Below, one piece after another: positions 1-64,000 of a stretch of DNA of 64,000 nucleotides; within the stretch, counting starts at the first letter, position 1, and each line of letters starts with the position of its first letter. A model generated the notes under the pieces. The model was not told where the DNA came from. It saw only the letters and a program-made list of their open reading frames with translations, and searched no databases. Position numbers and translations under genes: made by a program. This DNA is from Puia sp. Its GTDB lineage: Bacteria; Bacteroidota; Bacteroidia; Chitinophagales; Chitinophagaceae. The stretch is from the NCBI GenBank assembly GCA_031292515.1, contig JARLGZ010000275.1, positions 62,001 to 126,000 on the forward strand, in the 5' to 3' direction.

Positions 1-627
1 GGTCAGCATGATCTGTTTGGGAGATACATGCAGAAAGAAAAAGATGGCGATAAGGACATACAAACTCACGATGCTGAAAGAAAACAGATAAGAGGTATGG
101 GCGATCAGGAGACCTGCCGTGGCATGCCCGATCACCGAAGCGGAAAGCCATGCGCTTGAGTTGAGGGTTACGGCCCCGGGTAGTTGTTCCCGCGGAACGA
201 TCTGCGCAACGATCGCATTCAGAGCGGGGCCTGCGAAGGCTCGGATCACCCCGGTGCAGAAAATGATAAAATAGATCAGCCATTGGATATAGCGGCTTCC
301 CATTGTGTGCAAAACCGGTCCCGTAGAGAGCGTGATCAGACCTGCCACGCAGGCCAGGTAGAGAAAGGTCGTGTTCACCAGGAGTGCCCTTTTATCGCTT
401 TTGTCGATCACATGGCCGGCATAGAGGGCGAGACAGAAGGCCGGCAGGAACCCAAACAGACCTATGAGGCCGATCGAAAACGCGTTATGGGTCATCTGGT
501 AGATTCGCCATCCGATGATGGTTGTCACCATACGGAGAGCCATGATATAGAAAAAACGGGCGGATATAAAGAACCTGTATTCCCTGATACGAAGCACATC
601 CAATGCGCTTCCCTTATCGTTATCCAT
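1..627 (-). CDS. MFS transporter, N-terminal part (runs off the left edge)
   Basis: An open frame reads leftward from an ATG at 625-627 to the window edge, 209 codons with no stop, so the C-terminal half is missing. The translation starts MDNDKGSALDVLRIREYRFF and has alternating hydrophobic stretches typical of a major facilitator. One loop reads AGHVIDKSDKRALL, which fits the conserved D/G-x-x-x-D-K/R-x-[KR]-R loop between helices 2 and 3. The closest types I know are the enterobactin-exporter-like MFS proteins (MFS_3), so an inner-membrane efflux carrier is likely; the substrate is unknown. It lies 41 bases downstream of the deoxynucleoside kinase gene and is probably the last gene of a folK-kinase-MFS transcript. 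Confidence 0.75.
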   Translation of the reverse strand, partial: MDNDKGSALDVLRIREYRFFISARFFYIMALRMVTTIIGWRIYQMTHNAFSIGLIGLFGFLPAFCLALYAGHVIDKSDKRALLVNTTFLYLACVAGLITLSTGPVLHTMGSRYIQWLIYFIIFCTGVIRAFAGPALNAIVAQIVPREQLPGAVTLNSSAWLSASVIGHATAGLLIAHTSYLFSFSIVSLYVLIAIFFFLHVSPKQIMLT

Positions 628-668
628 GAATATTTTTTTTGCCCGTCTTCAGAATCTTCAGCATGTCT

Positions 669-1316
669 TCAGCCTTCCGAAGGCAGGGTAAAGTAATGAG
701 GTCCCTCGCCGATGTCTGTCTCCAACGCGTCCAGTATGACTTTCAGGTGTTGCTGGTTTCCCAGGAAGTCGGCGTTCGAGGCATCGATAAAGAGGGTGCG
801 GCTTTTGTGCTGCCTGATATAGCCGGTATACGTCTCCTGTATATTCAGCAGGTATTCGTTCGATATGGATTGTTCATAGGGGCGGTTCCTTTTACGGATA
901 TTCTGCTGCAATTTGCCGATCGGAGCATGCAGGTAGATCAGGACATCGGGCTGTATAAGTTGCTGGTAGATGATATCGAATAACTTCTGGTACAGCCGGA
1001 ATTCGGGGTCCGGCAGGTTCACCTTTGCAAACAGCAGGCATTTTGTAAAAAGATAATCCGATATGGTGAGGCTATGGAAAAGATCGTTCATATGGACCAG
1101 CTCGTTCATCTGTTTGTAACGTTCGGCCATGAAGAACAATTCCAACGGGAAGGCATATTGCCGGGGATTCTCGTAAAAGTTTGCCAGAAACGGATTGTCG
1201 CCAAACTGTTCCAGTATGAGACGCGCGTTGTAATGTTTCGATAGGATGTGGGCGAGGGTTGTCTTGCCGGCCCCTATGTTGCCTTCTATTGCGATAAAAT
1301 GATACTTCATGTGCAA
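669..1316 (-). CDS. Deoxynucleoside kinase family protein
   Basis: The 215-residue product is the usual length for the deoxyadenosine/deoxyguanosine kinase family, which phosphorylates deoxynucleosides with ATP in the cytoplasmic salvage pathway. The Walker A loop GNIGAGKT sits near residue 13. Further on come the E-x-F-x-x-N-P-F-L segment (EQFGDNPFLANFYENP) and the LIYLHAP...RNRPYEQSI region, which matches the family lid and ERS-like motif (R-x-R-x-x-E). The start could be the ATG at 1316 or the one two codons later. The gene follows folK by 20 bases on the same strand, a pairing I believe is common in Bacteroidota. Substrate preference (dA, dG or dC) cannot be read from sequence. Confidence 0.85.
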   Translation of the reverse strand: MHMKYHFIAIEGNIGAGKTTLAHILSKHYNARLILEQFGDNPFLANFYENPRQYAFPLELFFMAERYKQMNELVHMNDLFHSLTISDYLFTKCLLFAKVNLPDPEFRLYQKLFDIIYQQLIQPDVLIYLHAPIGKLQQNIRKRNRPYEQSISNEYLLNIQETYTGYIRQHKSRTLFIDASNADFLGNQQHLKVILDALETDIGEGPHYFTLPSEG

Positions 1317-1336
1317 TGCAAAGAAATGCTAAAGCA

Positions 1337-1831
1337 TCAAATTATAGACGGGATTTTTTTCACATCCAACCGGTCGGTGCATTCCAGAAGCAGTTCAGCG
1401 ATCGTTTTTTGCAGGATGGGATGCACATATGAGGAGGCGATCTCATTCATCGGCTCCAGCACAAAACGCCTGTTCTGCATTTCCGGATGGGGGATGATGA
1501 GCCCCGGCAGCCGGATACTATCGCGATTGAAAAAGATCATGTCTATGTCGATGATCCGGGGGCCATATTTTTCAAGCCTTTTACGGCCCATCATCTCCTC
1601 GATGCCAAGCAGGGTTTCCATAAGCGCGGGGGCCGGGAGAGCGGTTTCCAGCAGCAATGCCTGGTTCAGGAAGGCAGGTTGGTCCGTTTTGCCCCAGGCA
1701 GCCGTCTCGTACAGGGAAGAATGCAGGACCAGGGGCCCGCAGTAGGAGATAATATTCCGGCAAGCCCGGGCCAGTTCGTCCGCCCTTTCGCCCTCGTTGC
1801 CTCCTATCAGTAAATATGCCTTATTCGTCAT
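1337..1831 (-). CDS. folK: 2-amino-4-hydroxy-6-hydroxymethyldihydropteridine pyrophosphokinase
   Basis: FolK transfers pyrophosphate from ATP to hydroxymethyl-dihydropterin in folate synthesis. The 164-residue protein has the family hallmarks in order: the LLIGGNEGER N-terminus (L-x-x-G-S/G-N), SSLYETAAWGKTDQPAFLNQ, then the signature GPRIIDIDMIFF with the two metal-binding aspartates, and IIPHPEMQNRRFVLEPM. Length is normal. It is the first gene of the minus-strand group folK-deoxynucleoside kinase-MFS and is divergent from sppA, with about 60 bases between the two starts. Confidence 0.95.
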   Translation of the reverse strand: MTNKAYLLIGGNEGERADELARACRNIISYCGPLVLHSSLYETAAWGKTDQPAFLNQALLLETALPAPALMETLLGIEEMMGRKRLEKYGPRIIDIDMIFFNRDSIRLPGLIIPHPEMQNRRFVLEPMNEIASSYVHPILQKTIAELLLECTDRLDVKKIPSII

Positions 1832-1863
1832 TGATTCCGTACATTCGTGCCCTCAAATATCTT

Positions 1864-1871
1864 TATTTTTG
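1864..1871 (+). promoter_or_regulatory. Candidate -7 promoter box for sppA
   Basis: TATTTTTG matches the Bacteroidota -7 consensus TAnnTTTG and ends 23 bases before the sppA ATG. No clear TTG is seen at the expected -33 spacing, so this is a weak prediction. Confidence 0.4.
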
Positions 1872-1894
1872 AACTTTGCATAAAATAACCTTTC

Positions 1895-3652
1895 ATGGGG
1901 GGCTTCTTTAAATCGTTTTTCGCGGCTTTGCTGGCATTGGTTGCATTCACGGTAGTCGTGGTGTTTGTGCTGCTGGGAATAGTGGGAGGCCTCGCTTCAT
2001 CCAAAAAGGAAAACGTGGGCGCCAAAGCTGTCCTGGTGATCGATCTCAGCCATTCTTACCGGGAGCAGATGAAGGAGAATCCGCTGGCCAACATCGGGGC
2101 CAATGATTCATATAATGGCCCCGGGGTCTATGATCTCGTTCGGCTCGTCCGGCAGGCCAAAAAGGATTCCTCAGTCAGGGGGATTTATCTCAAATGCAAC
2201 AGCAACGCCAACGGGTTTGCCACCAGCCAGGAAATCCGCAACGCGTTGATCGACTTTAAAAGCAGCGGCAAATTTGTGCTGGCGTACGGAGACGTGATTC
2301 CTCAAAAAGCCTATTATGTCGCCAGCATAGCCGATAAGATCTATTGCAACCCGAAGGGAGGGGTGGAATGGAAGGGGTTCGCCTCCGAATTGTTTTTCCT
2401 GAAGGGAACCTTGCAAAAACTCGAAATACAACCGCAGATATTTTATGCCGGTAAATTTAAGAGTGCGACGGAGCCTTTGCGGGAGGACAAAATGACCGAC
2501 GCGAACCGGTTGCAGATGACGGAGCTGTTGAACGGGTTTTTTAACAGCCTCCTTTACTCGACGGCTTCGGCACGTGGCCTGGACACAACCGAATTGCGGA
2601 AGGCGGTCAATGAGAACCTGATCCGTTTCCCGGAGGATGCCCTGCGCTATAAACTGGTCGACGGCCTGAAATATGACGACGAGTTGAAGGACGAGATGAG
2701 GGATCGCATGAAAGTCAGCAAAACCGAATTCCTCAACTTCATCGAATTGGAGAGATATGCGACCGCGGCGCCCGATTATAAGGCGGAAGGAAAAGACAAG
2801 ATCGCGTTGATCTATGCGGAAGGCGATATCGTCGACGGCAAAGGAGATAAAGACCAGATCGGTTCGGATACCTATCGTTGGCTCATCAAGAAAGCAAGAC
2901 TGGACAAAAATATCAAGGCGATCGTATTCCGTGTCAATTCGGGCGGAGGCAGTTCCCTGGCAAGCGAAAATATCTGGCGCGAACTCACACTTGCCAAAGA
3001 GAGTAAGCCGGTAGTCGTCAGCTTCGGGGACGTCGCGGCTTCGGGGGGATATTATCTGTCCTGCAACGCCGACAGTATCTTTGCACAATCGAATACGATC
3101 ACCGGTTCGATCGGTGTATTCGGCCTGGTGCCCAATATGAGGGATTTCTTCAAGGACAAGCTGGGGGTGACTTTTGATGGTGTGAAAACGGCGCCGGAAG
3201 CGGATGGCCTGACCGTTACGAAGCCGCTTTCCGAAATACAAAAAAGGTTTTTCCAGGATAATATCGACAGCATCTATCATGACTTTAAATCGCGTGTCGC
3301 CGGCGGGAGAAAGAAGACGATGGAATATGTGGATAGCATAGCGCAGGGCAGGGTATGGAGCGGTGAGAAAGCCCTGCAACTGGGTTTGGTGGACCGTCTG
3401 GGCAATATGCAGGATGCCATCGATTGTGCCGCCCGTATGGCCAGGACCAGCGATTACCAGTTAAAAGAGTACCCCGAGCCCCGCAGTTTCCTGGACCTGC
3501 TGCTGGGGGATTATAAAAAATCCGTTCGGGCTCAGGCCGTTGAGGAGGAGTTGGGAGAGGACGGGTACAAGACCTTTAATGCCCTCAAAAGAATCAAGGC
3601 GATGACGGGTATCTCCCAGGCGAGGCTCCCGTTCGATTTCTCCATAGAATAG
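1895..3652 (+). CDS. sppA: Signal peptide peptidase SppA, 67K type
   Basis: A 585-residue membrane-anchored S49 serine protease that degrades cleaved signal peptides. It starts with one transmembrane helix (about residues 9-34) and holds two tandem S49 domains, like the long E. coli form. The catalytic lysine of the first domain aligns to Lys189 in AGKFKSATEP (E. coli GTYKSAVEPF). The nucleophile is Ser383 in DVAASGGYYLSC of the second domain. TGSIGVFG and GRVWSGEKALQLGLVD are further S49 landmarks. The ATG start puts the helix at the very N-terminus. The ABC-2 permease gene starts within 40 bases downstream and may be co-transcribed. Confidence 0.95.
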   Translation: MGGFFKSFFAALLALVAFTVVVVFVLLGIVGGLASSKKENVGAKAVLVIDLSHSYREQMKENPLANIGANDSYNGPGVYDLVRLVRQAKKDSSVRGIYLKCNSNANGFATSQEIRNALIDFKSSGKFVLAYGDVIPQKAYYVASIADKIYCNPKGGVEWKGFASELFFLKGTLQKLEIQPQIFYAGKFKSATEPLREDKMTDANRLQMTELLNGFFNSLLYSTASARGLDTTELRKAVNENLIRFPEDALRYKLVDGLKYDDELKDEMRDRMKVSKTEFLNFIELERYATAAPDYKAEGKDKIALIYAEGDIVDGKGDKDQIGSDTYRWLIKKARLDKNIKAIVFRVNSGGGSSLASENIWRELTLAKESKPVVVSFGDVAASGGYYLSCNADSIFAQSNTITGSIGVFGLVPNMRDFFKDKLGVTFDGVKTAPEADGLTVTKPLSEIQKRFFQDNIDSIYHDFKSRVAGGRKKTMEYVDSIAQGRVWSGEKALQLGLVDRLGNMQDAIDCAARMARTSDYQLKEYPEPRSFLDLLLGDYKKSVRAQAVEEELGEDGYKTFNALKRIKAMTGISQARLPFDFSIE

Positions 3653-3691
3653 AAAAGAAGAGGAGATTTGAAACTAATTCACAAAGCAGGT

Positions 3692-4798
3692 ATGCCTCAA
3701 AAATATAATCAGGTCCGGGCCATGCTGGCCATTTCGAAAGCCAGCCTGAAAGCCATTTTCAGAAGCCCTTCTTCGGTAGCATTCGGGTTCGGCTTTCCCA
3801 TCGTGTTCATATTGGTATTCGGTTTCATCGGAGGCGGCGGCACTACCGTGAGGATCGCCCTAAAGAACAGCGGCGATTCTTCCAATGCCTTTATCCGAAA
3901 TATGCTGCAATCGCAGATCATCAAGGTGGTAGACGCCGGCGATTCCAGCGCGATCCGTGCGGACCTGGAGAAGGGGCGGATCGCGGCCGTGCTTTCCATC
4001 GATTCGACGACTTCCCCGATGGGTTTTACTCAATACAAGATCCATACCCAGACCTCCTCGGCCGCCGGCGACAAATATCCGATCCTGAAAATGGCGCTGT
4101 CCCAGGCCATACAGAGCGCCGAAGACAAAAAGGTGCCCCCGCAATACAGGTTGCTGGCAGTCGACGAACTACCGCTTATACCGGGCCGTAAATATGCGAT
4201 GATCGATTTTATCCTTCCGGGCATGCTGGGGTTTTCCCTGATGAACGCGGCCATATTCGGGGTGGCCTTCCTGTTCTTTAGCCTGCGCCAGCAGTTGGTG
4301 TTGAAAAGGTTCTATGCTACTCCTATCGGCAAAAAGTATATTGTACTGGGTGAAGGGATCAGCCGGGTGGCTTTCCAGTTGATAACGGCTGTCGTCATTA
4401 TCCTGTTTGGCCGCTTCTTCTTCAATTTTACCCTGGTGCATGGTCTCGTTACTTTTATCGAGATGATCGTCCTGAGCCTCTTCGGGCTGATCGTCTTCAT
4501 GGGATTCGGATTCGCCATCAGCAGCATCGCAAAGAGCGAAAGTACGATCCCGCCTTTTGTCAACCTGATCACGCTGCCGCAGTTCCTGCTGGGAGGCACC
4601 TTCTTTTCGACCGATGTATTCCCTGCGTGGCTGCAAAAGATATGTGATATCCTGCCCATAAAACAGCTTAATGATGCATTGAGGAACGTCGCCTTCGAAG
4701 GAGCGCACCTTACGGATTGCGGCAAGCAACTGGGTATCCTTACTTTATGGGGTATCATAATCTATGCGGTGGCTTTTAAGGTGTTTAAATGGGAGTAA
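3692..4798 (+). CDS. ABC-2 type transporter permease
   Basis: An integral membrane protein of about 368 residues with one N-terminal helix (after PSSVAFGFGFPIVFI), a periplasmic domain of about 150 residues, and a C-terminal block of five or more helices containing LPQFLLGGTFFSTDVFPAWLQ. That last segment is the typical ABC-2 membrane signature around F-L-S-G-x-x-F-P. It should work with a separate ATPase, but none is encoded nearby. I placed the start at the ATG at 3692; an in-frame TTG at 3668, preceded by AGGAG, would add eight residues. The gene lies just after sppA, and its end is close to the SRPBCC gene. Cargo is unknown. Confidence 0.8.
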   Translation: MPQKYNQVRAMLAISKASLKAIFRSPSSVAFGFGFPIVFILVFGFIGGGGTTVRIALKNSGDSSNAFIRNMLQSQIIKVVDAGDSSAIRADLEKGRIAAVLSIDSTTSPMGFTQYKIHTQTSSAAGDKYPILKMALSQAIQSAEDKKVPPQYRLLAVDELPLIPGRKYAMIDFILPGMLGFSLMNAAIFGVAFLFFSLRQQLVLKRFYATPIGKKYIVLGEGISRVAFQLITAVVIILFGRFFFNFTLVHGLVTFIEMIVLSLFGLIVFMGFGFAISSIAKSESTIPPFVNLITLPQFLLGGTFFSTDVFPAWLQKICDILPIKQLNDALRNVAFEGAHLTDCGKQLGILTLWGIIIYAVAFKVFKWE

Positions 4799-4856
4799 GC
4801 CTGATTCCCATAGCAGCTATGATCCTGATCTTTGGTCTGAATTCAATTATTTCCGG

Positions 4857-5372
4857 ATGCGGTTACTAAAATTGTTCCTGATCGGTGCGGTCGTATTGTT
4901 CCTGGTGATAACGGCTTTTTCTTTTATATTTCCTTCGCATCTCAGGATATCCCGGGCGATCAATATGGCTGCGCCCCGGCAAAAAGTATGGTACGCGATC
5001 CAGGACTTTCATACCTGGGAGGACTGGAACCAGTTTATCAGCCTGTCGCCGTTGACCGGGAAGAGTTTTTCCAATCCTTCCGCCGGCAGAGGAGCATTCT
5101 TAAAAACGGATCAGCTGGTCGTAAGGATTGTCGGGTCCTCGCCCGATTCGGTCAGCCTCGTTTGGGACCAGGTGAACGGGAAACCCTTCAAAGGCGGTTT
5201 CAACCTGTTACAACTGAGTGCGGATAGCCTGACAGTCCAATGGTACCTGGATTTCCATTTCAGGTGGTATCCGTGGGAAAAATTCGGTAGCATGGTCTAT
5301 GACCAGAAGCTGGGCCCCCTGATGGAAGGATCTTTGGCCGAACTTAAGCGTTTAATGGAGAACTCTCCTTAA
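4857..5372 (+). CDS. SRPBCC family protein (START/polyketide-cyclase fold), membrane-anchored
   Basis: A 171-residue protein with an N-terminal hydrophobic anchor (MRLLKLFLIGAVVLFLVITA) followed by ISRAINMAAPRQKVWYAIQDFHTWEDWNQF. That is the standard opening of the SRPBCC ligand-binding fold: beta strand, then 'vWxxlxDfxxwxxW'. The frame stays open upstream to 4764 and would overlap the permease gene, but the ATG at 4857 gives a clean membrane anchor and is preferred. No ligand can be assigned. It sits between the permease and the DUF2911 gene on the same strand. Confidence 0.7.
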   Translation: MRLLKLFLIGAVVLFLVITAFSFIFPSHLRISRAINMAAPRQKVWYAIQDFHTWEDWNQFISLSPLTGKSFSNPSAGRGAFLKTDQLVVRIVGSSPDSVSLVWDQVNGKPFKGGFNLLQLSADSLTVQWYLDFHFRWYPWEKFGSMVYDQKLGPLMEGSLAELKRLMENSP

Positions 5373-5427
5373 CTTTAATCCCCCTGCCCTCATAACCTAT
5401 CTGACCGTGTCAATAAAAAACCACCAT

Positions 5428-5955
5428 ATGAGCCTGCGTAAATCGCTATCTGCACTGTCAATTCTATGTTTTTCCTTATCGTTTATCCTTGCCGGCAGTT
5501 CTGCTGCCCTGTCTCAACCGACGCATCCAAAGAGTCCGCATGATACCCTTCGCACGAAGGATCTTGTTGTGACCTATGGCAGGCCCTACAAAAAAGGCCG
5601 CGAGATATTCGGCAAGCTGGAACCCTTTGGCAAAGTTTACCGTTGCGGCGCCGATGAGGCAACGACGATCACTTTTTCCAAGGACGGGACTTTCGGAGGC
5701 AAACCCGTAAAGGCCGGAACCTATTCCCTGTTCGTGATTCCCAACGTGACGAATTGGACGATCATCCTCAATGGCAATCCAAAGCAGTGGGGTGCGTATG
5801 ACTATGAGAAGAACAAGGACAAGGATGTGCTGCATGTCGACGTGCCGGTCAAAAAGCTGGGATCTGTCGTCGAGCAGCTGACGATCGCCGAAGCCGGCAA
5901 AAACCTGACGATCGCCTGGGACCAGACACAGGTTGCCATTCCCGTTAGCTTCTAA
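5428..5955 (+). CDS. DUF2911 domain protein, exported
   Basis: A protein of about 175 residues with a signal peptide (SLRKSLSALSILCFSLSFILAGSSAALS). A DUF2911 domain follows, recognisable by VTYGRPYKKGREIFGKL, VYRCGADEATTITFSKD and VKAGTYSLFVIPNVTNWTIILN. These domains are common secreted proteins in Bacteroidota; their function is unknown to me. The ATG at 5428 is preferred because it starts the signal peptide directly; a GTG at 5407 is in frame. A strong terminator follows at 5977. Confidence 0.8.
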   Translation: MSLRKSLSALSILCFSLSFILAGSSAALSQPTHPKSPHDTLRTKDLVVTYGRPYKKGREIFGKLEPFGKVYRCGADEATTITFSKDGTFGGKPVKAGTYSLFVIPNVTNWTIILNGNPKQWGAYDYEKNKDKDVLHVDVPVKKLGSVVEQLTIAEAGKNLTIAWDQTQVAIPVSF

Positions 5956-5976
5956 AACAAATCGGACAGACTATGG

Positions 5977-6014
5977 GCCGGTAAGCGCTTTACGAGCGCT
6001 TACCGGCTTTTTTT
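5977..6014. terminator. Strong Rho-independent terminator between convergent genes
   Basis: A perfect 13-bp stem (GCCGGTAAGCGCT at 5977-5989 with its complement at 5995-6007), a five-base loop and a run of seven T. It lies 22 bases after the DUF2911 stop and just before the 3' end of bioA. The T run favours the plus strand; the stem could also slow transcription coming from bioA. Confidence 0.9.
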
Positions 6015-6031
6015 ATCCAGTCGTTTTTATT

Positions 6032-7384
6032 TTATTCAGTTGTTTTGAGATCGGACAAAGGTTGGGAGAATTGATGCCCTATACACCCCTCCAGGAATTC
6101 ATAGACCTTATCCAGTTCCGGGTTCGTTATGCAATAAGGAGGCATAATATAGACGGTATTACCCAGGGGACGAAGGTAGATTCCGTGCCGCATGGAATCC
6201 CGGGTGATGGTGGCGCCTACCTCATTGATGTATTCATCCCGGCCGGTATTCACTTCAAACGCTACGATGGTGCCGATCGACCGGGCGTTCCTGACCGAGG
6301 GATATTTTGCGATCCTTTTGGCGAACTCCCCGTGTTTCAGACCGATCTCGCCGATACGTTCTCTGCAAGCAGGAACCTCCAGGAGGTCGAGACTGGCCAG
6401 GGAGGCCGAGCAGGCCAGGGGGTTGGCGGTAAAGGAATGGCCATGAAAGAAGGTGTTCGTTTTATCATCGCTCAGGAATGCTTCGAAGACGCGGGGGGTG
6501 CAAGCCGTCACTCCCAATGCCATGGTACCCCCGGTCAGTCCTTTGCTGAGACAGATAATATCACTCCTATTTTGCAGGTATTCTGAGGCGAAAAGCCTGC
6601 CTGTCCGACCAAAACCCGTCAGTACTTCGTCGGCTATGCAGAGAATGCCCTCCGAGCGAACCGCTTCCAGCAACCTATCCATCGGCCCGGCTTCATAAAT
6701 GCGCATCCCTCCGGCCGCTTGCAAAAGGGGCTCATAGATAAAACAGGCTATCTGACCCGACAGCCGGCGGACCTGTTCGATGGTTTCCAGGTAGTTTTCT
6801 TCGGTGGGAGTATCTATAAAAACGACCTCAAACAAGTGGTCCCAAAAGGCCGCAGTAAACAGGCTACGCTCGCTGACACTCATGGCGCCAAAGGTGTCGC
6901 CATGATAGGAGTGCCTGAAGGCCAGTATCTTATTTCTCGGTTTTGATTGAATACGCCAGTACTGGATCGCCATTTTTATAGCCGCTTCAACGGCCGTGGA
7001 TCCGTTGTCGGAGTAAAAGATCCGGGAGAAATCACCGGGTAATATCTCCAATAGTCTTTCGGCCAGGCGGACGGCCGGCTCATGGGTGAAACCGGTAAAA
7101 ATGACATGCTCCAGCTTGCGGGCCTGTTCATAGATCTTTTCCGCGATATAAGGATGGGCGTGTCCGTGGATATTCACCCACCAGCTGCTTATAGCGTCTA
7201 TATAGCCTTGACCCTGGTCATCGAATAAGAGACTACCTTTGCCCTGGATGACGGGAACGGGCGACAACATATTCTTGTGCTGTGTATAGGGATGCCAGAT
7301 CACCTGGCTGTCTCTTTCTGTCAGAGTTTGTTTCGCCGGCTGATTTATTGGTTTTATGCCGGGTTCAGGATGAGATGAATTCAT
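6032..7384 (-). CDS. bioA: Adenosylmethionine-8-amino-7-oxononanoate aminotransferase
   Basis: BioA converts KAPA to DAPA in biotin synthesis, using S-adenosylmethionine as amino donor and PLP as cofactor. The 450-residue protein has normal length for a class III aminotransferase. Landmarks are VIWHPYTQHKNM near the N-terminus (the BioA-type W-x-P-x-T/F substrate loop), YSDNGSTAVEAAIKMA (PLP phosphate binding), SYHGDTFGAMSVS, CIADEVLTGFGRTG, and the Schiff-base lysine in ICLSKGLTGGTMALG. No other bio gene is in the window. A candidate -7 box lies at 7459-7466. Confidence 0.93.
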   Translation of the reverse strand: MNSSHPEPGIKPINQPAKQTLTERDSQVIWHPYTQHKNMLSPVPVIQGKGSLLFDDQGQGYIDAISSWWVNIHGHAHPYIAEKIYEQARKLEHVIFTGFTHEPAVRLAERLLEILPGDFSRIFYSDNGSTAVEAAIKMAIQYWRIQSKPRNKILAFRHSYHGDTFGAMSVSERSLFTAAFWDHLFEVVFIDTPTEENYLETIEQVRRLSGQIACFIYEPLLQAAGGMRIYEAGPMDRLLEAVRSEGILCIADEVLTGFGRTGRLFASEYLQNRSDIICLSKGLTGGTMALGVTACTPRVFEAFLSDDKTNTFFHGHSFTANPLACSASLASLDLLEVPACRERIGEIGLKHGEFAKRIAKYPSVRNARSIGTIVAFEVNTGRDEYINEVGATITRDSMRHGIYLRPLGNTVYIMPPYCITNPELDKVYEFLEGCIGHQFSQPLSDLKTTE

Positions 7385-7458
7385 AATGACATGGGTTTGT
7401 GATAAGACTGGTTTACGGGCGATCGGTTCCTAAGAGGACTGATTCATCCAGGATGGGG

Positions 7459-7466
7459 CAAAGGTA
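7459..7466 (-). promoter_or_regulatory. Candidate -7 promoter box for bioA
   Basis: On the minus strand the sequence reads TACCTTTG, a good TAnnTTTG match, and would give a leader of about 65 bases before the bioA ATG. Confidence 0.45.
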
Positions 7467-7542
7467 AGGCCCGGGGCCCGGCGGGAAAAACCGGATGCAA
7501 CGGTTGGTAACTATTATTTGTCAATGCAAAGCAAAGGAGTGA

Positions 7543-8100
7543 ATGGATCATCACCAGTTGGTTAAAAGCTGTTTAAGGGGGGATGCGGTTGCACAAAAGC
7601 AGCTGTATGAGCATTTTGCGGCCGGAATGCTGGGGGTCTGCTATCGCTATACCAAGTCCATGACGGATGCGGAAGATGTGCTTCAGGAGGGATTTATCAT
7701 GGTATATAAGAATCTGCACCAATTCAAGTTTGAGGGCGAGCTGGGAGGATGGATACGCCGGATTATGGTCAATACGGCCATCAATTACCTGAAAAAGCAG
7801 AGCCGTTATCAGACCGAATTGCTTTTTACCGAGGGCGGTCTTCATCCTGTCTCCAACGACGATCCGGCTGTGTCCATGGACACAAAGGAACTAGCCGGTT
7901 TGATCCGCCAGTTGCCGCCGGGTTACCAGGCCATTTTCAATATGCATGCCGTGGAAGGATATAGCCATGTGGAGATCGGGCGGATCATGGGCATCAATGA
8001 AGGAACTTCGAGATCGCAATATGCCAGGGCGAGGGCGTTGCTGATCAGCTGGATCAATAAATTGTCGGAAACCAAAACAGAAACGTATGCACGACCCTAA
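7543..8100 (+). CDS. ECF-type RNA polymerase sigma factor
   Basis: A 185-residue sigma-70 family protein with only regions 2 and 4, typical of ECF factors. Region 2 includes YEHFAAGMLGVCYRYTKSM, then DAEDVLQEGFIMVYKNL (core RNA polymerase binding and -10 recognition). Region 4 includes LPPGYQAIFNMHAVEGYSH and an HTH in EIGRIMGINEGTSRSQYARAR. An AAAGGAG sequence precedes the ATG. The stop overlaps the start of the next gene by 14 bases, which implies coupled translation with what looks like its own anti-sigma factor. Confidence 0.92.
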   Translation: MDHHQLVKSCLRGDAVAQKQLYEHFAAGMLGVCYRYTKSMTDAEDVLQEGFIMVYKNLHQFKFEGELGGWIRRIMVNTAINYLKKQSRYQTELLFTEGGLHPVSNDDPAVSMDTKELAGLIRQLPPGYQAIFNMHAVEGYSHVEIGRIMGINEGTSRSQYARARALLISWINKLSETKTETYARP

Positions 8101-9643
8101 ATTCGAGAAAGATGTGCAGCAAAAGATGGAAGAACTGAGTTTTATTCCTTCCGAGAGCGTTTGGGAGAACGTGGAAAAAGAGATCAGGAAGGAGAAAAAG
8201 CGCAGGGTTCCCGTTTTTTGGTTCTTCCTCCTGGCGGGGATCATGCTGACGGGCGGATACTATGCACTCTTCTGGAAATCATCTTCGACAGGACGCCATC
8301 CGGCAGGTTTCCCCTCTGCTGCAACAACTGCGCTCGCATCCCGGAATCCCAACGGATCCGTACGCGGCGCCTATAAGCCCGGGAAAACATCGGTGGGGAC
8401 CCCTGATTCAGGCTTGGCAAATACGGCTTCTGCGGTGAATACCGGAAATTCCCTTGCAGCCGGCAGCGCTTCTCACCCGCGCGTTGTCATCCGGACGTTT
8501 GTTCGCGGGAACTCTCAAACCGGGAAAGAGACGCATGGTCGTGAAGGAGCCAGGCAGCACCCAGGTGGCGTGCAGGAGGAACGAACCTCCTCCGGATCGG
8601 ATCTTGCCACCGCCGAACCCTTTACGAAAAAACAGCCAAAACCAGGTGGCGCCGTCGGCGCGAATGCCGTTATCGGAGGCAACGAGTCTGCAGAAAATAG
8701 CATCCCTTCAAAGAATAGCATCCCTTCAAAGAACCATGTCCCTATAAAGGACTCTATCCATACCGCGGATAATATCCATTCAACGGATAGTGCCAGCGCT
8801 AAGAATATTCTCAAGCCGGCAAATAAGGCCCTCACTCACGCCGACAAACCCGTCGACCCCCTCGATAAATCCGTCGATAAAAAAACGGCCTCTGCCAGGA
8901 AGCTCAACGTTCCTCACCGATGGAAAATCGGGCTGACGGCCGGCGGCGGTGTCTCCGCGGTAGACAGATCCCTGTTCAGGCGGTCGTCCGCGGCAGAGCT
9001 GTCCAGTTTTGCCACCACCTTTGCCGCCTATCCTCCGGGCTGGCTGACACGCCCTTCGACGATCCGGCAGGGCTTTTCATTTTCGGCAGGAGCTTTTGGT
9101 TCGAGGGCGCTAACCCGTAAGCTGTCCTTTTCTGTCGGTTTGAACTATCATTATTATTCCACCAGTATTCAGACGGGTCCCGCCCTGAGCCAGGCTGCCG
9201 CATACCCGAGCAGTTTAATGATTTCGTTAAATGCAGGCAACACGTATGCCGCCCGGGGAGCCTATAGCGCAGGAGATGAAGGCGTTCATACGGGTCAGTA
9301 TCATTTGCTGGAATTACCGGTGTCCGTTCAATGGCAATTTGCACGTCTTCGCAGATTACCCTTGTTTTGGGAGACAGGGTTCGCCGTTTCGGAGCTTGTC
9401 GGGGCCAATATCCTTCACTTTGATGGTACGTCGGGTACCTATTACAAAGACAATTCCCTGTTCAGAAAAACGCAGGTGAGCCTGTCGACCGCGGTCATGG
9501 TGGGAGTACCGGCGGCTGGCCGTGGCATCCTGCTGGGCCCGGAAATACAATACGGATTGACGGACCTGCTGAAGAACAATATCGGGGATGCACAGCACCT
9601 GCTGTACGGGGGCGTAAAACTGGCGTTTATGCTGGGGAAATAG
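8087..9643 (+). CDS. Putative dual-membrane-spanning anti-sigma factor with C-terminal beta-barrel-like domain
   Basis: A 518-residue protein in four parts. Residues 1-40 are a charged cytoplasmic segment (EKDVQQKMEELSFIPSESVW) like the short anti-sigma helices of Bacteroidota. Residues 41-63 form one transmembrane helix (VPVFWFFLLAGIMLTGGYYA). Residues 64 to about 278 are a low-complexity Ser/Thr/Asn/Lys/Pro linker with a duplicated NSIPSK unit. Residues 279-518 alternate polar and aromatic/hydrophobic residues, as in outer-membrane barrels (WKIGLTAGGGVS, LSFSVGLNYHYYSTS), and end in VKLAFML. The gene overlaps the ECF gene by 14 bases. This layout matches the Dma type of anti-sigma factor that I recall from Bacteroides, which crosses both membranes. 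The barrel assignment is from pattern only; the signal sensed is unknown. Confidence 0.7.
   Translation: MHDPKFEKDVQQKMEELSFIPSESVWENVEKEIRKEKKRRVPVFWFFLLAGIMLTGGYYALFWKSSSTGRHPAGFPSAATTALASRNPNGSVRGAYKPGKTSVGTPDSGLANTASAVNTGNSLAAGSASHPRVVIRTFVRGNSQTGKETHGREGARQHPGGVQEERTSSGSDLATAEPFTKKQPKPGGAVGANAVIGGNESAENSIPSKNSIPSKNHVPIKDSIHTADNIHSTDSASAKNILKPANKALTHADKPVDPLDKSVDKKTASARKLNVPHRWKIGLTAGGGVSAVDRSLFRRSSAAELSSFATTFAAYPPGWLTRPSTIRQGFSFSAGAFGSRALTRKLSFSVGLNYHYYSTSIQTGPALSQAAAYPSSLMISLNAGNTYAARGAYSAGDEGVHTGQYHLLELPVSVQWQFARLRRLPLFWETGFAVSELVGANILHFDGTSGTYYKDNSLFRKTQVSLSTAVMVGVPAAGRGILLGPEIQYGLTDLLKNNIGDAQHLLYGGVKLAFMLGK
8696..8731. repeat. 18-bp tandem duplication in the anti-sigma linker
   Basis: AATAGCATCCCTTCAAAG occurs twice back to back. 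It encodes the duplicated N-S-I-P-S-K unit of the linker and keeps the frame, so it lengthens a flexible region without damage. Confidence 0.9.
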
Positions 9644-9660
9644 TCTGTGACGAGGAAATG

Positions 9661-9692
9661 AAATACTTTATCCGGGAAATACTTTATCCGGG
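9661..9692. repeat. 16-bp tandem duplication at the queG stop codon
   Basis: AAATACTTTATCCGGG is present twice in direct succession. The second copy contains the queG stop codon (9684-9686, minus strand), so the duplication lies at and just beyond the gene end. Confidence 0.9.
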
Positions 9693-10628
9693 GGAAACAG
9701 GAGCCTGCCTGATAAAGCGCAGGTTACGCCGGATCCCTTCGAATTTTGGCCGTTTCAGCGGTGAGTGCCGGAATATCTTTTTAAAATTTTCTTCTGTCAG
9801 CTCCTCCCAGTCCGAGGTGCTGAAATTCAGGATCCCGGGAATGGGGTCAAAATCGACCGCATTTGTGGGCGTCGAAAACCTGTTCCAGGGACAAACGTCC
9901 TGGCAGGTATCGCATCCGAACATCCAGTCATCGAACTTTCCCTGCATGGAATCAGGTATCAGCAAGTCTTTCAACTCTATGGTGAAATAAGAGATGCATT
10001 TGCTTCCGTCCACCACCTTGTCATCCAGGATAGCGCCGGTGGGGCAAGCTTCTATGCATCGCGTACAGGTACCGCAGAAATCCCCCGCAAAGGGATCTTC
10101 GTACACCAGCTCCAGGTCTATGATCAGGGTGGCAATAAAGAAAAATGACCCCTTCCGCCTGTTGATGAGGTTCCCGTTTTTTCCGATCCATCCCAACCCG
10201 CTCCTCACAGCCCAGGATCTTTCCAGAACGGGTGCGCTATCGACAAATCCCCGTCCGTTCACTTCGCCGATGTTTATTTTGATCCCCTGAAGCAAGGTCT
10301 TCAGCCTGGACCTGATCACCTCGTGATAGTCTTCGCCATAGGCATATTTGGCTATTTTGGGTGCTCCTTCTGCCTGTTGACTGCGGGGGAAATAGTTCAG
10401 TAGCAGGGTGACGACCGAACGGGCGCCCGGGACCAGTTTACAAGGATCCACCCGCAGGTCGAAATGATTCTCCATGTATTTCATTGAACCATGCATACCC
10501 TTTTGCAACCACGCTTCCAGCCTGCGGGCATCCGCATCCAAGGCCATCGCCCTGGCTATTCCGCAATGGTCGAAACCCAGCTCCGCCGCCAGGTCCCTGA
10601 TGATTCTCGTATGTTTATCGGCGTTCAC
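9684..10628 (-). CDS. queG: Epoxyqueuosine reductase
   Basis: QueG reduces epoxyqueuosine to queuosine in tRNA, using cobalamin and two 4Fe-4S clusters. The 314-residue protein shows the N-terminal GFDHCGIARA, LNYFPRSQ in the cobalamin region, and GLGWIGKNGNLI. The ferredoxin-like part holds CGTCTRCIEACPTGAI, a separate C in SKCISY, and CDTCQDVCPWN, which together supply the eight cysteines for two clusters. Length is normal. It is divergent from the DUF3857 operon, with 87 bases between starts. Confidence 0.94.
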   Translation of the reverse strand: MNADKHTRIIRDLAAELGFDHCGIARAMALDADARRLEAWLQKGMHGSMKYMENHFDLRVDPCKLVPGARSVVTLLLNYFPRSQQAEGAPKIAKYAYGEDYHEVIRSRLKTLLQGIKINIGEVNGRGFVDSAPVLERSWAVRSGLGWIGKNGNLINRRKGSFFFIATLIIDLELVYEDPFAGDFCGTCTRCIEACPTGAILDDKVVDGSKCISYFTIELKDLLIPDSMQGKFDDWMFGCDTCQDVCPWNRFSTPTNAVDFDPIPGILNFSTSDWEELTEENFKKIFRHSPLKRPKFEGIRRNLRFIRQAPVSPG

Positions 10629-10654
10629 GTATAAAATTATTCCTCATTGATAAA

Positions 10655-10687
10655 CCGGTAATTTAACTAATTTATCTATTTTACCGG
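10655..10687. promoter_or_regulatory. Inverted repeat between queG and the DUF3857 operon
   Basis: CCGGTAA at 10655-10661 is mirrored by TTACCGG at 10681-10687 with a 19-base AT-rich spacer. It lies in the divergent promoter region, so an operator role is possible, but a 7-bp arm is short and may be chance. Confidence 0.3.
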
Positions 10688-10715
10688 GGATTTCAACCCC
10701 TTATCGAACTGACTT

Positions 10716-12746
10716 ATGAATGCGCCCACCCTTTACGGCTTGACCGTATGCTTGTCCTGTTTCGTTTTCTCCCTGTCTGCCCAGGACAAGGGGCAATCAG
10801 CTTCCGGGAAGATCACACCCGCTGATTTTGTCCTCCCTTCTTCTCCGGCTATCGACAGCAATACCAATGCGGTCATTCTCAGCGATGTGGGATCCACTCA
10901 TTTTAAGGGCAATCAAAGCGGATGGTTCTCTTATGTCTTCAAACGCCAGGTGCGGATAAAAATACTTAATAAACAAGGCCTGGGTCTGGCGACCATAAGG
11001 ATATTCCTGCATATTAAAGACGATGACAAGGAGAAACTGGAGGATCTGACTGCTTCGACCTACAACCTGGAAAACGGGGCAGTAACTGAGTCAAGACTTG
11101 TAAAGGGCGATATCTTCGAGGACAAACCGGACCAGCATACGCTGGAAGAGAAGTTTACCATGCCCGGCGTTGTGAACGGGTCGATCATCCAGTACAGTTA
11201 TACCATCACTTCGGATTTTTACTATAATCTTCCCGACTGGGAATTTCAGTCCCTGGAAGCGCCTTGTCTTTGGAGTGAATACAATGTGGTCATTCCGAAC
11301 ACCCTGCGATTTGTCTTTGTAAAAAGAGGATTTCATCCTTTTTTTCTCGATAAACAGAAGGAAGGGACGGAGTCCTACCGGGTCGAGGAGAGGACAGATG
11401 ATCCGTTAGCAAGGGCAGACCATGCTTTTGAAGTCAGCACAAATACAAGCATTCACAGGTGGGTGATGAAGGATGTCCCCAGGCTGCCCGTGGAAGACTA
11501 TGTGACGACGCCGCTGAATTATTCCGATAAATTGGAATTCCAGCTTTCCCAGACCTATAACGGGGAGACGACCCGGGATTATATGAATAGCTGGGCCCAG
11601 GCTACCGCGGACCTGTTAAAGGAGAAAACTTTCGGCGAGCCCCTGAAGGAAGACAATGACTGGCTGGATCCCCTCCTGGATAGAATAGCTCCTGTCTCCG
11701 ACGACCCGTTGCAGCAGGCGAAAAAGATCTATTATTATTTATCCGGGAATTTCACCTGTACGGATCATGATAGCAAATATCTGAAAACGACGTTAGAGGA
11801 TGTAGTCAAGAGACGGAACGGAAGCGTCGGCGAACTGAACCTGCTCCTTATTGCCCTGCTCAGGCGCCGGCATTTTAAGGCCGACCCCGTGCTTCTCAGT
11901 ACCCGGGAATTCGGGTTCAACCTGGCAAAATACCCGATCCTCGAAAGATTGAACTACGTCATTTGCCGTGCCGGGATAGGCGGGAACGTCTTTTTTCTGG
12001 ATGCATCCCGGCCAGGGCTGGCTTTCGGATGTCTCCCGGAGAATTGCTATAACGGGCATGCGAGGGTGATCAGTGAGCAGGACTCCGTGTCCGTATATTT
12101 CTGGGCCGACTCCCTGCGCCAAAAAGAGGATGTCCTGGTCATGCTTTCCAACAGTGATCAGGGTGTTCTGCAGGGCAACTTTCAGTCCGTATCCGGCTAT
12201 CCCGGATCCTACCGAATTCGGGAAAAGGCCCGGAAGTCCGGGCTGACAGGCTTTTTTAAAGATCTCCAGGCTTCTTATGGAAAGGATCTCCTCATTTCCA
12301 ACGGCGGTATCGACTCCCTGGATGACCCGGAGGCCCCGGTGAAGGTCCACTATGATTTCGAATGCAAGATGGACAAGAATGCGGATCTTATCTATTTTGA
12401 TCCCGTGTTGAAGGACGATTTCAGGAGAAATCCCTTCTCCGCAACTGTCCGGAAATATCCCGTAGAAATGGCCCATACCCTGGACGAGAGCTATGTATTA
12501 AACATGGAGATCCCGGTCGGTTATTCGGTGGAGGAAATGCCAAAATCGGCCAGGGTATCTTTCAACGAAAATGAAGGGTCTTTCGAATACATGATAGAAA
12601 GACAGGGAAACCTCATCCTTATGCGCTCCCGGATCAGGTTGGATCGAACCGAATTTTTACCGGAGGATTACAATATGTTGCGCGATTTTTTCGCTTATAT
12701 TGCCAAAAAGCAGAACGAGCAGATCGTTTTCAAAAAGAAACCTTAA
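10716..12746 (+). CDS. DUF3857/transglutaminase-like protein, copy A (catalytic residues lost)
   Basis: A 676-residue exported protein: signal peptide to about residue 21 (LSCFVFSLSAQ), DUF3857 beta domain, a transglutaminase-like core, and a C-terminal DUF3858-type beta domain ending in KKQNEQIVFKKKP. Aligned with the fourth gene of the cluster (17117), the catalytic Cys position is Val371 (NGSVGEL against YGDCKAL) and the His position is Tyr414 (LNYVIC against FNHVIS). Only the acidic residue remains (FFLDAS). The core should therefore lack cysteine-peptidase or transglutaminase chemistry and may bind peptides or carry a structural role. It is the first gene of a four-gene paralog run; a decayed copy follows after five bases. 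Confidence 0.85.
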   Translation: MNAPTLYGLTVCLSCFVFSLSAQDKGQSASGKITPADFVLPSSPAIDSNTNAVILSDVGSTHFKGNQSGWFSYVFKRQVRIKILNKQGLGLATIRIFLHIKDDDKEKLEDLTASTYNLENGAVTESRLVKGDIFEDKPDQHTLEEKFTMPGVVNGSIIQYSYTITSDFYYNLPDWEFQSLEAPCLWSEYNVVIPNTLRFVFVKRGFHPFFLDKQKEGTESYRVEERTDDPLARADHAFEVSTNTSIHRWVMKDVPRLPVEDYVTTPLNYSDKLEFQLSQTYNGETTRDYMNSWAQATADLLKEKTFGEPLKEDNDWLDPLLDRIAPVSDDPLQQAKKIYYYLSGNFTCTDHDSKYLKTTLEDVVKRRNGSVGELNLLLIALLRRRHFKADPVLLSTREFGFNLAKYPILERLNYVICRAGIGGNVFFLDASRPGLAFGCLPENCYNGHARVISEQDSVSVYFWADSLRQKEDVLVMLSNSDQGVLQGNFQSVSGYPGSYRIREKARKSGLTGFFKDLQASYGKDLLISNGGIDSLDDPEAPVKVHYDFECKMDKNADLIYFDPVLKDDFRRNPFSATVRKYPVEMAHTLDESYVLNMEIPVGYSVEEMPKSARVSFNENEGSFEYMIERQGNLILMRSRIRLDRTEFLPEDYNMLRDFFAYIAKKQNEQIVFKKKP

Positions 12747-12751
12747 CCTGT

Positions 12752-13058
12752 ATGAGCCTTATCCCAGTTGTTCTCATTTTTTTATTCTTTTTCTTCCACC
12801 CCTTTCCGGGGGTTGCGCAAGATGATCCTCCCTGTAAGTTTTGCAAAGTGACACCCTCCGTCTTCGACCTTCCTGCCGGCGTATCCGGGACCGACGTCTC
12901 GGCCGTCATAATAGCCAGTGACGGATCAGGGGTGAAACCGGGTTTCCATGTGAAGCTGAGCCGGATGAAATTTCTACCGGGGGATGATGATGTGCTGTGC
13001 GATTTTTTGGCCTGGTCGTTACCGGGACGAACAGATCTTCTTTAAAAGGAAGAAATAG
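12752..13058 (+). pseudogene. Collapsed DUF3857 paralog: N-terminus joined to C-terminal tail
   Basis: The frame from 12752 encodes a signal peptide (SLIPVVLIFLFFFFHPFPGVAQ) and the start of a DUF3857 domain (KVTPSVFDLPAG...SAVIIASDGS, compare KMTPADFN...PAVVIADIGE). It then jumps to the very C-terminus of the family (VKLSRMKFLPGDDDVLCDFLA, compare RLDRTEFLPEDYNMLRDFFA). After a net frameshift near 13020 the other frame gives DEQIFFKRKK and a TAG at 13056-13058, matching NEQIVFKKKK of the neighbours. About 560 internal residues are missing. In its own frame the ORF stops at 13045 after 97 codons. It is best read as a remnant of a fifth copy; a small secreted protein cannot be excluded. Confidence 0.8.
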
Positions 13059-13076
13059 TATATAATAGCTCCTGAT

Positions 13077-15014
13077 ATGACCATGAAACCCCTGACAGGC
13101 TTATTGCCCTGCGTCCTATTGCTATGGAACGGACTCCTTGCACAAACAGCGTCACGCGACGGATCCGGTGATAAGTCGGCTGTGACTTTTGGCAAGATGA
13201 CGCCCGCGGATTTCAACGTCCCTGCTCCCCCGTTCGATTCGACGTCGCCGGCGGTAGTCATCGCCGATATCGGAGAAACTCACCTGGGCTTCGCCCTGGG
13301 GAAATTTTATGTGCTTACCCGGCATTTCCGGCGGATAAAAATACTCGATGAAAGGGGATATGACGCATCTAAAGTGGAGATCATCCTTTTTTCCGGGGAA
13401 AGAAGAGATGCCCTGCTGAGCGATCTCCATGCATCCACTTACAACCTGGAAAACGGCAAAATAGAGGTAAGCAAACTGGACGAGAAATCCGTATTTACAG
13501 ATAAGATCAATAAAAGCTATTCCACGAAGAAATTCAGTTTCCCGGGCGTAAAAAAGGGGTCTATCATCGAATATGATTATTCGGTCCAATCCGATTATCT
13601 GCTTTATGTTCCATCCTGGGACTTCCAGGGGAAATATCCTTGTTTATGGAGCGAATATGAAGTTACCATCCCCGACTATCTGAAGTATGTATTCCTGGCC
13701 CAGGGTTACCGGCCATTTTTTGTAAAGACGGCAAAAGATATTCCCGGATTGGAGTACGAGCCTTTTGTGACTACCCTCAATAACCATATCAGCAAGATAG
13801 AGTTTCAACTCTCGCAAATAGAATTTCCCACGCAACTTCCCCGGGATATGATGGGAAACTGGTTCACGCTCAGCGGGAAGTTGATGGAATCGGAGCATTT
13901 CGGCGCCGCGCTCGACAAGAATAATGGCTGGATGGGCGACGAATTGAAACAGGTCATAAAAGGAGAAACCGATCAGGTGGAGAAAGCCAGGAAAATCTAT
14001 GCTTTTCTCCGGGATAGTTTCACTTGTACGAATCCCCGCGGCGCGGAAGTGGAAACGTCGTTGAAAGAAGTCTTCAGAACCAGGAAAGGAACCGAAGCGG
14101 AGATCAATCTCCTGTTGACCGCCTTGCTGAACCACGTCGGCATCGTTGCGGATCCGGTCATAGCAGGTACAAGGGAGCATGGCTATACGAACCCCGTCTA
14201 TCCGTTGCTGACAAGGTTCAACTATGTGATTTGCCGGGCAGCGATCGATTCTGTCGCATGGTACCTGGATGCGAGTTCTTCCTGGACCGGATTTGGACAG
14301 CTGCCTGAATATCTTTACAACGGGCATGCCCGGGTGGTCAATAAGACCAACCCTCAGCCCGTATATTTCGAGGCGGATTCGCTAAAGGAGAAGAGTACGA
14401 CTTTTGTCGTCATCAATAACGACGGCAATGGCGGAATAGCTGGCAGTTTTCAGTCTACGCAGGGCCTGGTCGGTTCTTCCAAAGTTCGCGAAAAAGTCTA
14501 TAAGGAGGGCGAAGCCGGTTTCTTCAAGGCTATAAAAGAATCATATACCTCCGAATTTTCGATCTCCGATATGCAGATCGATTCGCTGAAGATAAAGGAA
14601 GAGCCCGTGAAAATATCTTATTCCTTTTCCTATAAGCCGCCTTCCGAAGGCGATCTGATCTATTTCAGGCCGATGCTGGGGGAAGGGTATAAGATGAATC
14701 CCTTTAAAGAGGAGAAAAGGCTGTTTCCGGTCGAAATGCCCTATGCGCTGGATGAAGTCTATATCCTCAGTATGGCTGTGCCGGACGGTTACCAGATCGA
14801 CGAGCTGCCGAAATCGGCCAAAGTGCTTTTGAATGGCACGGACGGTTTTTTCGAATTCGTGGTTGACAACGATGGCCAAAACATTCAAATGAGATCCCGG
14901 CTCAAATTGAATAAGGCCAATTTCGGGGCGTCCGACTATGAAACGCTTCGTGATTTCTATGCGATGGTCGTCAAGAAGCAGAATGAACAGATCGTATTCA
15001 AAAAGAAAAAATAG
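13077..15014 (+). CDS. DUF3857/transglutaminase-like protein, copy B (catalytic residues lost)
   Basis: A 645-residue exported paralog of the genes on either side, with signal peptide (LTGLLPCVLLLWNGLLAQ), DUF3857 domain, transglutaminase-like core and DUF3858-type tail (DFYAMVVKKQNEQIVFKKKK). The Cys position is Glu340 (KGTEAEINLL) and the His position is Tyr383 (FNYVIC); Asp remains in WYLDAS. Compared with copies A and C it lacks roughly 35-40 residues between YRPFFVKTAKD and EYEPFVTTLNNH, where the others have the VMKDVP... segment just before the core. Start is the ATG at 13077 or the one two codons later. It follows the collapsed copy by 18 bases. Confidence 0.85.
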   Translation: MTMKPLTGLLPCVLLLWNGLLAQTASRDGSGDKSAVTFGKMTPADFNVPAPPFDSTSPAVVIADIGETHLGFALGKFYVLTRHFRRIKILDERGYDASKVEIILFSGERRDALLSDLHASTYNLENGKIEVSKLDEKSVFTDKINKSYSTKKFSFPGVKKGSIIEYDYSVQSDYLLYVPSWDFQGKYPCLWSEYEVTIPDYLKYVFLAQGYRPFFVKTAKDIPGLEYEPFVTTLNNHISKIEFQLSQIEFPTQLPRDMMGNWFTLSGKLMESEHFGAALDKNNGWMGDELKQVIKGETDQVEKARKIYAFLRDSFTCTNPRGAEVETSLKEVFRTRKGTEAEINLLLTALLNHVGIVADPVIAGTREHGYTNPVYPLLTRFNYVICRAAIDSVAWYLDASSSWTGFGQLPEYLYNGHARVVNKTNPQPVYFEADSLKEKSTTFVVINNDGNGGIAGSFQSTQGLVGSSKVREKVYKEGEAGFFKAIKESYTSEFSISDMQIDSLKIKEEPVKISYSFSYKPPSEGDLIYFRPMLGEGYKMNPFKEEKRLFPVEMPYALDEVYILSMAVPDGYQIDELPKSAKVLLNGTDGFFEFVVDNDGQNIQMRSRLKLNKANFGASDYETLRDFYAMVVKKQNEQIVFKKKK

Positions 15015-15067
15015 TCTGCCTGTGAAATGAATTTGTATCGGCAATAATCTATCATCAAACCCCTACT

Positions 15068-17113
15068 ATGAGTATGAAACCCCTGACTGGCCTGGTATTA
15101 ATTATCTTATTACTCCAAAACCGAGTTTTTGCACAGGAGAAAATACCGGATCACTCCAATGAAAAATGCAGTGTCAGATTTGGAAAAATGACACCCGCGG
15201 ATTTTAATCTTTCAGCCTATAAATATGATTCCGGTGCATCGGCCGTGGTCATCGCCGACGTAGGGGAATCGCATATGGAAGGCAACAGCAAGGGTTGGTT
15301 TTCGATCGTATATAAAAGAAGCCGGCGGGTGAAGATCCTCAATAAGAACGGATATGATGCGGCACAGGAAGAGATTTCCCTCTATACGGGAGGGAATTCG
15401 ACTGAAAAAATCGAAGGCTTGAAGGCGACGACCTATAACCTTGAGAACGGTAAAGTTGTGGAAACCCGGCTGGACGACAAATCCGTCTTTACCGACAAGG
15501 TCAATAAGAACCGGATACGCATGAAATTTGGTTTCCCCGCGGTAAAGGAAGGATCGGTGATCGAATATTCTTATACCATCCAGTCCGATTTTATATACAA
15601 TTTTCGGCCATGGGTTTTCCAGGGGCAGTATCCGTGCCTATGGAGCGAATATACCGTCACCATCCCGGAATATTTCCAGTACATACAAATCAGCCAGGGA
15701 CTACAGTTTTTCTATATCCGGAAGCCGATTGATCGTTCCTTTAATGCCAAGGTGATTATACCCGGCGGAGCCGAAAGGGATAGGACGTTCGCTCTTGATG
15801 GGCGGGCAACCGAATACCGCATGGTCATGAAGGATGTACCCCCTCTAAAAAAAGAAGCCTATACAACTACTCTCAGCAATTATATCGCGAAAATAGAATT
15901 CCAGCTATCCTCTTATGCGTTTCCGCAAATGCCTCCGAAAAACATAATGGGTAACTGGAATCTGCTCAGTGAAAAGTTGATGGAAGCGCCGTACTTCGGC
16001 GCCGCTATCACGAAAAATAACGGCTGGATGGATGATGAGGTAAAAGAGATCACAAAAGGTACGATCAGCGAAATAGGGAAAGCGCAAAAGATCTATGCTT
16101 ATATCCGTGACAACTTCAATTGCACCGGTAACAATGGTTTTGAGGTGGAGACCCCGTTAAAAACAGTATTTAAGGACAAGAGCGGGACCTCCGCGGAGCT
16201 CAATCTTCTGCTGACCGCTATGCTGGCGCATGTGAATCTTAATGCTGATCCGGTCATCCTGGGCACGAGGGAGTCCGGATTTACAAACCCTTTCTATCCG
16301 TTAATCACCCGGTTCAACTATGTGGTCTGCAGGGTCAATATCGATACCGCGACCTATTACCTGGACGCCAGCCAGTCTTGGATGGGGTTCGGGCATCTGC
16401 CCGGGTATTGTTATAACGGACACGCCCGCGTGGTAAGCAGACTGAAACCTGAAGCCGTATTTTTCTACGCGGATTCTTTGAAGGAACAAAAAACGACGAT
16501 GGTACTTATCTTGAGCGATGACAAGGGGCAGATGTCGGGAACGTTTCAATCCATCCTGGGTTATATAGCTTCTTCGGACCTTCGTAAGGATATACACAAA
16601 AGAGGCGAAAAAGAATATTTTAAGGACATTCAGGCATCATATCCTCCGGAATTTGCAATTTCCAATACCGGGATCGACTCCCTCAAGATACAGGAGGAGC
16701 CGGTTAAAGTCAGTTACGAATTCACCTATAAGCCGGCGGCGGAGGATGGAATCATCTATTTTAATCCGATGCTTGGCGAGGAGGGGTACAGGGTCAACCC
16801 ATTCAAATCCGCGGAGAGGAATTACCCGGTCGAGATGCCTTATGCGCGGGATGAGATATACCTGCTGACTATGGCTGTTCCTAACGGATATGTCGTCGAT
16901 GAGATGCCGAAGTCCGTCAAGGTGCTTTTTAACGATGACGAGGGTTTTTTCGAATATCTGGTGGTGAGCGACGGGCAGAATATCCAATTGAGCTCTCATC
17001 TGAAATTAACAAGGGCCAATTTTCAGCCGGAGGACTATGCGACCCTGCGGGATTTTTATGCCTTCATAGTGAAGAAGCAAGGTGAACAAATCGTTTTTAA
17101 AAGGAAAAAATAG
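15068..17113 (+). CDS. DUF3857/transglutaminase-like protein, copy C (catalytic residues lost)
   Basis: A 681-residue exported paralog with signal peptide (LTGLVLIILLLQNRVFAQ), DUF3857 domain including the RMVMKDVPPLKKEAYTTTLSNY segment, core and DUF3858-type tail (DFYAFIVKKQGEQIVFKRKK). The catalytic Cys position is Ser375 (SGTSAELNLL) and the His position is Tyr418 (FNYVVC); the Asp in YYLDAS remains. Copies B and C are more alike than either is to A over most of the length, which suggests a recent duplication. The next gene starts three bases after the stop. Confidence 0.85.
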   Translation: MSMKPLTGLVLIILLLQNRVFAQEKIPDHSNEKCSVRFGKMTPADFNLSAYKYDSGASAVVIADVGESHMEGNSKGWFSIVYKRSRRVKILNKNGYDAAQEEISLYTGGNSTEKIEGLKATTYNLENGKVVETRLDDKSVFTDKVNKNRIRMKFGFPAVKEGSVIEYSYTIQSDFIYNFRPWVFQGQYPCLWSEYTVTIPEYFQYIQISQGLQFFYIRKPIDRSFNAKVIIPGGAERDRTFALDGRATEYRMVMKDVPPLKKEAYTTTLSNYIAKIEFQLSSYAFPQMPPKNIMGNWNLLSEKLMEAPYFGAAITKNNGWMDDEVKEITKGTISEIGKAQKIYAYIRDNFNCTGNNGFEVETPLKTVFKDKSGTSAELNLLLTAMLAHVNLNADPVILGTRESGFTNPFYPLITRFNYVVCRVNIDTATYYLDASQSWMGFGHLPGYCYNGHARVVSRLKPEAVFFYADSLKEQKTTMVLILSDDKGQMSGTFQSILGYIASSDLRKDIHKRGEKEYFKDIQASYPPEFAISNTGIDSLKIQEEPVKVSYEFTYKPAAEDGIIYFNPMLGEEGYRVNPFKSAERNYPVEMPYARDEIYLLTMAVPNGYVVDEMPKSVKVLFNDDEGFFEYLVVSDGQNIQLSSHLKLTRANFQPEDYATLRDFYAFIVKKQGEQIVFKRKK

Positions 17114-17116
17114 GCT

Positions 17117-19015
17117 ATGAAGACTTTTTTGTTATTTATATGGGCCATAGCGCCCGTGTGCCTTTCGGCCCAGTCTTACGATGTGAAGTTGATCCCGGAT
17201 TCCTTAAAAAAGAATGCCCGGGCGGTAGTAAGGGAGGATGAATATATCCTGGAGATCAAGTCTCCGGGAAAGGCCGTCACAAAAGAACGCCATGTTTACA
17301 CGATCCTCGACGAGACGGCCGATAATGTAGGGGGGTACAGGAGCCTGTACGGTAAATTCAATAGTATCAGTTCCATATCGGGCTATCTCTATGATGCGGG
17401 CGGGAAGGAGCTGAAGCACGTGAAGAAAAAGGATATGGAAGACCGAAGTTATGTTAGCTGGGAGAACCTTATCGATGATGAAAGATATAAAGAACATGAT
17501 TTCTATTATCGAACTTATCCCTACACGGTAGACTACCAGGAAGAAGACGAATTCAACGGTCTCATGGGTTTTAGTGCCTGGAGACCGCTGCATGCACCCG
17601 GGATATCCACGCAGCATAGTAAATATGTGATCATCGCCCCCGCGGATTATAAGGTGCGCTATAAACCATTCAATTGCAGTTACCAACCTGTTATTGCCGA
17701 GGTTGGCGGCAAGAAGATCTACACCTGGGAGATCGGCAACCTGGCAGCCCGCTCTACGGAAACATCCGGTCCGGGATGGAGCGCTATGGCGCCCGTGGTT
17801 TTGATTGCACCTTCGGATTTTGAAGTGGAGGGGTATAAAGGGAATATGTCCACCTGGACAAGTTATGGGAAATTCATAGATCAACTGCGTGCAGGCAGGG
17901 ACGTACTGCCGGAGGAGATCAAAAAAAAGGTGCATGAATTAACCGACAACCTGAAGGACCCCCGTGATAAGGTCTATGCACTTTACGATTTTTTGCAGAA
18001 AAATACTCACTACGTAAGCATTCAGCTGGGCATTGGCGGCTGGCAGCCGTTTCCGGCGGAATACGTGGCGACCAAACGGTATGGAGATTGTAAAGCCTTG
18101 TCCAATTATATGGTGGCTTTGCTTAAAGAGGCGGGAATCACAGGGAAATATGTTGAGATAGCAGCCGAGCAGGGCGCTGCCCCCCTGATAGAAGACTTTC
18201 CCTGTTCTCAGTTTAACCATGTAATCTCCTGTGTTCCGATGGGCAAGGATACAATTTGGCTGGAGTGCACCAGTCAAACCGGGTCTCCCGGCTATATGGG
18301 TAGTTTTACCGGTGACAGGAAGGCCGTTATCATCGACTCGGCGGGCGCTCACGTTGTTTCCACTCCGTCATATTCTTCATCAGACAACCTGGAGTCCCGC
18401 GTAATAAATGCTTCCATCGATGCGGATGGGAACCTGGACGCCAATTCGAGCACTTATTACAGTTGCCTGGCCCAGGAGATGCCCCATTTTCTGATCCACG
18501 ATGTTTCCGGCGAACAACGTGAAAAATACCTGAATCAGCTCTTTAACCTGCCGACCTACAAAGTGGATAAAAGCAGCTATGAAGAGATAAAAGGGGCTAA
18601 ACCGGCAGTAAAGGAGTATCTGCATGTTACCTCTCCGGGTTATGCGGGCGTATCGGGAAAAAGGATGTTCATCAGCCCGAATTTATTCGACAAAAGCAGT
18701 ATACGATTCTCCCCGGATTCTGCAAGGAGGTATGATTTGGTCTATAACCATGCTTCCAGGGACGTCGACAGCATTTCGTTGACTATACCCGATGGGTATA
18801 CGCCAGAGTCGGTTCCCCAGGATGTGAAGATCGATTGTAAATTTGGGAAATACAGCGCTTCCCTGAAGCTCATGCCCGGCAAAATAACATACTACCGGAT
18901 TTGGGAGCAGAATCGCTACAGATACCCCGCTTCCGATTACCCTGAATTCGTCAAATACTACGAGCAGATCTATAAAGCCGATCATGCCCGGGTGGTGCTG
19001 GTGAAAAAGGAGTAG
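17117..19015 (+). CDS. DUF3857 and transglutaminase-core protein with intact Cys-His
   Basis: A 632-residue exported protein: short signal peptide (TFLLFIWAIAPVCLSAQ), DUF3857 domain, transglutaminase core and C-terminal beta domain. Here the core keeps the catalytic Cys325 in RYGDCKALSNYM and His368 in FNHVIS. The third residue is Glu383 in WLECTSQ, a form I believe is common in this family. It is thus the only member of the cluster likely to be an active cysteine enzyme (transglutaminase- or protease-like), probably periplasmic or surface-exposed. Substrate is unknown. It ends the operon; the next gene is convergent, six bases away. Confidence 0.85.
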   Translation: MKTFLLFIWAIAPVCLSAQSYDVKLIPDSLKKNARAVVREDEYILEIKSPGKAVTKERHVYTILDETADNVGGYRSLYGKFNSISSISGYLYDAGGKELKHVKKKDMEDRSYVSWENLIDDERYKEHDFYYRTYPYTVDYQEEDEFNGLMGFSAWRPLHAPGISTQHSKYVIIAPADYKVRYKPFNCSYQPVIAEVGGKKIYTWEIGNLAARSTETSGPGWSAMAPVVLIAPSDFEVEGYKGNMSTWTSYGKFIDQLRAGRDVLPEEIKKKVHELTDNLKDPRDKVYALYDFLQKNTHYVSIQLGIGGWQPFPAEYVATKRYGDCKALSNYMVALLKEAGITGKYVEIAAEQGAAPLIEDFPCSQFNHVISCVPMGKDTIWLECTSQTGSPGYMGSFTGDRKAVIIDSAGAHVVSTPSYSSSDNLESRVINASIDADGNLDANSSTYYSCLAQEMPHFLIHDVSGEQREKYLNQLFNLPTYKVDKSSYEEIKGAKPAVKEYLHVTSPGYAGVSGKRMFISPNLFDKSSIRFSPDSARRYDLVYNHASRDVDSISLTIPDGYTPESVPQDVKIDCKFGKYSASLKLMPGKITYYRIWEQNRYRYPASDYPEFVKYYEQIYKADHARVVLVKKE

Positions 19016-19020
19016 GAGTC

Positions 19021-20055
19021 CTATTTACAGGAGATCTGCTGGTCGATGATATTCCTCATGGCCGCGAACAGATCCTTTTTGGAATCTTCGTCGGGTTTTT
19101 CCAGGATCAGAATCGCGGCATAGCCCCGGCATCTGTCCAGGAAAGGCGTCGTGCCTGCAAAATTGGGACAGCTCAGGGACTGGCTGTTCCCGGCTCCATC
19201 CGTGTCGAGGATCCAGGCTCCCAGCGTATAACGCAGCCCTTGGACGCCTTTTGGACTGAATTTGATGGGTAAAGAGCCGTATTGGATCGTTTCCAGTTCT
19301 TCAACCGCCTTTGGACTCAGGACCTTTTTATCTCCCAGGGTCCCTTTGTTCAGCAGCATGGCGAGGAAATTGATATAATCGTTGGCGGTGGACCGGGCCC
19401 CTCCGGAAGGATTGATGGCGCCTCCATCGTCATTGCTGAAGCTCGTACCCCGCATTTTCAACGGACTTAGGATCCGCTCCTTCATCAGCCGGTCAAAGGA
19501 TTTTTTGGTGATGACTTCCAGGACACGGGCGGCAATGTTGGGCCCTACGCTGCTGTAGTAGAACTCCGTAGATGGATTTGTGACGATATCCCTTTTAGAA
19601 GCGTAGGAATTTACTTCTTCCTCCAGGCTTTCATATTTGCTTTTTTGTAATACTTTCGTTTCGGCCTGTATGCCGGTGGTATTGGTCAGGCAGTTGCGGA
19701 GGGTGATATAAGCTTTACTATAGGTGGCGAAAAGGGGAATGTATTTACTCACTTTGTCATCGAGGGATAGTTTTCCTTCGTCGACGAAAGTCATCACGAG
19801 CGCTGCCGTCATCCAGTTGCCTGCATTGGCAATAGGGGCGGGGGACTTAACGGTGAAATCCGCGCTCGCCTGCTTTTGGTAGAGAACCTTGCCGTCCTTA
19901 TAGACGACAGCGGCAAAATTGCCCAGCGCCTTCTGATTCTGTTTAAAAAGCTGGTCCAGCTGCCCAAAATCCTGGGAGAAGGCGGGGCGCCAGATTAGCA
20001 GGAAAATATAGGTCAGACTGAATGGAAGACAGGTTCTTATGACTTTATATGACAT
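19021..20055 (-). CDS. Beta-lactamase/serine hydrolase fold protein lacking the SxxK motif
   Basis: A 344-residue exported protein of the class C beta-lactamase/esterase family. A signal peptide begins at the ATG at 20055 (SYKVIRTCLPFSLTYIFLLI); the open frame extends 13 codons further up but would bury it. The fold is recognisable in MTFVDEGKLSLDDKVSKYIP, TNTTGIQ, FYYSSVGPNIAARVLEVI and GGARSTANDYINFLAMLLNKG. The catalytic Ser-x-x-Lys position is Asn77-Ala-Gly-Asn80, the Tyr-x-Asn position is Tyr167-Ser-Ser169, and the usual H-T/S-G box near the end reads NFAG. It is probably inactive as a hydrolase and may be a binding protein. Convergent with the DUF3857 operon. Confidence 0.8.
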   Translation of the reverse strand: MSYKVIRTCLPFSLTYIFLLIWRPAFSQDFGQLDQLFKQNQKALGNFAAVVYKDGKVLYQKQASADFTVKSPAPIANAGNWMTAALVMTFVDEGKLSLDDKVSKYIPLFATYSKAYITLRNCLTNTTGIQAETKVLQKSKYESLEEEVNSYASKRDIVTNPSTEFYYSSVGPNIAARVLEVITKKSFDRLMKERILSPLKMRGTSFSNDDGGAINPSGGARSTANDYINFLAMLLNKGTLGDKKVLSPKAVEELETIQYGSLPIKFSPKGVQGLRYTLGAWILDTDGAGNSQSLSCPNFAGTTPFLDRCRGYAAILILEKPDEDSKKDLFAAMRNIIDQQISCK

Positions 20056-20117
20056 AGTTTCTGGATTGACGGGTTGGATTGGATTTTGCAGCACAAGTTT
20101 ACTATAATTTTTACAAG

Positions 20118-20146
20118 CAAAATTATAAATACATGAACCTGAACAA
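20118..20146 (-). promoter_or_regulatory. Candidate promoter of the serine-hydrolase-like gene
   Basis: On the minus strand TTG (20144-20146) is followed after 18 bases by TAATTTTG (20118-20125), fitting the Bacteroidota TTG-N17-23-TAnnTTTG pattern. It overlaps the first codons of the divergent clpB gene. Confidence 0.45.
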
Positions 20147-22754
20147 TTTTACAATAAAAGCACAGGAAGCGATCGCCAAGGCGCAACAGATCGCCTTTGA
20201 TCAGTCAAATCCGAATATCGATACGGAGCACATCCTGAAAGCGTTGCTCAGCGACGAGGATTCTTCGATAGAATTCCTGCTGAAGAAGAGTAATGTGAAC
20301 GTGAATTTCGTCGAGACGAAGCTCGACGAAAGCCTCCAAAAGCTGCCCAAAGTGAGCGGCGGAGAGCCCGCCCAGGCGATCAGCCGGGATGCCAACAACA
20401 TGATTCTCCGGGCCGGATCCGCCCTTAAACAGTTCGGCGATGAATTCGTGAGCGTCGAACACCTGCTGCTGGCCATTGTCCAGGGCAATGATGACGCGGC
20501 GAAACTGCTGAAAGATGCAGGTCTCAGCGCGAAGGTGCTGATTGCGGCTATCAAAGATCTGCGGAAAGGGTCCACTGTTTCTTCCCAGACCCAGGAGACC
20601 TCTTTCAATGCCCTGAATAAATATGCCAAGAATCTCAACGAGATGGCCCGGCAGGGCAAGCTCGATCCGGTAATCGGTCGTGACGAAGAGATCCGCAGGA
20701 CCCTTCATATTCTCTCAAGGCGCAGCAAAAACAACCCGATCCTGGTCGGGGAACCCGGTGTCGGGAAAACGGCCATCGCAGAGGGTCTGGCCCACAGGAT
20801 CGTGAATGGAGACGTTCCGGAAAACCTGAAGTCAAAAATCATCTACGCGCTGGACATGGGATTGCTCATTGCCGGCGCCAAATACAAAGGGGAGTTTGAA
20901 GAACGCCTGAAGAGCGTTGTGAAAGAAGTAGCCGACAGCGAAGGGGAGATCGTACTGTTTATCGATGAGATCCATACCCTGGTAGGCGCCGGTGGCGGGG
21001 AAGGGGCCATGGACGCCGCCAATATCCTGAAACCTGCCCTGGCCCGGGGTGAACTCAGGGCTATCGGGGCAACGACCCTCAGCGAATACCAGAAATTCTT
21101 TGAAAAGGACAAGGCCCTGGAGCGCAGGTTCCAGAAGGTCATGATCGACGAGCCTTCCGTAGAAGACGCCGTCTCCATCCTCCGGGGTCTGAAAGACCGT
21201 TATGAGTCTCACCATCATGTGCGTATCAAGGACGAGGCCATCATAGCGGCCGTGGAATTGTCGCATCGTTATATTACCGACCGTTTCCTGCCCGACAAGG
21301 CAATCGACCTGATCGACGAGAGCGCCGCGAAGCTGCGTCTTGAAATGAACTCGATGCCCGAAGAGCTGGATAAGCTCGAGCGGAATATCCGTCAGCTTGA
21401 AATTGAACGGGAAGCCATTAAAAGAGAAAACGATGAGGAAAAGCTCAGGGAGCTGAGTGCGGAAATAGGCAATATGAGCGTCGCCAGGGATACCCTGAAG
21501 GCCAAATGGAAACAAGAGAAGGAGCTCGTCGAAAGAGTGCAGAACGCGAAATCGGAAATCGAAAATCTCAAACAGGCGGCCGAAAAAGCGGAAAGGGAGG
21601 GCGACTACGGAAAAGTGGCGGAAATCCGGTACGGCAAAGTGCAGGAACAGGAAAAGATAATCGATGACTATTCGCGTCAGTTAGCGGCTATTAGCGAAAA
21701 TTCGCGATTGATGAAAGAAGAGGTCGACGCGGAAGACATTGCGGAAGCCGTCGCAAAATCCACCGGTATCCCCGTATCCAAGATGTTGCAGGCGGAAAAA
21801 GAGAAACTATTGAACCTGGAAGATGAACTGCATAAGAGGGTCGTCGGGCAGGACGAGGCCATAGAAGCGGTAGCGGATGCCATCCGCCGGAGCCGCGCCG
21901 GTCTTCAGGACCCGAGGAAACCGATCGGCTCCTTTATCTTTTTGGGGACTACCGGGGTAGGTAAGACGGAATTGGCGAAGGCGCTGGCGGGCTACCTGTT
22001 CGACGACGAAACGATGATGACCCGGATCGATATGAGCGAATACCAGGAGAAACATGCCGTTAGCCGGTTGGTGGGCGCTCCTCCCGGATATGTCGGATAT
22101 GACGAAGGCGGTCAGCTGACCGAAGCAGTGAGGCGGAAACCCTACAGCGTGGTGCTGTTGGATGAAATTGAAAAAGCGCATCCTGATGTATTTAACGTAT
22201 TATTGCAGGTATTGGATGATGGAAGATTGACCGATAATAAGGGTAGAACGGTGAATTTCAAGAATACCATCATCATTATGACCAGCAATATGGGCAGTAC
22301 CCTCATCCAGGACAATTTCGAAAATATAAACGAGAAAAACCGGGATGAGGTCGTGGAAAGAACGAAACTGGAGGTGATGAACCTGCTGAAACAGACGATC
22401 CGGCCCGAATTTCTCAACCGGATCGACGAGGTGATCATGTTCCAGCCCCTGTTCAAAAGCGAGATCAAGGGGATTATCCGGATCCAGCTCGCCGCCCTGC
22501 AGGGCCTGGTCGCACAAAGCGGGATAGATTTGCAATTTGGCGAATATGCCGTAGATTACCTGGCGGAGAACGGGTTTGACCCCCAATTTGGCGCCAGACC
22601 ACTTAAGAGGTTGATACAGAAGGAGATAGTAAATAAATTGAGTAAGAAGATATTAGCCGGGGATATCGACAAGGGGCATCCGGTGCTGGTGGACGTATTC
22701 GATGGGACCGTGGTCTTCCGGAATGAAGTCTCCCACCTGGAGAAAAAGGGGTAA
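20133..22754 (+). CDS. clpB: ATP-dependent disaggregase ClpB
   Basis: ClpB pulls proteins out of aggregates together with DnaK. The product from the ATG at 20133 has 873 residues, normal for ClpB. Domains in order are the N-domain ([16 protein letters not shown]), first AAA+ module with Walker [10 protein letters not shown] and sensor region, the long coiled-coil middle domain (about residues 395-530), and the second AAA+ module with GTTGVGKTE and the Walker [17 protein letters not shown]. The C-terminus [16 protein letters not shown] is standard. The frame extends 18 codons upstream, but [13 protein letters not shown] is the conserved start. No clear promoter box was found in the 77 bases before it. 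Confidence 0.97.
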
Positions 22755-22893
22755 AGAGGCCTTTCACCGCGACCTGACGAACAATATGGAGAACAGATTG
22801 TTATAAAAAAAGACGATATTTTTTACAACTAAGACTATCGCGTGGGATTGCTGCAAGGGTTCCGGCAGATAGTCGGGGATAAATATAAAGCGG

Positions 22894-23472
22894 ATGAAAG
22901 CAAAAGAAATGCAAGTGATCATTCCCACAAAGGACATCTTTGTGGGCGACCCGAAAGCGCCGGTAACTCTCACCGAGTTCGGAGATTATGAGAGTGAAGC
23001 GTGCGCAAAGGTGAACGAAGTGATAGACAAGCTTTTAAAAGAATATGAGGGAAGGATGAAATTCAACTATCGTCATTTCCCGCTGACCAAGATACACCAG
23101 CATTCCCAAAAGGCTGCGGAAGCCTCCCTGGGAGCGGCTCAGGAAGGTAAGTTCTGGGAAATGCACAATATGATCTTTGCCCACCGCCGTCGCCTGGGGG
23201 CGATCAGCCTGCGGGAATATGCAAAGGACGTAGGCGTGGTCAATAAGAAGTTTCTCGACGATCTCGTCAATTCCACCTTTGGCTGGCAGGTGAAGAGTGA
23301 TCTCATGGAAGGCCTGGACAAGGGAGTCCGGGATGTGCCTGCGTTCTTTGTCAACGGGAATCTTTTCACGGGCAAGCCCACCTATGAAAACCTGAGCAAG
23401 GCAATCAATGAAGCGCTGAAAGAGGGAAAGAAGAAGGTGGCCGCAAAAGAGAAGCTGAAAGAGAGGGCCTAG
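22894..23472 (+). CDS. DsbA-like thioredoxin-fold protein with a single active-site cysteine
   Basis: A 192-residue protein without signal peptide, so probably cytoplasmic. It resembles the thioredoxin-fold domain of DsbA-like proteins, also found fused to NhaA antiporters: GDPKAPVTLTEFGDYESEACAKV, FNYRHFPLTKIHQHSQKAAEAS, FWEMHNMIF and DVPAFFVNGNLFTG (with the cis-proline). The C-P-x-C motif has become S-E-A-C: the first cysteine is Ser34 and only Cys37 remains. It could act as a monothiol or have lost redox activity. The C-terminal 20 residues are Lys/Glu-rich. Confidence 0.75.
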   Translation: MKAKEMQVIIPTKDIFVGDPKAPVTLTEFGDYESEACAKVNEVIDKLLKEYEGRMKFNYRHFPLTKIHQHSQKAAEASLGAAQEGKFWEMHNMIFAHRRRLGAISLREYAKDVGVVNKKFLDDLVNSTFGWQVKSDLMEGLDKGVRDVPAFFVNGNLFTGKPTYENLSKAINEALKEGKKKVAAKEKLKERA

Positions 23473-23534
23473 AGGCGGGGAAGGGCGCCGCCGACAAGGG
23501 GCATTCGTGAAGAGCCCTGCTAAATTATTTAATT

Positions 23535-23542
23535 TATATTTG
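23535..23542 (+). promoter_or_regulatory. Candidate -7 box for the DUF1905/YdeI gene
   Basis: TATATTTG matches TAnnTTTG. Transcription from it would start within or just before the hairpin at 23544-23581 and run to the ATG at 23600. Confidence 0.4.
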
Positions 23543-23543
23543 T

Positions 23544-23581
23544 ATCCCGGTGCGATCCGATCTTCGTACCGGGATTTTTTT
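23544..23581 (+). terminator. Terminator-like hairpin after the DsbA-like gene
   Basis: ATCCCGGT (23544-23551) pairs with ACCGGGAT (23568-23575), and a run of seven T follows. The loop is 16 bases, so the stem is modest. It most simply ends the DsbA-like transcript, but it also lies right after a promoter box. Confidence 0.6.
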
Positions 23582-23599
23582 GTCCCGTAAAGCAATTCC

Positions 23600-24121
23600 A
23601 TGATCCGATTCACGGCCACCATCCTGCAATTTGCGGAACAAGGCGAGAAGACCGGCTGGAGCTATATAAAGGTGTCCGCCGCCCTTGCCGGGGAATTGAA
23701 ACCCGGTAACAAGAAGTCGTTCCGCGTAAAAGGCAGTCTTGACGACTACGCCTTTACGGGAATCGCCCTGCTCCCGATGGGTGATGGCGATTTTATCATG
23801 GCCCTCAACGCAAAAGTCCGTAAAGCGGTCGGGAAGGGCAAGGGCGCAAGGCTGAGGGTCGTCCTGGAAGTGGACAAGAAGTTGCCCGAGATTCCGCGTG
23901 AGTTCCTCGAGTGCCTGGCAGACGAACCCAAAGCGCTTGATTTCTTCAACAGCCTTCCGCTGTCACATCGCAACTATTGGGGTAACTGGATACGGTCTGC
24001 CAAAACGGAACCCACCCGCGCAAAAAGGATCGCCCGTTCCGTGACGGCGCTTGCCCGGGGATGGGATTATGGGCAGATGATCAGGAGCCTGAAGAACGAG
24101 AGGTCCGATGGGATCGGCTAA
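23600..24121 (+). CDS. DUF1905 and YdeI/OmpD-associated domain protein
   Basis: A 173-residue soluble protein. The N-terminal half is a DUF1905-type small barrel (FTATILQFAEQGEKTGWSYIKV, VKGSLDDYAFTGIALLPMGDGDFIMALNAKVRK). The C-terminal half is the helical YdeI/bacteriocin-protection domain (LADEPKALDFFNSLPLSHRNYWGNWIRSAKTEPTRAKRI). This fusion is widespread in Bacteroidota; the biochemical role is unknown to me. It is convergent with the epimerase gene, 23 bases apart. Confidence 0.8.
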   Translation: MIRFTATILQFAEQGEKTGWSYIKVSAALAGELKPGNKKSFRVKGSLDDYAFTGIALLPMGDGDFIMALNAKVRKAVGKGKGARLRVVLEVDKKLPEIPREFLECLADEPKALDFFNSLPLSHRNYWGNWIRSAKTEPTRAKRIARSVTALARGWDYGQMIRSLKNERSDGIG

Positions 24122-24144
24122 AGGAAGTTTCCGGACGGACCGGG

Positions 24145-25098
24145 TCATTCCCGGAAAGAATCCTGGCGCTTTTCCTGGTAGTATGCCGCCGTGGCGGCTA
24201 TTCCCCTGTTGTAAGGGGTTGGTTCGAAATGGAAGGCGTCTTCGAATTTCGAAGAGTCAAACAGGTAATCATATTCGCTTTGGTAGAGCATTTCATAAGA
24301 TTCCCGGATGGTCTTGTCGAACAGCCCCCCCAGTTTCAACATCCATTTGGGCAGGACGGAGAAGGCAGAAGTCACGCCCATCGCGGCGGCAGCCATCCCG
24401 ATAAATTCCTTGCCGGTCAAAGGGTCCGGGGCAGTGGGCAAATGCCAGGCCTGGTTCCAGGAGTTTTCATCTTTTGCGAGCATATGCAGGGCCCTGACGG
24501 CATCGGGGATATAGGTGAACGAGTGCCTGACACCCGCATTTATCAGCCATTGCGCCTTCTTGCCTTTGGCCAGGTTTTCGAAGACCAGCATCCCGGGGAC
24601 GCTTGTCCGGGCGGCTCCCGGTCCATAGAAATCGGCCGAACGGGCAATCGATGCGGTGATATTTCCCTTTCTAACCTCGCTCATCAGCCGTGTCGCGATG
24701 CGAGCCCGGAGATCTCCCTTCTTGCTGCAGGGATTATAGGGGCTTTCTTCCGTCATACCTCCATTCACGAGCCCATACATATATACATTGTCGAAAAAGA
24801 TGAGTTTTGCCTGAGACCGGCTGCATGCGGCAATCACCGAGTCCATAATCAGGGACCATTGCCGTCTCCAGACGGAATAATCATAAGGAAGGCCGGCACA
24901 CAGGTAGACAACCGAAGAACCCCTGACGGCGTCGAGTGTTTGACGGGGATCGCTGATATCGGCCTTTATCCCCTCACAACCCTCCATAGGGTGGGAGGTC
25001 CTGGATACAAGCCTCACTTTTTCGCCGTTTGTAATCAGTTCACGGGCGAGGCCGGTCCCGATGACCCCTCCTGCTCCGAGAATGGTATGGATTGACAT
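24145..25098 (-). CDS. NAD(P)-dependent epimerase/dehydratase family protein
   Basis: A 317-residue atypical/extended short-chain dehydrogenase. The Rossmann motif GAGGVIGTGLAREL is at residues 8-21, followed by VRLVSRTS for cofactor ribose/phosphate contact, and the strand VVYLCAGLPYD. The middle reads FFDNVYMYG; the usual Y-x-x-x-K is not clear because no Lys follows the Tyr at four residues, so catalysis may differ from classical SDRs. IARSADFYGPGA and the substrate half are typical of NmrA/epimerase-like proteins. Substrate unknown. A TATATTTG box lies just upstream. Confidence 0.8.
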   Translation of the reverse strand: MSIHTILGAGGVIGTGLARELITNGEKVRLVSRTSHPMEGCEGIKADISDPRQTLDAVRGSSVVYLCAGLPYDYSVWRRQWSLIMDSVIAACSRSQAKLIFFDNVYMYGLVNGGMTEESPYNPCSKKGDLRARIATRLMSEVRKGNITASIARSADFYGPGAARTSVPGMLVFENLAKGKKAQWLINAGVRHSFTYIPDAVRALHMLAKDENSWNQAWHLPTAPDPLTGKEFIGMAAAAMGVTSAFSVLPKWMLKLGGLFDKTIRESYEMLYQSEYDYLFDSSKFEDAFHFEPTPYNRGIAATAAYYQEKRQDSFRE

Positions 25099-25115
25099 GG
25101 TACAGAATTTGACCC

Positions 25116-25123
25116 CAAATATA
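25116..25123 (-). promoter_or_regulatory. Candidate -7 box for the epimerase gene
   Basis: TATATTTG on the minus strand, 17 bases upstream of the ATG, predicts a very short leader. No TTG at the proper distance was found. Confidence 0.35.
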
Positions 25124-25235
25124 ACTTATACGCCAATAATTTTGTGGTTGATACGGATTATATCTTAACTTGATATGAAGAATCTGAACAAAAAATCCTT
25201 TGGCGTGTTGTTTGGGTGCTGAAATAAGTTTCCGT

Positions 25236-25259
25236 TTAAACGAACGCTCGTCCGTTTAA
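25236..25259. promoter_or_regulatory. TetR-type operator candidate upstream of the efflux operon
   Basis: AAACGAACGCTCGTCCGTTT at 25238-25257 agrees with its own reverse complement at 16 of 20 positions, and the symmetry extends two bases further on each side. The A-C-G-A-A-C-G / C-G-T-x-C-G-T half sites look like operators of TetR/AcrR-type repressors, which commonly control RND pumps. No regulator gene is adjacent, so the repressor would be encoded elsewhere. The site lies 150 bases before the TolC-like gene. Confidence 0.55.
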
Positions 25260-25407
25260 GAAAAAAAGGGTGTTCGATCATGCAGGTTTCATTATTCTGA
25301 CGATTTTTGCTGGCCCCTGTCTTGTCGCTGACCATGGAAATATCCCGGATGGGCATCGAATGAATAAAGTACCGAGAACCAGAATCATATTACATAGCAT
25401 CCCTATT

Positions 25408-26733
25408 ATGAAGAAATTATTTTACGTAGTATTCGTCGGCGGTGGGTTAAGCCTGTTTTCGTTTACCGGCATGGCACAGAAGACTCCCGATACCGTATTG
25501 CAAAACGTGGACCTGCAAACGGTCATACAATTTGCCCTGAAGAATTATCCACTGGTGCAGCAGGCACTCCTGGACGAAAAGATTACCGACCGGCAGATAA
25601 AAAGCAAGCTGGCAGACTGGTACCCCCAGCTGAATTTGAACGGGTCTTACCAGTATAATTTCGAGATACAGAAGATCTACTTCAACAATACCTATGTGAC
25701 CAGCGGTACCTCGAATGTCTCCCTGCTGGGCCTAGGCGCCACGCAGACCATCTTCGACAGGGATGTCCTGTTGGCCAGCCGTACAGCAAAAGACGTGCGG
25801 TTGCAGAGCAAACAGGCTACTATAAGCGATAAAATCGACATTACCGTGGATGTCAGTAAGGCCTTTTATGACGTCATCCTCACCCAAAAACAGATCGATG
25901 TGCTGAATGACGATATCGTGCGGCTCGAACGAAGCTATAAGGATGCGTATAATCAATACCGGGGCGGCGTAGTCGACAAGACCGATTATAAGAGGGCCAT
26001 TATCTCCCTCAACAATTCGAAGGCGGAGAAAAAGAGCGACGAAGAATTGCTGAAAGCGAAATATGCGGTCCTGAAACAGGAAATGGGTTATTCCGGGACC
26101 AATGATATCAGTTTGTCCTATGACAGCGCACAGATGGAGGCGGGTCTCTACATAGACACGCTGACGGCGGTGGATTTTAACAACCGGATCGAGTACCAGT
26201 CCCTGATGACGCAAAAACGCCTGCAAATAGCCAACCTGCAATATAATAAATGGAGCTATTATCCCACCTTATCGGCCAACGGAGCTTATAACCTCAACTA
26301 TCTGAGCAATTCTTTTTCTAAGTTATATAACCAGGAATTTCCCAATTCGTATGCTGGGCTGACCCTGTCTTTCCCGATCTTTCAGGGCACCAAGCGCATC
26401 CAGAATATACGGATAGCCGAATTGCAGGTACAGCGGGTGGACCTGGATATCATCAACCTGAAGAATTCGATCAGCACCCAATATGCGCAGGCGATGGCAA
26501 CCTACAAGGGGTATCTCAACGATTATTTCGTTCTGCGGGAAAACCTCCAGCTGGCGCAAGACGTATTCAATACGATCGAACTGCAGTATCGGTCCGGTGT
26601 AAAGACCTATCTTGACCTGATTACCGCACAGACGGACCTGAGAACGGCACAAACGAACTACAGCAATGCCCTGTTCCAGGTACTGACCAGCAAACTGGAC
26701 GTCCAAAAGGCTTTGGGAACCGTACAATATTAA
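25408..26733 (+). CDS. TolC-family outer-membrane efflux protein
   Basis: A 441-residue outer-membrane channel protein. The ATG at 25408 begins a signal peptide (KKLFYVVFVGGGLSLFSFTG); the frame is open back to 25270, but that would bury it. Two repeats of the TolC/OEP fold are visible, each a long helix pair with Ala/Gln/Asn pattern: VIQFALKNYPLVQQALLDEKI...YPQLNLNGSYQ, and RLQIANLQYNKWSYYPTLSANGAYN with SFPIFQGTKRIQNIRIAELQVQ. It is the first gene of the operon (OEP, adaptor, pump) and would form the exit duct of the tripartite pump. Confidence 0.92.
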   Translation: MKKLFYVVFVGGGLSLFSFTGMAQKTPDTVLQNVDLQTVIQFALKNYPLVQQALLDEKITDRQIKSKLADWYPQLNLNGSYQYNFEIQKIYFNNTYVTSGTSNVSLLGLGATQTIFDRDVLLASRTAKDVRLQSKQATISDKIDITVDVSKAFYDVILTQKQIDVLNDDIVRLERSYKDAYNQYRGGVVDKTDYKRAIISLNNSKAEKKSDEELLKAKYAVLKQEMGYSGTNDISLSYDSAQMEAGLYIDTLTAVDFNNRIEYQSLMTQKRLQIANLQYNKWSYYPTLSANGAYNLNYLSNSFSKLYNQEFPNSYAGLTLSFPIFQGTKRIQNIRIAELQVQRVDLDIINLKNSISTQYAQAMATYKGYLNDYFVLRENLQLAQDVFNTIELQYRSGVKTYLDLITAQTDLRTAQTNYSNALFQVLTSKLDVQKALGTVQY

Positions 26734-26739
26734 TTAATT

Positions 26740-27882
26740 ATGGAAAAATCATCTTTTGATATGAGAAGCAATCTACAATGGATCGGTCTGCTGTCAGTGG
26801 TACTCGGAATCGCATCTTGCGGCGAAAACAAAAGCGCCGCCCCCCAGGCGCCCCCTGCAGTACCGGTTGCCGTTTACCTGGTACAACCGGGCAACGCCAC
26901 GTATTATGACAACTATCCCGCGACAATCACGCCTTTGAGCCAGGTGGATATAAAGCCGCAGGTATCGGGCAATATCGTCAACATCTTCTTCAAGGATGGC
27001 CAGTATGTGCGGAAAGGCCAGAAATTGTACGAGATCGATCAGCAGCAATACCAGGCTGCGGTGCAGCAGGCCGTTGCCAACCTGAACGTGGCAAAAGCAA
27101 ACCTGGCCAAGTCGCAGCAGGATGCGGACAGGTACACTGAGCTGGCCAAACAGGACGCCATCGCCCGGCAGACCCTGGACCACCAGATCGCGGACCTGGA
27201 GAGTGCAAAAAGACAGGTTGACGCGGCACAGGCAGGTGTCGTGAGCGTTCAAACCAACTTGAAATATTCGATGATCTATGCGCCCTTTGACGGAACAATC
27301 GGTATATCCCAGGTCAAAGTGGGCACTTCCGTATACGCGCAAACCCTTTTGAACTCCGTATCCACGGATGATCCTATAGCCGTGGATATCGCCATCGACC
27401 AATCGGAGATTCCCCAGTTTTCGGCCTATCTCGAAAATCCGCCGAAGGACAAGGACTCGATTTTCACGGTCGTCAATACGGACGGGTCTATCTATCCTTA
27501 TCCCGGCCATGTCTATCTCCTCGACCGCGCCGCCGATCCCCAGACGGGTACGATCAAAGCCAGGCTGGTCTTTCCGAATGCGAAGCACCTCCTGAAGCCC
27601 GGGGTAACGACAAATATCCGTGTCAAACATGATGCCGGTGAAAGCAGCCTGCTGATTCCTTATAAGGCAGTAGTCGAGCAACTGGGCGAATATTTCGTAT
27701 ACCTGGCAAAGGACAACAGGGCCTTTCAGCGCAAAGTCACGCTTGGAACAAAGATCAGCGACAAGATCGTCGTGAGGAAAGGGCTGGAGCAGGGAGACAG
27801 CCTGATCACGGAAGGCGTTCAGAAACTGAGGGACAGCGTCGCCGTTCGCGTAGGTCCTCCGAAGGCCACGCCCGGTAAATAA
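26740..27882 (+). CDS. RND efflux periplasmic adaptor, lipoprotein
   Basis: A 380-residue membrane-fusion protein that bridges the pump and the TolC channel. The N-terminus carries a lipobox (LGIASCGE), so it is anchored by a lipid. Next come the lipoyl-like half SQVDIKPQVSGNIVNIFFKDGQYVRKGQKLYEID, a helical hairpin (about residues 107-170, QQAVANLNVAKANLAKSQQ), the second lipoyl half, a beta-barrel domain and a membrane-proximal domain (VRKGLEQGDSLITEGVQKLRDS). An ATG at 26761 is an alternative start. It is six bases after the TolC-like gene and 130 before the pump gene. Confidence 0.92.
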   Translation: MEKSSFDMRSNLQWIGLLSVVLGIASCGENKSAAPQAPPAVPVAVYLVQPGNATYYDNYPATITPLSQVDIKPQVSGNIVNIFFKDGQYVRKGQKLYEIDQQQYQAAVQQAVANLNVAKANLAKSQQDADRYTELAKQDAIARQTLDHQIADLESAKRQVDAAQAGVVSVQTNLKYSMIYAPFDGTIGISQVKVGTSVYAQTLLNSVSTDDPIAVDIAIDQSEIPQFSAYLENPPKDKDSIFTVVNTDGSIYPYPGHVYLLDRAADPQTGTIKARLVFPNAKHLLKPGVTTNIRVKHDAGESSLLIPYKAVVEQLGEYFVYLAKDNRAFQRKVTLGTKISDKIVVRKGLEQGDSLITEGVQKLRDSVAVRVGPPKATPGK

Positions 27883-27911
27883 CAGGAGTCATGCGAATCG
27901 GGGACAGTGTT

Positions 27912-27941
27912 CGGATCGGAAATAGCATCCGGATCGGAAAT
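27912..27941. repeat. Short direct repeat between adaptor and pump genes
   Basis: CGGATCGGAAAT occurs at 27912-27923 and 27930-27941 with an 18-base period, inside the 130-base gap of the efflux operon. A role in expression is possible but nothing else supports it. Confidence 0.5.
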
Positions 27942-28012
27942 CATAGACAACGGAGAATAAGTAAGAAAGAACATTCGGGTTTTGCCGAAGGATTCAAATA
28001 AATTAATCAGAT

Positions 28013-31000
28013 ATGGCTTCTTCATCAAATATATTTCTCAGAAGACCTGTAACGGCGATTGTGATATCCATTGTGATCGTGCTGGTAGGTACACTTGCTA
28101 TCCTGACCATGCCTGTCAGCCAATATCCTGACATCACACCCCCTACGGTACAGATCACGAGCAATTTTACGGGCGCGGATGCCCAAACGGTGGAGCAGAC
28201 CACCACGACGGCCATCGAGACACAGGTGAACGGGGTGCCTGGTATTACTTATATGCAGAGTAACAGCGCCAATAACGGAAACTCGCAGATCACGGCCACC
28301 CTGGACATCGGGGTGAACCCGAATATCGTGGCGCTGGATATCCAGAACAGGGTCGGTATCGCTACGCCCACACTGCCCGCCCAGGTACAGAAACTGGGTA
28401 TCACCACGTTGAAACGTAATCCCAGCATCCTGATGCTGGTGGCGATTTATTCGCCCAATGGCAGCCATAGTATCCCGTTTATGGATAACTATGCCAATAT
28501 CTATGTCCGTGACCAGCTGTTGCGTACACCGGGTGTCGGCGACGTGCTAAGCCGCGCCGATAATTTCAGTATGCGTATCTGGTTGAAAACCGATAAGCTG
28601 GCGCAACTGGGCCTCACGTATAACGATGTGCAGAACGCGATCAATGAGCAGAATCTGCAGGTGGCTGCCGGCTCGGTGGCTTCGCCGCCGCAAAGCTCTG
28701 CCTCCGCCTTCGAGTTTACCGTGTTTACCAACAGCCGGTTGACCACGGAAAAGGAATTCGGGGATATTGTCATCCGGTCCAATCCCCAGCAGAACTCGAT
28801 CGTGTATATGAGGGACGTCGCCCGGATACAGCTAGGCAAGGTGAGTTATACCAGCAACTCGTTTGTCGACGGGAAGCGGTCTTCTTACCTGCTGGTCTAC
28901 CAGGCGCCCGGCAGCAATGCCCTCGCCACGGCCGAGGGTGTCTACAAAGCAATGGACGCGATGAAAAAGTACTTTCCGGTCGATATCGACTATAAGGTTC
29001 CCTTCGAGTCTGTCTCGGTGGTGAAGGTGTCGATCTCCGATGTGGTGGATACCCTGTTGATCGCCCTGTTGCTGGTGACGATCGTCGTGTTCCTGTTCCT
29101 GCAGAACTGGCGTTCCACGCTGATACCGGTGCTGGCAATCCCCGTCGCGATCGTCGGGACCTTTATCTTCTTCATACCCCTGGGTTTTACCATCAATACC
29201 CTTACCATGTTCGGGTTCGTACTGGCCATCGGTATCGTGGTGGATGACGCCATCGTGGTAGTGGAGGCCGTTCAGCACTATATCGATACGGAAACCATAT
29301 CCGCAAAAGAGGCGACGGCTAAGGCGCTTAGCGATATCACGGGCCCCGTAATCGCCATCGCGCTGATCCTGGCTGCCGTGTTCGTGCCGGTAGGCTTTAT
29401 CCCCGGTATCGTCGGCCGGCTGTACCAGCAGTTTGCCATCACGATCGCCATTTCGGTACTGATATCAGCTTTTGTGGCCCTGTCGCTGACACCCGCCCTT
29501 TGCATGATGCTGCTGAAGCCGCAACATATTACCAAGGATTCAAAGGGGCTGAATAAATTCTTTTACAAGTTTGACCAGGGGTTCAGATGGTTAAATCTCA
29601 ACTACACGCTGGGCGTCAAGGGATGGATCCGGAGAGCGCCCCTTGGGATCGTCCTCTTGGCTTGTATCGTGGTAGGGGATATCTTCCTTTTTAAAAACAA
29701 GCCTACGGGGTTTATCCCGACGGAAGACGATGGCCGCGTATATGTCTCCTACGAGATCCCCGAAGCGGGTTCTACTACCCGTTCGCTGACCGTACTGGAC
29801 AGCATGATGCATCTTGCCCAGACCGTTCCGGGCGTCTTCCATACTGCGGCTTTGGGCGGACTGAACATTTTGACCGGTGGCTCGAAGTCCAACAGCGGTA
29901 CCATTTTTATGCAGCTGAAGCCCTGGGATGAACGTCCCAATAAGAATGAACAGCTCATGGGGGTGATCGCCGAGCTGAACAAACGCTTTAGTACGATTAA
30001 GGAGGCGAAGATCGTCGTGATTCCCCCGCCGGCCATCCCGGGTTTGGGGAATGCCGGTGGCTTCAGCATACAAATAGAACAAAGGCAGTCCAACGACGAT
30101 ATAAAGGCCTTCGAGGGTGTGGTCAACAGCTTTGTCGCCGCGGCCAACAAACAGCCCGAAATCGCAGGGGCCTTCACGTTCTTCAGCGCCCATACCCCCG
30201 GTTACCAGGTCAACGTAGACCGGGATAAATGCAAGAAGCTGGGGCTTAATCTCGCCGATGTGTACAACACCATGCAGATGTACATGGGAAGCACCTATAT
30301 CAACCAGCTGACTATTTATGGCAGGAATTTCTATGTGGTAGCGCAGGCCGATACCAGTTTCAGAAACGATATCAAAAATATCGGCCAGTATTATGTGAAG
30401 AATGCCGCAGGCAATATGATTCCCCTGAGTACGGTCGTGAGTTACCAAATCACGGAAAGTGCGCCGTTGATCTCTCACTTCAATATTTACCGCAGCGCTG
30501 AAATAGACGGCAATGCGAAACAGGGCTTTAGCAGCGGGCAGGCCATCGAGGCGCTTGTACGTACGGCCAACCAGGTATTACCCGAAGGATATGGATATGA
30601 GTTTTCCGGTCTTAGCCTGCAGGAATTGAAATCCGGCTCCAGCGCGGTCTATATCTTCGCGTTGTCGATCGTCTTCGTGTTCCTGTTTCTTGCCGCCCTT
30701 TACGAGAGCTGGGCCGTTCCCTTCTCGGTACTGCTCGCGGTCCCCATCGGGGTCTTTGGCGCTATTTTGGCCCTGACCCTGATCCCCCGCCTGACCAATA
30801 ACGTATACGCCCAGATCGGGCTCATCACCCTGATCGGTCTTTCCGCGAAAAATGCGATCCTGATCGTGGAATTTGCCAAAGAGCGCGTTGACAGGGGCGT
30901 GGGCATCATACCCGCAACCCTCGATGCCGTAAAACTCCGTTTAAGACCCATTCTGATGACCTCTATAGCGTTTATCCTGGGTGTCCTGCCGCTGGCCCTG

Positions 31001-31183
31001 GCTACCGGTGCAAGCTCCGTAGCGCGTAATACGATCGGCTGGACGGTATTGGGTGGGATGCTCGCCGCGACCGGCCTGGCTATCTTCTTCGTGCCGGTGC
31101 TGTTCGTCGTGATCACCCGGCTGACCTATGGCGATAAGAAGATACAGGAGATACGGGATCGTAAGATCGCCCTGGGGGAATAG
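28013..31183 (+). CDS. RND efflux transporter permease, HAE1 (AcrB-like)
   Basis: The 1056-residue inner-membrane proton-drug antiporter of the tripartite pump, with family-typical length. The N-terminus FLRRPVTAIVISIVIVLVGTLAI is the first helix. The conserved stretch GFVLAIGIVVDDAIVVVEAV contains the two TM4 aspartates of the proton relay, and FTINTLTMFG precedes it. GLITLIGLSAKNAILIVEFA and the TM10 region follow in the second half, with the relay Lys in SAKNA. Two large periplasmic loops follow TM1 and TM7. The HAE1 type suggests hydrophobic or amphiphilic drugs; the substrate is not known. A terminator follows. Confidence 0.95.
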   Translation: MASSSNIFLRRPVTAIVISIVIVLVGTLAILTMPVSQYPDITPPTVQITSNFTGADAQTVEQTTTTAIETQVNGVPGITYMQSNSANNGNSQITATLDIGVNPNIVALDIQNRVGIATPTLPAQVQKLGITTLKRNPSILMLVAIYSPNGSHSIPFMDNYANIYVRDQLLRTPGVGDVLSRADNFSMRIWLKTDKLAQLGLTYNDVQNAINEQNLQVAAGSVASPPQSSASAFEFTVFTNSRLTTEKEFGDIVIRSNPQQNSIVYMRDVARIQLGKVSYTSNSFVDGKRSSYLLVYQAPGSNALATAEGVYKAMDAMKKYFPVDIDYKVPFESVSVVKVSISDVVDTLLIALLLVTIVVFLFLQNWRSTLIPVLAIPVAIVGTFIFFIPLGFTINTLTMFGFVLAIGIVVDDAIVVVEAVQHYIDTETISAKEATAKALSDITGPVIAIALILAAVFVPVGFIPGIVGRLYQQFAITIAISVLISAFVALSLTPALCMMLLKPQHITKDSKGLNKFFYKFDQGFRWLNLNYTLGVKGWIRRAPLGIVLLACIVVGDIFLFKNKPTGFIPTEDDGRVYVSYEIPEAGSTTRSLTVLDSMMHLAQTVPGVFHTAALGGLNILTGGSKSNSGTIFMQLKPWDERPNKNEQLMGVIAELNKRFSTIKEAKIVVIPPPAIPGLGNAGGFSIQIEQRQSNDDIKAFEGVVNSFVAAANKQPEIAGAFTFFSAHTPGYQVNVDRDKCKKLGLNLADVYNTMQMYMGSTYINQLTIYGRNFYVVAQADTSFRNDIKNIGQYYVKNAAGNMIPLSTVVSYQITESAPLISHFNIYRSAEIDGNAKQGFSSGQAIEALVRTANQVLPEGYGYEFSGLSLQELKSGSSAVYIFALSIVFVFLFLAALYESWAVPFSVLLAVPIGVFGAILALTLIPRLTNNVYAQIGLITLIGLSAKNAILIVEFAKERVDRGVGIIPATLDAVKLRLRPILMTSIAFILGVLPLALATGASSVARNTIGWTVLGGMLAATGLAIFFVPVLFVVITRLTYGDKKIQEIRDRKIALGE

Positions 31184-31234
31184 ACGCCAAGAAAAATGAT
31201 TGAACCGACCGCCGGAGGGTGGAATCCGGATCAG

Positions 31235-31267
31235 GCCCGGGAAGCTGTGCAGGTTTCCCGGGCTTTT
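31235..31267 (+). terminator. Rho-independent terminator of the efflux operon
   Basis: GCCCGGGAA (31235-31243) pairs perfectly with TTCCCGGGC (31255-31263), loop 11 bases, followed by TTTT. It lies 52 bases after the pump stop and just before the 3' end of the minus-strand pseudogene. Confidence 0.8.
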
Positions 31268-31271
31268 ATAT

Positions 31272-31799
31272 TTATTCCCGTGCCGCGGATCCGGCCCATT
31301 TCTCACATAAATACAAACCCAGATCGATCGAGGCGGTGACGGCGCCGGGAGTGATCGGGTCTCCATCCTCGACGATTCTTTCCCGGACTACCTCCCGGCA
31401 ATAGGATTGCAAGGCATCCTATTCCCCGAAATGGGTGGTCGCCTTTTTGCCTCTCAGAAAACCCGCCGCTCCGAGGACCAGGTTACCGGTACAAACAGAG
31501 ATCTTGTACCTCGCTTCGGCGGCGGTTTTAATTCATTCGGGGAAGGCTCCGTTGGAAACCAATGAGCGGGTTCCCTGTCCCCCGGGAACGAAAATGGCAT
31601 CGTAACCGGCTAGCGAAGACCTCCCCTTTGCCGGCGCAAACCCGAGCCCAAAAGGGTCATTCACGGTCTCTGAAAACGTGCAGACATCCCAGCTCAGATC
31701 AGGCAAATAGTCCATGAAGACGAGCCGGCTGACCGGGTCATAGCGACCCATAAAATCCAGCCAGGTTATGCCATCGAAAATGATATAAGCTAATTTCAT
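31272..31799 (-). pseudogene. DJ-1/PfpI family protein broken by two in-frame stops
   Basis: Read on the minus strand from the ATG at 31799, one frame gives MKLAYIIFDGITWLDFMGRY, DAIFVPGGQGTRSLV and FPE, then TGA at 31533-31535. It continues [37 protein letters not shown], hits TAG, and goes on DALQSYCREVVRERIVEDGDPITPGAVTASIDLGLYLCE to a TAA at 31272. The whole is a normal-length (about 175 codons) DJ-1/PfpI or GlxA N-terminal-like domain, with the nucleophile in SVCTGN and the VEDG...ITPGAVTASID signature. No frameshift is needed. Both stops could come from single changes at Trp codons, as in the family pattern. An upstream ATG at 31820 is also possible. Confidence 0.85.
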
Positions 31800-32183
31800 A
31801 ATACCGTGAGGGTATGTCATAATGGCAATATCTCCAAATCAGAATGCCCGGAGATGGGGTAGGAGCCGGTCCCTCTATTCCTTGATCCCGATTCAGGACG
31901 TGGTACGGAACTGCAATAAAATTTGAATTAGCGCGCGGTTATCGGGTCTATTTCGTATTTTTATTTATACTAAAATTGTTGGATTTCCGGTGTGGAACAT
32001 AAATGGCTTGAGGGATTTTTTAGTACTAATTTTGATAGTATTTTTTTTGATAGATAAAAACATATTTTATATTTGATTATAAGGAGTTATATAAAATAAA
32101 AAAAGAGTAAAAAAGATATGAAAAGGCTATAAAAATGCTTCTTTCCAGAGGAATCGAAATATAATACGGAAAACGTTTTTAAA
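31800..32183. other. AT-rich intergenic stretch
   Basis: About 380 bases without a gene. From about 31915 on, the sequence is strongly AT-rich with long A and T runs, unlike the surrounding DNA. It contains two promoter-like boxes (TAATTTTG at 32027-32034 and the better one at 32046-32075). I see no RNA gene or repeat family in it. Confidence 0.6.
32046..32075 (+). promoter_or_regulatory. Candidate promoter of the WbqC-like gene
   Basis: TTTG ending at 32049 is followed after 18 bases by TATATTTG (32068-32075), an excellent match to the Bacteroidota promoter pattern. It predicts a leader of about 100 bases before the ATG at 32184. Confidence 0.55.
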
Positions 32184-32819
32184 ATGAACTTAGTAATTGA
32201 ATATCAATATTTTCCATCTGTTATCTTATTTAATACTTCGTTTAGTTTTTCAAATATAGTTTTTGAGAAATATGAACACTACAAAAAAATGGGATTTCGA
32301 AACCGTTGCCGGATCGCCGGGGCCAACGGGACGATAGACCTGACGGTTCCGCTCGCGAATGGCAGGGATCAGAAAGCCTTTACAAGGGATGTCAAAATTG
32401 CAGGTTTTGAAAACTGGCAGGCCAATCATTGGAAGACCCTCATGTCCTGCTACAACCGGTCTCCCTGGTTCGAATTCTACCGGGACGGTCTCGAGCGGCT
32501 GTATCTCAGGCCATTTATTTTTTTGATAGACTGGGACCTCTACTGTTTCGAGTGGGTATTAAGCTGTCTGGAAATGCAACCGGCAATTTCCTCCACGGAA
32601 GCATTTCAACCGACGTATCAGAACGGGGATTGGGCAGACTGGAGGAACAGGATCCGACCCGGAAGCCTGGGCGAACTACCCGCTATAAAGTACCGGCAGG
32701 TGTTCGAAGAACGCCTCGGTTTCCTGCCGAATCTTTCGATCCTGGACTTGCTTTTTTGTGAAGGCAGGAATGCGCGGCGGCTGCTGCAAAACCCACTGCA
32801 GGGCATCAACCGGCAGTGA
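32184..32819 (+). CDS. WbqC-like family protein
   Basis: A 211-residue protein of the WbqC family, found near polysaccharide and glycan genes in other bacteria; the biochemical role is unsettled. The family pattern is visible in EYQYFPSVILF, FRNRCRIAGANGTIDLTVPLANGR, NWQANHWKTLMSCYNRSPWFEFYRDGLERLY and RYQVFEERLGFLPNLSILDLLFCEGRNA (the last near residues 170-200). The first 35 codons are AT-rich like the DNA before them and then the composition changes abruptly near 32290. No glycan genes are adjacent. Confidence 0.75.
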   Translation: MNLVIEYQYFPSVILFNTSFSFSNIVFEKYEHYKKMGFRNRCRIAGANGTIDLTVPLANGRDQKAFTRDVKIAGFENWQANHWKTLMSCYNRSPWFEFYRDGLERLYLRPFIFLIDWDLYCFEWVLSCLEMQPAISSTEAFQPTYQNGDWADWRNRIRPGSLGELPAIKYRQVFEERLGFLPNLSILDLLFCEGRNARRLLQNPLQGINRQ

Positions 32820-32935
32820 CCCGGCCAGACGGATCGGATGGGTAAACCCATGCTGGCTGGAAAACGGAGCGGAGCATTAAAGTGGGATGGAGAAATTGAG
32901 TGGTCCGGGAGGCTATAAAACGGCAAAGGAGTCCA

Positions 32936-34720
32936 TCAGATATGTACGATGATAACCGGTCCGGCTCCCTGGCCTCCGCTTTTATTACCTGGTATTTCCT
33001 TTGTTTCGGGCAGGGACAGTTTTGGAAGGCTGTCTTTATCCGGCGATAAATGATGGTAAACCCGGCTTAGCTCCAGGAGTTTTTGCAGAACCTGCATTTT
33101 CAACCGCTGCAGGTTTTGGGTGTTCTGGGGATTGACTTCCGCCGCTTCTGACAATTGGCTCTGGACCCGGTTCCAGTCGATCATGGACAATAATTGCAGG
33201 GCGCCCGCGATCTGTTCACGCGAAAACCCCTTTATTAACCCGTCATTTCCTGTCAGCAGATACGAAAAGCTGGAAGCGGGTACAAAAGGTTGTCCTTGCT
33301 GCATCCCGGACCCGGGAAACCGCGGCCTGGCCGGTAGCTGGATCGAAAAGTCCATGATTTCGGGCTGGGAGGAAACGGCGATGTTATCGTTCGCGATATG
33401 GGCCCCGGGAGGCGGTGTTCCGGGAAAGTTCGGCTGAACCCGTTCGGCAAAAGGCATTTGATGCGGCTTCCTGATCGATACAAGTGCCCGGTTTTCGTGA
33501 GCGGGCAAGATGACTTTGACGATTTTCCGGACGCTGACGATGGCAGTCGTTTTGTTCAAAACAGGAACGGCGAGGATAGCAGTCTCAGCACGGGGAACCA
33601 CGGTCCCGACAACTGGCTGCCGTCGGAACTGCCCTCCGCTTGAAATAGTCGAAGGGGATTGGAAAATAGTCGAAGAGGATCGGAATAGCGAACAGCAAGC
33701 TGCCAGGGACGCCAGAAAAAGGCAAAGGGCCGGTTTTTTCATTGATCTCAGGGTGACACGGCCGGAACCGCCGGATCCCAGTTTCAGGATTCTTTTCACC
33801 CGCTGCAGCAGCAGTCCATCGTCGGGACCCGTTGCCGCCATAGCGAGACGCTGGTTTCCCGGGTACGACCTGGCGAGGAGGAGCAGGGCGGAAGCATAGC
33901 TATGCGGTTCATACCGGAATTGCATAACCAGGTCGTCACAACTGTGTTCCCTCTCCTTTGAAATATGTTGAACAAGCAATCTCGCAAAGGGGTTGAAAAA
34001 AAAGAGATGCTGAACCATCGTCATCAGCAGGTTCAACAAGTAATCGTTTCTCCTGATATGTGCCAGTTCATGCAGCAGGATCGCCTCGACCTGTTTGGGG
34101 TCCAGGTTATTCAGGACGGCTAACGGCAGCAGGATGACAGGCTTGAAAAAACCGATCGTCAAAGGGGCCTCTACCAGGGATGACAGCCAAAGCCCGACCT
34201 GCCTGTGAATACCCAGGCTCCTGCGGGTCGAATCTACAAAAAGTCGTAGCCCCGGATCCGCTTTGGACAATCCCTGGGTACGCAGCAGGCCGGACCGGTA
34301 GTATTGAAACAGGTAACGGACCATCAGGAAGAACAGGATGCCCAGGTAGAGACCCGACAAAACCGGGACCGCCTGGTCCATCCACGCAGCCAGTTTTACA
34401 AGCAGGGAATATTGGTCGATACCCGTGGCCCGATAAGGTAGCAGGTTAACGGAGAGATCCGTAAAAGCAGAAGAGATATTCGGGGGGGCCGTTTCTGTGA
34501 AGAAATGCCGGACAAAAGAGATCCCTGACCACACGGTGCCGATACTCAAAACCAGGATCGCCAGACCATGATGCAGCCCCGCATTGCTGTTCTTATGGAA
34601 GGCCTTCAATAAAACGGTTGCCAGCAGGTATAAAAGCCATAAGAGCGCCATCTGCCACATGCTGTCGAGCAATGACCAGCCCAGCGCCTTCAACAAAGCA
34701 GAATGGGTAAACAGGTGCAT
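32936..34720 (-). CDS. BlaR1/MecR1-type M56 family metallopeptidase
   Basis: A 594-residue membrane protein. The N-terminal part has about four helices; the zinc protease motif is in LLHELAHIRRNDYLLNLL, with the third ligand region EREHSCDDLV. After about residue 330 a helix follows (ALCLFLASLAACCSLF), then a long periplasmic tail without a penicillin-binding domain, as is usual for Bacteroidota M56 proteins. It should sense an envelope signal and cleave the BlaI-type repressor. The gene starts one base after the blaI-like stop, so the two form an operon. No beta-lactamase gene is near. Confidence 0.88.
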   Translation of the reverse strand: MHLFTHSALLKALGWSLLDSMWQMALLWLLYLLATVLLKAFHKNSNAGLHHGLAILVLSIGTVWSGISFVRHFFTETAPPNISSAFTDLSVNLLPYRATGIDQYSLLVKLAAWMDQAVPVLSGLYLGILFFLMVRYLFQYYRSGLLRTQGLSKADPGLRLFVDSTRRSLGIHRQVGLWLSSLVEAPLTIGFFKPVILLPLAVLNNLDPKQVEAILLHELAHIRRNDYLLNLLMTMVQHLFFFNPFARLLVQHISKEREHSCDDLVMQFRYEPHSYASALLLLARSYPGNQRLAMAATGPDDGLLLQRVKRILKLGSGGSGRVTLRSMKKPALCLFLASLAACCSLFRSSSTIFQSPSTISSGGQFRRQPVVGTVVPRAETAILAVPVLNKTTAIVSVRKIVKVILPAHENRALVSIRKPHQMPFAERVQPNFPGTPPPGAHIANDNIAVSSQPEIMDFSIQLPARPRFPGSGMQQGQPFVPASSFSYLLTGNDGLIKGFSREQIAGALQLLSMIDWNRVQSQLSEAAEVNPQNTQNLQRLKMQVLQKLLELSRVYHHLSPDKDSLPKLSLPETKEIPGNKSGGQGAGPVIIVHI

Positions 34721-34721
34721 G

Positions 34722-35105
34722 CTATTGATTTTTGAGATTATTCAGGATCCGCTGAATCTCCTCCAGTTCTTCGGGAGATGCTTTGTGTGCGCCCAAAGCC
34801 TGGATCACCAGTTCTGTAGGGGATCCGCCGAATAAAGTATTGATCATTTTGCCTACCAGATGTTTCTGGGTCTTCTCCTTGCTCACGATAGCCTGGTAGA
34901 TATGCGATTTAAAACTGTCATCCCTCTTTACCAGTCCCTTCTCATGCATGATCTGCATTAGTTTCAGCGTGGTAGTATAGCCCACATCCTTACTTTTGGC
35001 CAGTTCTTCATGTACTTCCCGGACACTGGCGAGGTTCCGGTCCCAAAGCACCTGGAGTATTTCCAGTTCGCTTTCCGTGGGTCTGATATACCTGGGTGAA
35101 GGCAT
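34722..35105 (-). CDS. BlaI/MecI/CopY-type repressor
   Basis: A 127-residue winged-helix repressor: PTESELEILQVLWDRNLASVREVHEELAKSKDVGYTTTLKLM is the DNA-binding domain, with recognition helix around YTTTLKLMQIM, and EELEEIQRILNNL is the dimerising C-terminus. Proteolysis by the M56 partner encoded directly downstream should inactivate it. It begins 16 bases from a palindromic operator candidate at 35121-35152, consistent with autoregulation. Confidence 0.92.
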   Translation of the reverse strand: MPSPRYIRPTESELEILQVLWDRNLASVREVHEELAKSKDVGYTTTLKLMQIMHEKGLVKRDDSFKSHIYQAIVSKEKTQKHLVGKMINTLFGGSPTELVIQALGAHKASPEELEEIQRILNNLKNQ

Positions 35106-35120
35106 AAAAAAAATTTAGCG

Positions 35121-35152
35121 ACAATTTACGACAGATTTCGTAATGAAATTGT
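35121..35152. promoter_or_regulatory. Operator candidate for the BlaI-type repressor
   Basis: TTACGA (35126-35131) and TCGTAA (35138-35143) form a perfect inverted repeat with a six-base spacer. A second, offset pair ACAATTT (35121-35127) and AAATTGT (35146-35152) encloses it. The position just before the blaI-like start fits autoregulation. The sequence contains GACA, as in known BlaI sites, but it is not an exact match to the classical TACA/TGTA form. Confidence 0.6.
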
Positions 35153-35166
35153 TAAAAGTAGAGGGC

Positions 35167-36087
35167 TTAACGGTCCGGGCGCATCCGTTGACCCGGACGA
35201 ATCTTTTCTCCGGGGTGAATGCGCTCATATTCGTCGATGAGTTCCCGGGTTGTATGGCTGCTGCCATCGTGGCTCCAGCCGGGAGGCTTTATGAAGTATA
35301 GGAGGGCATTTCGGAAACACCCCGCATGGGCGGCCTTTTTCAGGAGATCGGACCAGGTCCGGAAAGCGATCACGACAGGGTTGAAAGACCCGATATTACG
35401 GGGCAGGCCATATTGGGGACGTTCCTCTTCCTGTTGAAAGGTACCAAAGATGCGGTCCCAGACGATCAGGACGCCCGCATGATTCCTGTCCAGGTATTTG
35501 AGGTCTATTCCATGGTGAACGCGGTGATGGGAAGGAGTGTTGAAGAGAAGCTCAACCGGCCGGGGGAGTTTCCCGATCGTTTCTGTATGGATCCAAAACT
35601 GGTAGATGAGGCTGGCGGACTGCATGGTCAGTACGATGACCGGGTGAAAGCCCAACAGGGGCATCCAGCACCAAAACAGAAAGGATCCGGTAAGATTGCC
35701 GGTCCAGGTTTGGCGGAGTGCCGCCGCCAGGTTGTATTTCTGCGACGAATGATGCACCACATGGGAAGCCCAGAACCAATTGATATGATGACTACAGCGA
35801 TGGAACCAATAGTAGGAGAAATCGTCCGCCAGGAATGCGACCGCCCAATGCCACCACCGCGTGCCATCCAATGTAAAGAGCCGGAATCGATAAAGCAGGG
35901 TAAAAAGACCGAAGATCACTGTCTTGGTGAGTAGCCCCGACAGTATATTGCCGATGCCCATGGCAAGACTGCTGAAGGTATCTTTTGTTTCGTAAAGATG
36001 CCTGTTTTCTTTATAGGAGAACCAGGCTTCCAGGCAAAACAGTACAACGAACACCGGGATGGCATAATAAAGAAGTACCGGTGGCAT
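35167..36087 (-). CDS. Sterol desaturase/fatty acid hydroxylase family membrane enzyme
   Basis: A 306-residue membrane protein with several helices and the three histidine clusters that bind a di-iron centre: HRCSHH, HVVHH (in FWASHVVHHSSQKYN) and HHRVHHG. This family inserts hydroxyls or double bonds into lipids; the exact lipid is unknown. It ends with LIDEYERIHPGEKIRPGQ. It is on the same strand as hppA but a terminator hairpin separates them, and it precedes the blaI-like gene by about 60 bases. Confidence 0.88.
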   Translation of the reverse strand: MPPVLLYYAIPVFVVLFCLEAWFSYKENRHLYETKDTFSSLAMGIGNILSGLLTKTVIFGLFTLLYRFRLFTLDGTRWWHWAVAFLADDFSYYWFHRCSHHINWFWASHVVHHSSQKYNLAAALRQTWTGNLTGSFLFWCWMPLLGFHPVIVLTMQSASLIYQFWIHTETIGKLPRPVELLFNTPSHHRVHHGIDLKYLDRNHAGVLIVWDRIFGTFQQEEERPQYGLPRNIGSFNPVVIAFRTWSDLLKKAAHAGCFRNALLYFIKPPGWSHDGSSHTTRELIDEYERIHPGEKIRPGQRMRPDR

Positions 36088-36133
36088 GGCAGGCTATCTT
36101 TTTTTACAAATTACGACTAATTCCTCCAAAATG

Positions 36134-36165
36134 AAAAGCCCCCTTGTGGAAACAAGGGGACTTTT
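36134..36165 (-). terminator. Terminator hairpin between hppA and the desaturase gene
   Basis: On the minus strand AAAAGTCCCCTTGT pairs with ACAAGGGGGCTTTT around a TTCC loop: 14 bp with one G-U pair, flanked by A and T runs. It is 116 bases after the hppA stop and should end that transcript. The same sequence could work on the other strand. A further inverted repeat (CCACAAA 36199-36205, TTTGTGG 36218-36224) lies between it and hppA. Confidence 0.75.
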
Positions 36166-36280
36166 GGTATTAGGATCTGATTAGTGTAAGACTTGATTCC
36201 ACAAATATAAAGGGATCTTTGTGGTCCGGCCGATTTTTTTGCCGATTTTTTTTAAAATACCGGTTTAAAGCCGGCATATA

Positions 36281-38521
36281 TTATTTCAGGACCAGGACAT
36301 GGCTATCCGCGTGCTTTTCTTTGTCAGCCTTATTCGCGAGTCCGTTGTGTATTTCCGTTTTGGCCTTCGTGCCGGAGTCTGCCTGCCTGTGTGAGAAAAG
36401 GGTGGCCAGGGTAGGGGCGACCACGAGGGAGACAATCGACATTAATTTGATGAGGATATTCATCGAGGGACCGGAGGTGTCTTTAAAAGGGTCACCCACC
36501 GTGTCGCCGGTGACAGAGGCCTTGTGGGGTTCCGACTTTTTATAATAGGTTTGACCGTTGATCTCCACTCCTTTTTCGAAGGACTTTTTTGCGTTATCCC
36601 AGGCGCCGCCGGCATTGTTCTGGAACATGCCCATCAGTACGCCGCTCACAGTGGCTCCTGCCAGGAAACCGCCAAGCGCTTCCGGACCGAGGATGAATCC
36701 AATGATTAACGGGGAAAGAATGGCAATGGCGCCAGGCAGCATCATCTTCCTGATCGAGGCGTCGGTAGAGATGGCCACGCATTTATCATATTCGGGCTTG
36801 CCGGTTCCCTCCATAATGCCAGGGATGGTGCGGAACTGCCTTCTGACTTCTTCTACCATCGCCATGGCGGCTTCTCCCACCGCGCGGATGGCAAGCGATG
36901 AGAAGATAAAGGGGATCATGGCGCCCACGAAAAGGCTGGCCAGTACATCCGCTTTGTAGATATCGATTCCATCCATCTTGTAGTTATTGTGGTTCACTAC
37001 GCCGACATAAGCGGCGAACAGGGCCAGGGCCGTCAGGGCCGCAGACGCAATCGCAAAGCCTTTGCCGGTGGCAGCGGTGGTGTTGCCCACTGCATCCAGC
37101 ACGTCCGTCTTTTCACGAACGTCTTTCGGCAGTTCGCTCATCTCGGCGATCCCTCCCGCATTGTCGGCAATAGGTCCGAAGGCATCGATCGCCAGTTGCA
37201 TCGCCGTGGTCGCCATCATACCGGCCGCGGCAATGGCGACGCCGTAAAGACCCGCACAGGCGTAAGAGCCCCAGATACCACCCGCCAGCACGAGGATCGG
37301 CAGGAAGGTAGATTCCATCCCCACTGCCAGGCCACCGATCACGTTAGTGGCATGACCCGTACCCGACTGACGGACGATGGATAGTACCGGACGTTTGCCC
37401 ATGGCCGTATAGTATTCGGTGATAATGCTCATCAGCGTGCCTACGAGCAGGCCGACACCGATGGCCCCGAGGACACCCCATTTTGTAAACTCCAGGCCCC
37501 GCAGGGTCATCGTTTCAGGAAGAATGTAAGAGACCAGTCCGACGCAGGCCAGGGCCGTCAGGACGATGGAACCCCAGTTGCCCATATTCAGGGCCTTCTG
37601 GACACTGGACGTGCTGATGCCCGCGTTGTCGCTGACGCGTACGAACAAGGTTCCAATGATCGAGAACAGGATTCCCGTGCCCGCGATGATCATGGGTAGC
37701 AGGATGGGGGCCATGCCGCCGAACTTGTCGTCGGATACCGTCTCCTGGCCAAGCACCATCGTAGCCAGCACCGTTGCCACATAAGAACCAAAAAGATCGG
37801 CTCCCATACCGGCGACGTCACCCACATTGTCTCCGACATTGTCGGCAATGGTCGCGGGGTTACGGGGATCGTCTTCGGGGATTCCGGCTTCTACCTTCCC
37901 AACGAGGTCAGCTCCTACGTCGGCTGCCTTGGTATAGATGCCGCCACCTACGCGGGCGAAAAGCGCTATGGATTCCGCTCCCAGCGAGAAACCTGTCAAC
38001 ACCTCAATGGCCTTGCCCATTTCTTCGGAATTGACCGCCGCATCCGGGGCGAAGATCGATTTCAATATGATGAAGAGACTACCTAATCCGAGCACGGCCA
38101 ACCCAGCCACACCCAGACCCATTACCGATCCCCCCGTAAAAGCGACTTTCAAAGCTTTGCTCAGGCTGGTACGGGCGGCCTCTGCCGTGCGCACATTCGC
38201 CTTGGTGGCGCTCCGCATCCCGATATAGCCTGCCGTCGCACTGAGAATGGCGCCTATAATAAAGGCCACTGCAATCGACCAGTGTGAATGGGGATTTGCA
38301 TTGCCCATAACCGCCAGCAAGAGAGCAGCAATGATCACAAAATAGGACAGAATCTTCCATTCTGCCTTGAGAAAAGCCATCGCTCCTTCCGCGATGTATT
38401 TACTGATTTCTTTCATCCGGTCGGTGCCGGCATCCTGTTTGGAAACCCACGCGAATTTTATAAAAGTATACAGGAGGCCAATGGCCCCCATAGCGGGAAC
38501 TAAGTAGATCAATTTGTCCAT
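36281..38521 (-). CDS. hppA: Membrane-bound ion-translocating pyrophosphatase, potassium-dependent type
   Basis: A 746-residue inner-membrane pump that uses pyrophosphate hydrolysis to move H+ or Na+. The catalytic motifs are [33 protein letters not shown] and later [16 protein letters not shown]. In [21 protein letters not shown] the key position is Ala, not the Lys of potassium-independent enzymes, so this should be the K+-dependent type. Many of those pump Na+ in Bacteroidota, but the ion cannot be settled here. Sixteen helices fit the length. A -7 promoter box lies 35 bases upstream. Confidence 0.94.
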
Positions 38522-38555
38522 AAGTTGTAGTTCTTGTCAGAATTTTCAAGGAGGG

Positions 38556-38563
38556 CAAAAATA
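38556..38563 (-). promoter_or_regulatory. Candidate -7 box for hppA
   Basis: TATTTTTG on the minus strand gives a leader of about 28 bases before the hppA ATG. TTG at 38588-38590 is 24 bases away, slightly long for a -33 element. Confidence 0.45.
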
Positions 38564-38579
38564 GGGGAAATAAAAGAAA

Positions 38580-38604
38580 AATCCTCCCAACTGGTGGAAG
38601 GATT
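38580..38604 (-). terminator. Intrinsic terminator upstream of hppA, with no gene feeding it
   Basis: On the minus strand AATCCTTCCA pairs with TGGGAGGATT (nine of ten pairs), loop of five, followed by TTTCTTTTATTT. It sits just before the hppA promoter box and would stop transcripts coming from 38605 onward. No coding gene lies there on this strand, so either an unannotated RNA or read-through protection is implied. Confidence 0.6.
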
Positions 38605-38650
38605 ATCTTTTAACCCTGGGACAAATGAGAAGAATGTTCTATTTATTGAA

Positions 38651-38670
38651 ACTATTGATGGCCGTCAATG
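38651..38670. repeat. 20-bp repeat, copy 1
   Basis: ACTATTGATGGCCGTCAATG is identical to the copy at 39147-39166. The element contains an imperfect inverted repeat, ATTGATGGCC/GGCCGTCAAT. It lies 46 bases from the terminator hairpin at 38580-38604. Confidence 0.9.
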
Positions 38671-38726
38671 TTGCGCGCAGGAAGAACACTCTCTGATATC
38701 TTTGGCAGCTTTAGCTCGTTTTCAGG

Positions 38727-38859
38727 GTTTAGGCTGAATAAATATAAGGTTTAGGGGTTTTAGAGTTTACAGATTTAAGTTTGGGTTTAGGGTTTAATGT
38801 TTAGAGCTTTTAGTTTGAGTTTAGGGGTTTGAGATCCGGTTTTATGTTCAGGGTTTAGG
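38727..38859. repeat. Degenerate GTTTAGG repeats (telomere-like)
   Basis: GTTTAGG occurs exactly at 38727, 38749, 38785, 38819 and 38853, with further variants such as GTTTAATG and GTTTAGAG between; the last three exact copies are 34 bases apart. The stretch has no ORF of note and shows strand bias (G and T on the plus strand). The motif resembles TTTAGGG simple repeats; here it is probably a decayed simple-sequence tract. Confidence 0.75.
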
Positions 38860-39064
38860 GTTAAAGGGTCGTTAGCTAATTTGCGAATTCTATGCCGGTT
38901 TGTAACCTATTAATAATCAATTTTTTGGAAATGTGCTTTCGGATTTTTCTTCCCGTTTCAGGACAATTCTTCCCCGACTGGATCCTCTCGTCGGATGGAT
39001 CGCCTGTCGGACAGGAATTCCGTCCACGGTTTTTTCAGGATGCACAGCTATCCTGACCCGGTAG

Positions 39065-39096
39065 AAAAACAAAACCTTCCGTCTGGGGACGGAAGG
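39065..39096 (-). terminator. Strong intrinsic terminator on the minus strand, with no gene feeding it
   Basis: A perfect 9-bp stem, CCTTCCGTC and GACGGAAGG, loop of four, followed on the minus strand by TTTTGTTTTT. Its upstream side (39097-39543) has no convincing minus-strand gene. The 20-bp repeat copy 2 is 50 bases upstream, the same arrangement as at 38580-38670. Confidence 0.8.
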
Positions 39097-39146
39097 CTGT
39101 AGTAGAATAACCTCTGTAACCTTAGTGAAAAAAGAGTTTTATATTA

Positions 39147-39166
39147 ACTATTGATGGCCGTCAATG
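39147..39166. repeat. 20-bp repeat, copy 2
   Basis: Second exact copy of ACTATTGATGGCCGTCAATG, 496 bases from copy 1. It is followed on the minus strand, 50 bases later, by the strong terminator at 39065-39096. Flanking sequences of the two copies differ, so the identity is limited to the 20-mer and the layout. From here to 39543 I see no other supported feature. Confidence 0.9.
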
Positions 39167-39543
39167 GGTGTTATTATCTTACTCTCTCGTGCATCTATCG
39201 CAACCAAATCGGTGCCGGGATTCAGGGAGTTTATAATCAGTCAATTACAATCTTGTCAGCTCTTTCACTTTTCCCTTATCCGGAACAAATTTCCCAAAAT
39301 AAAAGGGATCGGAAAAGACATCATTTGCTTGTTTATGTCCACTTTATATCCACTTCAGGTCCAGGCCACCGGCAGCACATAAGGGTTTCCCTTAAAAATA
39401 TAAGAAAAAGCCTTTTTGCGGTCTAAAAATCCTAAATAATGAATAATTATGTGAGGAATTAGATGCAATTTTTGGGTCTCATTGTCGTTTTTGAATAAGA
39501 TCCGAGCACGAAATATCTTTTGAAAAACTAATAAAGTCCCCCT

Positions 39544-39798
39544 ATGACCCCAAACATCAGTAACAACCAGGACCACCTGGCACAGGAATTCCGGCAGTTA
39601 GAAACCTATATCGCCCGGGAAAGCAAGATCGCCCTTCTCAAGATCCAGAGCCTGCAGTTCGCCATGAAAACACCCGAAGTAGGCCTGCACTATCAACAGG
39701 AAGCCGAAGCGATGGTCAGACAATCTCTTTTCTCCTTTGTCCCGAACAGTTTTGTACTTAGCGAGATAGGGTATTACTTCAGCGCCGTTGAGAATTAA
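39544..39798 (+). CDS. Small hypothetical protein, 84 aa
   Basis: I do not recognise this family. The product (MTPNISNNQDHLAQEFRQLE...) is mostly helical, without a signal peptide or membrane segment. It ends in a more hydrophobic stretch (SLFSFVPNSFVLSEIGYYFSAVEN). The start has no obvious promoter box. A hairpin follows 40 bases after the stop. It is the only likely gene between hppA and the oxidoreductase pair. Codon composition is ordinary, which supports a real gene, but homologs could not be checked. Confidence 0.5.
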   Translation: MTPNISNNQDHLAQEFRQLETYIARESKIALLKIQSLQFAMKTPEVGLHYQQEAEAMVRQSLFSFVPNSFVLSEIGYYFSAVEN

Positions 39799-39837
39799 TC
39801 GTCGTCAGCAAACTTATTACGAACCTGTTACAAGCCG

Positions 39838-39860
39838 CAATCCGCCTTCCGGGCGGATTG
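39838..39860. terminator. Hairpin between convergent genes
   Basis: CAATCCGCC (39838-39846) pairs perfectly with GGCGGATTG (39852-39860) around a five-base loop. There is no T run on either side, so termination is plausible from position only. Confidence 0.5.
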
Positions 39861-39881
39861 TAGCTAATACCCGATCATCCT

Positions 39882-40553
39882 TTAAAAGCTGATGCACTCT
39901 TTCAGTTCTTTTTCGGTATAGGCAAGATTATATTGCTTCAATACATCCGCAGGCACACCGTTCCATTGGTTAGGTACATTGCCGGCATAGCCCATATCTT
40001 TCACACCGATCTCAGACGTATAAAAACCGGAAGCGGTAAGATTCCTCATAAGATTGAAAAATGCCACACCCTGACCCATCGCAGGCTTCGCCTTTTTGGG
40101 ATAGGCGATTTCATCGACCATTTCTATTTGCTGTTGGGGGCTGCAATCCTTGAACGCCTTTTCAAAACGCTTCAGACACTGGAGATCCAGCCAACGAAGA
40201 CCGCCCCGCATAGGGACCTGGTGCTCCGGCATATCTTTCACAATAAATTCTATGAACTCAGGCACTTTTGCGTCCGAGGCGCTGCCGCTCACTTCATCGC
40301 GGGGGATGATGATGTCCCCGAGAATCGTAACGGTTGCCATTTCATCCGGGGTAAAGAATTTGGGAGAACCATCGACTTGCTTTTGATAAGCTACCTCCTG
40401 TTCCATACGGGTAGCATTATCCGATTTTGAAGCTGCCGCCGCGTCTTCGGCCGCAGGGGCCGTCTTCGTATCCGCGGAATTACAGGCTTCGATCAGGGTT
40501 CCCGTTGCAACGGTCCCCACCAGTAAAGCTTTGATCGATTTTCTTCTGTCCAT
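39882..40553 (-). CDS. Gluconate 2-dehydrogenase subunit 3 family protein
   Basis: A 223-residue exported partner subunit. The N-terminus MDRRKSIKALLVGTVATGTLIEACNS has a twin-arginine-like start (D-R-R-K-S-I) and a possible lipobox cysteine. The rest holds KFFTPDEMATVTILGDIIIPRDEVSGSASDAKVPEFIEF and MRGGLRWLD, typical of the small subunit that escorts and partners FAD-dependent GMC dehydrogenases. The GMC gene is 18 bases upstream on the same strand, so both should form one periplasmic complex. Confidence 0.88.
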   Translation of the reverse strand: MDRRKSIKALLVGTVATGTLIEACNSADTKTAPAAEDAAAASKSDNATRMEQEVAYQKQVDGSPKFFTPDEMATVTILGDIIIPRDEVSGSASDAKVPEFIEFIVKDMPEHQVPMRGGLRWLDLQCLKRFEKAFKDCSPQQQIEMVDEIAYPKKAKPAMGQGVAFFNLMRNLTASGFYTSEIGVKDMGYAGNVPNQWNGVPADVLKQYNLAYTEKELKECISF

Positions 40554-40571
40554 AAGATGTTATATAGAAGG

Positions 40572-42311
40572 TTATATATTTTGCTTTTTCATTTCATCTA
40601 TGATATGTTCGCTGGCGCGCATCGACAGGGCAAGGATCGTCCAGGTGATATTTTTATCCGCCTGAGAGACGAAGGAACCGCCGTCTACACAGAAAAGATT
40701 CTTGCAATCGTGCGCCTGGTTCCATTTGTTGAGCGCCGATGACTTCGGGTCGTTGCCCATGCGCACGGTACCTGCCTCATGAATGATGTTTCCCGGAGCA
40801 TGCAGACCATAATTATTGTGGGGCCCATCCTCATCGCCGAAACCGGTGACGGCGCCCATTGCATGCAGTATTTCGGCGAACGTTTCCTTCATGTGTTTGG
40901 CCTGTTTGATCTCATAGTCCGAATGGCTGGTATGGAATCGCAGGACCGGTATACCATATTTGTCGACGACTTCGGGATCTATCTCACAATAGTTGTCCGC
41001 CCTCGCAATGGATTCTCCGCGACCCGCCATGCCGATGGTTGCGCCATAAAAATACCGGTAGTCCTCTTTCAGGGAAGCGCCATAGCCACCCGGTTCTTTT
41101 TGCTTGCCTTTTACTTTCAGGGATCCGTTAAATTGTTGTATGTCCCAGCTAAATCCATACAAAGGCATGTCAAAGCCCCCTCCGTATTCAATATGATACC
41201 CTCTCGGGAAATCCAGTTTCTTATTATCCAGCCACCAGGGCGTGTAGACGTGCATGCCTCCGACGCCATCCTCATTGTATCTTTTCCGGCCCACGAGGTC
41301 GGGGATAATGCCTCCCATATCGGCGCCTGTAGAATCGTGCAGGTATTTACCGACGACATTGCTATTGTTGGCCAACCCGTTGGGATGTCTGTCCGATTTG
41401 GAATTGAGCAGGAGCCGCGCGCTCTCGCATGCGCTTGCTGCCAATATCACCGTTTTCCCATATACCTGGTATTCGCCCATTGTAGCCTTATCGACATAGG
41501 AGATCCCCGTTGCCAGGCCTTCCTTGTCCGTAAGAACTTCCCGGGCCATGGCGCCAGTCACCAGGTCGACATTGCCTGTCTTCAGCGCCGGGATGACCAG
41601 TACCGATGACGAGGAGAAGTCGGCATAGACTTTACAACTCCTGTTGCATTGCCCGCAGAAAAAGCACGCACCCCTTTCACTGTTGATCTGTTTGGTGAGC
41701 ATTGAGAGACGGGAGGGGATGACCGGTATCCCGATGCCTGTGGCTGCTTTTTTTATGAAGAGTTCATGGAGCCTGGGTTTTGGCGGTGGAAGAAAAAATC
41801 CGTCGGGATCATTCTCCAGCCCCTCGTTGGTCCCAAACACACCGATCATTTTATCTACCTGGTCATAGTAAGGTTTTACATCTTCATAGCCGATGGGCCA
41901 GTCGTCGCCAAGACCATCGATGCTTTTGCGCTTGAAATCTTTTGGTCCGAAACGAAGGGAGATCCTTCCCCAGTGATTGGTCCTTCCTCCCAGCATACGT
42001 GCGCGCCACCATTCCCATTTGGTCGCACCGCTCTGGGTATAGGGTTCTCCGTCTATCTCCCAGCCCCAAAACGAGGCATCATAGTCTCCGAAGGGTCGAT
42101 ATTTAGTACTGGCTCCGCGGCGGGGGGAATCCCATGGATTTTTTAACTGCGCGGAATTGATTTTGGGATCGAACATGGGGCCGGCTTCTATCAGGCATAC
42201 TTTAAGACCCGCTTTGGCCAACATATAGGTGGCCATCCCTCCTCCGGCGCCCGAACCTACAATGACCGCATCATATTTTTTAGCTTGTTTTTTTATCTCC
42301 AGATCACCCAT
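40572..42311 (-). CDS. GMC family FAD-dependent oxidoreductase with a CxxCxxCxxxC cluster
   Basis: A 579-residue dehydrogenase catalytic subunit. The FAD-binding motif is [20 protein letters not shown] (about residues 16-35), and [14 protein letters not shown] is the second GMC landmark. The C-terminal part reads [15 protein letters not shown] and [29 protein letters not shown], with catalytic His/Asn candidates around there. Cys216, 219, 222 and 226 ([11 protein letters not shown]) form a spacing typical of an iron-sulfur ligand set, so electrons may leave through a cluster. No signal peptide is visible, so it probably travels with the Tat-exported partner encoded downstream. The substrate (an alcohol or sugar) is unknown. 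Confidence 0.9.
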
Positions 42312-42492
42312 ACTAAGATTATAATTTGAACGTAAGGAAAAGTAAATTTAAAGGTTTTGTGGAGTTGAGAACAAATATTTTTAAAACTGATAGGAAAGAT
42401 TATTGGGAAAGATCTTGGGAAAGAATCAAACGGCTAATTTTCTGATTCCCATCCGGGGAAGCAGTGCCGGAGACATCATGGGATTGACTGAA

Positions 42493-43563
42493 CTACATCT
42501 GCAGCCAGCGGAGGGCTTCCAGTTTGGTGATATCATCGTCCTTGTCGCCGGCATTCGGATTGATGATCTTGTCGGGGACGATGCTGCCTTCGCAGATAGT
42601 GCCGGTAAAATCTGCTTCACGGCACACTGTGAGCACCAGCATGGAATGATCGGACAGTGTGTACGTGGCGTTGGCTGTCGTCATCCCGGCGGTTGGTTCC
42701 CCATAAAGATGAACGGCCGTCTTGCCTTTAAAAGCCAGCGCAACGATCTCCCCGGCGCTGACTGTTCGGTGACCTGTCAGCACCACAATGGATTTCCTGC
42801 CCGACTTGATACGGTAACACTTGCTGACCTGGCAACGGATATGCTTTCCCTGGAATGCGGCTCCATCGCGGTAAGCAATCGGGATTTTCTCATTGTCGGA
42901 AACAAAATAGCCACAGGTGCCGTTCCCCAGCAGTGGGCCGATTCCCGCCAGCATGGGCCAGCAATTGCCGCCGGTGTTCGCTCGAAGGTCTATGATCCAC
43001 TTGGAAATTTTACGGGTGTCAAGATCGGCAATGAGCTGTTGAATGCTATCGGCGATCTGCATGCAGATCATCGAGTCGGTGGTGCTGACCCAGGGAACTG
43101 TCAGGTAAGCGATGCTGTCCGACAATACTTCCCCTTTTATTTCTCCGACGAGTTGAGACAGATCCGGTTTCACCGGGGTAGACGCCGCATCGTTATTGTT
43201 ATCATTATTATAGACGGCCGCCTTTTCGGCAGGCATGATAAAACTATGGGATTCGTTGATCTGCTGAAAACACCAGGTGATGGTCGCATAAGCGTCGTCG
43301 CAATTGGCTGAGTTTTTCAACCGGGTCCTGGCCATGACTCCCAGGGTGTCCCAGGATATATTTTCTCTCTTGTAATAATTTTTCTGCATAAAGACCAGGG
43401 CCTCGTCCAGCAGGCGGCTTGCTTTTTCGAGACAGGCCAGTTTGAGGGAATCGGGCGGGGGGACAGCATTCCGGGGCCGGGGAAGATCATGACCATATGC
43501 GGTGGAAATGACGGAAGACAACAGTAATGGAATTGCCAGCAGGAAAGCCAATGACCTAAGCAT
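42493..43563 (-). CDS. S41 family (C-terminal processing type) peptidase
   Basis: A 356-residue exported protein with signal peptide (LAFLLAIPLLLSSVISTAYG). The protease core is visible in SKWIIDLRANTGGNCWPML and VVLTGHRTVSAGEIVALAFKG, with the likely nucleophile Ser269, followed by YGEPTAGMTTANATY. The N-terminal helices (ENISWDTLGVMARTRLKNSANCDDAYATI) and ESHSFIMP are typical of S41 proteins. No PDZ domain is obvious between them. It probably cuts unknown envelope proteins. It ends 181 bases from the GMC gene on the same strand. Confidence 0.88.
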   Translation of the reverse strand: MLRSLAFLLAIPLLLSSVISTAYGHDLPRPRNAVPPPDSLKLACLEKASRLLDEALVFMQKNYYKRENISWDTLGVMARTRLKNSANCDDAYATITWCFQQINESHSFIMPAEKAAVYNNDNNNDAASTPVKPDLSQLVGEIKGEVLSDSIAYLTVPWVSTTDSMICMQIADSIQQLIADLDTRKISKWIIDLRANTGGNCWPMLAGIGPLLGNGTCGYFVSDNEKIPIAYRDGAAFQGKHIRCQVSKCYRIKSGRKSIVVLTGHRTVSAGEIVALAFKGKTAVHLYGEPTAGMTTANATYTLSDHSMLVLTVCREADFTGTICEGSIVPDKIINPNAGDKDDDITKLEALRWLQM

Positions 43564-43667
43564 ACGCTAAAGAATTAATGTGAGGGGACCCCAAACCTTA
43601 CCGGAGAGAAGATAGTATAATTCCAAAATTCCATAAAATAAAGTGCCGAAGTTTATAAAAAAATTGG

Positions 43668-46052
43668 CTATTCCGTTCCCAGGCTTTTTACGGGGCTCAT
43701 CCTGGCCGCCTTGAAGGCCTGGAAGCTTACGGTGAATAAGGCGATACACAAGGCGGTCAGTCCCGCCATCACGAATATCCACCAGTAAATATCGATCCTG
43801 TAGGCAAAGCTTTGCAGCCAGTAATGCATGAAAAGCCAGGATATCGGGGCGGCGATCAGGAAGGCCCAGATCACGAGCCGCAGGAAATCCTTCGACAGCA
43901 GGAAGACGATGCCGCCCACGGAAGCGCCGATGACCTTTCGTACGCCGATTTCCTTTGTCCGTTGAAGCGTGCTGTAGGAGGCGAGCCCCATCAGGCCCAG
44001 GCAACTAATAAAGATGGCCAATACCGAAAAGTTCAGAAAGAGCCTCCCAAACCGGTCCTCGCTGCGGTATTGCCTGTCGAAAGTCTCGTCCAGGAAAGTA
44101 TAGCTAAAGGGCTTGTCCGGTATGATCTCCTTCCACTTACGCTCTACGGCTGAAAGAGTGGCGGGCAGGTTGTGGCCGTCCACATTAACGGATAGCAGGT
44201 CGCATGCCCCGGGTTCAATACGCATACTCAGCGGTTTGATCGCTTCCTGCAGGGAACGGAAATGGAAGTCTTTCATAACGCCGACAATCATACCTTTCCG
44301 GCCCCATTGGTCAAATTTTTTACCGACCGCCTGTGCTGGGGACGTATAGCCGAACATCTTGACGGCGGCTTCGTTCAGGACCATCGCCTGGGTGGTATCG
44401 GTGCCGAAGTTCTTTGAGAAAGCCCTCCCCGCGACCATCTTTATCTGGTACTGGGGGATATAGTCGAAGTCCACGAAATACAGATCCAGGTTGGCGATCT
44501 GCATCTCTCCCCGGACATTTTCAATTTGCGAGTAGGCCCCGGGGTTGCCACCGCCCGGAACGCTGCCGGACATGGCGGTCGAAATTACCCCCGGCAAGTT
44601 ACCCACTTCCTGTTTGAAGACCAGTTTGGCCGAGTCTCCCCGTGTATCGATGATCATCTTCTGGCTTTTATTGAAGCCCAGATCCTGGTTGCGCATGTAG
44701 TTGAGCTGGTTGTACACGACCAGCGTGGCGATGATGAGGGCCGTGGCGATCGTGAATTGAAGGACGACCAGCGTTTTGCGGAGAAACAGGCCCCTTGTAC
44801 CCGTAGCGAACCTGCCTTTCAGGACCGCCACCGGTTGAAAGGAGGACAACACCAGCGCAGGATAGAAGCCCGCGGCAATGCCGATCGCTATGGCTGTACC
44901 CAACAGGACCAGCAAGTAAGAAGCATGCGTAAAGATGCCGGGGCTGATGGCCTTCCCAGCCAGATGATTGAAGGCGGGAAGCAACAAGGCGGAGAAGACA
45001 ACGGTAAACAAAAAGGCGATCAGGCATAGAATGACGCTTTCCCCGATGAACTGCCGTGCCAGCTGTCCTTTGCCTGCTCCCACCACCTTGCGGATGCCCA
45101 CTTCCTTTGCCCGCTCTGCCGACCTGGCCGTCGTCAGGTTGATAAAGTTGATGCAGGCTATGAGCAGGATGAATATGCCTACTATGGAGAATACATATAC
45201 GTTGATGATATTCCCCGTTTTTGAGTTGCCCCGGGTAGAACGAAGGTATACATCCCGGAGCCGTTCCAGGTATAAAGTCGGGAACATCTGCTGGGCATGC
45301 ATTTCCGTGCCGTCCATCTTCTCCAGGAAGGCCGGGAATTTGGCCTCCAGCGCATGGGCATTTGCTCCCGGCTTCAGAAGCAGATAGGCGTTGGCGCCGT
45401 AGTTCCCCCATTGATCGTCCAGTCCACGGTTCAGCCGTTGGGTCACGGTATTCATGGATACGATCATGCTGGCCGCGATCTGGGAATTTTCCGGAATGTC
45501 TTTCATGACACCCGTAACGACGGCATGAAAGTTGGATCGGGTCAGGGCGAGGGATTGTCCCAAAGGGTTGGCATCTCCAAAGTATTTTTTTGCAGTCGCT
45601 TCGGTTAATACCACGCTAAAAGGTTCTTTCAGCGCGGTATTGGGATTCCCCCTGAGGAGGGGGAAGTCAAAAACCTGAAAGAAGGTCGAATCCGCCAGTG
45701 CGACATCGTCCTGTTCAAAATGCCGGTCACCCCGGGTGACCAACCAATTATCTCCCATGCTGACCCGCACCGTGGATTGAACCTCCGGGAGTTCGCCCAC
45801 GAGGTGAGGCGCGACAGCCCAGGCGGGTCGGTCGCTGTGGAGGGTCTCGGTGGGTGTTTTGATATCGCATACGATGCGGTAAATCCGGTCTGCCCTGGTA
45901 TGGAAGGAGTCGTAGCTCAGCTCAAAAAGCACATACAAAAAGATGAGATAAAAGGCGGCCATACCTACGGTGAGCCCGATGATATTGAGCAGGGAAAAGC
46001 CTTTATGACGCCAGAGGTTGCGAAATGCAGTTTTGATATAGTTTTTGAACAT
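43668..46052 (-). CDS. MacB/FtsX-type ABC transporter permease
   Basis: A 794-residue protein with two FtsX-like halves. It opens with MFKNYIKTAFRNLWRHKGFSLLNIIGLTVGMAAF. A MacB-type periplasmic domain follows (SYDSFHTRADRIYRIVCD, LRGNPNTALKEPFSVVLTEATAKKYFGD), then the membrane block ARSAERAKEVGIRKVVGAGKGQLARQFIGES. The second half has the same pattern and ends VSFQAFKAARMSPVKSLGTE. These Bacteroidota proteins usually move lipoproteins, toxins or peptides, or transmit mechanical signals, with a separate ATPase that is not encoded here. Gene order gives no hint of cargo. Confidence 0.9.
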   Translation of the reverse strand: MFKNYIKTAFRNLWRHKGFSLLNIIGLTVGMAAFYLIFLYVLFELSYDSFHTRADRIYRIVCDIKTPTETLHSDRPAWAVAPHLVGELPEVQSTVRVSMGDNWLVTRGDRHFEQDDVALADSTFFQVFDFPLLRGNPNTALKEPFSVVLTEATAKKYFGDANPLGQSLALTRSNFHAVVTGVMKDIPENSQIAASMIVSMNTVTQRLNRGLDDQWGNYGANAYLLLKPGANAHALEAKFPAFLEKMDGTEMHAQQMFPTLYLERLRDVYLRSTRGNSKTGNIINVYVFSIVGIFILLIACINFINLTTARSAERAKEVGIRKVVGAGKGQLARQFIGESVILCLIAFLFTVVFSALLLPAFNHLAGKAISPGIFTHASYLLVLLGTAIAIGIAAGFYPALVLSSFQPVAVLKGRFATGTRGLFLRKTLVVLQFTIATALIIATLVVYNQLNYMRNQDLGFNKSQKMIIDTRGDSAKLVFKQEVGNLPGVISTAMSGSVPGGGNPGAYSQIENVRGEMQIANLDLYFVDFDYIPQYQIKMVAGRAFSKNFGTDTTQAMVLNEAAVKMFGYTSPAQAVGKKFDQWGRKGMIVGVMKDFHFRSLQEAIKPLSMRIEPGACDLLSVNVDGHNLPATLSAVERKWKEIIPDKPFSYTFLDETFDRQYRSEDRFGRLFLNFSVLAIFISCLGLMGLASYSTLQRTKEIGVRKVIGASVGGIVFLLSKDFLRLVIWAFLIAAPISWLFMHYWLQSFAYRIDIYWWIFVMAGLTALCIALFTVSFQAFKAARMSPVKSLGTE

Positions 46053-46240
46053 ACCGGTTGATTGATGGTGCTCCGGTTTGCCACCAATAGGATGCCATTT
46101 TTGTTAGCTATTGATAGTCAGAGAATAGAGGCAATCAAAAGGATCTAAAGCGTCTGGAACCGATGCAGGAAGTGTCCGGTTTCAAGTTCAGGGGCTGGTC
46201 AATTCCCGTCGTTCCGGCGGAATCTTTGTGTTATTATTCT

Positions 46241-48472
46241 TCATTCTTCTTCTTCGTTTTCCTGAATATCTTCTTCCGGTTCTTCCTCCTCTTCCCCGCT
46301 GTCGGATTCCTCTTCCTGTTCTTCGGTCATATCTTCTTCCGGCGAGCCTTCTTCCTCCGGGTCGTCTTCAGCGGGATTCTCTTCCGTCTGAGCAGTCGTA
46401 GTCTCTTCTTCCGCCGCATTGGCAAAGTCGGCAAACCAGCCGGCTTTTGTGAGCAGTTCCGCGGGGCTGCCTTCTTCCACCACCTGGCCTTCCGAAAGCA
46501 CGATGACATGATCGGCGTCATGCACCATCGAATAGCGATGGGCGATGATAATGACTGTATTCTCTTTCCGGATCTCTTCGAGGGTTTTCTTTACCTCGGC
46601 TTCTGTGGCATAATCCAGGTTGGCCGTGGCCTCATCCAATACGAGGATGCGCGGCCGGGCCACCAGCACCCGGGCGATTTGTATACGCTGTCTCTCCCCG
46701 ACGGAGAGCCCGATCCCGCTCTCCCCGACGATTGTTTCCAATCCATCCGGGAGCCTTTGCAAGGTCGCCTGCATTCCGGCGGACAGGGCCGCCTTTTCCA
46801 CTTCTTCCAGCGTTGCCTCCGGTCTCTTATAGCGGATATTGTCGGCCAGCGTGCCCCTGAATATCGCCCCGTCGGTCGATACCATTCCGATCTGGCTGCG
46901 GACGGAAGACGCATCCAACTCCGCCAAATCCTGTCCGTCTATCAGGATCTTTCCCTGCGAGGGGTCGTATAATTTCATCAGGAGGTCTACGGTAGTGGTC
47001 TTGCCTGCCCCCGATGTGCCGATGAGGGCAGTAGCCTTCCCCGGTTCCAGCAGAAAGCTGACTCCCTTCAGGATCTCTCTTTTCCCATCGTAAGAGAACC
47101 AGATATCCCTGAATTCTATCTTGCCGTGCCCGATCACCAGCGGGGCTCCCGATTTCTCTTCCACGCCACTATCCAGCAGCTTAAAGGCACGCGCAATGGA
47201 TGCGATATTCTGCTGCAGTCCCACCCAGAGACTGGCCAGGGTATCGATCGGGCCATAGAGCCTGTCCAGGTAGGACACAAACATGACTACATCGCCCGGT
47301 GTGAGTTTGTTTTGGAGGGTGAGGTAGCCGCCGTAACCTAATACCAGGGCCGTTGACAGATGGGAGAGCATGGTCTCCCAGAAGACGTATTTGTTGGAGA
47401 GTCTGGAACGGTCGATATAGTCCCGGTAGGCTTCGTCGGAAATGGATTGCAACTGTTCCGTCTCCCGGTCTTCGGCTCCCGATAGCTTTACCGTTTTGAT
47501 GCCTGTCAGGCCATCCTGTATCCGGGCCGAGACGTCTTCCCATTTTTCATAATAGCCGGAAAGACCGGATTCAAGTCTCCGCGCCGATTTCCAGGCTATC
47601 AGCAGGTAAAAGGGAATCGTGACGAGCGCAACGGTGGTGAGCGCCACGTTCTCCCAGAACATGATGGCCAGGATTCCCAGCAGGCTGATCGTTTCGGGAA
47701 GGATCTGCTGTGAAAATCCATTGACGATGCCCGATACTTCCTCCGACTGGTCGATTTGTTTGGCGATGGCGGCACTGGAACGTTTTCCGAAAAATTGAAG
47801 CGGGAGGTTGAGGACATGCGAAAAAGTGTGTTGTATGAATCGTTGCTCTATCAGACAGGAGAGCCTGACGTTCATATTTTCGCCGATACGCCAGAAGATG
47901 GTGGCCAGCAGGTTGATCAGGAATAAAAGGACCACTGCCCACAACAGCGTGTTAAGCGCCTGCTCGGGGGAGCGAGCCGCAACATGACCCTGGGTGTGCG
48001 GCTCCTTGACCTTTTTCCTATGTGTTTTTTTTGCCGGAGCATGCTGCAGGTGATGCCTGACCGCCGCCCTGGCATTGGCCATTCTCCTGGCCGCCGAATC
48101 GGGAGGCTTTTTTACGATAAGGCGATGGGACTCCACGGCTGTCGTGCCGCCGGCGCTTGCTGTCGCGGCGTCGCCCGCCTCTTTCAGGGTGTCCTTTTCT
48201 CCTGCTCCGGTCTCTTTTTCAAGAAAAGAGGAGATAGGGTCTTCGACATCCGGATCGATGCCCAATTCACGTTGGGCACTGTCTTTTGCCTGTTTTACGA
48301 ACAAACCGGCCACATCGTTGACGGCTTCCCGGTAAATAAGAGGTTCCAGGAGGCTGGCGCCAGTTCCCAGCAGCCCCAGGATGACTACCCAGACGAATTT
48401 TTTCTTATAGGGGAAGACCAGCCCGAAGATCTTTTTCCAAACGCTCTTTTTTATATTTCTGTCAGTTGCCAT
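46241..48472 (-). CDS. ABC transporter, fused permease-ATPase, with basic loop and acidic tail
   Basis: A 743-residue half-transporter exporter (start MATDRN; an upstream ATG at 48490 adds six codons). The membrane part has about six helices, but an insertion spans residues 57-167 after the first, ending in a His/Lys/Arg-rich stretch (RRMANARAAVRHHLQHAPAKKTHRKK). The ATPase part shows Walker A GTSGAGKTT, signature LSVGERQRIQIARVLV and Walker B ILVLDEATANLD. The last 58 residues are a low-complexity acidic tail with 33 Asp or Glu. It should work as a homodimer; cargo is unknown. The tail and loop are not typical of the family. Confidence 0.88.
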   Translation of the reverse strand: MATDRNIKKSVWKKIFGLVFPYKKKFVWVVILGLLGTGASLLEPLIYREAVNDVAGLFVKQAKDSAQRELGIDPDVEDPISSFLEKETGAGEKDTLKEAGDAATASAGGTTAVESHRLIVKKPPDSAARRMANARAAVRHHLQHAPAKKTHRKKVKEPHTQGHVAARSPEQALNTLLWAVVLLFLINLLATIFWRIGENMNVRLSCLIEQRFIQHTFSHVLNLPLQFFGKRSSAAIAKQIDQSEEVSGIVNGFSQQILPETISLLGILAIMFWENVALTTVALVTIPFYLLIAWKSARRLESGLSGYYEKWEDVSARIQDGLTGIKTVKLSGAEDRETEQLQSISDEAYRDYIDRSRLSNKYVFWETMLSHLSTALVLGYGGYLTLQNKLTPGDVVMFVSYLDRLYGPIDTLASLWVGLQQNIASIARAFKLLDSGVEEKSGAPLVIGHGKIEFRDIWFSYDGKREILKGVSFLLEPGKATALIGTSGAGKTTTVDLLMKLYDPSQGKILIDGQDLAELDASSVRSQIGMVSTDGAIFRGTLADNIRYKRPEATLEEVEKAALSAGMQATLQRLPDGLETIVGESGIGLSVGERQRIQIARVLVARPRILVLDEATANLDYATEAEVKKTLEEIRKENTVIIIAHRYSMVHDADHVIVLSEGQVVEEGSPAELLTKAGWFADFANAAEEETTTAQTEENPAEDDPEEEGSPEEDMTEEQEEESDSGEEEEEPEEDIQENEEEE

Positions 48473-48574
48473 GCCTGGAGGATAAACCATGAAAATCGAA
48501 ACTTCAAAGAAACAAAAATTTTATTTGGAACCGGGAAGTAAAAAGAAATTAAATTCGTAATAAACTGATCTGCT

Positions 48575-49495
48575 ATGACACTTCATTCCCGTAGGACATT
48601 TTTGAAAAACGGCACCCTGGCGATCGCCGGGACCAGCCTCCTTGCCGGCCGGGTCTTTGCCGCACCAGGAAAAAAAGAGATCACCGGCATCCAGCTTTAC
48701 TCCGTACGCGACGATATGAAAAAAGACCCGTCGGGGACGCTCGGTAAACTGGCTGCAATCGGTTATGTCTATGTGGAGCATGCCAACTATATCGACCGGA
48801 AATTCTATGGCTATTCCCCAAAGGATTTTAAAAAGCTGCTGGATGGATCCGGTCTCAAAATGCGCAGTGGCCATACCGTGATGGGCAAGGAACATTGGGA
48901 CGCGGCAAAGAAAGACTTCTCGGACTCATGGAAATATACGGTGGAAGACGCGGCAGTAGTGGGACAGCAGTTCGTGATCAGCCCTTTTTTGGATGACGGA
49001 CTGCGTAAGACCTATGATGACCTGCTGGCCTATATGGATGTATTCAATAAGTGCGGCGAACTGTGTAAGAAGTCGGGCATGCAATTCGGCTATCACAACC
49101 ATGACTTTGAATTCAATACCGTGTTAAACGGCAAAAAGGTCTTCGACATCATTCTTCAGCACACGGACCCGTCCCTGGTCGTCCAGCAGCTGGACATGGG
49201 CAATCTCTACAACGGCGGGGCCAAAGCCATCGATATCGTGAGGCAGTATCCCGGAAGATTCGGGCTCATGCATGTAAAAGACGAGATCCTTTCGCCCACC
49301 AAAGGCGAGGATAAATATGAAAGCACGATCCTCGGCAAGGGCATCGTGAATACCAGGCAGGTGATGGACCTGGGCCGGAAGGAAGGCGGCACCTACTATT
49401 ATATCATCGAACAGGAATCCTACCAGGGCCGCGCACCGCTGGATACCGTCAGGGAAGATCTGGCTATCGTTAAGAGATGGGGATATGCGGTTTAG
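48575..49495 (+). CDS. Sugar phosphate isomerase/epimerase-like protein, Tat-exported
   Basis: A 306-residue TIM-barrel protein (xylose isomerase-like/AP endonuclease 2 fold). The N-terminus MTLHSRRTFLKNGTLAIAGTS is a twin-arginine signal, so the folded protein goes to the periplasm. Core signs are GIQLYSVRDDMKKDPSGTLGKLAAIGYVYVEHAN, FGYHNHDFEF (metal ligands), VQQLDMGNLYNGG, and FGLMHVKDEIL with IIEQESYQGRAP near the end. Such secreted members are common near sugar-handling genes in Bacteroidota. The GH3 glucosidase gene is convergent, which may be functionally related but cannot be proved here. Confidence 0.87.
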   Translation: MTLHSRRTFLKNGTLAIAGTSLLAGRVFAAPGKKEITGIQLYSVRDDMKKDPSGTLGKLAAIGYVYVEHANYIDRKFYGYSPKDFKKLLDGSGLKMRSGHTVMGKEHWDAAKKDFSDSWKYTVEDAAVVGQQFVISPFLDDGLRKTYDDLLAYMDVFNKCGELCKKSGMQFGYHNHDFEFNTVLNGKKVFDIILQHTDPSLVVQQLDMGNLYNGGAKAIDIVRQYPGRFGLMHVKDEILSPTKGEDKYESTILGKGIVNTRQVMDLGRKEGGTYYYIIEQESYQGRAPLDTVREDLAIVKRWGYAV

Positions 49496-49589
49496 GGCGC
49501 CGTTTCGCCGGCCCGTACGACCGGCCCTAAGGATACCCGGAGAATCCCCCGGGCTTACCGCATTCACTGGGTCCATGACATCGTATAGT

Positions 49590-51857
49590 TCAGGGAGTAT
49601 AGGCGAAGCTCGCTTTCTGATCCGCTATGATCAGGTCGAAGGTCCCCGGTTCCGTAACCGTTTTTAAGGCGGCGTTTACAAATGCCAGGTCCTTCCTGTC
49701 CAGGGTAAACACAACCGTCTTCGATTCTCCTGCTTTCAGGAATATCTTTTTGAAGGCCCGCAGGCGCCGCATGTTGGGAGTAATGCTGGCATATTGTTCG
49801 TGCGAGTACAGTTCTACCGTCGTCTTGCCGGCCATGCTGCCCGTATTTTTTACGGGTATACTCACCGCTAGTTTCCCATCGCCTTTGATCCTGTCTGAGC
49901 TGAGCAGTATCCTGCCATATTCGAATGTAGTATAGCTGAGTCCCCAGCCAAAGGGAAATAACGGGTTGTATCCATCCATGGTCATGTTGGCGTTGAATAT
50001 TTCCCGGATGTCTTCCGTCGGCTTCCGGTCGTAGAGGACCATTTCGCCCATGCTCCGGGGGTAGCTGAAAGGGAGCCTCCCATCCGGGTTATAGTCTCCG
50101 AACAGGACGTCGCTGATGGCTTCTGCCGATTTCCTGCCGCACCAATAGGCCATGAGGATGCCTTTCATCCGGGGTTCGATGCCGGTGATGAGGCGTGGTC
50201 GTCCTTCCGTCAGGACGAGGATCACGGGTTTCCCGGTTGAGGCGGCGGCTTTGGCCAGGTTCACCTGTTCTTCCGGGAGCGCCAGGTCCCTGGTATTGCC
50301 GGGGCTTTCGGCATAGGCGTTCTCGCCGAGGCACAGAAGAATGACGTCTGCATTTGTCGCGGCTGCGACCAGGCCGGTCGTATCGGTATTCATCGGGTTG
50401 TCGAATCCCTTGCCGGTAGTGGTCAGCACGCGGGAAGCGCCGATCTTGGCGATGACGGTCTGCAGAATGGTCTTGCTGTCTTCTGGGTACCATTGTTCCT
50501 GCTGACCCTGCCAGGTATAGCTCCAGCAGCCATTCAGGGCGCTGATGCTTTGCGCGGCAGGACCGGCTACCAGGACCCTGGTATTCCTGGAAAGAGGTAG
50601 AAGATGTCCGTCGTTCTTTAACAGGGTCATTGCCTCCTGTGCGGCGTTCAGCGCGAGGGCCTGGTATTCGGGTCTGCCAAAGTTGGCGGCTGCCGCTTTT
50701 TCGGGATAGGGGTCGTCGAAAAGCCCCAGCTTATATTTCAGCGTGAGGATCCTTTTTACGGCATCGTCGATCCGGCTCATCGGGACCTCTCCTTTCCCGA
50801 CGGCCTCTTTCAGCAGGATAAAAAATGAAAAATCCATAGGTACCATGCTCATATCGATGCCCGCGTTGACAGCCATAGCAACAGCTTCCCGCGGGGTGGA
50901 GGCTACATAATGACGGGTATGCAGGCGGATGATATCTTCCCAGTCCGTGACAATGACACCCTGGAACCCCAGCTCCTTTCGAAGGACGTCGGTCAACAGG
51001 TATTTGCTGGCATGGACGGGCACGCCGTTTATCTCACCCGAATTGACCATCAGGGAAGAGGCTCCCGCCTCAACCGCCGCCCGGAACTGCGGTAAATAAT
51101 ATTCGCGCATTTCGATCTCCGGCAGGTAGATGGGAGTCCTGTCCTTGCCGGTCCTCGACGCTGAATAGCCCAGATAGTGTTTGAGGCAACTGCCTACTGC
51201 CGTAGGGCTTCTCAGGCCATCCTCTTCATAGCTCTTTATTGCGGCCGCTCCCATGCTCTTGCCGATAAATACGTCTTCGCCATAGGTCTCGGCGAACCGG
51301 GACCACAAGGGCTGGCGACCGCAATCCAGAACGGGTGCGAAGTTCCAGCGTACCCCCGATGCCCGCAGCTCTTTGGCGGTGACTTTGGCCGCGTCAGCCA
51401 CCAGGCCGGTATTCCGGGTAGCCGCCATACCTATATTTTGCGGGAACAGCGTGGAATTTAGCGTGTAGGTCTGACCGTGGATCCCGTCCAACCCATAGAG
51501 AATGGGGATCTTCAGGCGGGTCTTTGATGCTTCATCCTGTATCTCCGAGAGAACCTTATGCCATTGGTCTGCCGTTAGGGCATGGTTGGTGACGTTCAAT
51601 ATGGATCCAACCTTATAGCCGTCGATCGCTTTTTTAAGGGCTGCGGGATCCAGGACACCGTCGACGGGCGTGGCTACGACCCCCAGCGTCACCTGGGTCA
51701 TCTGCCCGATTTTCTCGTCGAGCGTCATCCGGCCGAGCAAGGCTTCGGCCTTTTGCCCGTCTGACACGGCCGTTTTACGCTGGGCGATGCCGGAACGGGG
51801 TACGATTAGTTGGGAGGCCAGTAGGCCCAGGCAGATTACAAATGCAGTTCGATTCAT
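49590..51857 (-). CDS. bglX: Beta-glucosidase, glycoside hydrolase family 3
   Basis: A 755-residue periplasmic enzyme with a signal peptide (NRTAFVICLGLLASQLIVPRSGIAQ). The N-terminal TIM barrel contains EIQDEASKTRLKIPILYGLDGIHGQTY, KHYLGYSASRTGKDRTP and the nucleophile Asp in GVIVTDWEDI. The second domain has VLVAGPAAQSISALNGCWSYTWQG and GRPRLITGIEP, and a C-terminal FN3-like domain (VKNTGSMAGKTTVELYSHEQY) follows. Length and order match BglX-type exo-beta-glucosidases. The exact glycoside is unknown. It is convergent with the sugar isomerase-like gene. Confidence 0.9.
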   Translation of the reverse strand: MNRTAFVICLGLLASQLIVPRSGIAQRKTAVSDGQKAEALLGRMTLDEKIGQMTQVTLGVVATPVDGVLDPAALKKAIDGYKVGSILNVTNHALTADQWHKVLSEIQDEASKTRLKIPILYGLDGIHGQTYTLNSTLFPQNIGMAATRNTGLVADAAKVTAKELRASGVRWNFAPVLDCGRQPLWSRFAETYGEDVFIGKSMGAAAIKSYEEDGLRSPTAVGSCLKHYLGYSASRTGKDRTPIYLPEIEMREYYLPQFRAAVEAGASSLMVNSGEINGVPVHASKYLLTDVLRKELGFQGVIVTDWEDIIRLHTRHYVASTPREAVAMAVNAGIDMSMVPMDFSFFILLKEAVGKGEVPMSRIDDAVKRILTLKYKLGLFDDPYPEKAAAANFGRPEYQALALNAAQEAMTLLKNDGHLLPLSRNTRVLVAGPAAQSISALNGCWSYTWQGQQEQWYPEDSKTILQTVIAKIGASRVLTTTGKGFDNPMNTDTTGLVAAATNADVILLCLGENAYAESPGNTRDLALPEEQVNLAKAAASTGKPVILVLTEGRPRLITGIEPRMKGILMAYWCGRKSAEAISDVLFGDYNPDGRLPFSYPRSMGEMVLYDRKPTEDIREIFNANMTMDGYNPLFPFGWGLSYTTFEYGRILLSSDRIKGDGKLAVSIPVKNTGSMAGKTTVELYSHEQYASITPNMRRLRAFKKIFLKAGESKTVVFTLDRKDLAFVNAALKTVTEPGTFDLIIADQKASFAYTP

Positions 51858-51998
51858 GAGTGGTTGGTTGGGATCTTATTATTTATAGAAGACCTGTGGC
51901 GACAGACGTTTATGGGTGACAGACATTTAAAGGTATAAAGAAGTTCTGCCTGCCACGGGTCTAACACTTATGAACTTTTGCTAATTTGTAATATTAAT

Positions 51999-53069
51999 TT
52001 ATCCATTGGCGGGGGCAGCAGCCTGGCAGACCTCGTGGATGAAGCCGAGTTTATCCATGACAACGGGCGAAATGACGAAAGGGTAAAAATCGGAATGGCC
52101 CATGCTGCGGTTGAGGCTGTTGACGGCAAAGGTCAGCGGCAGCCAGACGTCGATGATCTCCGCGAATTGTTTTATCAGGTAAGGATCCTTACTGGGTTTG
52201 GTCCGCATGGCTTGTTCACGGGGGCTGACGACGATCCCGAAAGAATAGGACGTTTCGAGCGCATCCATAAGGTGCATGTAGTGGGACCAGGTCTCAGCCC
52301 AGTCCTCCCAGGGATGGGAAGCAGCATACGGACTGATAAAATGATCGGCCCAGTCTGCCGGGGCGCCGGTCTTATAGTAGTCTTTCAGTGATTGCGCATA
52401 ATCCTTTTGTTCATCCCCGAAAAGTTTTCTGAATTTGTCGATCGCGGGTTTTCCGGCTATCAGCAGATCCCAATAGTAGTGGCCTATTTCGTGGCGGAAA
52501 TGCCCCAGCAGGGTCCGGTACTTTTCCCCAAGATCAAGTTTGTTACGCACCCTTTCGGCTTCATCCGCCTCTTCGATATTTAAGGTGATGACGCCATGAT
52601 CATGACCGGTCATCACTCTTTCGGTGGGTGAAAGATCCGCGATGAAGTCGAATGCGATGCCTTCTTCTTCAGGTTTTTCTTCGGGTTCCTCTTTTGCCCT
52701 GACCGGGAGGTGCAGCCTGAGCAGGGAATAGACCATGCGGTGTTTGGCGATCTCGATCCGTTTCCACCGTGCGAGGTTTTCAGGACCGGAGAGGGTAGGA
52801 ATGGTCCTGTTCAGTTCACAGGCCTGGCAAAAAGGGGAGGGATGATCCGGAGATATCAGCCAGTTGCAGGTGCCGTGTCGGGCATTTTCGCAAAACCTGT
52901 ATTTCCGTTTCGGGTCGTTACTATCGTGCCGTTCAGGTTCCGTCTCGGCGACCAGGGTGATCATGGCGAGCCCGCTTGCTTCAAAACCTACCTTGTGCCC
53001 GCAATGCAGACAGGTATCATTCTCGAAATACAGGAGTTGTTTGCAATGGCTGCAGGCGTATAACTTCAT
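51999..53069 (-). CDS. Zinc-ribbon and putative zinc metallopeptidase protein
   Basis: A protein of 356 residues from the ATG at 53069 (MKLYACSHCKQLLYFENDTC); an upstream in-frame ATG at 53129 is less likely. The N-terminus holds a zinc ribbon (CSHCKQLLYFENDTCLHCGHKVG), and another Cys-rich part reads FCENARHGTCNWLI with CQACELNRT. The metal site is in LGHFRHEIGHYYWDLLI (H-E-I-G-H), with a further acidic helix in YAASHPWEDWAETWSHYMHL. The protein matches the putative zinc-binding metallopeptidase family (DUF2248-type ribbon). Substrate unknown; probably cytoplasmic. Confidence 0.8.
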   Translation of the reverse strand: MKLYACSHCKQLLYFENDTCLHCGHKVGFEASGLAMITLVAETEPERHDSNDPKRKYRFCENARHGTCNWLISPDHPSPFCQACELNRTIPTLSGPENLARWKRIEIAKHRMVYSLLRLHLPVRAKEEPEEKPEEEGIAFDFIADLSPTERVMTGHDHGVITLNIEEADEAERVRNKLDLGEKYRTLLGHFRHEIGHYYWDLLIAGKPAIDKFRKLFGDEQKDYAQSLKDYYKTGAPADWADHFISPYAASHPWEDWAETWSHYMHLMDALETSYSFGIVVSPREQAMRTKPSKDPYLIKQFAEIIDVWLPLTFAVNSLNRSMGHSDFYPFVISPVVMDKLGFIHEVCQAAAPANG

Positions 53070-53198
53070 GGATGAGACTTTGTGGTGGCGAAAGCATTTA
53101 AATATCCGCCAGGATGCTCCCTGTTTCAATAACTGTGCTAGATAGCTTCCCGGATGCCAGATCTCCGGACCGCGATCCGAATCTCCGCGCTCCGATCC

Positions 53199-53235
53199 AA
53201 AAAAACACCCCGAAGTCCGTTTTCGGATCGGGGTG
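53199..53235 (-). terminator. Strong intrinsic terminator downstream of a tiny ORF
   Basis: On the minus strand CACCCCGA pairs with TCGGGGTG, and inside that TCCG pairs with CGGA around an AAAA loop; seven T follow at 53199-53205. It lies about 45 bases after the stop of the 15-codon ORF at 53279-53326, making a compact transcript unit. Confidence 0.85.
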
Positions 53236-53278
53236 GTCCTGACGTTTTTGTCAGCAGATTATTTAATGGACTATCCGG

Positions 53279-53326
53279 TTAACTTTTCGTTACCGGAGGC
53301 GTCCATGTTTTATCTGTAGATTGCAT
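53279..53326 (-). CDS. Tiny ORF (15 codons) with a perfect Shine-Dalgarno sequence
   Basis: The minus strand reads AAGGAGG, then TATTC, then ATG, encoding MQSTDKTWTPPVTKS and a TAA. The Shine-Dalgarno match is far stronger than at most genes here, where such sites are rare. A strong terminator follows. The K-T-W-T-P-P-V start vaguely resembles leader peptides of modified peptides such as PqqA-like precursors (W-x-x-P-x-V), but the rest of such a peptide is absent. It could be a leader peptide, a small secreted factor or a chance ORF. No partner modification genes are seen. Confidence 0.4.
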   Translation of the reverse strand: MQSTDKTWTPPVTKS

Positions 53327-53382
53327 GAATACCTCCTTTTTTTTGGTGAGTGATAAAGTTAAGGAAAAAGAGTCACAAAATA

Positions 53383-53865
53383 TCACACCAAAGAGGCAAG
53401 TTGTTGTATGTCCCGCTGGTAGTCGTATTGCAGATCTTCGTGGAGCGTACTCACGACAGTATGGATCTTTTTTAGCTGGTTGCGGTACAGGTTGACCAGC
53501 ACGGGGCTGTCCCGGATCGGTATTCTGCCTTCTTTGATCTTTGTGCAGAAATAGATGAGGAGCTCCGCTTCAGCCTGTTTGGAGCCGATGTGCCGGATGT
53601 ATTTGGCGAGGCTTCGCAGGATCTTCCGAAGACTTTTCTTTGTGAGATAGAGATTCGGTTTGGGCAGCCCTGTAAACTCGTTGTCGATCTCGTTTTTGAC
53701 GGTTTGTATATAGGCTGTCTCATCGGATGCTTCAAACAGCAGGTAAGTCAGCAATTCCTTGTTGTCATTCTTATATTTCGCCAGCCGAAGACAGATCTCG
53801 GCCAGTTTGTAGGGTGGAAGCGTGGTTAACTCTTGTTTTATTTCGTTGATCGTCGCGGCTTTCAT
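53383..53865 (-). CDS. Hypothetical helical protein, 160 aa
   Basis: I do not recognise this family. The product (MKAATINEIKQELTTLPPYKLAEICLRLAKYKNDNKELL...) is predicted to be all-helical, Leu/Lys/Glu-rich and soluble, with no signal peptide. Regular helical repeats (LAEICLRLAKYK, LRKILRSLAKYIRHI) suggest a helix-bundle or repeat fold. It lies just upstream of the tiny ORF at 53279 on the same strand and could share its transcript. ATG start is at 53865. Confidence 0.65.
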   Translation of the reverse strand: MKAATINEIKQELTTLPPYKLAEICLRLAKYKNDNKELLTYLLFEASDETAYIQTVKNEIDNEFTGLPKPNLYLTKKSLRKILRSLAKYIRHIGSKQAEAELLIYFCTKIKEGRIPIRDSPVLVNLYRNQLKKIHTVVSTLHEDLQYDYQRDIQQLASLV

Positions 53866-53933
53866 TCGAATGGGTTAGTCATTTAGAGGCCTGGTGATTC
53901 CAGTTGCCGGCCGTTAAAACTAACAAGAATAAT

Positions 53934-55127
53934 TCAAATCATGGAAGCCAGCGCATCGCATAATAGCTTTATCTCGTCTTCGGTGTTGTAATAGTGAATG
54001 GAAGCCCTGACAACGCTGGTCAGGTGATGTTTATTCATATAGATCGGTGTCGACGAAGCGGCGGCTATGGATACATTGATTTGTTTTTCGGCCAACCTCT
54101 CTTTTACCGTGTAACTGTCAATCCCTTCAATGGAAAAGGTGACGATTCCGCATTGCACATCACCGCTGTCGTGGACGTTCACGCCGCCGATGGCTGAAAG
54201 TTGCCTGCGCATCGAACCCGACAATTGTTGAACGCGTTGCCAGATCCTGTCCAGGCCGATATTCAGGGCATATTCAATCGCCTGGCCCAGACCGAGATTG
54301 AGTGCACGGTTTTTTTCGTAGAGTTCGAACCTGCGGCCGTCATTCCTGATTTGGTACTCGTCCCGGCTCGTCAGTTGCGCCGTAAAACCATCCATGAAGA
54401 GGACCCTCAGTTTGTCCTGTATCTCTTTTCGCACGTATAAAAACCCCGTTCCCCTCGGCGCCCGGAGGAATTTGCGTCCGTTTACCGACAGCATATCGCA
54501 GCCGATCGCCTGCACGTCCACGGGGATCTGGCCGATGGATTGGGAAGCGTCGACCAGGTATAGTATATTATTCTTACGGGCTATTTTCCCAATTTCCACG
54601 ACAGGTATTACCCCCCCTCCGCCGGAGGGGATCTGGGTGACCGCGATCAACCTGGTCTGCGGTGAGATGGCTTCTTCCAACGCCTGAAGAGAGAAATTGC
54701 CGTATTCATCGTTGGGTATGACCGTGACCCGGACGCCGGATGTTTTTTGAACGTTCAGAAACCCTAATAAATTGGTGACATATTCGTATTCTGATGTGAG
54801 GATCACATCTCCTTCTTTAAAGTCTATCCCATACAGCGCCATTGCCCAGGCTATGCTGGCGTTTTCTGTGATCGCCACTTCGTCGCGGCCGGCATTTATG
54901 AGGCGGCCGATCAGCGTATAGGTATTCTCCAGTTGCTCCTTGTATCTGGCTTCTGTCTCATAGCCACCGTAGCTCGCTTCTTCCTGCAAATACCGGATCA
55001 TCGTGTCGACCACCACATCCGGCGGCAGGGATGTGCCTGCGTTGTTAAAATGCACACGTACGGCAGTGCCCCTGGTTCCGGCTCTTAATTGTTCTATTTC
55101 CTGTTCGCTGAAAGTTGCTGTGTCCAT
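53934..55127 (-). CDS. Class V aminotransferase (PLP)
   Basis: A 397-residue PLP enzyme of the cysteine desulfurase/isopenicillin-N-epimerase-like group. Landmarks are HFNNAGTSLPPDVV near residue 27, TENASIAWAMALYG, ILTSEYEYVTN, LYLVDASQSIGQIPVDVQAIGCDMLSVNGRKFLRAPRGTGFLYV (PLP aspartate and the Schiff-base lysine in NGRKF), and QCGIVTFSIEG. No conserved cysteine loop of a true desulfurase is obvious. Substrate unknown. The divergent thiolase gene and the shared palindrome at 55188-55207 suggest coordinated control. Confidence 0.85.
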   Translation of the reverse strand: MDTATFSEQEIEQLRAGTRGTAVRVHFNNAGTSLPPDVVVDTMIRYLQEEASYGGYETEARYKEQLENTYTLIGRLINAGRDEVAITENASIAWAMALYGIDFKEGDVILTSEYEYVTNLLGFLNVQKTSGVRVTVIPNDEYGNFSLQALEEAISPQTRLIAVTQIPSGGGGVIPVVEIGKIARKNNILYLVDASQSIGQIPVDVQAIGCDMLSVNGRKFLRAPRGTGFLYVRKEIQDKLRVLFMDGFTAQLTSRDEYQIRNDGRRFELYEKNRALNLGLGQAIEYALNIGLDRIWQRVQQLSGSMRRQLSAIGGVNVHDSGDVQCGIVTFSIEGIDSYTVKERLAEKQINVSIAAASSTPIYMNKHHLTSVVRASIHYYNTEDEIKLLCDALASMI

Positions 55128-55187
55128 TGTTGAGATTTGAAGGTGGCGCCGTCTTCTTCCTGTCTCCGGCGAATCGGGTTGCCACTA

Positions 55188-55207
55188 CAAAATAAGCGCT
55201 TATTTTG
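55188..55207. promoter_or_regulatory. Perfect 20-bp palindrome between divergent aminotransferase and thiolase genes
   Basis: CAAAATAAGCGCTTATTTTG is identical to its reverse complement over all 20 bases. It lies 61 bases from the aminotransferase ATG and 142 from the thiolase ATG, a typical operator position. TetR- or MarR-type regulators bind such sites; the actual regulator is unknown. Confidence 0.65.
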
Positions 55208-55349
55208 GAGATAGAACAGATGCAGAATTGGAAAATTTGTGTGTAACAGATGCCCGGATTCGGGTTTAGGATCATCATGCTAACGAATGTTAGTTTTTGG
55301 TTATCTTGCGGGATCTTTTAAAACTTGGGCAATCTCTTAAAATTATCAC

Positions 55350-56537
55350 ATGAACAAAAAGGAAGTCTATATTATTTCGGCGGTACGCACCCCGATCGGC
55401 AGTTTTGGTGGCGCGTTGAAGGACTTTAGCGCTGTGCGGCTCGGAGCGGCTGCTATCCGGGGTGCTCTGGAAAAAGCTGTGCTCAGGCCGGATCTTGTGC
55501 AGGATGTATTGATGGGTTCCGTACTCCAGGCGAACCTGGGCCAGGCGCCTGCGCGACAGGCTGCAAAATTTGGGGGATTGCCTGATCACGCAAATTGTAC
55601 GACGATCAACAAGGTGTGCGCGAGCGGTATGAAAGCGGTTGCTCTCGGCGCCCAGAACATCCTGTTGGGAGATGCGGATATCGTCGTGGCAGGAGGGATG
55701 GAAAGCATGAGTAACGTCCCTTATTATGCAGAAAATACGCGATGGGGGAATAAATACGGGAATGTATCGCTGGTCGACGGACTGGCCAGGGATGGTTTGA
55801 CGGATGCTTATGACGGACTGGCTATGGGCAATGCCGCGGAACTCTGCGCCCGGGAATGCGGGATCGGCAGGGGAGACCAGGATGCATTTGCCATCGAAAG
55901 CTACCGGCGAAGCCAGGCTGCCTGGAACGAAGGAAAATTTGCCGGCGAGATCATCCCGGTCGCGATACCGCAGCGCAAGGGTGACCCTTTGCTGTTTGCA
56001 AGGGACGAAGAACCATTCAATGTGAAGTTTGATAAGATACCCGAGCTAAAGCCCGCCTTTCTGAAAGACGGGACTGTAACGGCAGCCAACGCTTCTTCGA
56101 TGAATGACGGGGCGGCAGCCCTGGTACTCATGAGCGGGGACAAGGCGGAAGAACTGGGGCTAAAGCCCATCGCAAAAATTCTCTCCTATGCGGACGCGGA
56201 GCAAGCCCCCGAGTGGTTTACGACCACTCCGGCGATCGCCGTTCCAAAGGCCGTTTCAAAGGCAGGCCTCGCGATGTCGGATATATCTTATTGGGAATTA
56301 AACGAAGCTTTCGCGGTCGTCGGCATTGAGAACAGCCGGCGGATGAACCTGGATCCATCGCGGGTCAACGTATACGGAGGGGCCGTCTCAATCGGCCATC
56401 CGCTGGGTTGCAGCGGTGCCCGCATCTTAGTAACGTTGATCCATATACTAAAACAAAACAAGGGTAGATACGGCGCCGCCGGAATCTGCAATGGCGGGGG
56501 AGGAGCGTCCGCTATGGTCATCGAAAGCCTGGGCTGA
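55350..56537 (+). CDS. Acetyl-CoA C-acyltransferase (thiolase)
   Basis: A 395-residue thiolase, normal length, that joins or splits beta-ketoacyl-CoA. It starts [19 protein letters not shown]; the first catalytic Cys is Cys90 in [14 protein letters not shown]. Later come [29 protein letters not shown] and the C-terminal half with [25 protein letters not shown] (His and the second Cys), then [15 protein letters not shown]. Whether it serves fatty acid oxidation or acetoacetyl-CoA formation is unclear; acetyl-CoA acetyltransferase is the more likely call. The nearby palindrome may regulate it. Confidence 0.92.
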
Positions 56538-56728
56538 TAAGGATGCTTCTTTAATAAGAACGAAGCCTCCCCGCATGGTTCCCCCTTAACTTACGCTTAA
56601 CAGGATTCCTTTTAATATTTTAAACCTGGTGGACGTTTCCGTATCCAAGATCCGGTGACACCGGCAGGAAATTTGCAGGTGGTAAACAACCAGACCAGAC
56701 CATTTTATTAATAACTTAAAATCACGTC

Positions 56729-57193
56729 ATGAAACGTTCATTCGTTGCTAAGATTCCTATGTTTTTATTTCTGGCGGCCTGCATCTTTGGATCCGCCCGG
56801 TCAGAAGCCGCTTCAAACGGCGTAAGAGGAGACCATCCTTATTATCTCCATGCTCTTTCTGACCTTCGTGCAGCCCGCTGGATGATCCAGCACCGCCCGG
56901 GCAACTGGGATCAGACTGTCGACGAGATCGAGGCCGTCCGCCGGATCGATGCCGCTATCGGCGAGATCAAGAAAGCATCTATCGAAGATGGCAAAAACAT
57001 CGAAGATCATCCTCCTGTCGACGAAGCCCCCGATCATATGGGCCGTTTACACAAAGCCCTGGATTTTCTCCGGAAAGCGCGCCAGGATATCAGCCATGAT
57101 GAAGACAACGCATTCGCCCAGGGCTTGCAGGCCCGTGCCTACGGTCACATTGACGGAGCGATCGGCGCCGTTAAGAAAGCCATTCATTCCTAA
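56729..57193 (+). CDS. Secreted helical protein, 154 aa, unknown
   Basis: A 154-residue protein with a signal peptide (SFVAKIPMFLFLAACIFGSARSEA). The mature part is built of two similar helical units: YYLHALSDLRAARWMIQHRPGN...IDAAIGEIKKASIEDGKN, and LHKALDFLRKARQDISHDEDN...HIDGAIGAVKKAIHS. Related small secreted proteins with H-P-x-Y-L-H-A-L-S-D-L-R-x-A-R occur in several phyla, but I know no function. It is followed by a terminator at 57245. Confidence 0.7.
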   Translation: MKRSFVAKIPMFLFLAACIFGSARSEAASNGVRGDHPYYLHALSDLRAARWMIQHRPGNWDQTVDEIEAVRRIDAAIGEIKKASIEDGKNIEDHPPVDEAPDHMGRLHKALDFLRKARQDISHDEDNAFAQGLQARAYGHIDGAIGAVKKAIHS

Positions 57194-57244
57194 GCCCCGC
57201 TATCAAAATGTAAAGGAGCAGGCGCTCCCTCATTAATTCATTGG

Positions 57245-57272
57245 GCAGCCCGTCAGGGCTGCTTTTTTTTTT
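57245..57272 (+). terminator. Strong terminator after the secreted helical protein
   Basis: GCAGCCC (57245-57251) pairs with GGGCTGC (57256-57262), tetraloop GTCA, followed by ten T. The loop and T run overlap the stop and the Lys-rich end of the convergent XRE gene. Confidence 0.88.
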
Positions 57273-57507
57273 CTTCTCCGGCGGATGAGTCCCGGAACTC
57301 TTCTCTCAGGGGAGCATATAGTTCATCCAGCATATTACCGGGTTCCACTTCTATAGCCAGGGCAATCAGGAAGAGTTCGGCGGCAGAGAGCCTGGCATGC
57401 TCCTTCGTGCTTAGTTCGCTCAGCCGCGCCTTGCTGATCCCTGTTTTCCTGGATACAGCGGATTTATTAATGGACCGGTTCTCCAGGTATAAACCTAATC
57501 GGGTCAT
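57253..57507 (-). CDS. XRE-family helix-turn-helix regulator, 84 aa
   Basis: A small HTH protein from the ATG at 57507 (MTRLGLYLENRSINKSAVSRKTGISKARLSELST); an upstream ATG at 57528 adds seven codons. The HTH core is VSRKTGISKARLSELS, with ELFLIALAIEVEPG as the fifth helix. The C-terminus EEKKKQP is encoded in the T run of the opposing terminator. Upstream lies an AT-rich region with several palindromes, suggesting autoregulation. Such small regulators occur with toxin-antitoxin and phage-like modules. Confidence 0.8.
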   Translation of the reverse strand: MTRLGLYLENRSINKSAVSRKTGISKARLSELSTKEHARLSAAELFLIALAIEVEPGNMLDELYAPLREEFRDSSAGEEKKKQP

Positions 57508-57585
57508 GTGTATAGATTTTGTGAACAATATACCTATTTTATCATATAAATTTATTGATAAATGATAAGATAAATATTCAATTTC

Positions 57586-57599
57586 TTGATATTTATCAA
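57586..57599. promoter_or_regulatory. Palindrome in the divergent region upstream of the XRE gene
   Basis: TTGATATTTATCAA is a perfect 6-2-6 palindrome. Around it, the AT-rich 57541-57620 stretch holds further TTGATAAA, GATAA and TTTATCAA elements. This is a candidate operator for the XRE-type regulators. Confidence 0.5.
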
Positions 57600-57618
57600 T
57601 TTTTATGATATATTAATT

Positions 57619-57634
57619 CTATACTTTTGTATAG
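57619..57634 (+). promoter_or_regulatory. Palindromic operator overlapping a -7 promoter box
   Basis: CTATAC-TTTT-GTATAG is a perfect inverted repeat, and TACTTTTG inside it (57622-57629) matches the Bacteroidota -7 box for the gene starting at 57649. A repressor bound here would block that promoter directly. Confidence 0.55.
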
Positions 57635-57648
57635 AAAATCTATATTAT

Positions 57649-57996
57649 ATGCTTGTCCAAAAAACAATCGCAGAACCCAAAAAGGCTTCCGCCGGTAACG
57701 GAGAAATCCTCCGCGGCAAACCTCTTCTCAGCCCGGCGATACAGGAAGAGATTCTCCAATGGATCGAACTGGCACCGCCGCGGCGAACGCTCCGGCATTT
57801 GAGAAAAATGATGATTGCCTGGATGCTTCGGGAGCAGTCGGGATTTCCTGTTGATTTCGAAGAAATGATCACGGATCTCGATTGTTTGTTCGAACTGCTG
57901 GATTCGATCCAGGATGAAATAGGGGAAGATGCCGGAAGCGGAGGACCGGAAGAACATGCAGGAGAAAGCCAGGGAGAAAATGCCGATGATGAGTAA
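57649..57996 (+). CDS. Hypothetical protein, 115 aa, acidic C-terminus
   Basis: I do not recognise this protein. The open frame runs from 57586, but the ATG at 57649 is preferred because the promoter and palindrome lie before it. The product MLVQKTIAEPKKASAGNGEI... is followed by a helical part (SPAIQEEILQWIELAPPRRTLRHLRKMMIAWMLREQ) and a low-complexity acidic end (GEDAGSGGPEEHAGESQGENADDE). It is adjacent to two XRE regulators and could be a partner or a regulated target. Convergent with the second XRE gene, 24 bases away. Confidence 0.55.
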   Translation: MLVQKTIAEPKKASAGNGEILRGKPLLSPAIQEEILQWIELAPPRRTLRHLRKMMIAWMLREQSGFPVDFEEMITDLDCLFELLDSIQDEIGEDAGSGGPEEHAGESQGENADDE

Positions 57997-58020
57997 ACAG
58001 GACTGCGGGGGGACCACCGA

Positions 58021-58512
58021 TCAATCTTCCGGCCGGGAACTCTTCTTTGTTCCGGCTTTCTGGTTTGACTGGGTGGTCGCCTTCGGGCCGGTCTTCCCGT
58101 CAGCCGGCGGATCACTTTTCCAACCGTTTCGTGGTTGATTCAATTCCTGTCTCAGGGATTTTATCTCCCGCAGAATTTCTGAAAGAATCTTCTCATCATA
58201 TTCCTTTACCAGGGACTCCCAGTCGTTGTAATTATAGCGGATGGTGTTCTCATTCGATATAGGAGCGGTTTTTTTCTTCTTTTGGTCTGCAGGCAGAAGA
58301 TGGGATCCGGCGAGATCGACTTTTAGAAGGAGGTCTACTGAAATATCAAAAAAATTGCTGAGAACGAGCAGCTCGCCGATATTGGGTTCACTTTTTCCGT
58401 TTTCCCAATTCCCGATCGTGGTCTGCCCTTTGTGCACCAAAGACCCAATGTCTTCCTGTGTTTTGGAGGATTTTTTGCGGAGATGCCTGATATTTTTTGC
58501 GAGATAATTCAT
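58021..58512 (-). CDS. XRE-family helix-turn-helix regulator with long tail, 163 aa
   Basis: The N-terminal 65 residues are a clear HTH_3 domain: LAKNIRHLRKKSSKTQEDIGSLVHKGQTTIGNWENGKSEPNIGELLVLSNFFDISVDLLL. A second part (ENTIRYNYNDWESLVKEYDEKILSEILREIKSLRQELNQ) looks like a coiled coil for dimerisation, and the end is Lys/Ser/Thr-rich and probably disordered. This layout resembles phage repressor-like regulators. Its start lies close to the divergent promoter at 58548. Confidence 0.82.
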   Translation of the reverse strand: MNYLAKNIRHLRKKSSKTQEDIGSLVHKGQTTIGNWENGKSEPNIGELLVLSNFFDISVDLLLKVDLAGSHLLPADQKKKKTAPISNENTIRYNYNDWESLVKEYDEKILSEILREIKSLRQELNQPRNGWKSDPPADGKTGPKATTQSNQKAGTKKSSRPED

Positions 58513-58547
58513 CTTAAAAAAGACCCTTAAAAAAATTGCTAAAAAAA

Positions 58548-58577
58548 TTGGTTTTATTAATTTGATTGCTATCTTTG
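58548..58577 (+). promoter_or_regulatory. Strong promoter candidate for the gene at 58900
   Basis: TTG (58548-58550), a 19-base spacer and TATCTTTG (58570-58577) fit the Bacteroidota promoter consensus. A start near 58584 would give a 5' leader of over 300 bases before the ATG at 58900, with no recognisable ORF in it. Confidence 0.55.
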
Positions 58578-58647
58578 TCGTCGAGCGAGCTTAAATATAG
58601 GCTAAATATTTTTCAAATCATTGCTGCAGAAGTGGTCGGGAGACCGG

Positions 58648-58678
58648 GCCGGGGAGAATACCCGGCTGTGCGTTTTTT
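58648..58678 (+). terminator. Hairpin with T run inside the long leader (possible attenuator)
   Basis: GCCGGG (58648-58653) pairs with CCCGGC (58661-58666) around a seven-base loop, and TTTTTT follows six bases later. It is weak as a terminator but lies between the promoter at 58548 and the gene at 58900, where an attenuator could act. Confidence 0.35.
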
Positions 58679-58899
58679 AGGGACGCGCCGGCAAACCCAC
58701 AGACTGGTATCGATAGCCGGATATACAGGATCCGGTTCTGTCCTGCCATTTTATTCTTATTTCATTTTCTGGATTCGCGGTGAGGACCGGCGCAACTTTC
58801 AAACGTTGTATGCATTGTACAAGCGTAACGGATGCCTTTATGCCGATAACATCACCAGGTATGGATGACACTATTATATAAACATTAAAAACCTTACTC

Positions 58900-59160
58900 A
58901 TGGAAGACAATAAGGCACGACCCACCGCCGGCGAGATCATAAAGGATTTTTGCAGTTGGTATACCCCGGAAGAACTGCAGGAAGAATTACTCGATCTGCT
59001 CCTGGCGGCTGTCAATAGCGAAGAGGCGGACAATTGGGATTGCACGGTCCGGGGAAGATTCATCTTTCTTTATCGTCAGTTGGTAAAGCTGGTCACGGCT
59101 CTTTACAAGGATAAAACTCCCGAATCCGGAGAGTCGGCCATGATTAAGCGGATTCACTAA
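58900..59160 (+). CDS. Small conserved-looking helical protein, 86 aa
   Basis: The product (MEDNKARPTAGEIIKDFCSWYTPEELQEEL...) is a small all-helical soluble protein with a Leu-rich middle (LLDLLLAAVNSEEADN) and a segment SEEADNWDCTVRGRFIFLYRQLVKLV. I do not recognise the family with confidence. It stands 10 bases before the nucleotidyltransferase-HEPN gene on the same strand, so both are probably co-transcribed; a small partner or antitoxin role is a guess. Confidence 0.6.
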   Translation: MEDNKARPTAGEIIKDFCSWYTPEELQEELLDLLLAAVNSEEADNWDCTVRGRFIFLYRQLVKLVTALYKDKTPESGESAMIKRIH

Positions 59161-59170
59161 ATACTTTTCT

Positions 59171-60034
59171 ATGAATACTTCTTTGGACCATCTGCCGCTC
59201 CGGAAAAGGCAGCAATTGGAGGCGATTACAAAAATAATCGTAAACGCCATCACGCCTGAAAAAGTCCTGCTTTTCGGAGACTATACTTCCGCAACCTGGG
59301 GGGCCGGTTTTCACGCCGACAACCATCTGCCGGTAACGTATGACATACTGGTCATTACCAGACCGGATACCCGCCGTGCAGAATACGAGATCCAGGATAT
59401 GATAGAGAACCGTTGCCGGTTCTACGCGCCCGTGACGATCATCGTCCATGACATCGTCTTTGTGAACAAACAGATTGCCAGGGGGCACTATTTTTTTACG
59501 ACGGTAAGAAAAGAGGCGATTCTGTTGTTCGATCAGGGAGCCGTTCCGCTGGCGGAGGGTCGACCCCTGGATCTCGGACGCATCCGCATGATCGCCGAAC
59601 AGGATTTTGAGAGATGGATTGGGCGAGCCCGGGCATTTTTCAAAACAGCGACGTTCTCCATTCGGGAGAACGAGCCGAAAATTGCGGTGTTTTTGCTGCA
59701 TCAGGCCGCTGAACATGCCTACCAGGCAATTTTACTCGTCTTTACCGGTTATAAGCCCTGTACGCATAACCTTGAAAAGCTTCGAAAATACACCTACCGT
59801 TTTTCTATTGAATTGGGGCTGCTGTTTCCAGGACATCCACCCGAAGAAGAGATGCTTTTCAAGCTCCTTCTTCATGGATACGTCGATGCCCGCTATAATG
59901 AAGATTATGAGATCTCCCGGATGGAACTCGGTATCCTTAACGAACGTGTCGGAAAACTTCTGTCGATGGCGACCCGTCTGTGTCAGAACAGGTTACTGAG
60001 TCTCGGCAAAATGAGTGGCTTCTTTAGTTCCTGA
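59171..60034 (+). CDS. Nucleotidyltransferase-HEPN fusion protein
   Basis: A 287-residue protein. The N-terminal half is a minimal nucleotidyltransferase domain: VLLFGDYTSATWG (usual G-S is G36-D37) and LPVTYDILVITRPD, where the D-x-D pair has become Thr56-Tyr-Asp58. The C-terminal half (from about residue 140) is a HEPN domain: RAFFKTATFSIRENEPKIAVFLLHQAAEHAYQAILLVFTGYKPCTHNLEKLRKYTYRF and DARYNEDYEISRMEL. This fused form is frequent in Bacteroidota. HEPN/MNT pairs often form toxin-antitoxin systems; in this protein both are on one chain and the transferase part may be impaired. It overlaps the convergent Rrf2 gene by 11 bases. Confidence 0.82.
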   Translation: MNTSLDHLPLRKRQQLEAITKIIVNAITPEKVLLFGDYTSATWGAGFHADNHLPVTYDILVITRPDTRRAEYEIQDMIENRCRFYAPVTIIVHDIVFVNKQIARGHYFFTTVRKEAILLFDQGAVPLAEGRPLDLGRIRMIAEQDFERWIGRARAFFKTATFSIRENEPKIAVFLLHQAAEHAYQAILLVFTGYKPCTHNLEKLRKYTYRFSIELGLLFPGHPPEEEMLFKLLLHGYVDARYNEDYEISRMELGILNERVGKLLSMATRLCQNRLLSLGKMSGFFSS

Positions 60035-60434
60035 CAAGATCGGCGATCGTCTTTTTCTCTAATATCTTGAGGTTCGCGTCACGGACCTGTGACATCACGT
60101 TGCGGAATCCGCAGTTCTTCTCGTCACAGTTCTTGCATTTTTCGTAGAAGTACAGACTTACGCAGGGCAGGAGCGAGATCGGGCCGTCAAGCAAGCGCAT
60201 CACTTTGGCAAGGGGAACGTCTTTGGGTTGCTGGGCGAAGAAATAGCCGCCACCCTTGCCTTTTTTACTCTCCAGGATACCCGCATTTTTTAATTCCAGT
60301 AAGATGTTTTCAAGGAATTTCAGCGGTATTTTCTTCTTTTTGGCAATCTCCGCTATCAATACCGGTTCTTCTCTTCCCTTGTCCGCCAGGTACATCAGTG
60401 CCTGGAAAGCATATTGCGTTTTTTTAGAAAGCAT
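60024..60434 (-). CDS. Rrf2-family transcriptional regulator with four cysteines
   Basis: A 136-residue winged-helix protein: MLSKKTQYAFQALMYLADKG, then IAEIAKKKKIPLKFLENILLELKNAGILESKKGKGGGYFFAQQP, the classical Rrf2 DNA-binding part. Cysteines 91, 100, 103 and 108 (PCVSLYFYEKCKNCDEKNCGF) resemble the cluster-binding region of IscR/NsrR-type proteins, but spacing differs and there are four, so an Fe-S cluster or zinc is possible. The target genes are unknown. Its 3' end overlaps the HEPN gene. Confidence 0.87.
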   Translation of the reverse strand: MLSKKTQYAFQALMYLADKGREEPVLIAEIAKKKKIPLKFLENILLELKNAGILESKKGKGGGYFFAQQPKDVPLAKVMRLLDGPISLLPCVSLYFYEKCKNCDEKNCGFRNVMSQVRDANLKILEKKTIADLVRN

Positions 60435-60506
60435 TGTTGTCCTCTTTGTTAATGGTTGAAAAAGATTGATTCTTCGACAGGATGGGGCCGACCCGCGGCG
60501 ATCTCC

Positions 60507-61223
60507 TCAGAACCCCAAAACATCTTTCATCGTGAAGATGCCTTTTTTATTATGTATAAACTCCGCTGCCAATACGGCGCCCGTCGCAAAGCCCTGTCTA
60601 TTGTGAGCCGTATGAACGATCTCGATGTCGTCAATGGGAGAACTATATTTGACTTTATGAGTTCCCGGCGCAGGGTCGATCCGCTCGCTGAGAATCTCCA
60701 ATTCATCTAAGTTATCACTAATATGATTCACCCACCCCTTTTTCCAGGGAATTTTTTCCAGCACCTGCTTTGCAAGGGTAAGAGCCGTTCCACTGGGAGC
60801 GTCCTTCTTCTGGGTGTGATGAGTCTCCACCAGGCTGACATTATAATCGGCATGGGGAGCCATCAGGGAGGCCAGCTTTTTGTTTAATTCAAAGAAGATA
60901 TTTACTCCTACGCTGAAATTGCTGGCATACAACAGGCTTCCTCCCGCCTTTGCGCAATATTCCCTGACCTCCTCGTATCGATCGAGCCAGCCCGTCGATC
61001 CACAAACGATAGGCACTCCCGCACCGATACAGTTCATCAGATTGTCATAAGCACTGTCTGGTCCTGTGAATTCAATGGCCACATCCGCCTTCCTGATATT
61101 TTCAACCGTGCCCTCTTCAAGGTTGTCTATCGATACTTTCAGGACGATCCTGTGCCCCCTGGCCAGGGCTATCTCTTCGATGGCTTTCCCCATTTTCCCA
61201 TATCCGATAAGCGCAATCTTCAT
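60507..61223 (-). CDS. dapB: 4-hydroxy-tetrahydrodipicolinate reductase
   Basis: DapB reduces the cyclic intermediate in the lysine/diaminopimelate pathway with NAD(P)H. The 238-residue protein has the Rossmann motif GYGKMGKAIEEIA near the N-terminus, FTGPDSAYDNLMNCIGAGVPIVCGSTGW, and the catalytic stretch ETHHTQKKDAPSGTALTLAK with the His pair and Lys. Length is normal. The gene sits in the DUF5683/parB/parA neighbourhood typical of Bacteroidota. Confidence 0.95.
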   Translation of the reverse strand: MKIALIGYGKMGKAIEEIALARGHRIVLKVSIDNLEEGTVENIRKADVAIEFTGPDSAYDNLMNCIGAGVPIVCGSTGWLDRYEEVREYCAKAGGSLLYASNFSVGVNIFFELNKKLASLMAPHADYNVSLVETHHTQKKDAPSGTALTLAKQVLEKIPWKKGWVNHISDNLDELEILSERIDPAPGTHKVKYSSPIDDIEIVHTAHNRQGFATGAVLAAEFIHNKKGIFTMKDVLGF

Positions 61224-61343
61224 ATATAACGATTTTTAATCCCGTACGGTTCGGTGCCTCCGGTTTTTTTGTTTATTGTCAATTTGTTCTATGCAAAGAA
61301 AATAAAAAATAAGACAAAATTAAGAAGGAAAGAGCTCATGCCG

Positions 61344-62063
61344 TCAGGGCAGCGGAATCGTCCGGAATTTGGGTTTGTGAAGATCGAATACCAGTCCCAT
61401 CCCGTTGGGGGTTCCCGGAGCGGAAGGGGCAATGCGGATGCTGAGCTCCGTCCCGACGTCGAATCCCTTCAGGTGGGCGTCTACCGTGGCGTCTACCACA
61501 TTGAGACCCCAGAAAAGCAGGAAGAAAAGAACGGAATAGTCCTGGTTTTTCCGGAACTCGTTGCGATAAGAACGAAGATCGTTGGGGTCGTTGTATTGGA
61601 TAAAGATCTGCAACTGCTTGTCGACCTTACTTGCACTGTCCCGCCAGGTAGCCGTAGTGTCCGCCGTACCCGTAAGTACCACTGTCAGCGCATATTGTGT
61701 CCTTTTGTACCATTTCTTGTTGTAAAAATAAGTATAGGCCGGTATGCCGACGGCAGCGTATACCAGGGGTAGTTTCCAGTATTTATGGTTATAAATCTGC
61801 CCCAGGCCAGGCATAATGGCTGAATACAGGGTGGCCTTGTGCGGATCGAATTGCTTTTTCATCCGTCTCCTTGCGGCGAGGGTAGAATCTTTACGGCTCA
61901 AGGAATCCTTTGCATTTGGCGTGTCCGTTTTTGCGTCGGCGGAAGAAATATATAATACGGAATCCTTTTTCTGGAGCAGCAGGCTGTCTTTCTTCTGGCA
62001 ATAGGAAGTCAACTGAAAGACCAGGAGGTAACAAAGCGTAAAGAAAAAATAAACTCTCTTCAT
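61344..62063 (-). CDS. DUF5683 domain protein, membrane-associated
   Basis: A 239-residue protein with a signal peptide (RVYFFFTLCYLLVFQLTSYCQ), a charged linker (DSLLLQKKDSVLYISSADAK), then FDPHKATLYSAIMPGLGQIYNHKYWKLPLVYAAVGIPAYTYFYN, the DUF5683 signature, and a second hydrophobic part (YSVLFFLLFWGLNVVDATVDAHL). It is encoded between parB and dapB in many Bacteroidota; its function is not known to me, though a role in envelope biogenesis or chromosome-envelope contact has been considered by analogy only. No enzyme motif is visible. Confidence 0.85.
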   Translation of the reverse strand: MKRVYFFFTLCYLLVFQLTSYCQKKDSLLLQKKDSVLYISSADAKTDTPNAKDSLSRKDSTLAARRRMKKQFDPHKATLYSAIMPGLGQIYNHKYWKLPLVYAAVGIPAYTYFYNKKWYKRTQYALTVVLTGTADTTATWRDSASKVDKQLQIFIQYNDPNDLRSYRNEFRKNQDYSVLFFLLFWGLNVVDATVDAHLKGFDVGTELSIRIAPSAPGTPNGMGLVFDLHKPKFRTIPLP

Positions 62064-62072
62064 TGAGGATGT

Positions 62073-62993
62073 TTAGTTGACTGAAACACCCAACTGATCC
62101 AGCAATTTATTAAGCTCCTGCAGAGAGTAATATTCAATGGAAATACTTCCGTTGCCCTTCTTGCTGTGATTCAGCTTTACCCGGGTGCTGAAATGAGTGG
62201 CTAAGTTATCCTCAATTCTTTTGAAAGCTTCGGGCATCGTGGTCTTTACCGAATTTTTAACAGCGGGCTGATCCTTGTAGAGCCGGCGTACCAACTCTTC
62301 TGTCTGGCGCACCGAAAGACCCTTGTTTTTGATCTCTCCGAACAGGTATAGTTGCTTATCGACGGTATCGACATTGATCAGGGCACGGGCATGTCCCATG
62401 GAGAGCTGGTTGCTGCGTACGGCGACCTGTATATCGGGAGGCAATTTTAACAGACGGATATAATTGGCCACCGTGCTTCTTTCTTTTCCCATGCGCTCGG
62501 CTACCTGTTCCTGCGTATAATTCAACTCCTCCATCATGCGCTTATAGCTTAACGCAATTTCCATCGCATTCAGATCTTCGCGCTGGAGGTTCTCGAGCAA
62601 GGCCAACTCAAGGAGCTGCTGATCATCTGCGAGCCTGACATAGGCCGGAATATCTTTCAGGCCTGCAATCTTCGCAGCCCGGAAACGCCGTTCCCCTGAA
62701 ATGAGCCGGTATTTGCCAGAAGGCAATTTTGAAACGGTTACGGGTTGGATGATGTCATGGAGCCGGATCGAATGGGCCAGTTCCTGCAAAGCCTGCTCGT
62801 CAAAATCATGACGGGGCTGTCTGGGATTGGTTTCGATCTGGTCAAGGCCGACACGCAGCATGCTGGTGACGGCTTCTACTACGGAAGTCTTTAACCCCCC
62901 CGAGGTGGTCTTAAGGTCCGAATCGATACTTTGCAGTAAGGACCTGATTCCTTTTCCTAGCGCTTCTTTGTCTTTTTTATTGGGAGTAGTCAT
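62073..62993 (-). CDS. parB: Chromosome partitioning protein ParB
   Basis: ParB binds parS sites and spreads as a CTP-dependent clamp for chromosome segregation. The 306-residue protein has IETNPRQPRHDFDEQALQELAHSIRLHDIIQPVTV, the CTP-binding motif SGERRFRAAK, and an HTH in YTQEQVAERMGKERSTVANYIRLLKLP, followed by a linker and the C-terminal dimer domain (KLNHSKKGNGSISIEYYSLQELNKLLDQLG). The N-terminus ALGKGIRSLLQSID is the standard ParB start that contacts ParA. No exact parS site was found by eye in this window. Confidence 0.95.
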   Translation of the reverse strand: MTTPNKKDKEALGKGIRSLLQSIDSDLKTTSGGLKTSVVEAVTSMLRVGLDQIETNPRQPRHDFDEQALQELAHSIRLHDIIQPVTVSKLPSGKYRLISGERRFRAAKIAGLKDIPAYVRLADDQQLLELALLENLQREDLNAMEIALSYKRMMEELNYTQEQVAERMGKERSTVANYIRLLKLPPDIQVAVRSNQLSMGHARALINVDTVDKQLYLFGEIKNKGLSVRQTEELVRRLYKDQPAVKNSVKTTMPEAFKRIEDNLATHFSTRVKLNHSKKGNGSISIEYYSLQELNKLLDQLGVSVN

Positions 62994-63076
62994 GTTATTC
63001 TTAGGTAGTCGTATTATTCCTGGATAGCCCTCTTATCTCGTATTTTCGGATGTCGTTTTTTTGGATCGTCCCTTTT

Positions 63077-63877
63077 TTATTCAAGTATTCTCTCTTCCTG
63101 CCGGATCCGGGTCATATTGTTCTTCTGCAGGATCTCTTTGGCCAGGTTCAGGTAATTTACAGAGCCTTTGCTTAATGCATCGTACAGGATGACTGGCTTA
63201 CCGACGCTGGGCGCCTCGCTGATCTTTGTATTCCGGTGGATGATGGTATTAAAAACGATCTCTTCAAAGTGTTTCCGCACTTCGCTGACTACCTGGTTGC
63301 ACAAACGCAGACGGCCGTCGTACATCGTCATGAGGATCCCTTCTATGGCCAGTTCGGTATTGAGCCGGCTTTGGACGATCTTTATAGTATTCAGCAGTTT
63401 CCCAAGACCTTCCAGCGCGAAGAATTCGGTCTGAACCGGAACGATGACCGAATCGGAAGCCGTCAGCGCGTTGACCGTGATGAGCCCCAGCGAAGGCGAA
63501 CAATCTATGATGATAAAGTCATATTCGCTTTTTATGGGCTCGAGGATCCCTTTCAAAACGCTCTCCCGGTTCGGATAATTGATCATCTCGATCTCAGCCC
63601 CGACCAGGTCTATATGAGAGGGGACGACGTCCAGGTGCGGAATCTCAGATTTCAATACTACATCCCTGATAGGCGAATTATTTACCATGCAGTCATAAAG
63701 GCTCTGTGTAATATTATGAAGGTCAAAACCGACCCCTGTAGTGCTATTGGCCTGAGGATCAGCATCTACGAGCAGTGTCCTGAACTCCAGCACCGCCAGG
63801 CTCGCCGCCAGGTTAATAGCCGAAGTGGTCTTGCCTACTCCGCCTTTTTGATTCGCAACTCCGATTGTTCTTGCCAT
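63077..63877 (-). CDS. parA: Chromosome partitioning ATPase ParA
   Basis: ParA is the deviant Walker ATPase that moves ParB-parS complexes. The 266-residue product from the ATG at 63877 starts [20 protein letters not shown], with the deviant Walker A motif KGGVGKTT. The frame is open 23 codons upstream, but that would precede the conserved start. [20 protein letters not shown] (Walker B) and [24 protein letters not shown] are further landmarks. It is 83 bases upstream of parB. Two inverted repeats lie in the 5' region. Confidence 0.96.
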
Positions 63878-63886
63878 ACTGAATTT

Positions 63887-63968
63887 CCGCCACGGCGGTA
63901 AATTTTTAGTTTTTAATAGCCCGGTAAAGTTGTATCCAATCGGCAAAACGACAAAATTTAGTTTTGCC
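63887..63968. promoter_or_regulatory. Inverted repeats upstream of parA
   Basis: CCGCC (63887-63891) and GGCGG (63894-63898) form a tight palindrome 10 bases before the parA ATG. Further up, GGCAAAAC (63942-63949) pairs with GTTTTGCC (63961-63968) over an 11-base AT-rich spacer. The sequence to the window end at 64000 holds no gene. Either could be an operator or a hairpin in the leader; neither resembles parS. Confidence 0.45.
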
Positions 63969-64000
63969 CACCGGTTAAAACGTGACAGGTTGGCAAAAAT

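What the first reader, a model, noticed from the sequence alone, without database searches (positions are those of the whole stretch)
7543..9643. ECF sigma factor paired with a putative dual-membrane-spanning anti-sigma factor
The second protein has a short cytoplasmic anti-sigma-like segment, one inner-membrane helix (residues 41-63), a disordered linker of about 215 residues, long enough to cross the periplasm, and a C-terminal domain with beta-barrel pattern. An 18-bp tandem duplication shows the linker length can change. The 14-base gene overlap makes functional coupling likely. Anti-sigma factors spanning both membranes (the Dma type) are known from Bacteroides; a Chitinophagaceae member would widen that class and may respond to outer-membrane state.
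Basis: partly seen in the sequence, partly recalled or inferred. Interest (0 to 1): 0.75.

Follow-up and report, generated by a model that had tools for sequence, protein, structure and literature searches.

The report
Two-membrane switch for lipoprotein genes
A bacterium of the family Chitinophagaceae carries a gene switch whose off-arm is predicted to run from the cell interior through both membranes to a small barrel in the outer one, and a shared DNA start signal predicts that the switch turns on a set of lipoprotein genes.

Summary

New here is a predicted regulon. TGCAACG-N15-TTGTCA sits 19 nt before the sigma start and recurs before orthologous sigma genes (27 of 31 at 11 or more of 13 positions). 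It occurs 89 times in 33 congeneric genomes; the reversed pattern, 0. I fetched 60 of 67 sites not known to be the sigma's own; 55 have a downstream ORF, 44 of them a lipoprotein (matched random points: mean 1.8); 46 start within 30 nt. Targets include LVIVD lipoproteins (the operon's third gene in other lineages), serpin lipoproteins and a sugar transferase. Sigma binding, membrane insertion and the signal were not tested.

The parts
7496..7523 (+). predicted autoregulatory ECF promoter, TGCAACG-N15-TTGTCA, 19 nt before the sigma start codon
   Evidence: exact match; of 31 orthologous sigma loci with >=100 nt of upstream DNA (window included), 21 match at 13 of 13 positions and 27 at 11 or more
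7543..8100 (+). ECF sigma factor, 185 aa
   Evidence: PF04542, PF08281; 17 aligned orthologues 62-94% identical
8087..8100 (+). 14-nt overlap of the sigma and anti-sigma genes
   Evidence: same 14 nt in 23 of 32 orthologous pairs
8087..9643 (+). Dma/Reo-type dual-membrane anti-sigma factor, 518 aa
8087..8206 (+). residues 1-40: predicted cytoplasmic anti-sigma segment (helix 4-16, second helix from 23)
   Evidence: mean pairwise identity 0.50, the most conserved of the four regions; model, block pLDDT 69-81
8207..8275 (+). residues 41-63: single inner-membrane helix
   Evidence: hydropathy peak 43-61; model helix 23-66
8276..8920 (+). residues 64-278: disordered periplasmic linker
   Evidence: pLDDT under 50 over 68-207, 209-213, 215-217 and 219-254; mean pairwise identity 0.12, 140-253 aa in 32 orthologues
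8696..8733 (+). 18-bp tandem duplication inside the linker
8921..9640 (+). residues 279-518: predicted eight-stranded outer-membrane beta-barrel

Best explanation
The pair is a Dma/Reo-type transcription switch. The anti-sigma protein is held in both membranes: residues 1-40 sequester the ECF sigma factor in the cytoplasm, one helix crosses the inner membrane, a length-tolerant disordered tether crosses the periplasm, and an OmpA-like barrel sits in the outer membrane. When the outer membrane is disturbed, or the barrel fails to assemble, the anti-sigma is inactivated (most simply by regulated proteolysis) and the sigma is freed. The sigma then transcribes its own operon and a small dispersed regulon from short-leader promoters of the form TGCAACG-N15-TTGTCA. 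Most regulon genes encode lipoproteins, with LVIVD and serpin lipoproteins and an initiating sugar transferase among the recurrent targets. Shown by computation: the pairing, the domain layout, the predicted barrel fold, the promoter and its recurrence before the sigma gene, and the lipoprotein enrichment. Inferred: sigma binding, insertion in both membranes, that this sigma is the one that reads the motif, the inducing signal and the release mechanism.
For: Architecture: PF13568; AlphaFold on 32 orthologues gives eight strands, most strand blocks at 91-98, and a linker under 50; the OmpA transmembrane domain is the best solved match; long connections (18-45, 12-46, 18-21, 11-14 residues) alternate with short turns (3-5, 4-7, 2-3), and the two faces of each strand differ in hydropathy. 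The linker keeps a minimum length but no sequence. Promoter: 21 of 31 orthologous sigma loci perfect, 27 of 31 at 11 or more of 13. Regulon: 89 sites in 33 congeneric genomes, reversed control 0 in all 33; 44 of 55 downstream ORFs are lipoproteins by the refined rule against 27 of 349 other ORFs in the same stretches; random points give a mean of 1.8 and at most 6 in 200 rounds; 46 of 55 starts lie within 30 nt, random mean 14 of 43. Link to this sigma: 26 of 29 genus carriers have sites, 1 of 4 others; the third gene of the operon in 13 of 32 loci looks like an LVIVD lipoprotein (Pfam on two), and LVIVD lipoproteins elsewhere are motif targets in five genomes; the motif led to a sigma and Dma-like pair that the protein search had missed (G047, L394); a paralogous sigma has a different motif, 11 of whose 13 sites in the genus are its own promoter. 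Precedent: in Phocaeicola vulgatus a sigma paired with a barrel-bearing anti-sigma is induced by a toxin that stresses the envelope, and controls NigD lipoproteins (passages of PMC9308784 and PMC13114119).
Confidence: 0.75

Rival explanations
1. The pair is a Dma-type switch, but the TGCAACG-N15-TTGTCA motif is read mainly by another sigma factor, and this sigma gene is only one target of that wider network.
For: The genome has 91 matches to the region-4 family PF08281 at E <= 0.01, so cross-recognition is possible; a few genomes without a clear orthologue hold a site.
Against: The promoter before this sigma gene is the recurrent site in genus and family; sites are rarer in non-carriers; the operon's third-gene family is a dispersed target in five other genomes; a paralogous pair has its own distinct motif.
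Confidence: 0.15
2. The C-terminal domain is a ligand-gated surface receptor: the variable loops 296-324 and 364-398 bind an external molecule and the tether passes the signal inward.
For: These two loops vary most in length and are the least conserved of the long loops; the authors of PMC13088901 hypothesise glycan sensing for Dma2 (Discussion read).
Against: I saw no ligand evidence; variable outer loops are common in outer-membrane barrels (recalled); a lipoprotein regulon fits general envelope stress equally well.
Confidence: 0.25
3. The C-terminal domain is a soluble periplasmic barrel, so the protein is an ordinary one-membrane anti-sigma factor with a long stalk.
Confidence: 0.05

Closest known systems
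Dma1/Dma2 with Das1/Das2 of Bacteroides thetaiotaomicron
   Same: N-terminal anti-sigma segment, transmembrane helix, long disordered tether, C-terminal beta-barrel, ECF sigma gene next to it; Dma2 lies in a three-gene operon (PMC13088901: abstract, part 1 of the text, sections 7 and 11, passages)
   Different: Published outputs are vesiculation, NigD1 (Dma1) and polysaccharide loci (Dma2); here the predicted regulon is other lipoprotein families with a defined promoter. Dma sequences were not at hand, so there is no direct alignment.
EcfO-Reo of Bacteroides fragilis and Phocaeicola vulgatus
   Same: Anti-sigma predicted to span the periplasm with an outer-membrane barrel at the C-terminus; induced by an envelope-acting toxin; regulon with three NigD genes, and a glycosyltransferase gene of the LPS region is upregulated (PMC9308784, 12 of 13 passages; PMC13114119, 12 of 15 passages)
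   Different: No NigD family appeared in the Pfam scan of 41 targets; targets here are LVIVD, serpin and small unnamed lipoproteins plus a PF02397 sugar transferase. No promoter motif was in the passages I read.
OmpA transmembrane domain
   Different: 11% identity; here the barrel is the C-terminal end of an inner-membrane protein paired with a sigma factor.
FecI/FecR cell-surface signalling
   Same: ECF sigma with an inner-membrane anti-sigma (recalled)
   Different: There the outer-membrane part is a separate TonB-dependent receptor (recalled); here it is fused to the anti-sigma. The sigma is below the TIGR02985 cut-off (72.9 against 126.4 bits).

Membership tests
[quoted passage not shown]
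   PF13568 above cut-off; eight strands; OmpA-like by Foldseek and VIA-align. Fold and family only; insertion not tested.
[quoted passage not shown]
   215 aa, pLDDT under 50 over most of it; 140-253 aa in 32 orthologues at 12% mean pairwise identity
[quoted passage not shown]
   hydropathy 43-61; model helix 23-66
[quoted passage not shown]
   14-nt overlap; overlap in all 32 aligned pairs
[quoted passage not shown]
   no complex prediction offered; conservation only
[quoted passage not shown]
   I had no ECF21 model; of the 25 NCBIfam rows shown (101 matched) only the superfamily model TIGR02937 is above its cut-off
[quoted passage not shown]
   needs a mutant
FecI/FecR cell-surface signalling | Bacteroidota FecI-type sigma model TIGR02985 (that this model stands for FecI-type sigmas is recalled) | tested here: not met
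   72.9 bits against a cut-off of 126.4

The most novel reading that the evidence does not exclude
In Chitinophagaceae the Dma-type switch is a dedicated lipoprotein controller: an outer-membrane barrel tied to a sigma factor decides when a dispersed set of lipoprotein genes is made, and the LVIVD beta-propeller lipoprotein, in the operon or elsewhere with a copy of the promoter, is its ancestral partner. Set beside NigD control by EcfO-Reo, this suggests that lipoprotein output is the general purpose of the class, with the target families exchanged between lineages.
Probability: 0.4. Interest if true: 0.75.

Novelty: new member of a known kind. Interest (0 to 1): 0.57.

Why it matters
How Bacteroidota sense outer-membrane damage is poorly known (my judgement). 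In the papers I could read the class is studied in gut species. This locus gives a promoter motif, a target list and an operon partner in Chitinophagaceae, so the regulon can be tested directly with one deletion and RNA-seq, and the idea that these switches control lipoproteins can be compared across the phylum.

Full report
Check of the observation. The two ORFs are at 7543-8100 and 8087-9643 on the + strand, with a 14-nt overlap. The first is an ECF sigma factor by PF04542 and PF08281. The second matches one Pfam family, the outer-membrane barrel PF13568, at residues 277-495, above its cut-off. The 18-bp duplication is present.

Anatomy of the anti-sigma. I aligned the window protein with 31 orthologues from genus and family relatives. 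Mean pairwise identity is 0.50 for residues 1-40, 0.30 for the helix, 0.12 for the linker and 0.31 for the barrel. The linker runs from 140 to 253 residues (median 188.5), nearly without cysteine, with net positive charge in 31 of 32. It keeps a minimum length and no sequence, as a tether would. My worm-like-chain estimate is a contour of 50-91 nm and a relaxed span of roughly 6-12 nm, so it could cross a periplasm of some 20-30 nm (recalled) but would be stretched in doing so. That is inference.

How common it is. Of the 80, 71 have a downstream ORF by my rule; 44 of the 71 are proteins of 350 residues or more with a helix starting at 30-80, 23 are shorter one-helix proteins, and 4 are other. 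Of the 44, 34 match PF13568 and 15 match PF13505 at E <= 0.01, not all of them above the curated cut-off. Hosts with long proteins include Chitinophagaceae, Runella, Spirosoma, Roseivirga, Hymenobacter, Saprospiraceae and a Bacteroidales bin. The window's own genome has at least five such pairs: the window, and contigs C149, C257, C148 and C5; three of the five exceed the PF13568 cut-off, C257 has a sub-threshold PF13505 match and C5 none. The nearest named relative is Flavitalea sp. BT771 (sigma 84% identical); its contig is that of G002, which the genome search lists as the same genus as the window.

Promoter. Upstream DNA of the orthologous sigma genes shows TGCAACG, 15 variable bases, TTGTCA, usually 12-21 nt before the start codon (44 nt in L019, 78 in L155). 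Of 31 loci with at least 100 nt of upstream DNA, 21 match at 13 of 13 positions, 25 at 12 or more and 27 at 11 or more. In the window it is at 7496-7523.

Regulon. In 33 genomes of the genus the strict motif occurs 89 times (my sum of the table); the same pattern read backwards occurs 0 times. By the Dma matches, 29 of the 33 carry this orthologue by my assignment; 26 of the 29 have at least one site (88 sites), and 1 of the other 4 has one. Twenty-two sites are known sigma promoters. I fetched 60 of the other 67; the 7 not fetched there are the window genome's 4 and one each in G001, G005 and G017. Of the 60, 55 have an ORF of 70 aa or more starting within 250 nt; one of these is again the sigma gene, in G023. 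By a refined lipobox rule 44 of 55 are lipoproteins, against 27 of 349 other ORFs in the same stretches (Fisher p about 1e-29). With my first rule it was 32 of 55 against 20 of 349. Random points in the same loci, treated alike 200 times, gave a mean of 1.8 lipoproteins and at most 6. Start codons lie within 30 nt of the motif in 46 of 55, against a random mean of 14 of 43. This is what a promoter with a very short leader would give.

Target families recur between genomes: groups of 9, 6, 6, 5, 5, 5, 4 and 2 related proteins among the 55. Pfam on 41 of the 55 names 5 serpins, 5 LVIVD proteins and 3 sugar transferases; the other 11 listed families have one member each. In the window's genome, strict or near-strict sites precede a serpin lipoprotein, several small lipoproteins without a Pfam family, a DUF4397 lipoprotein and a DUF7948 protein, and one lies 535 nt before a PF02397 sugar transferase. 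Of the 17 own-genome sites with at most one mismatch (reversed control 1), several have no plausible gene behind them, so some are chance.

Why I think this sigma reads it. First, its own promoter is the recurrent site. Second, in 13 of 32 loci the operon's third gene is a lipoprotein with the N-terminal signature of the LVIVD proteins (Pfam run on two of them), and in five congeneric genomes an LVIVD lipoprotein elsewhere carries the motif; in two family members the gene behind dma has its own motif copy (L388, L402). No LVIVD protein was found in the window's genome. Third, G047, without a hit in the protein search, has a motif that leads to a sigma gene followed by a Dma-like gene (L394; its end lies outside the stretch). 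Fourth, a paralogous pair (C149 type) has a different motif, TGCAGC-N15-TTGTCTA: 13 sites in the 33 genomes against 4 for its reversed control, and 11 of the 13 are its own sigma promoter. So the paralogue controls little beyond its own operon, whereas the window type controls a dispersed set. In 47 further genomes of family and order, 8 of 10 clear carriers have a strict site, as do 8 of the other 37, G047 among them; the reversed control appears in 4.

Comparison with the known. The layout equals that given for the Dma family (PMC13088901; abstract, part 1 of the text, sections 7 and 11, passages). In P. vulgatus an anti-sigma predicted to span the periplasm with an outer-membrane barrel is described; its sigma gene rose 33-fold on toxin treatment, three NigD genes rose, and a glycosyltransferase gene of the LPS region is upregulated (PMC9308784, passages). 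EcfO-Reo is proposed to respond to outer-membrane stress, and its NigD targets are called surface lipoproteins (PMC13114119, passages). The predicted Chitinophagaceae regulon, lipoproteins and a sugar transferase, is parallel in kind but made of different families. I therefore file the protein as a new member of a known kind and put the new content in the regulon.

Limits. All of this is computation. Sigma binding, membrane insertion, the signal and the release step are inferred. ECF21 membership was not testable. The lipobox rule is a simple pattern and was refined on the data. My searches showed no paper on this promoter or on a Chitinophagaceae member, but most subscription papers are not in the library, the first Dma paper among them.

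Noticed in passing
L144:1168-2979 and L158, L120, L118, L154, L157: A second, paralogous sigma-Dma pair lies before a small lipoprotein-like gene and a uvrC-like gene (name recalled), with its own promoter motif TGCAGC-N15-TTGTCTA; 11 of 13 sites of that motif in the genus are its own promoter.
   Followed up: partly
L168:416-3056 (window genome, contig C98): An ECF sigma gene is followed by an anti-sigma-like protein with a helix at 164-182 and then a separate PF13568 barrel gene: an unfused arrangement of similar parts.
   Followed up: no
window 10716-19015: Four large secreted proteins of 632-681 residues, three of them clearly similar to each other, look like a tandem-duplicated family; several relatives show a similar N-terminus beside the queG-like gene.
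   Followed up: no
window 9660-9692: A perfect 16-bp tandem duplication shortly after the anti-sigma stop codon.
   Followed up: no
L197:929-3325: Two sigma genes flank one Dma-like gene in the same orientation.
   Followed up: no
23 of the 71 loci, between L223 and L277: Related sigma factors are followed by short one-helix proteins (most of about 180-200 aa) without room for a barrel, so gain or loss of tether and barrel could be traced on the sigma tree.
   Followed up: no
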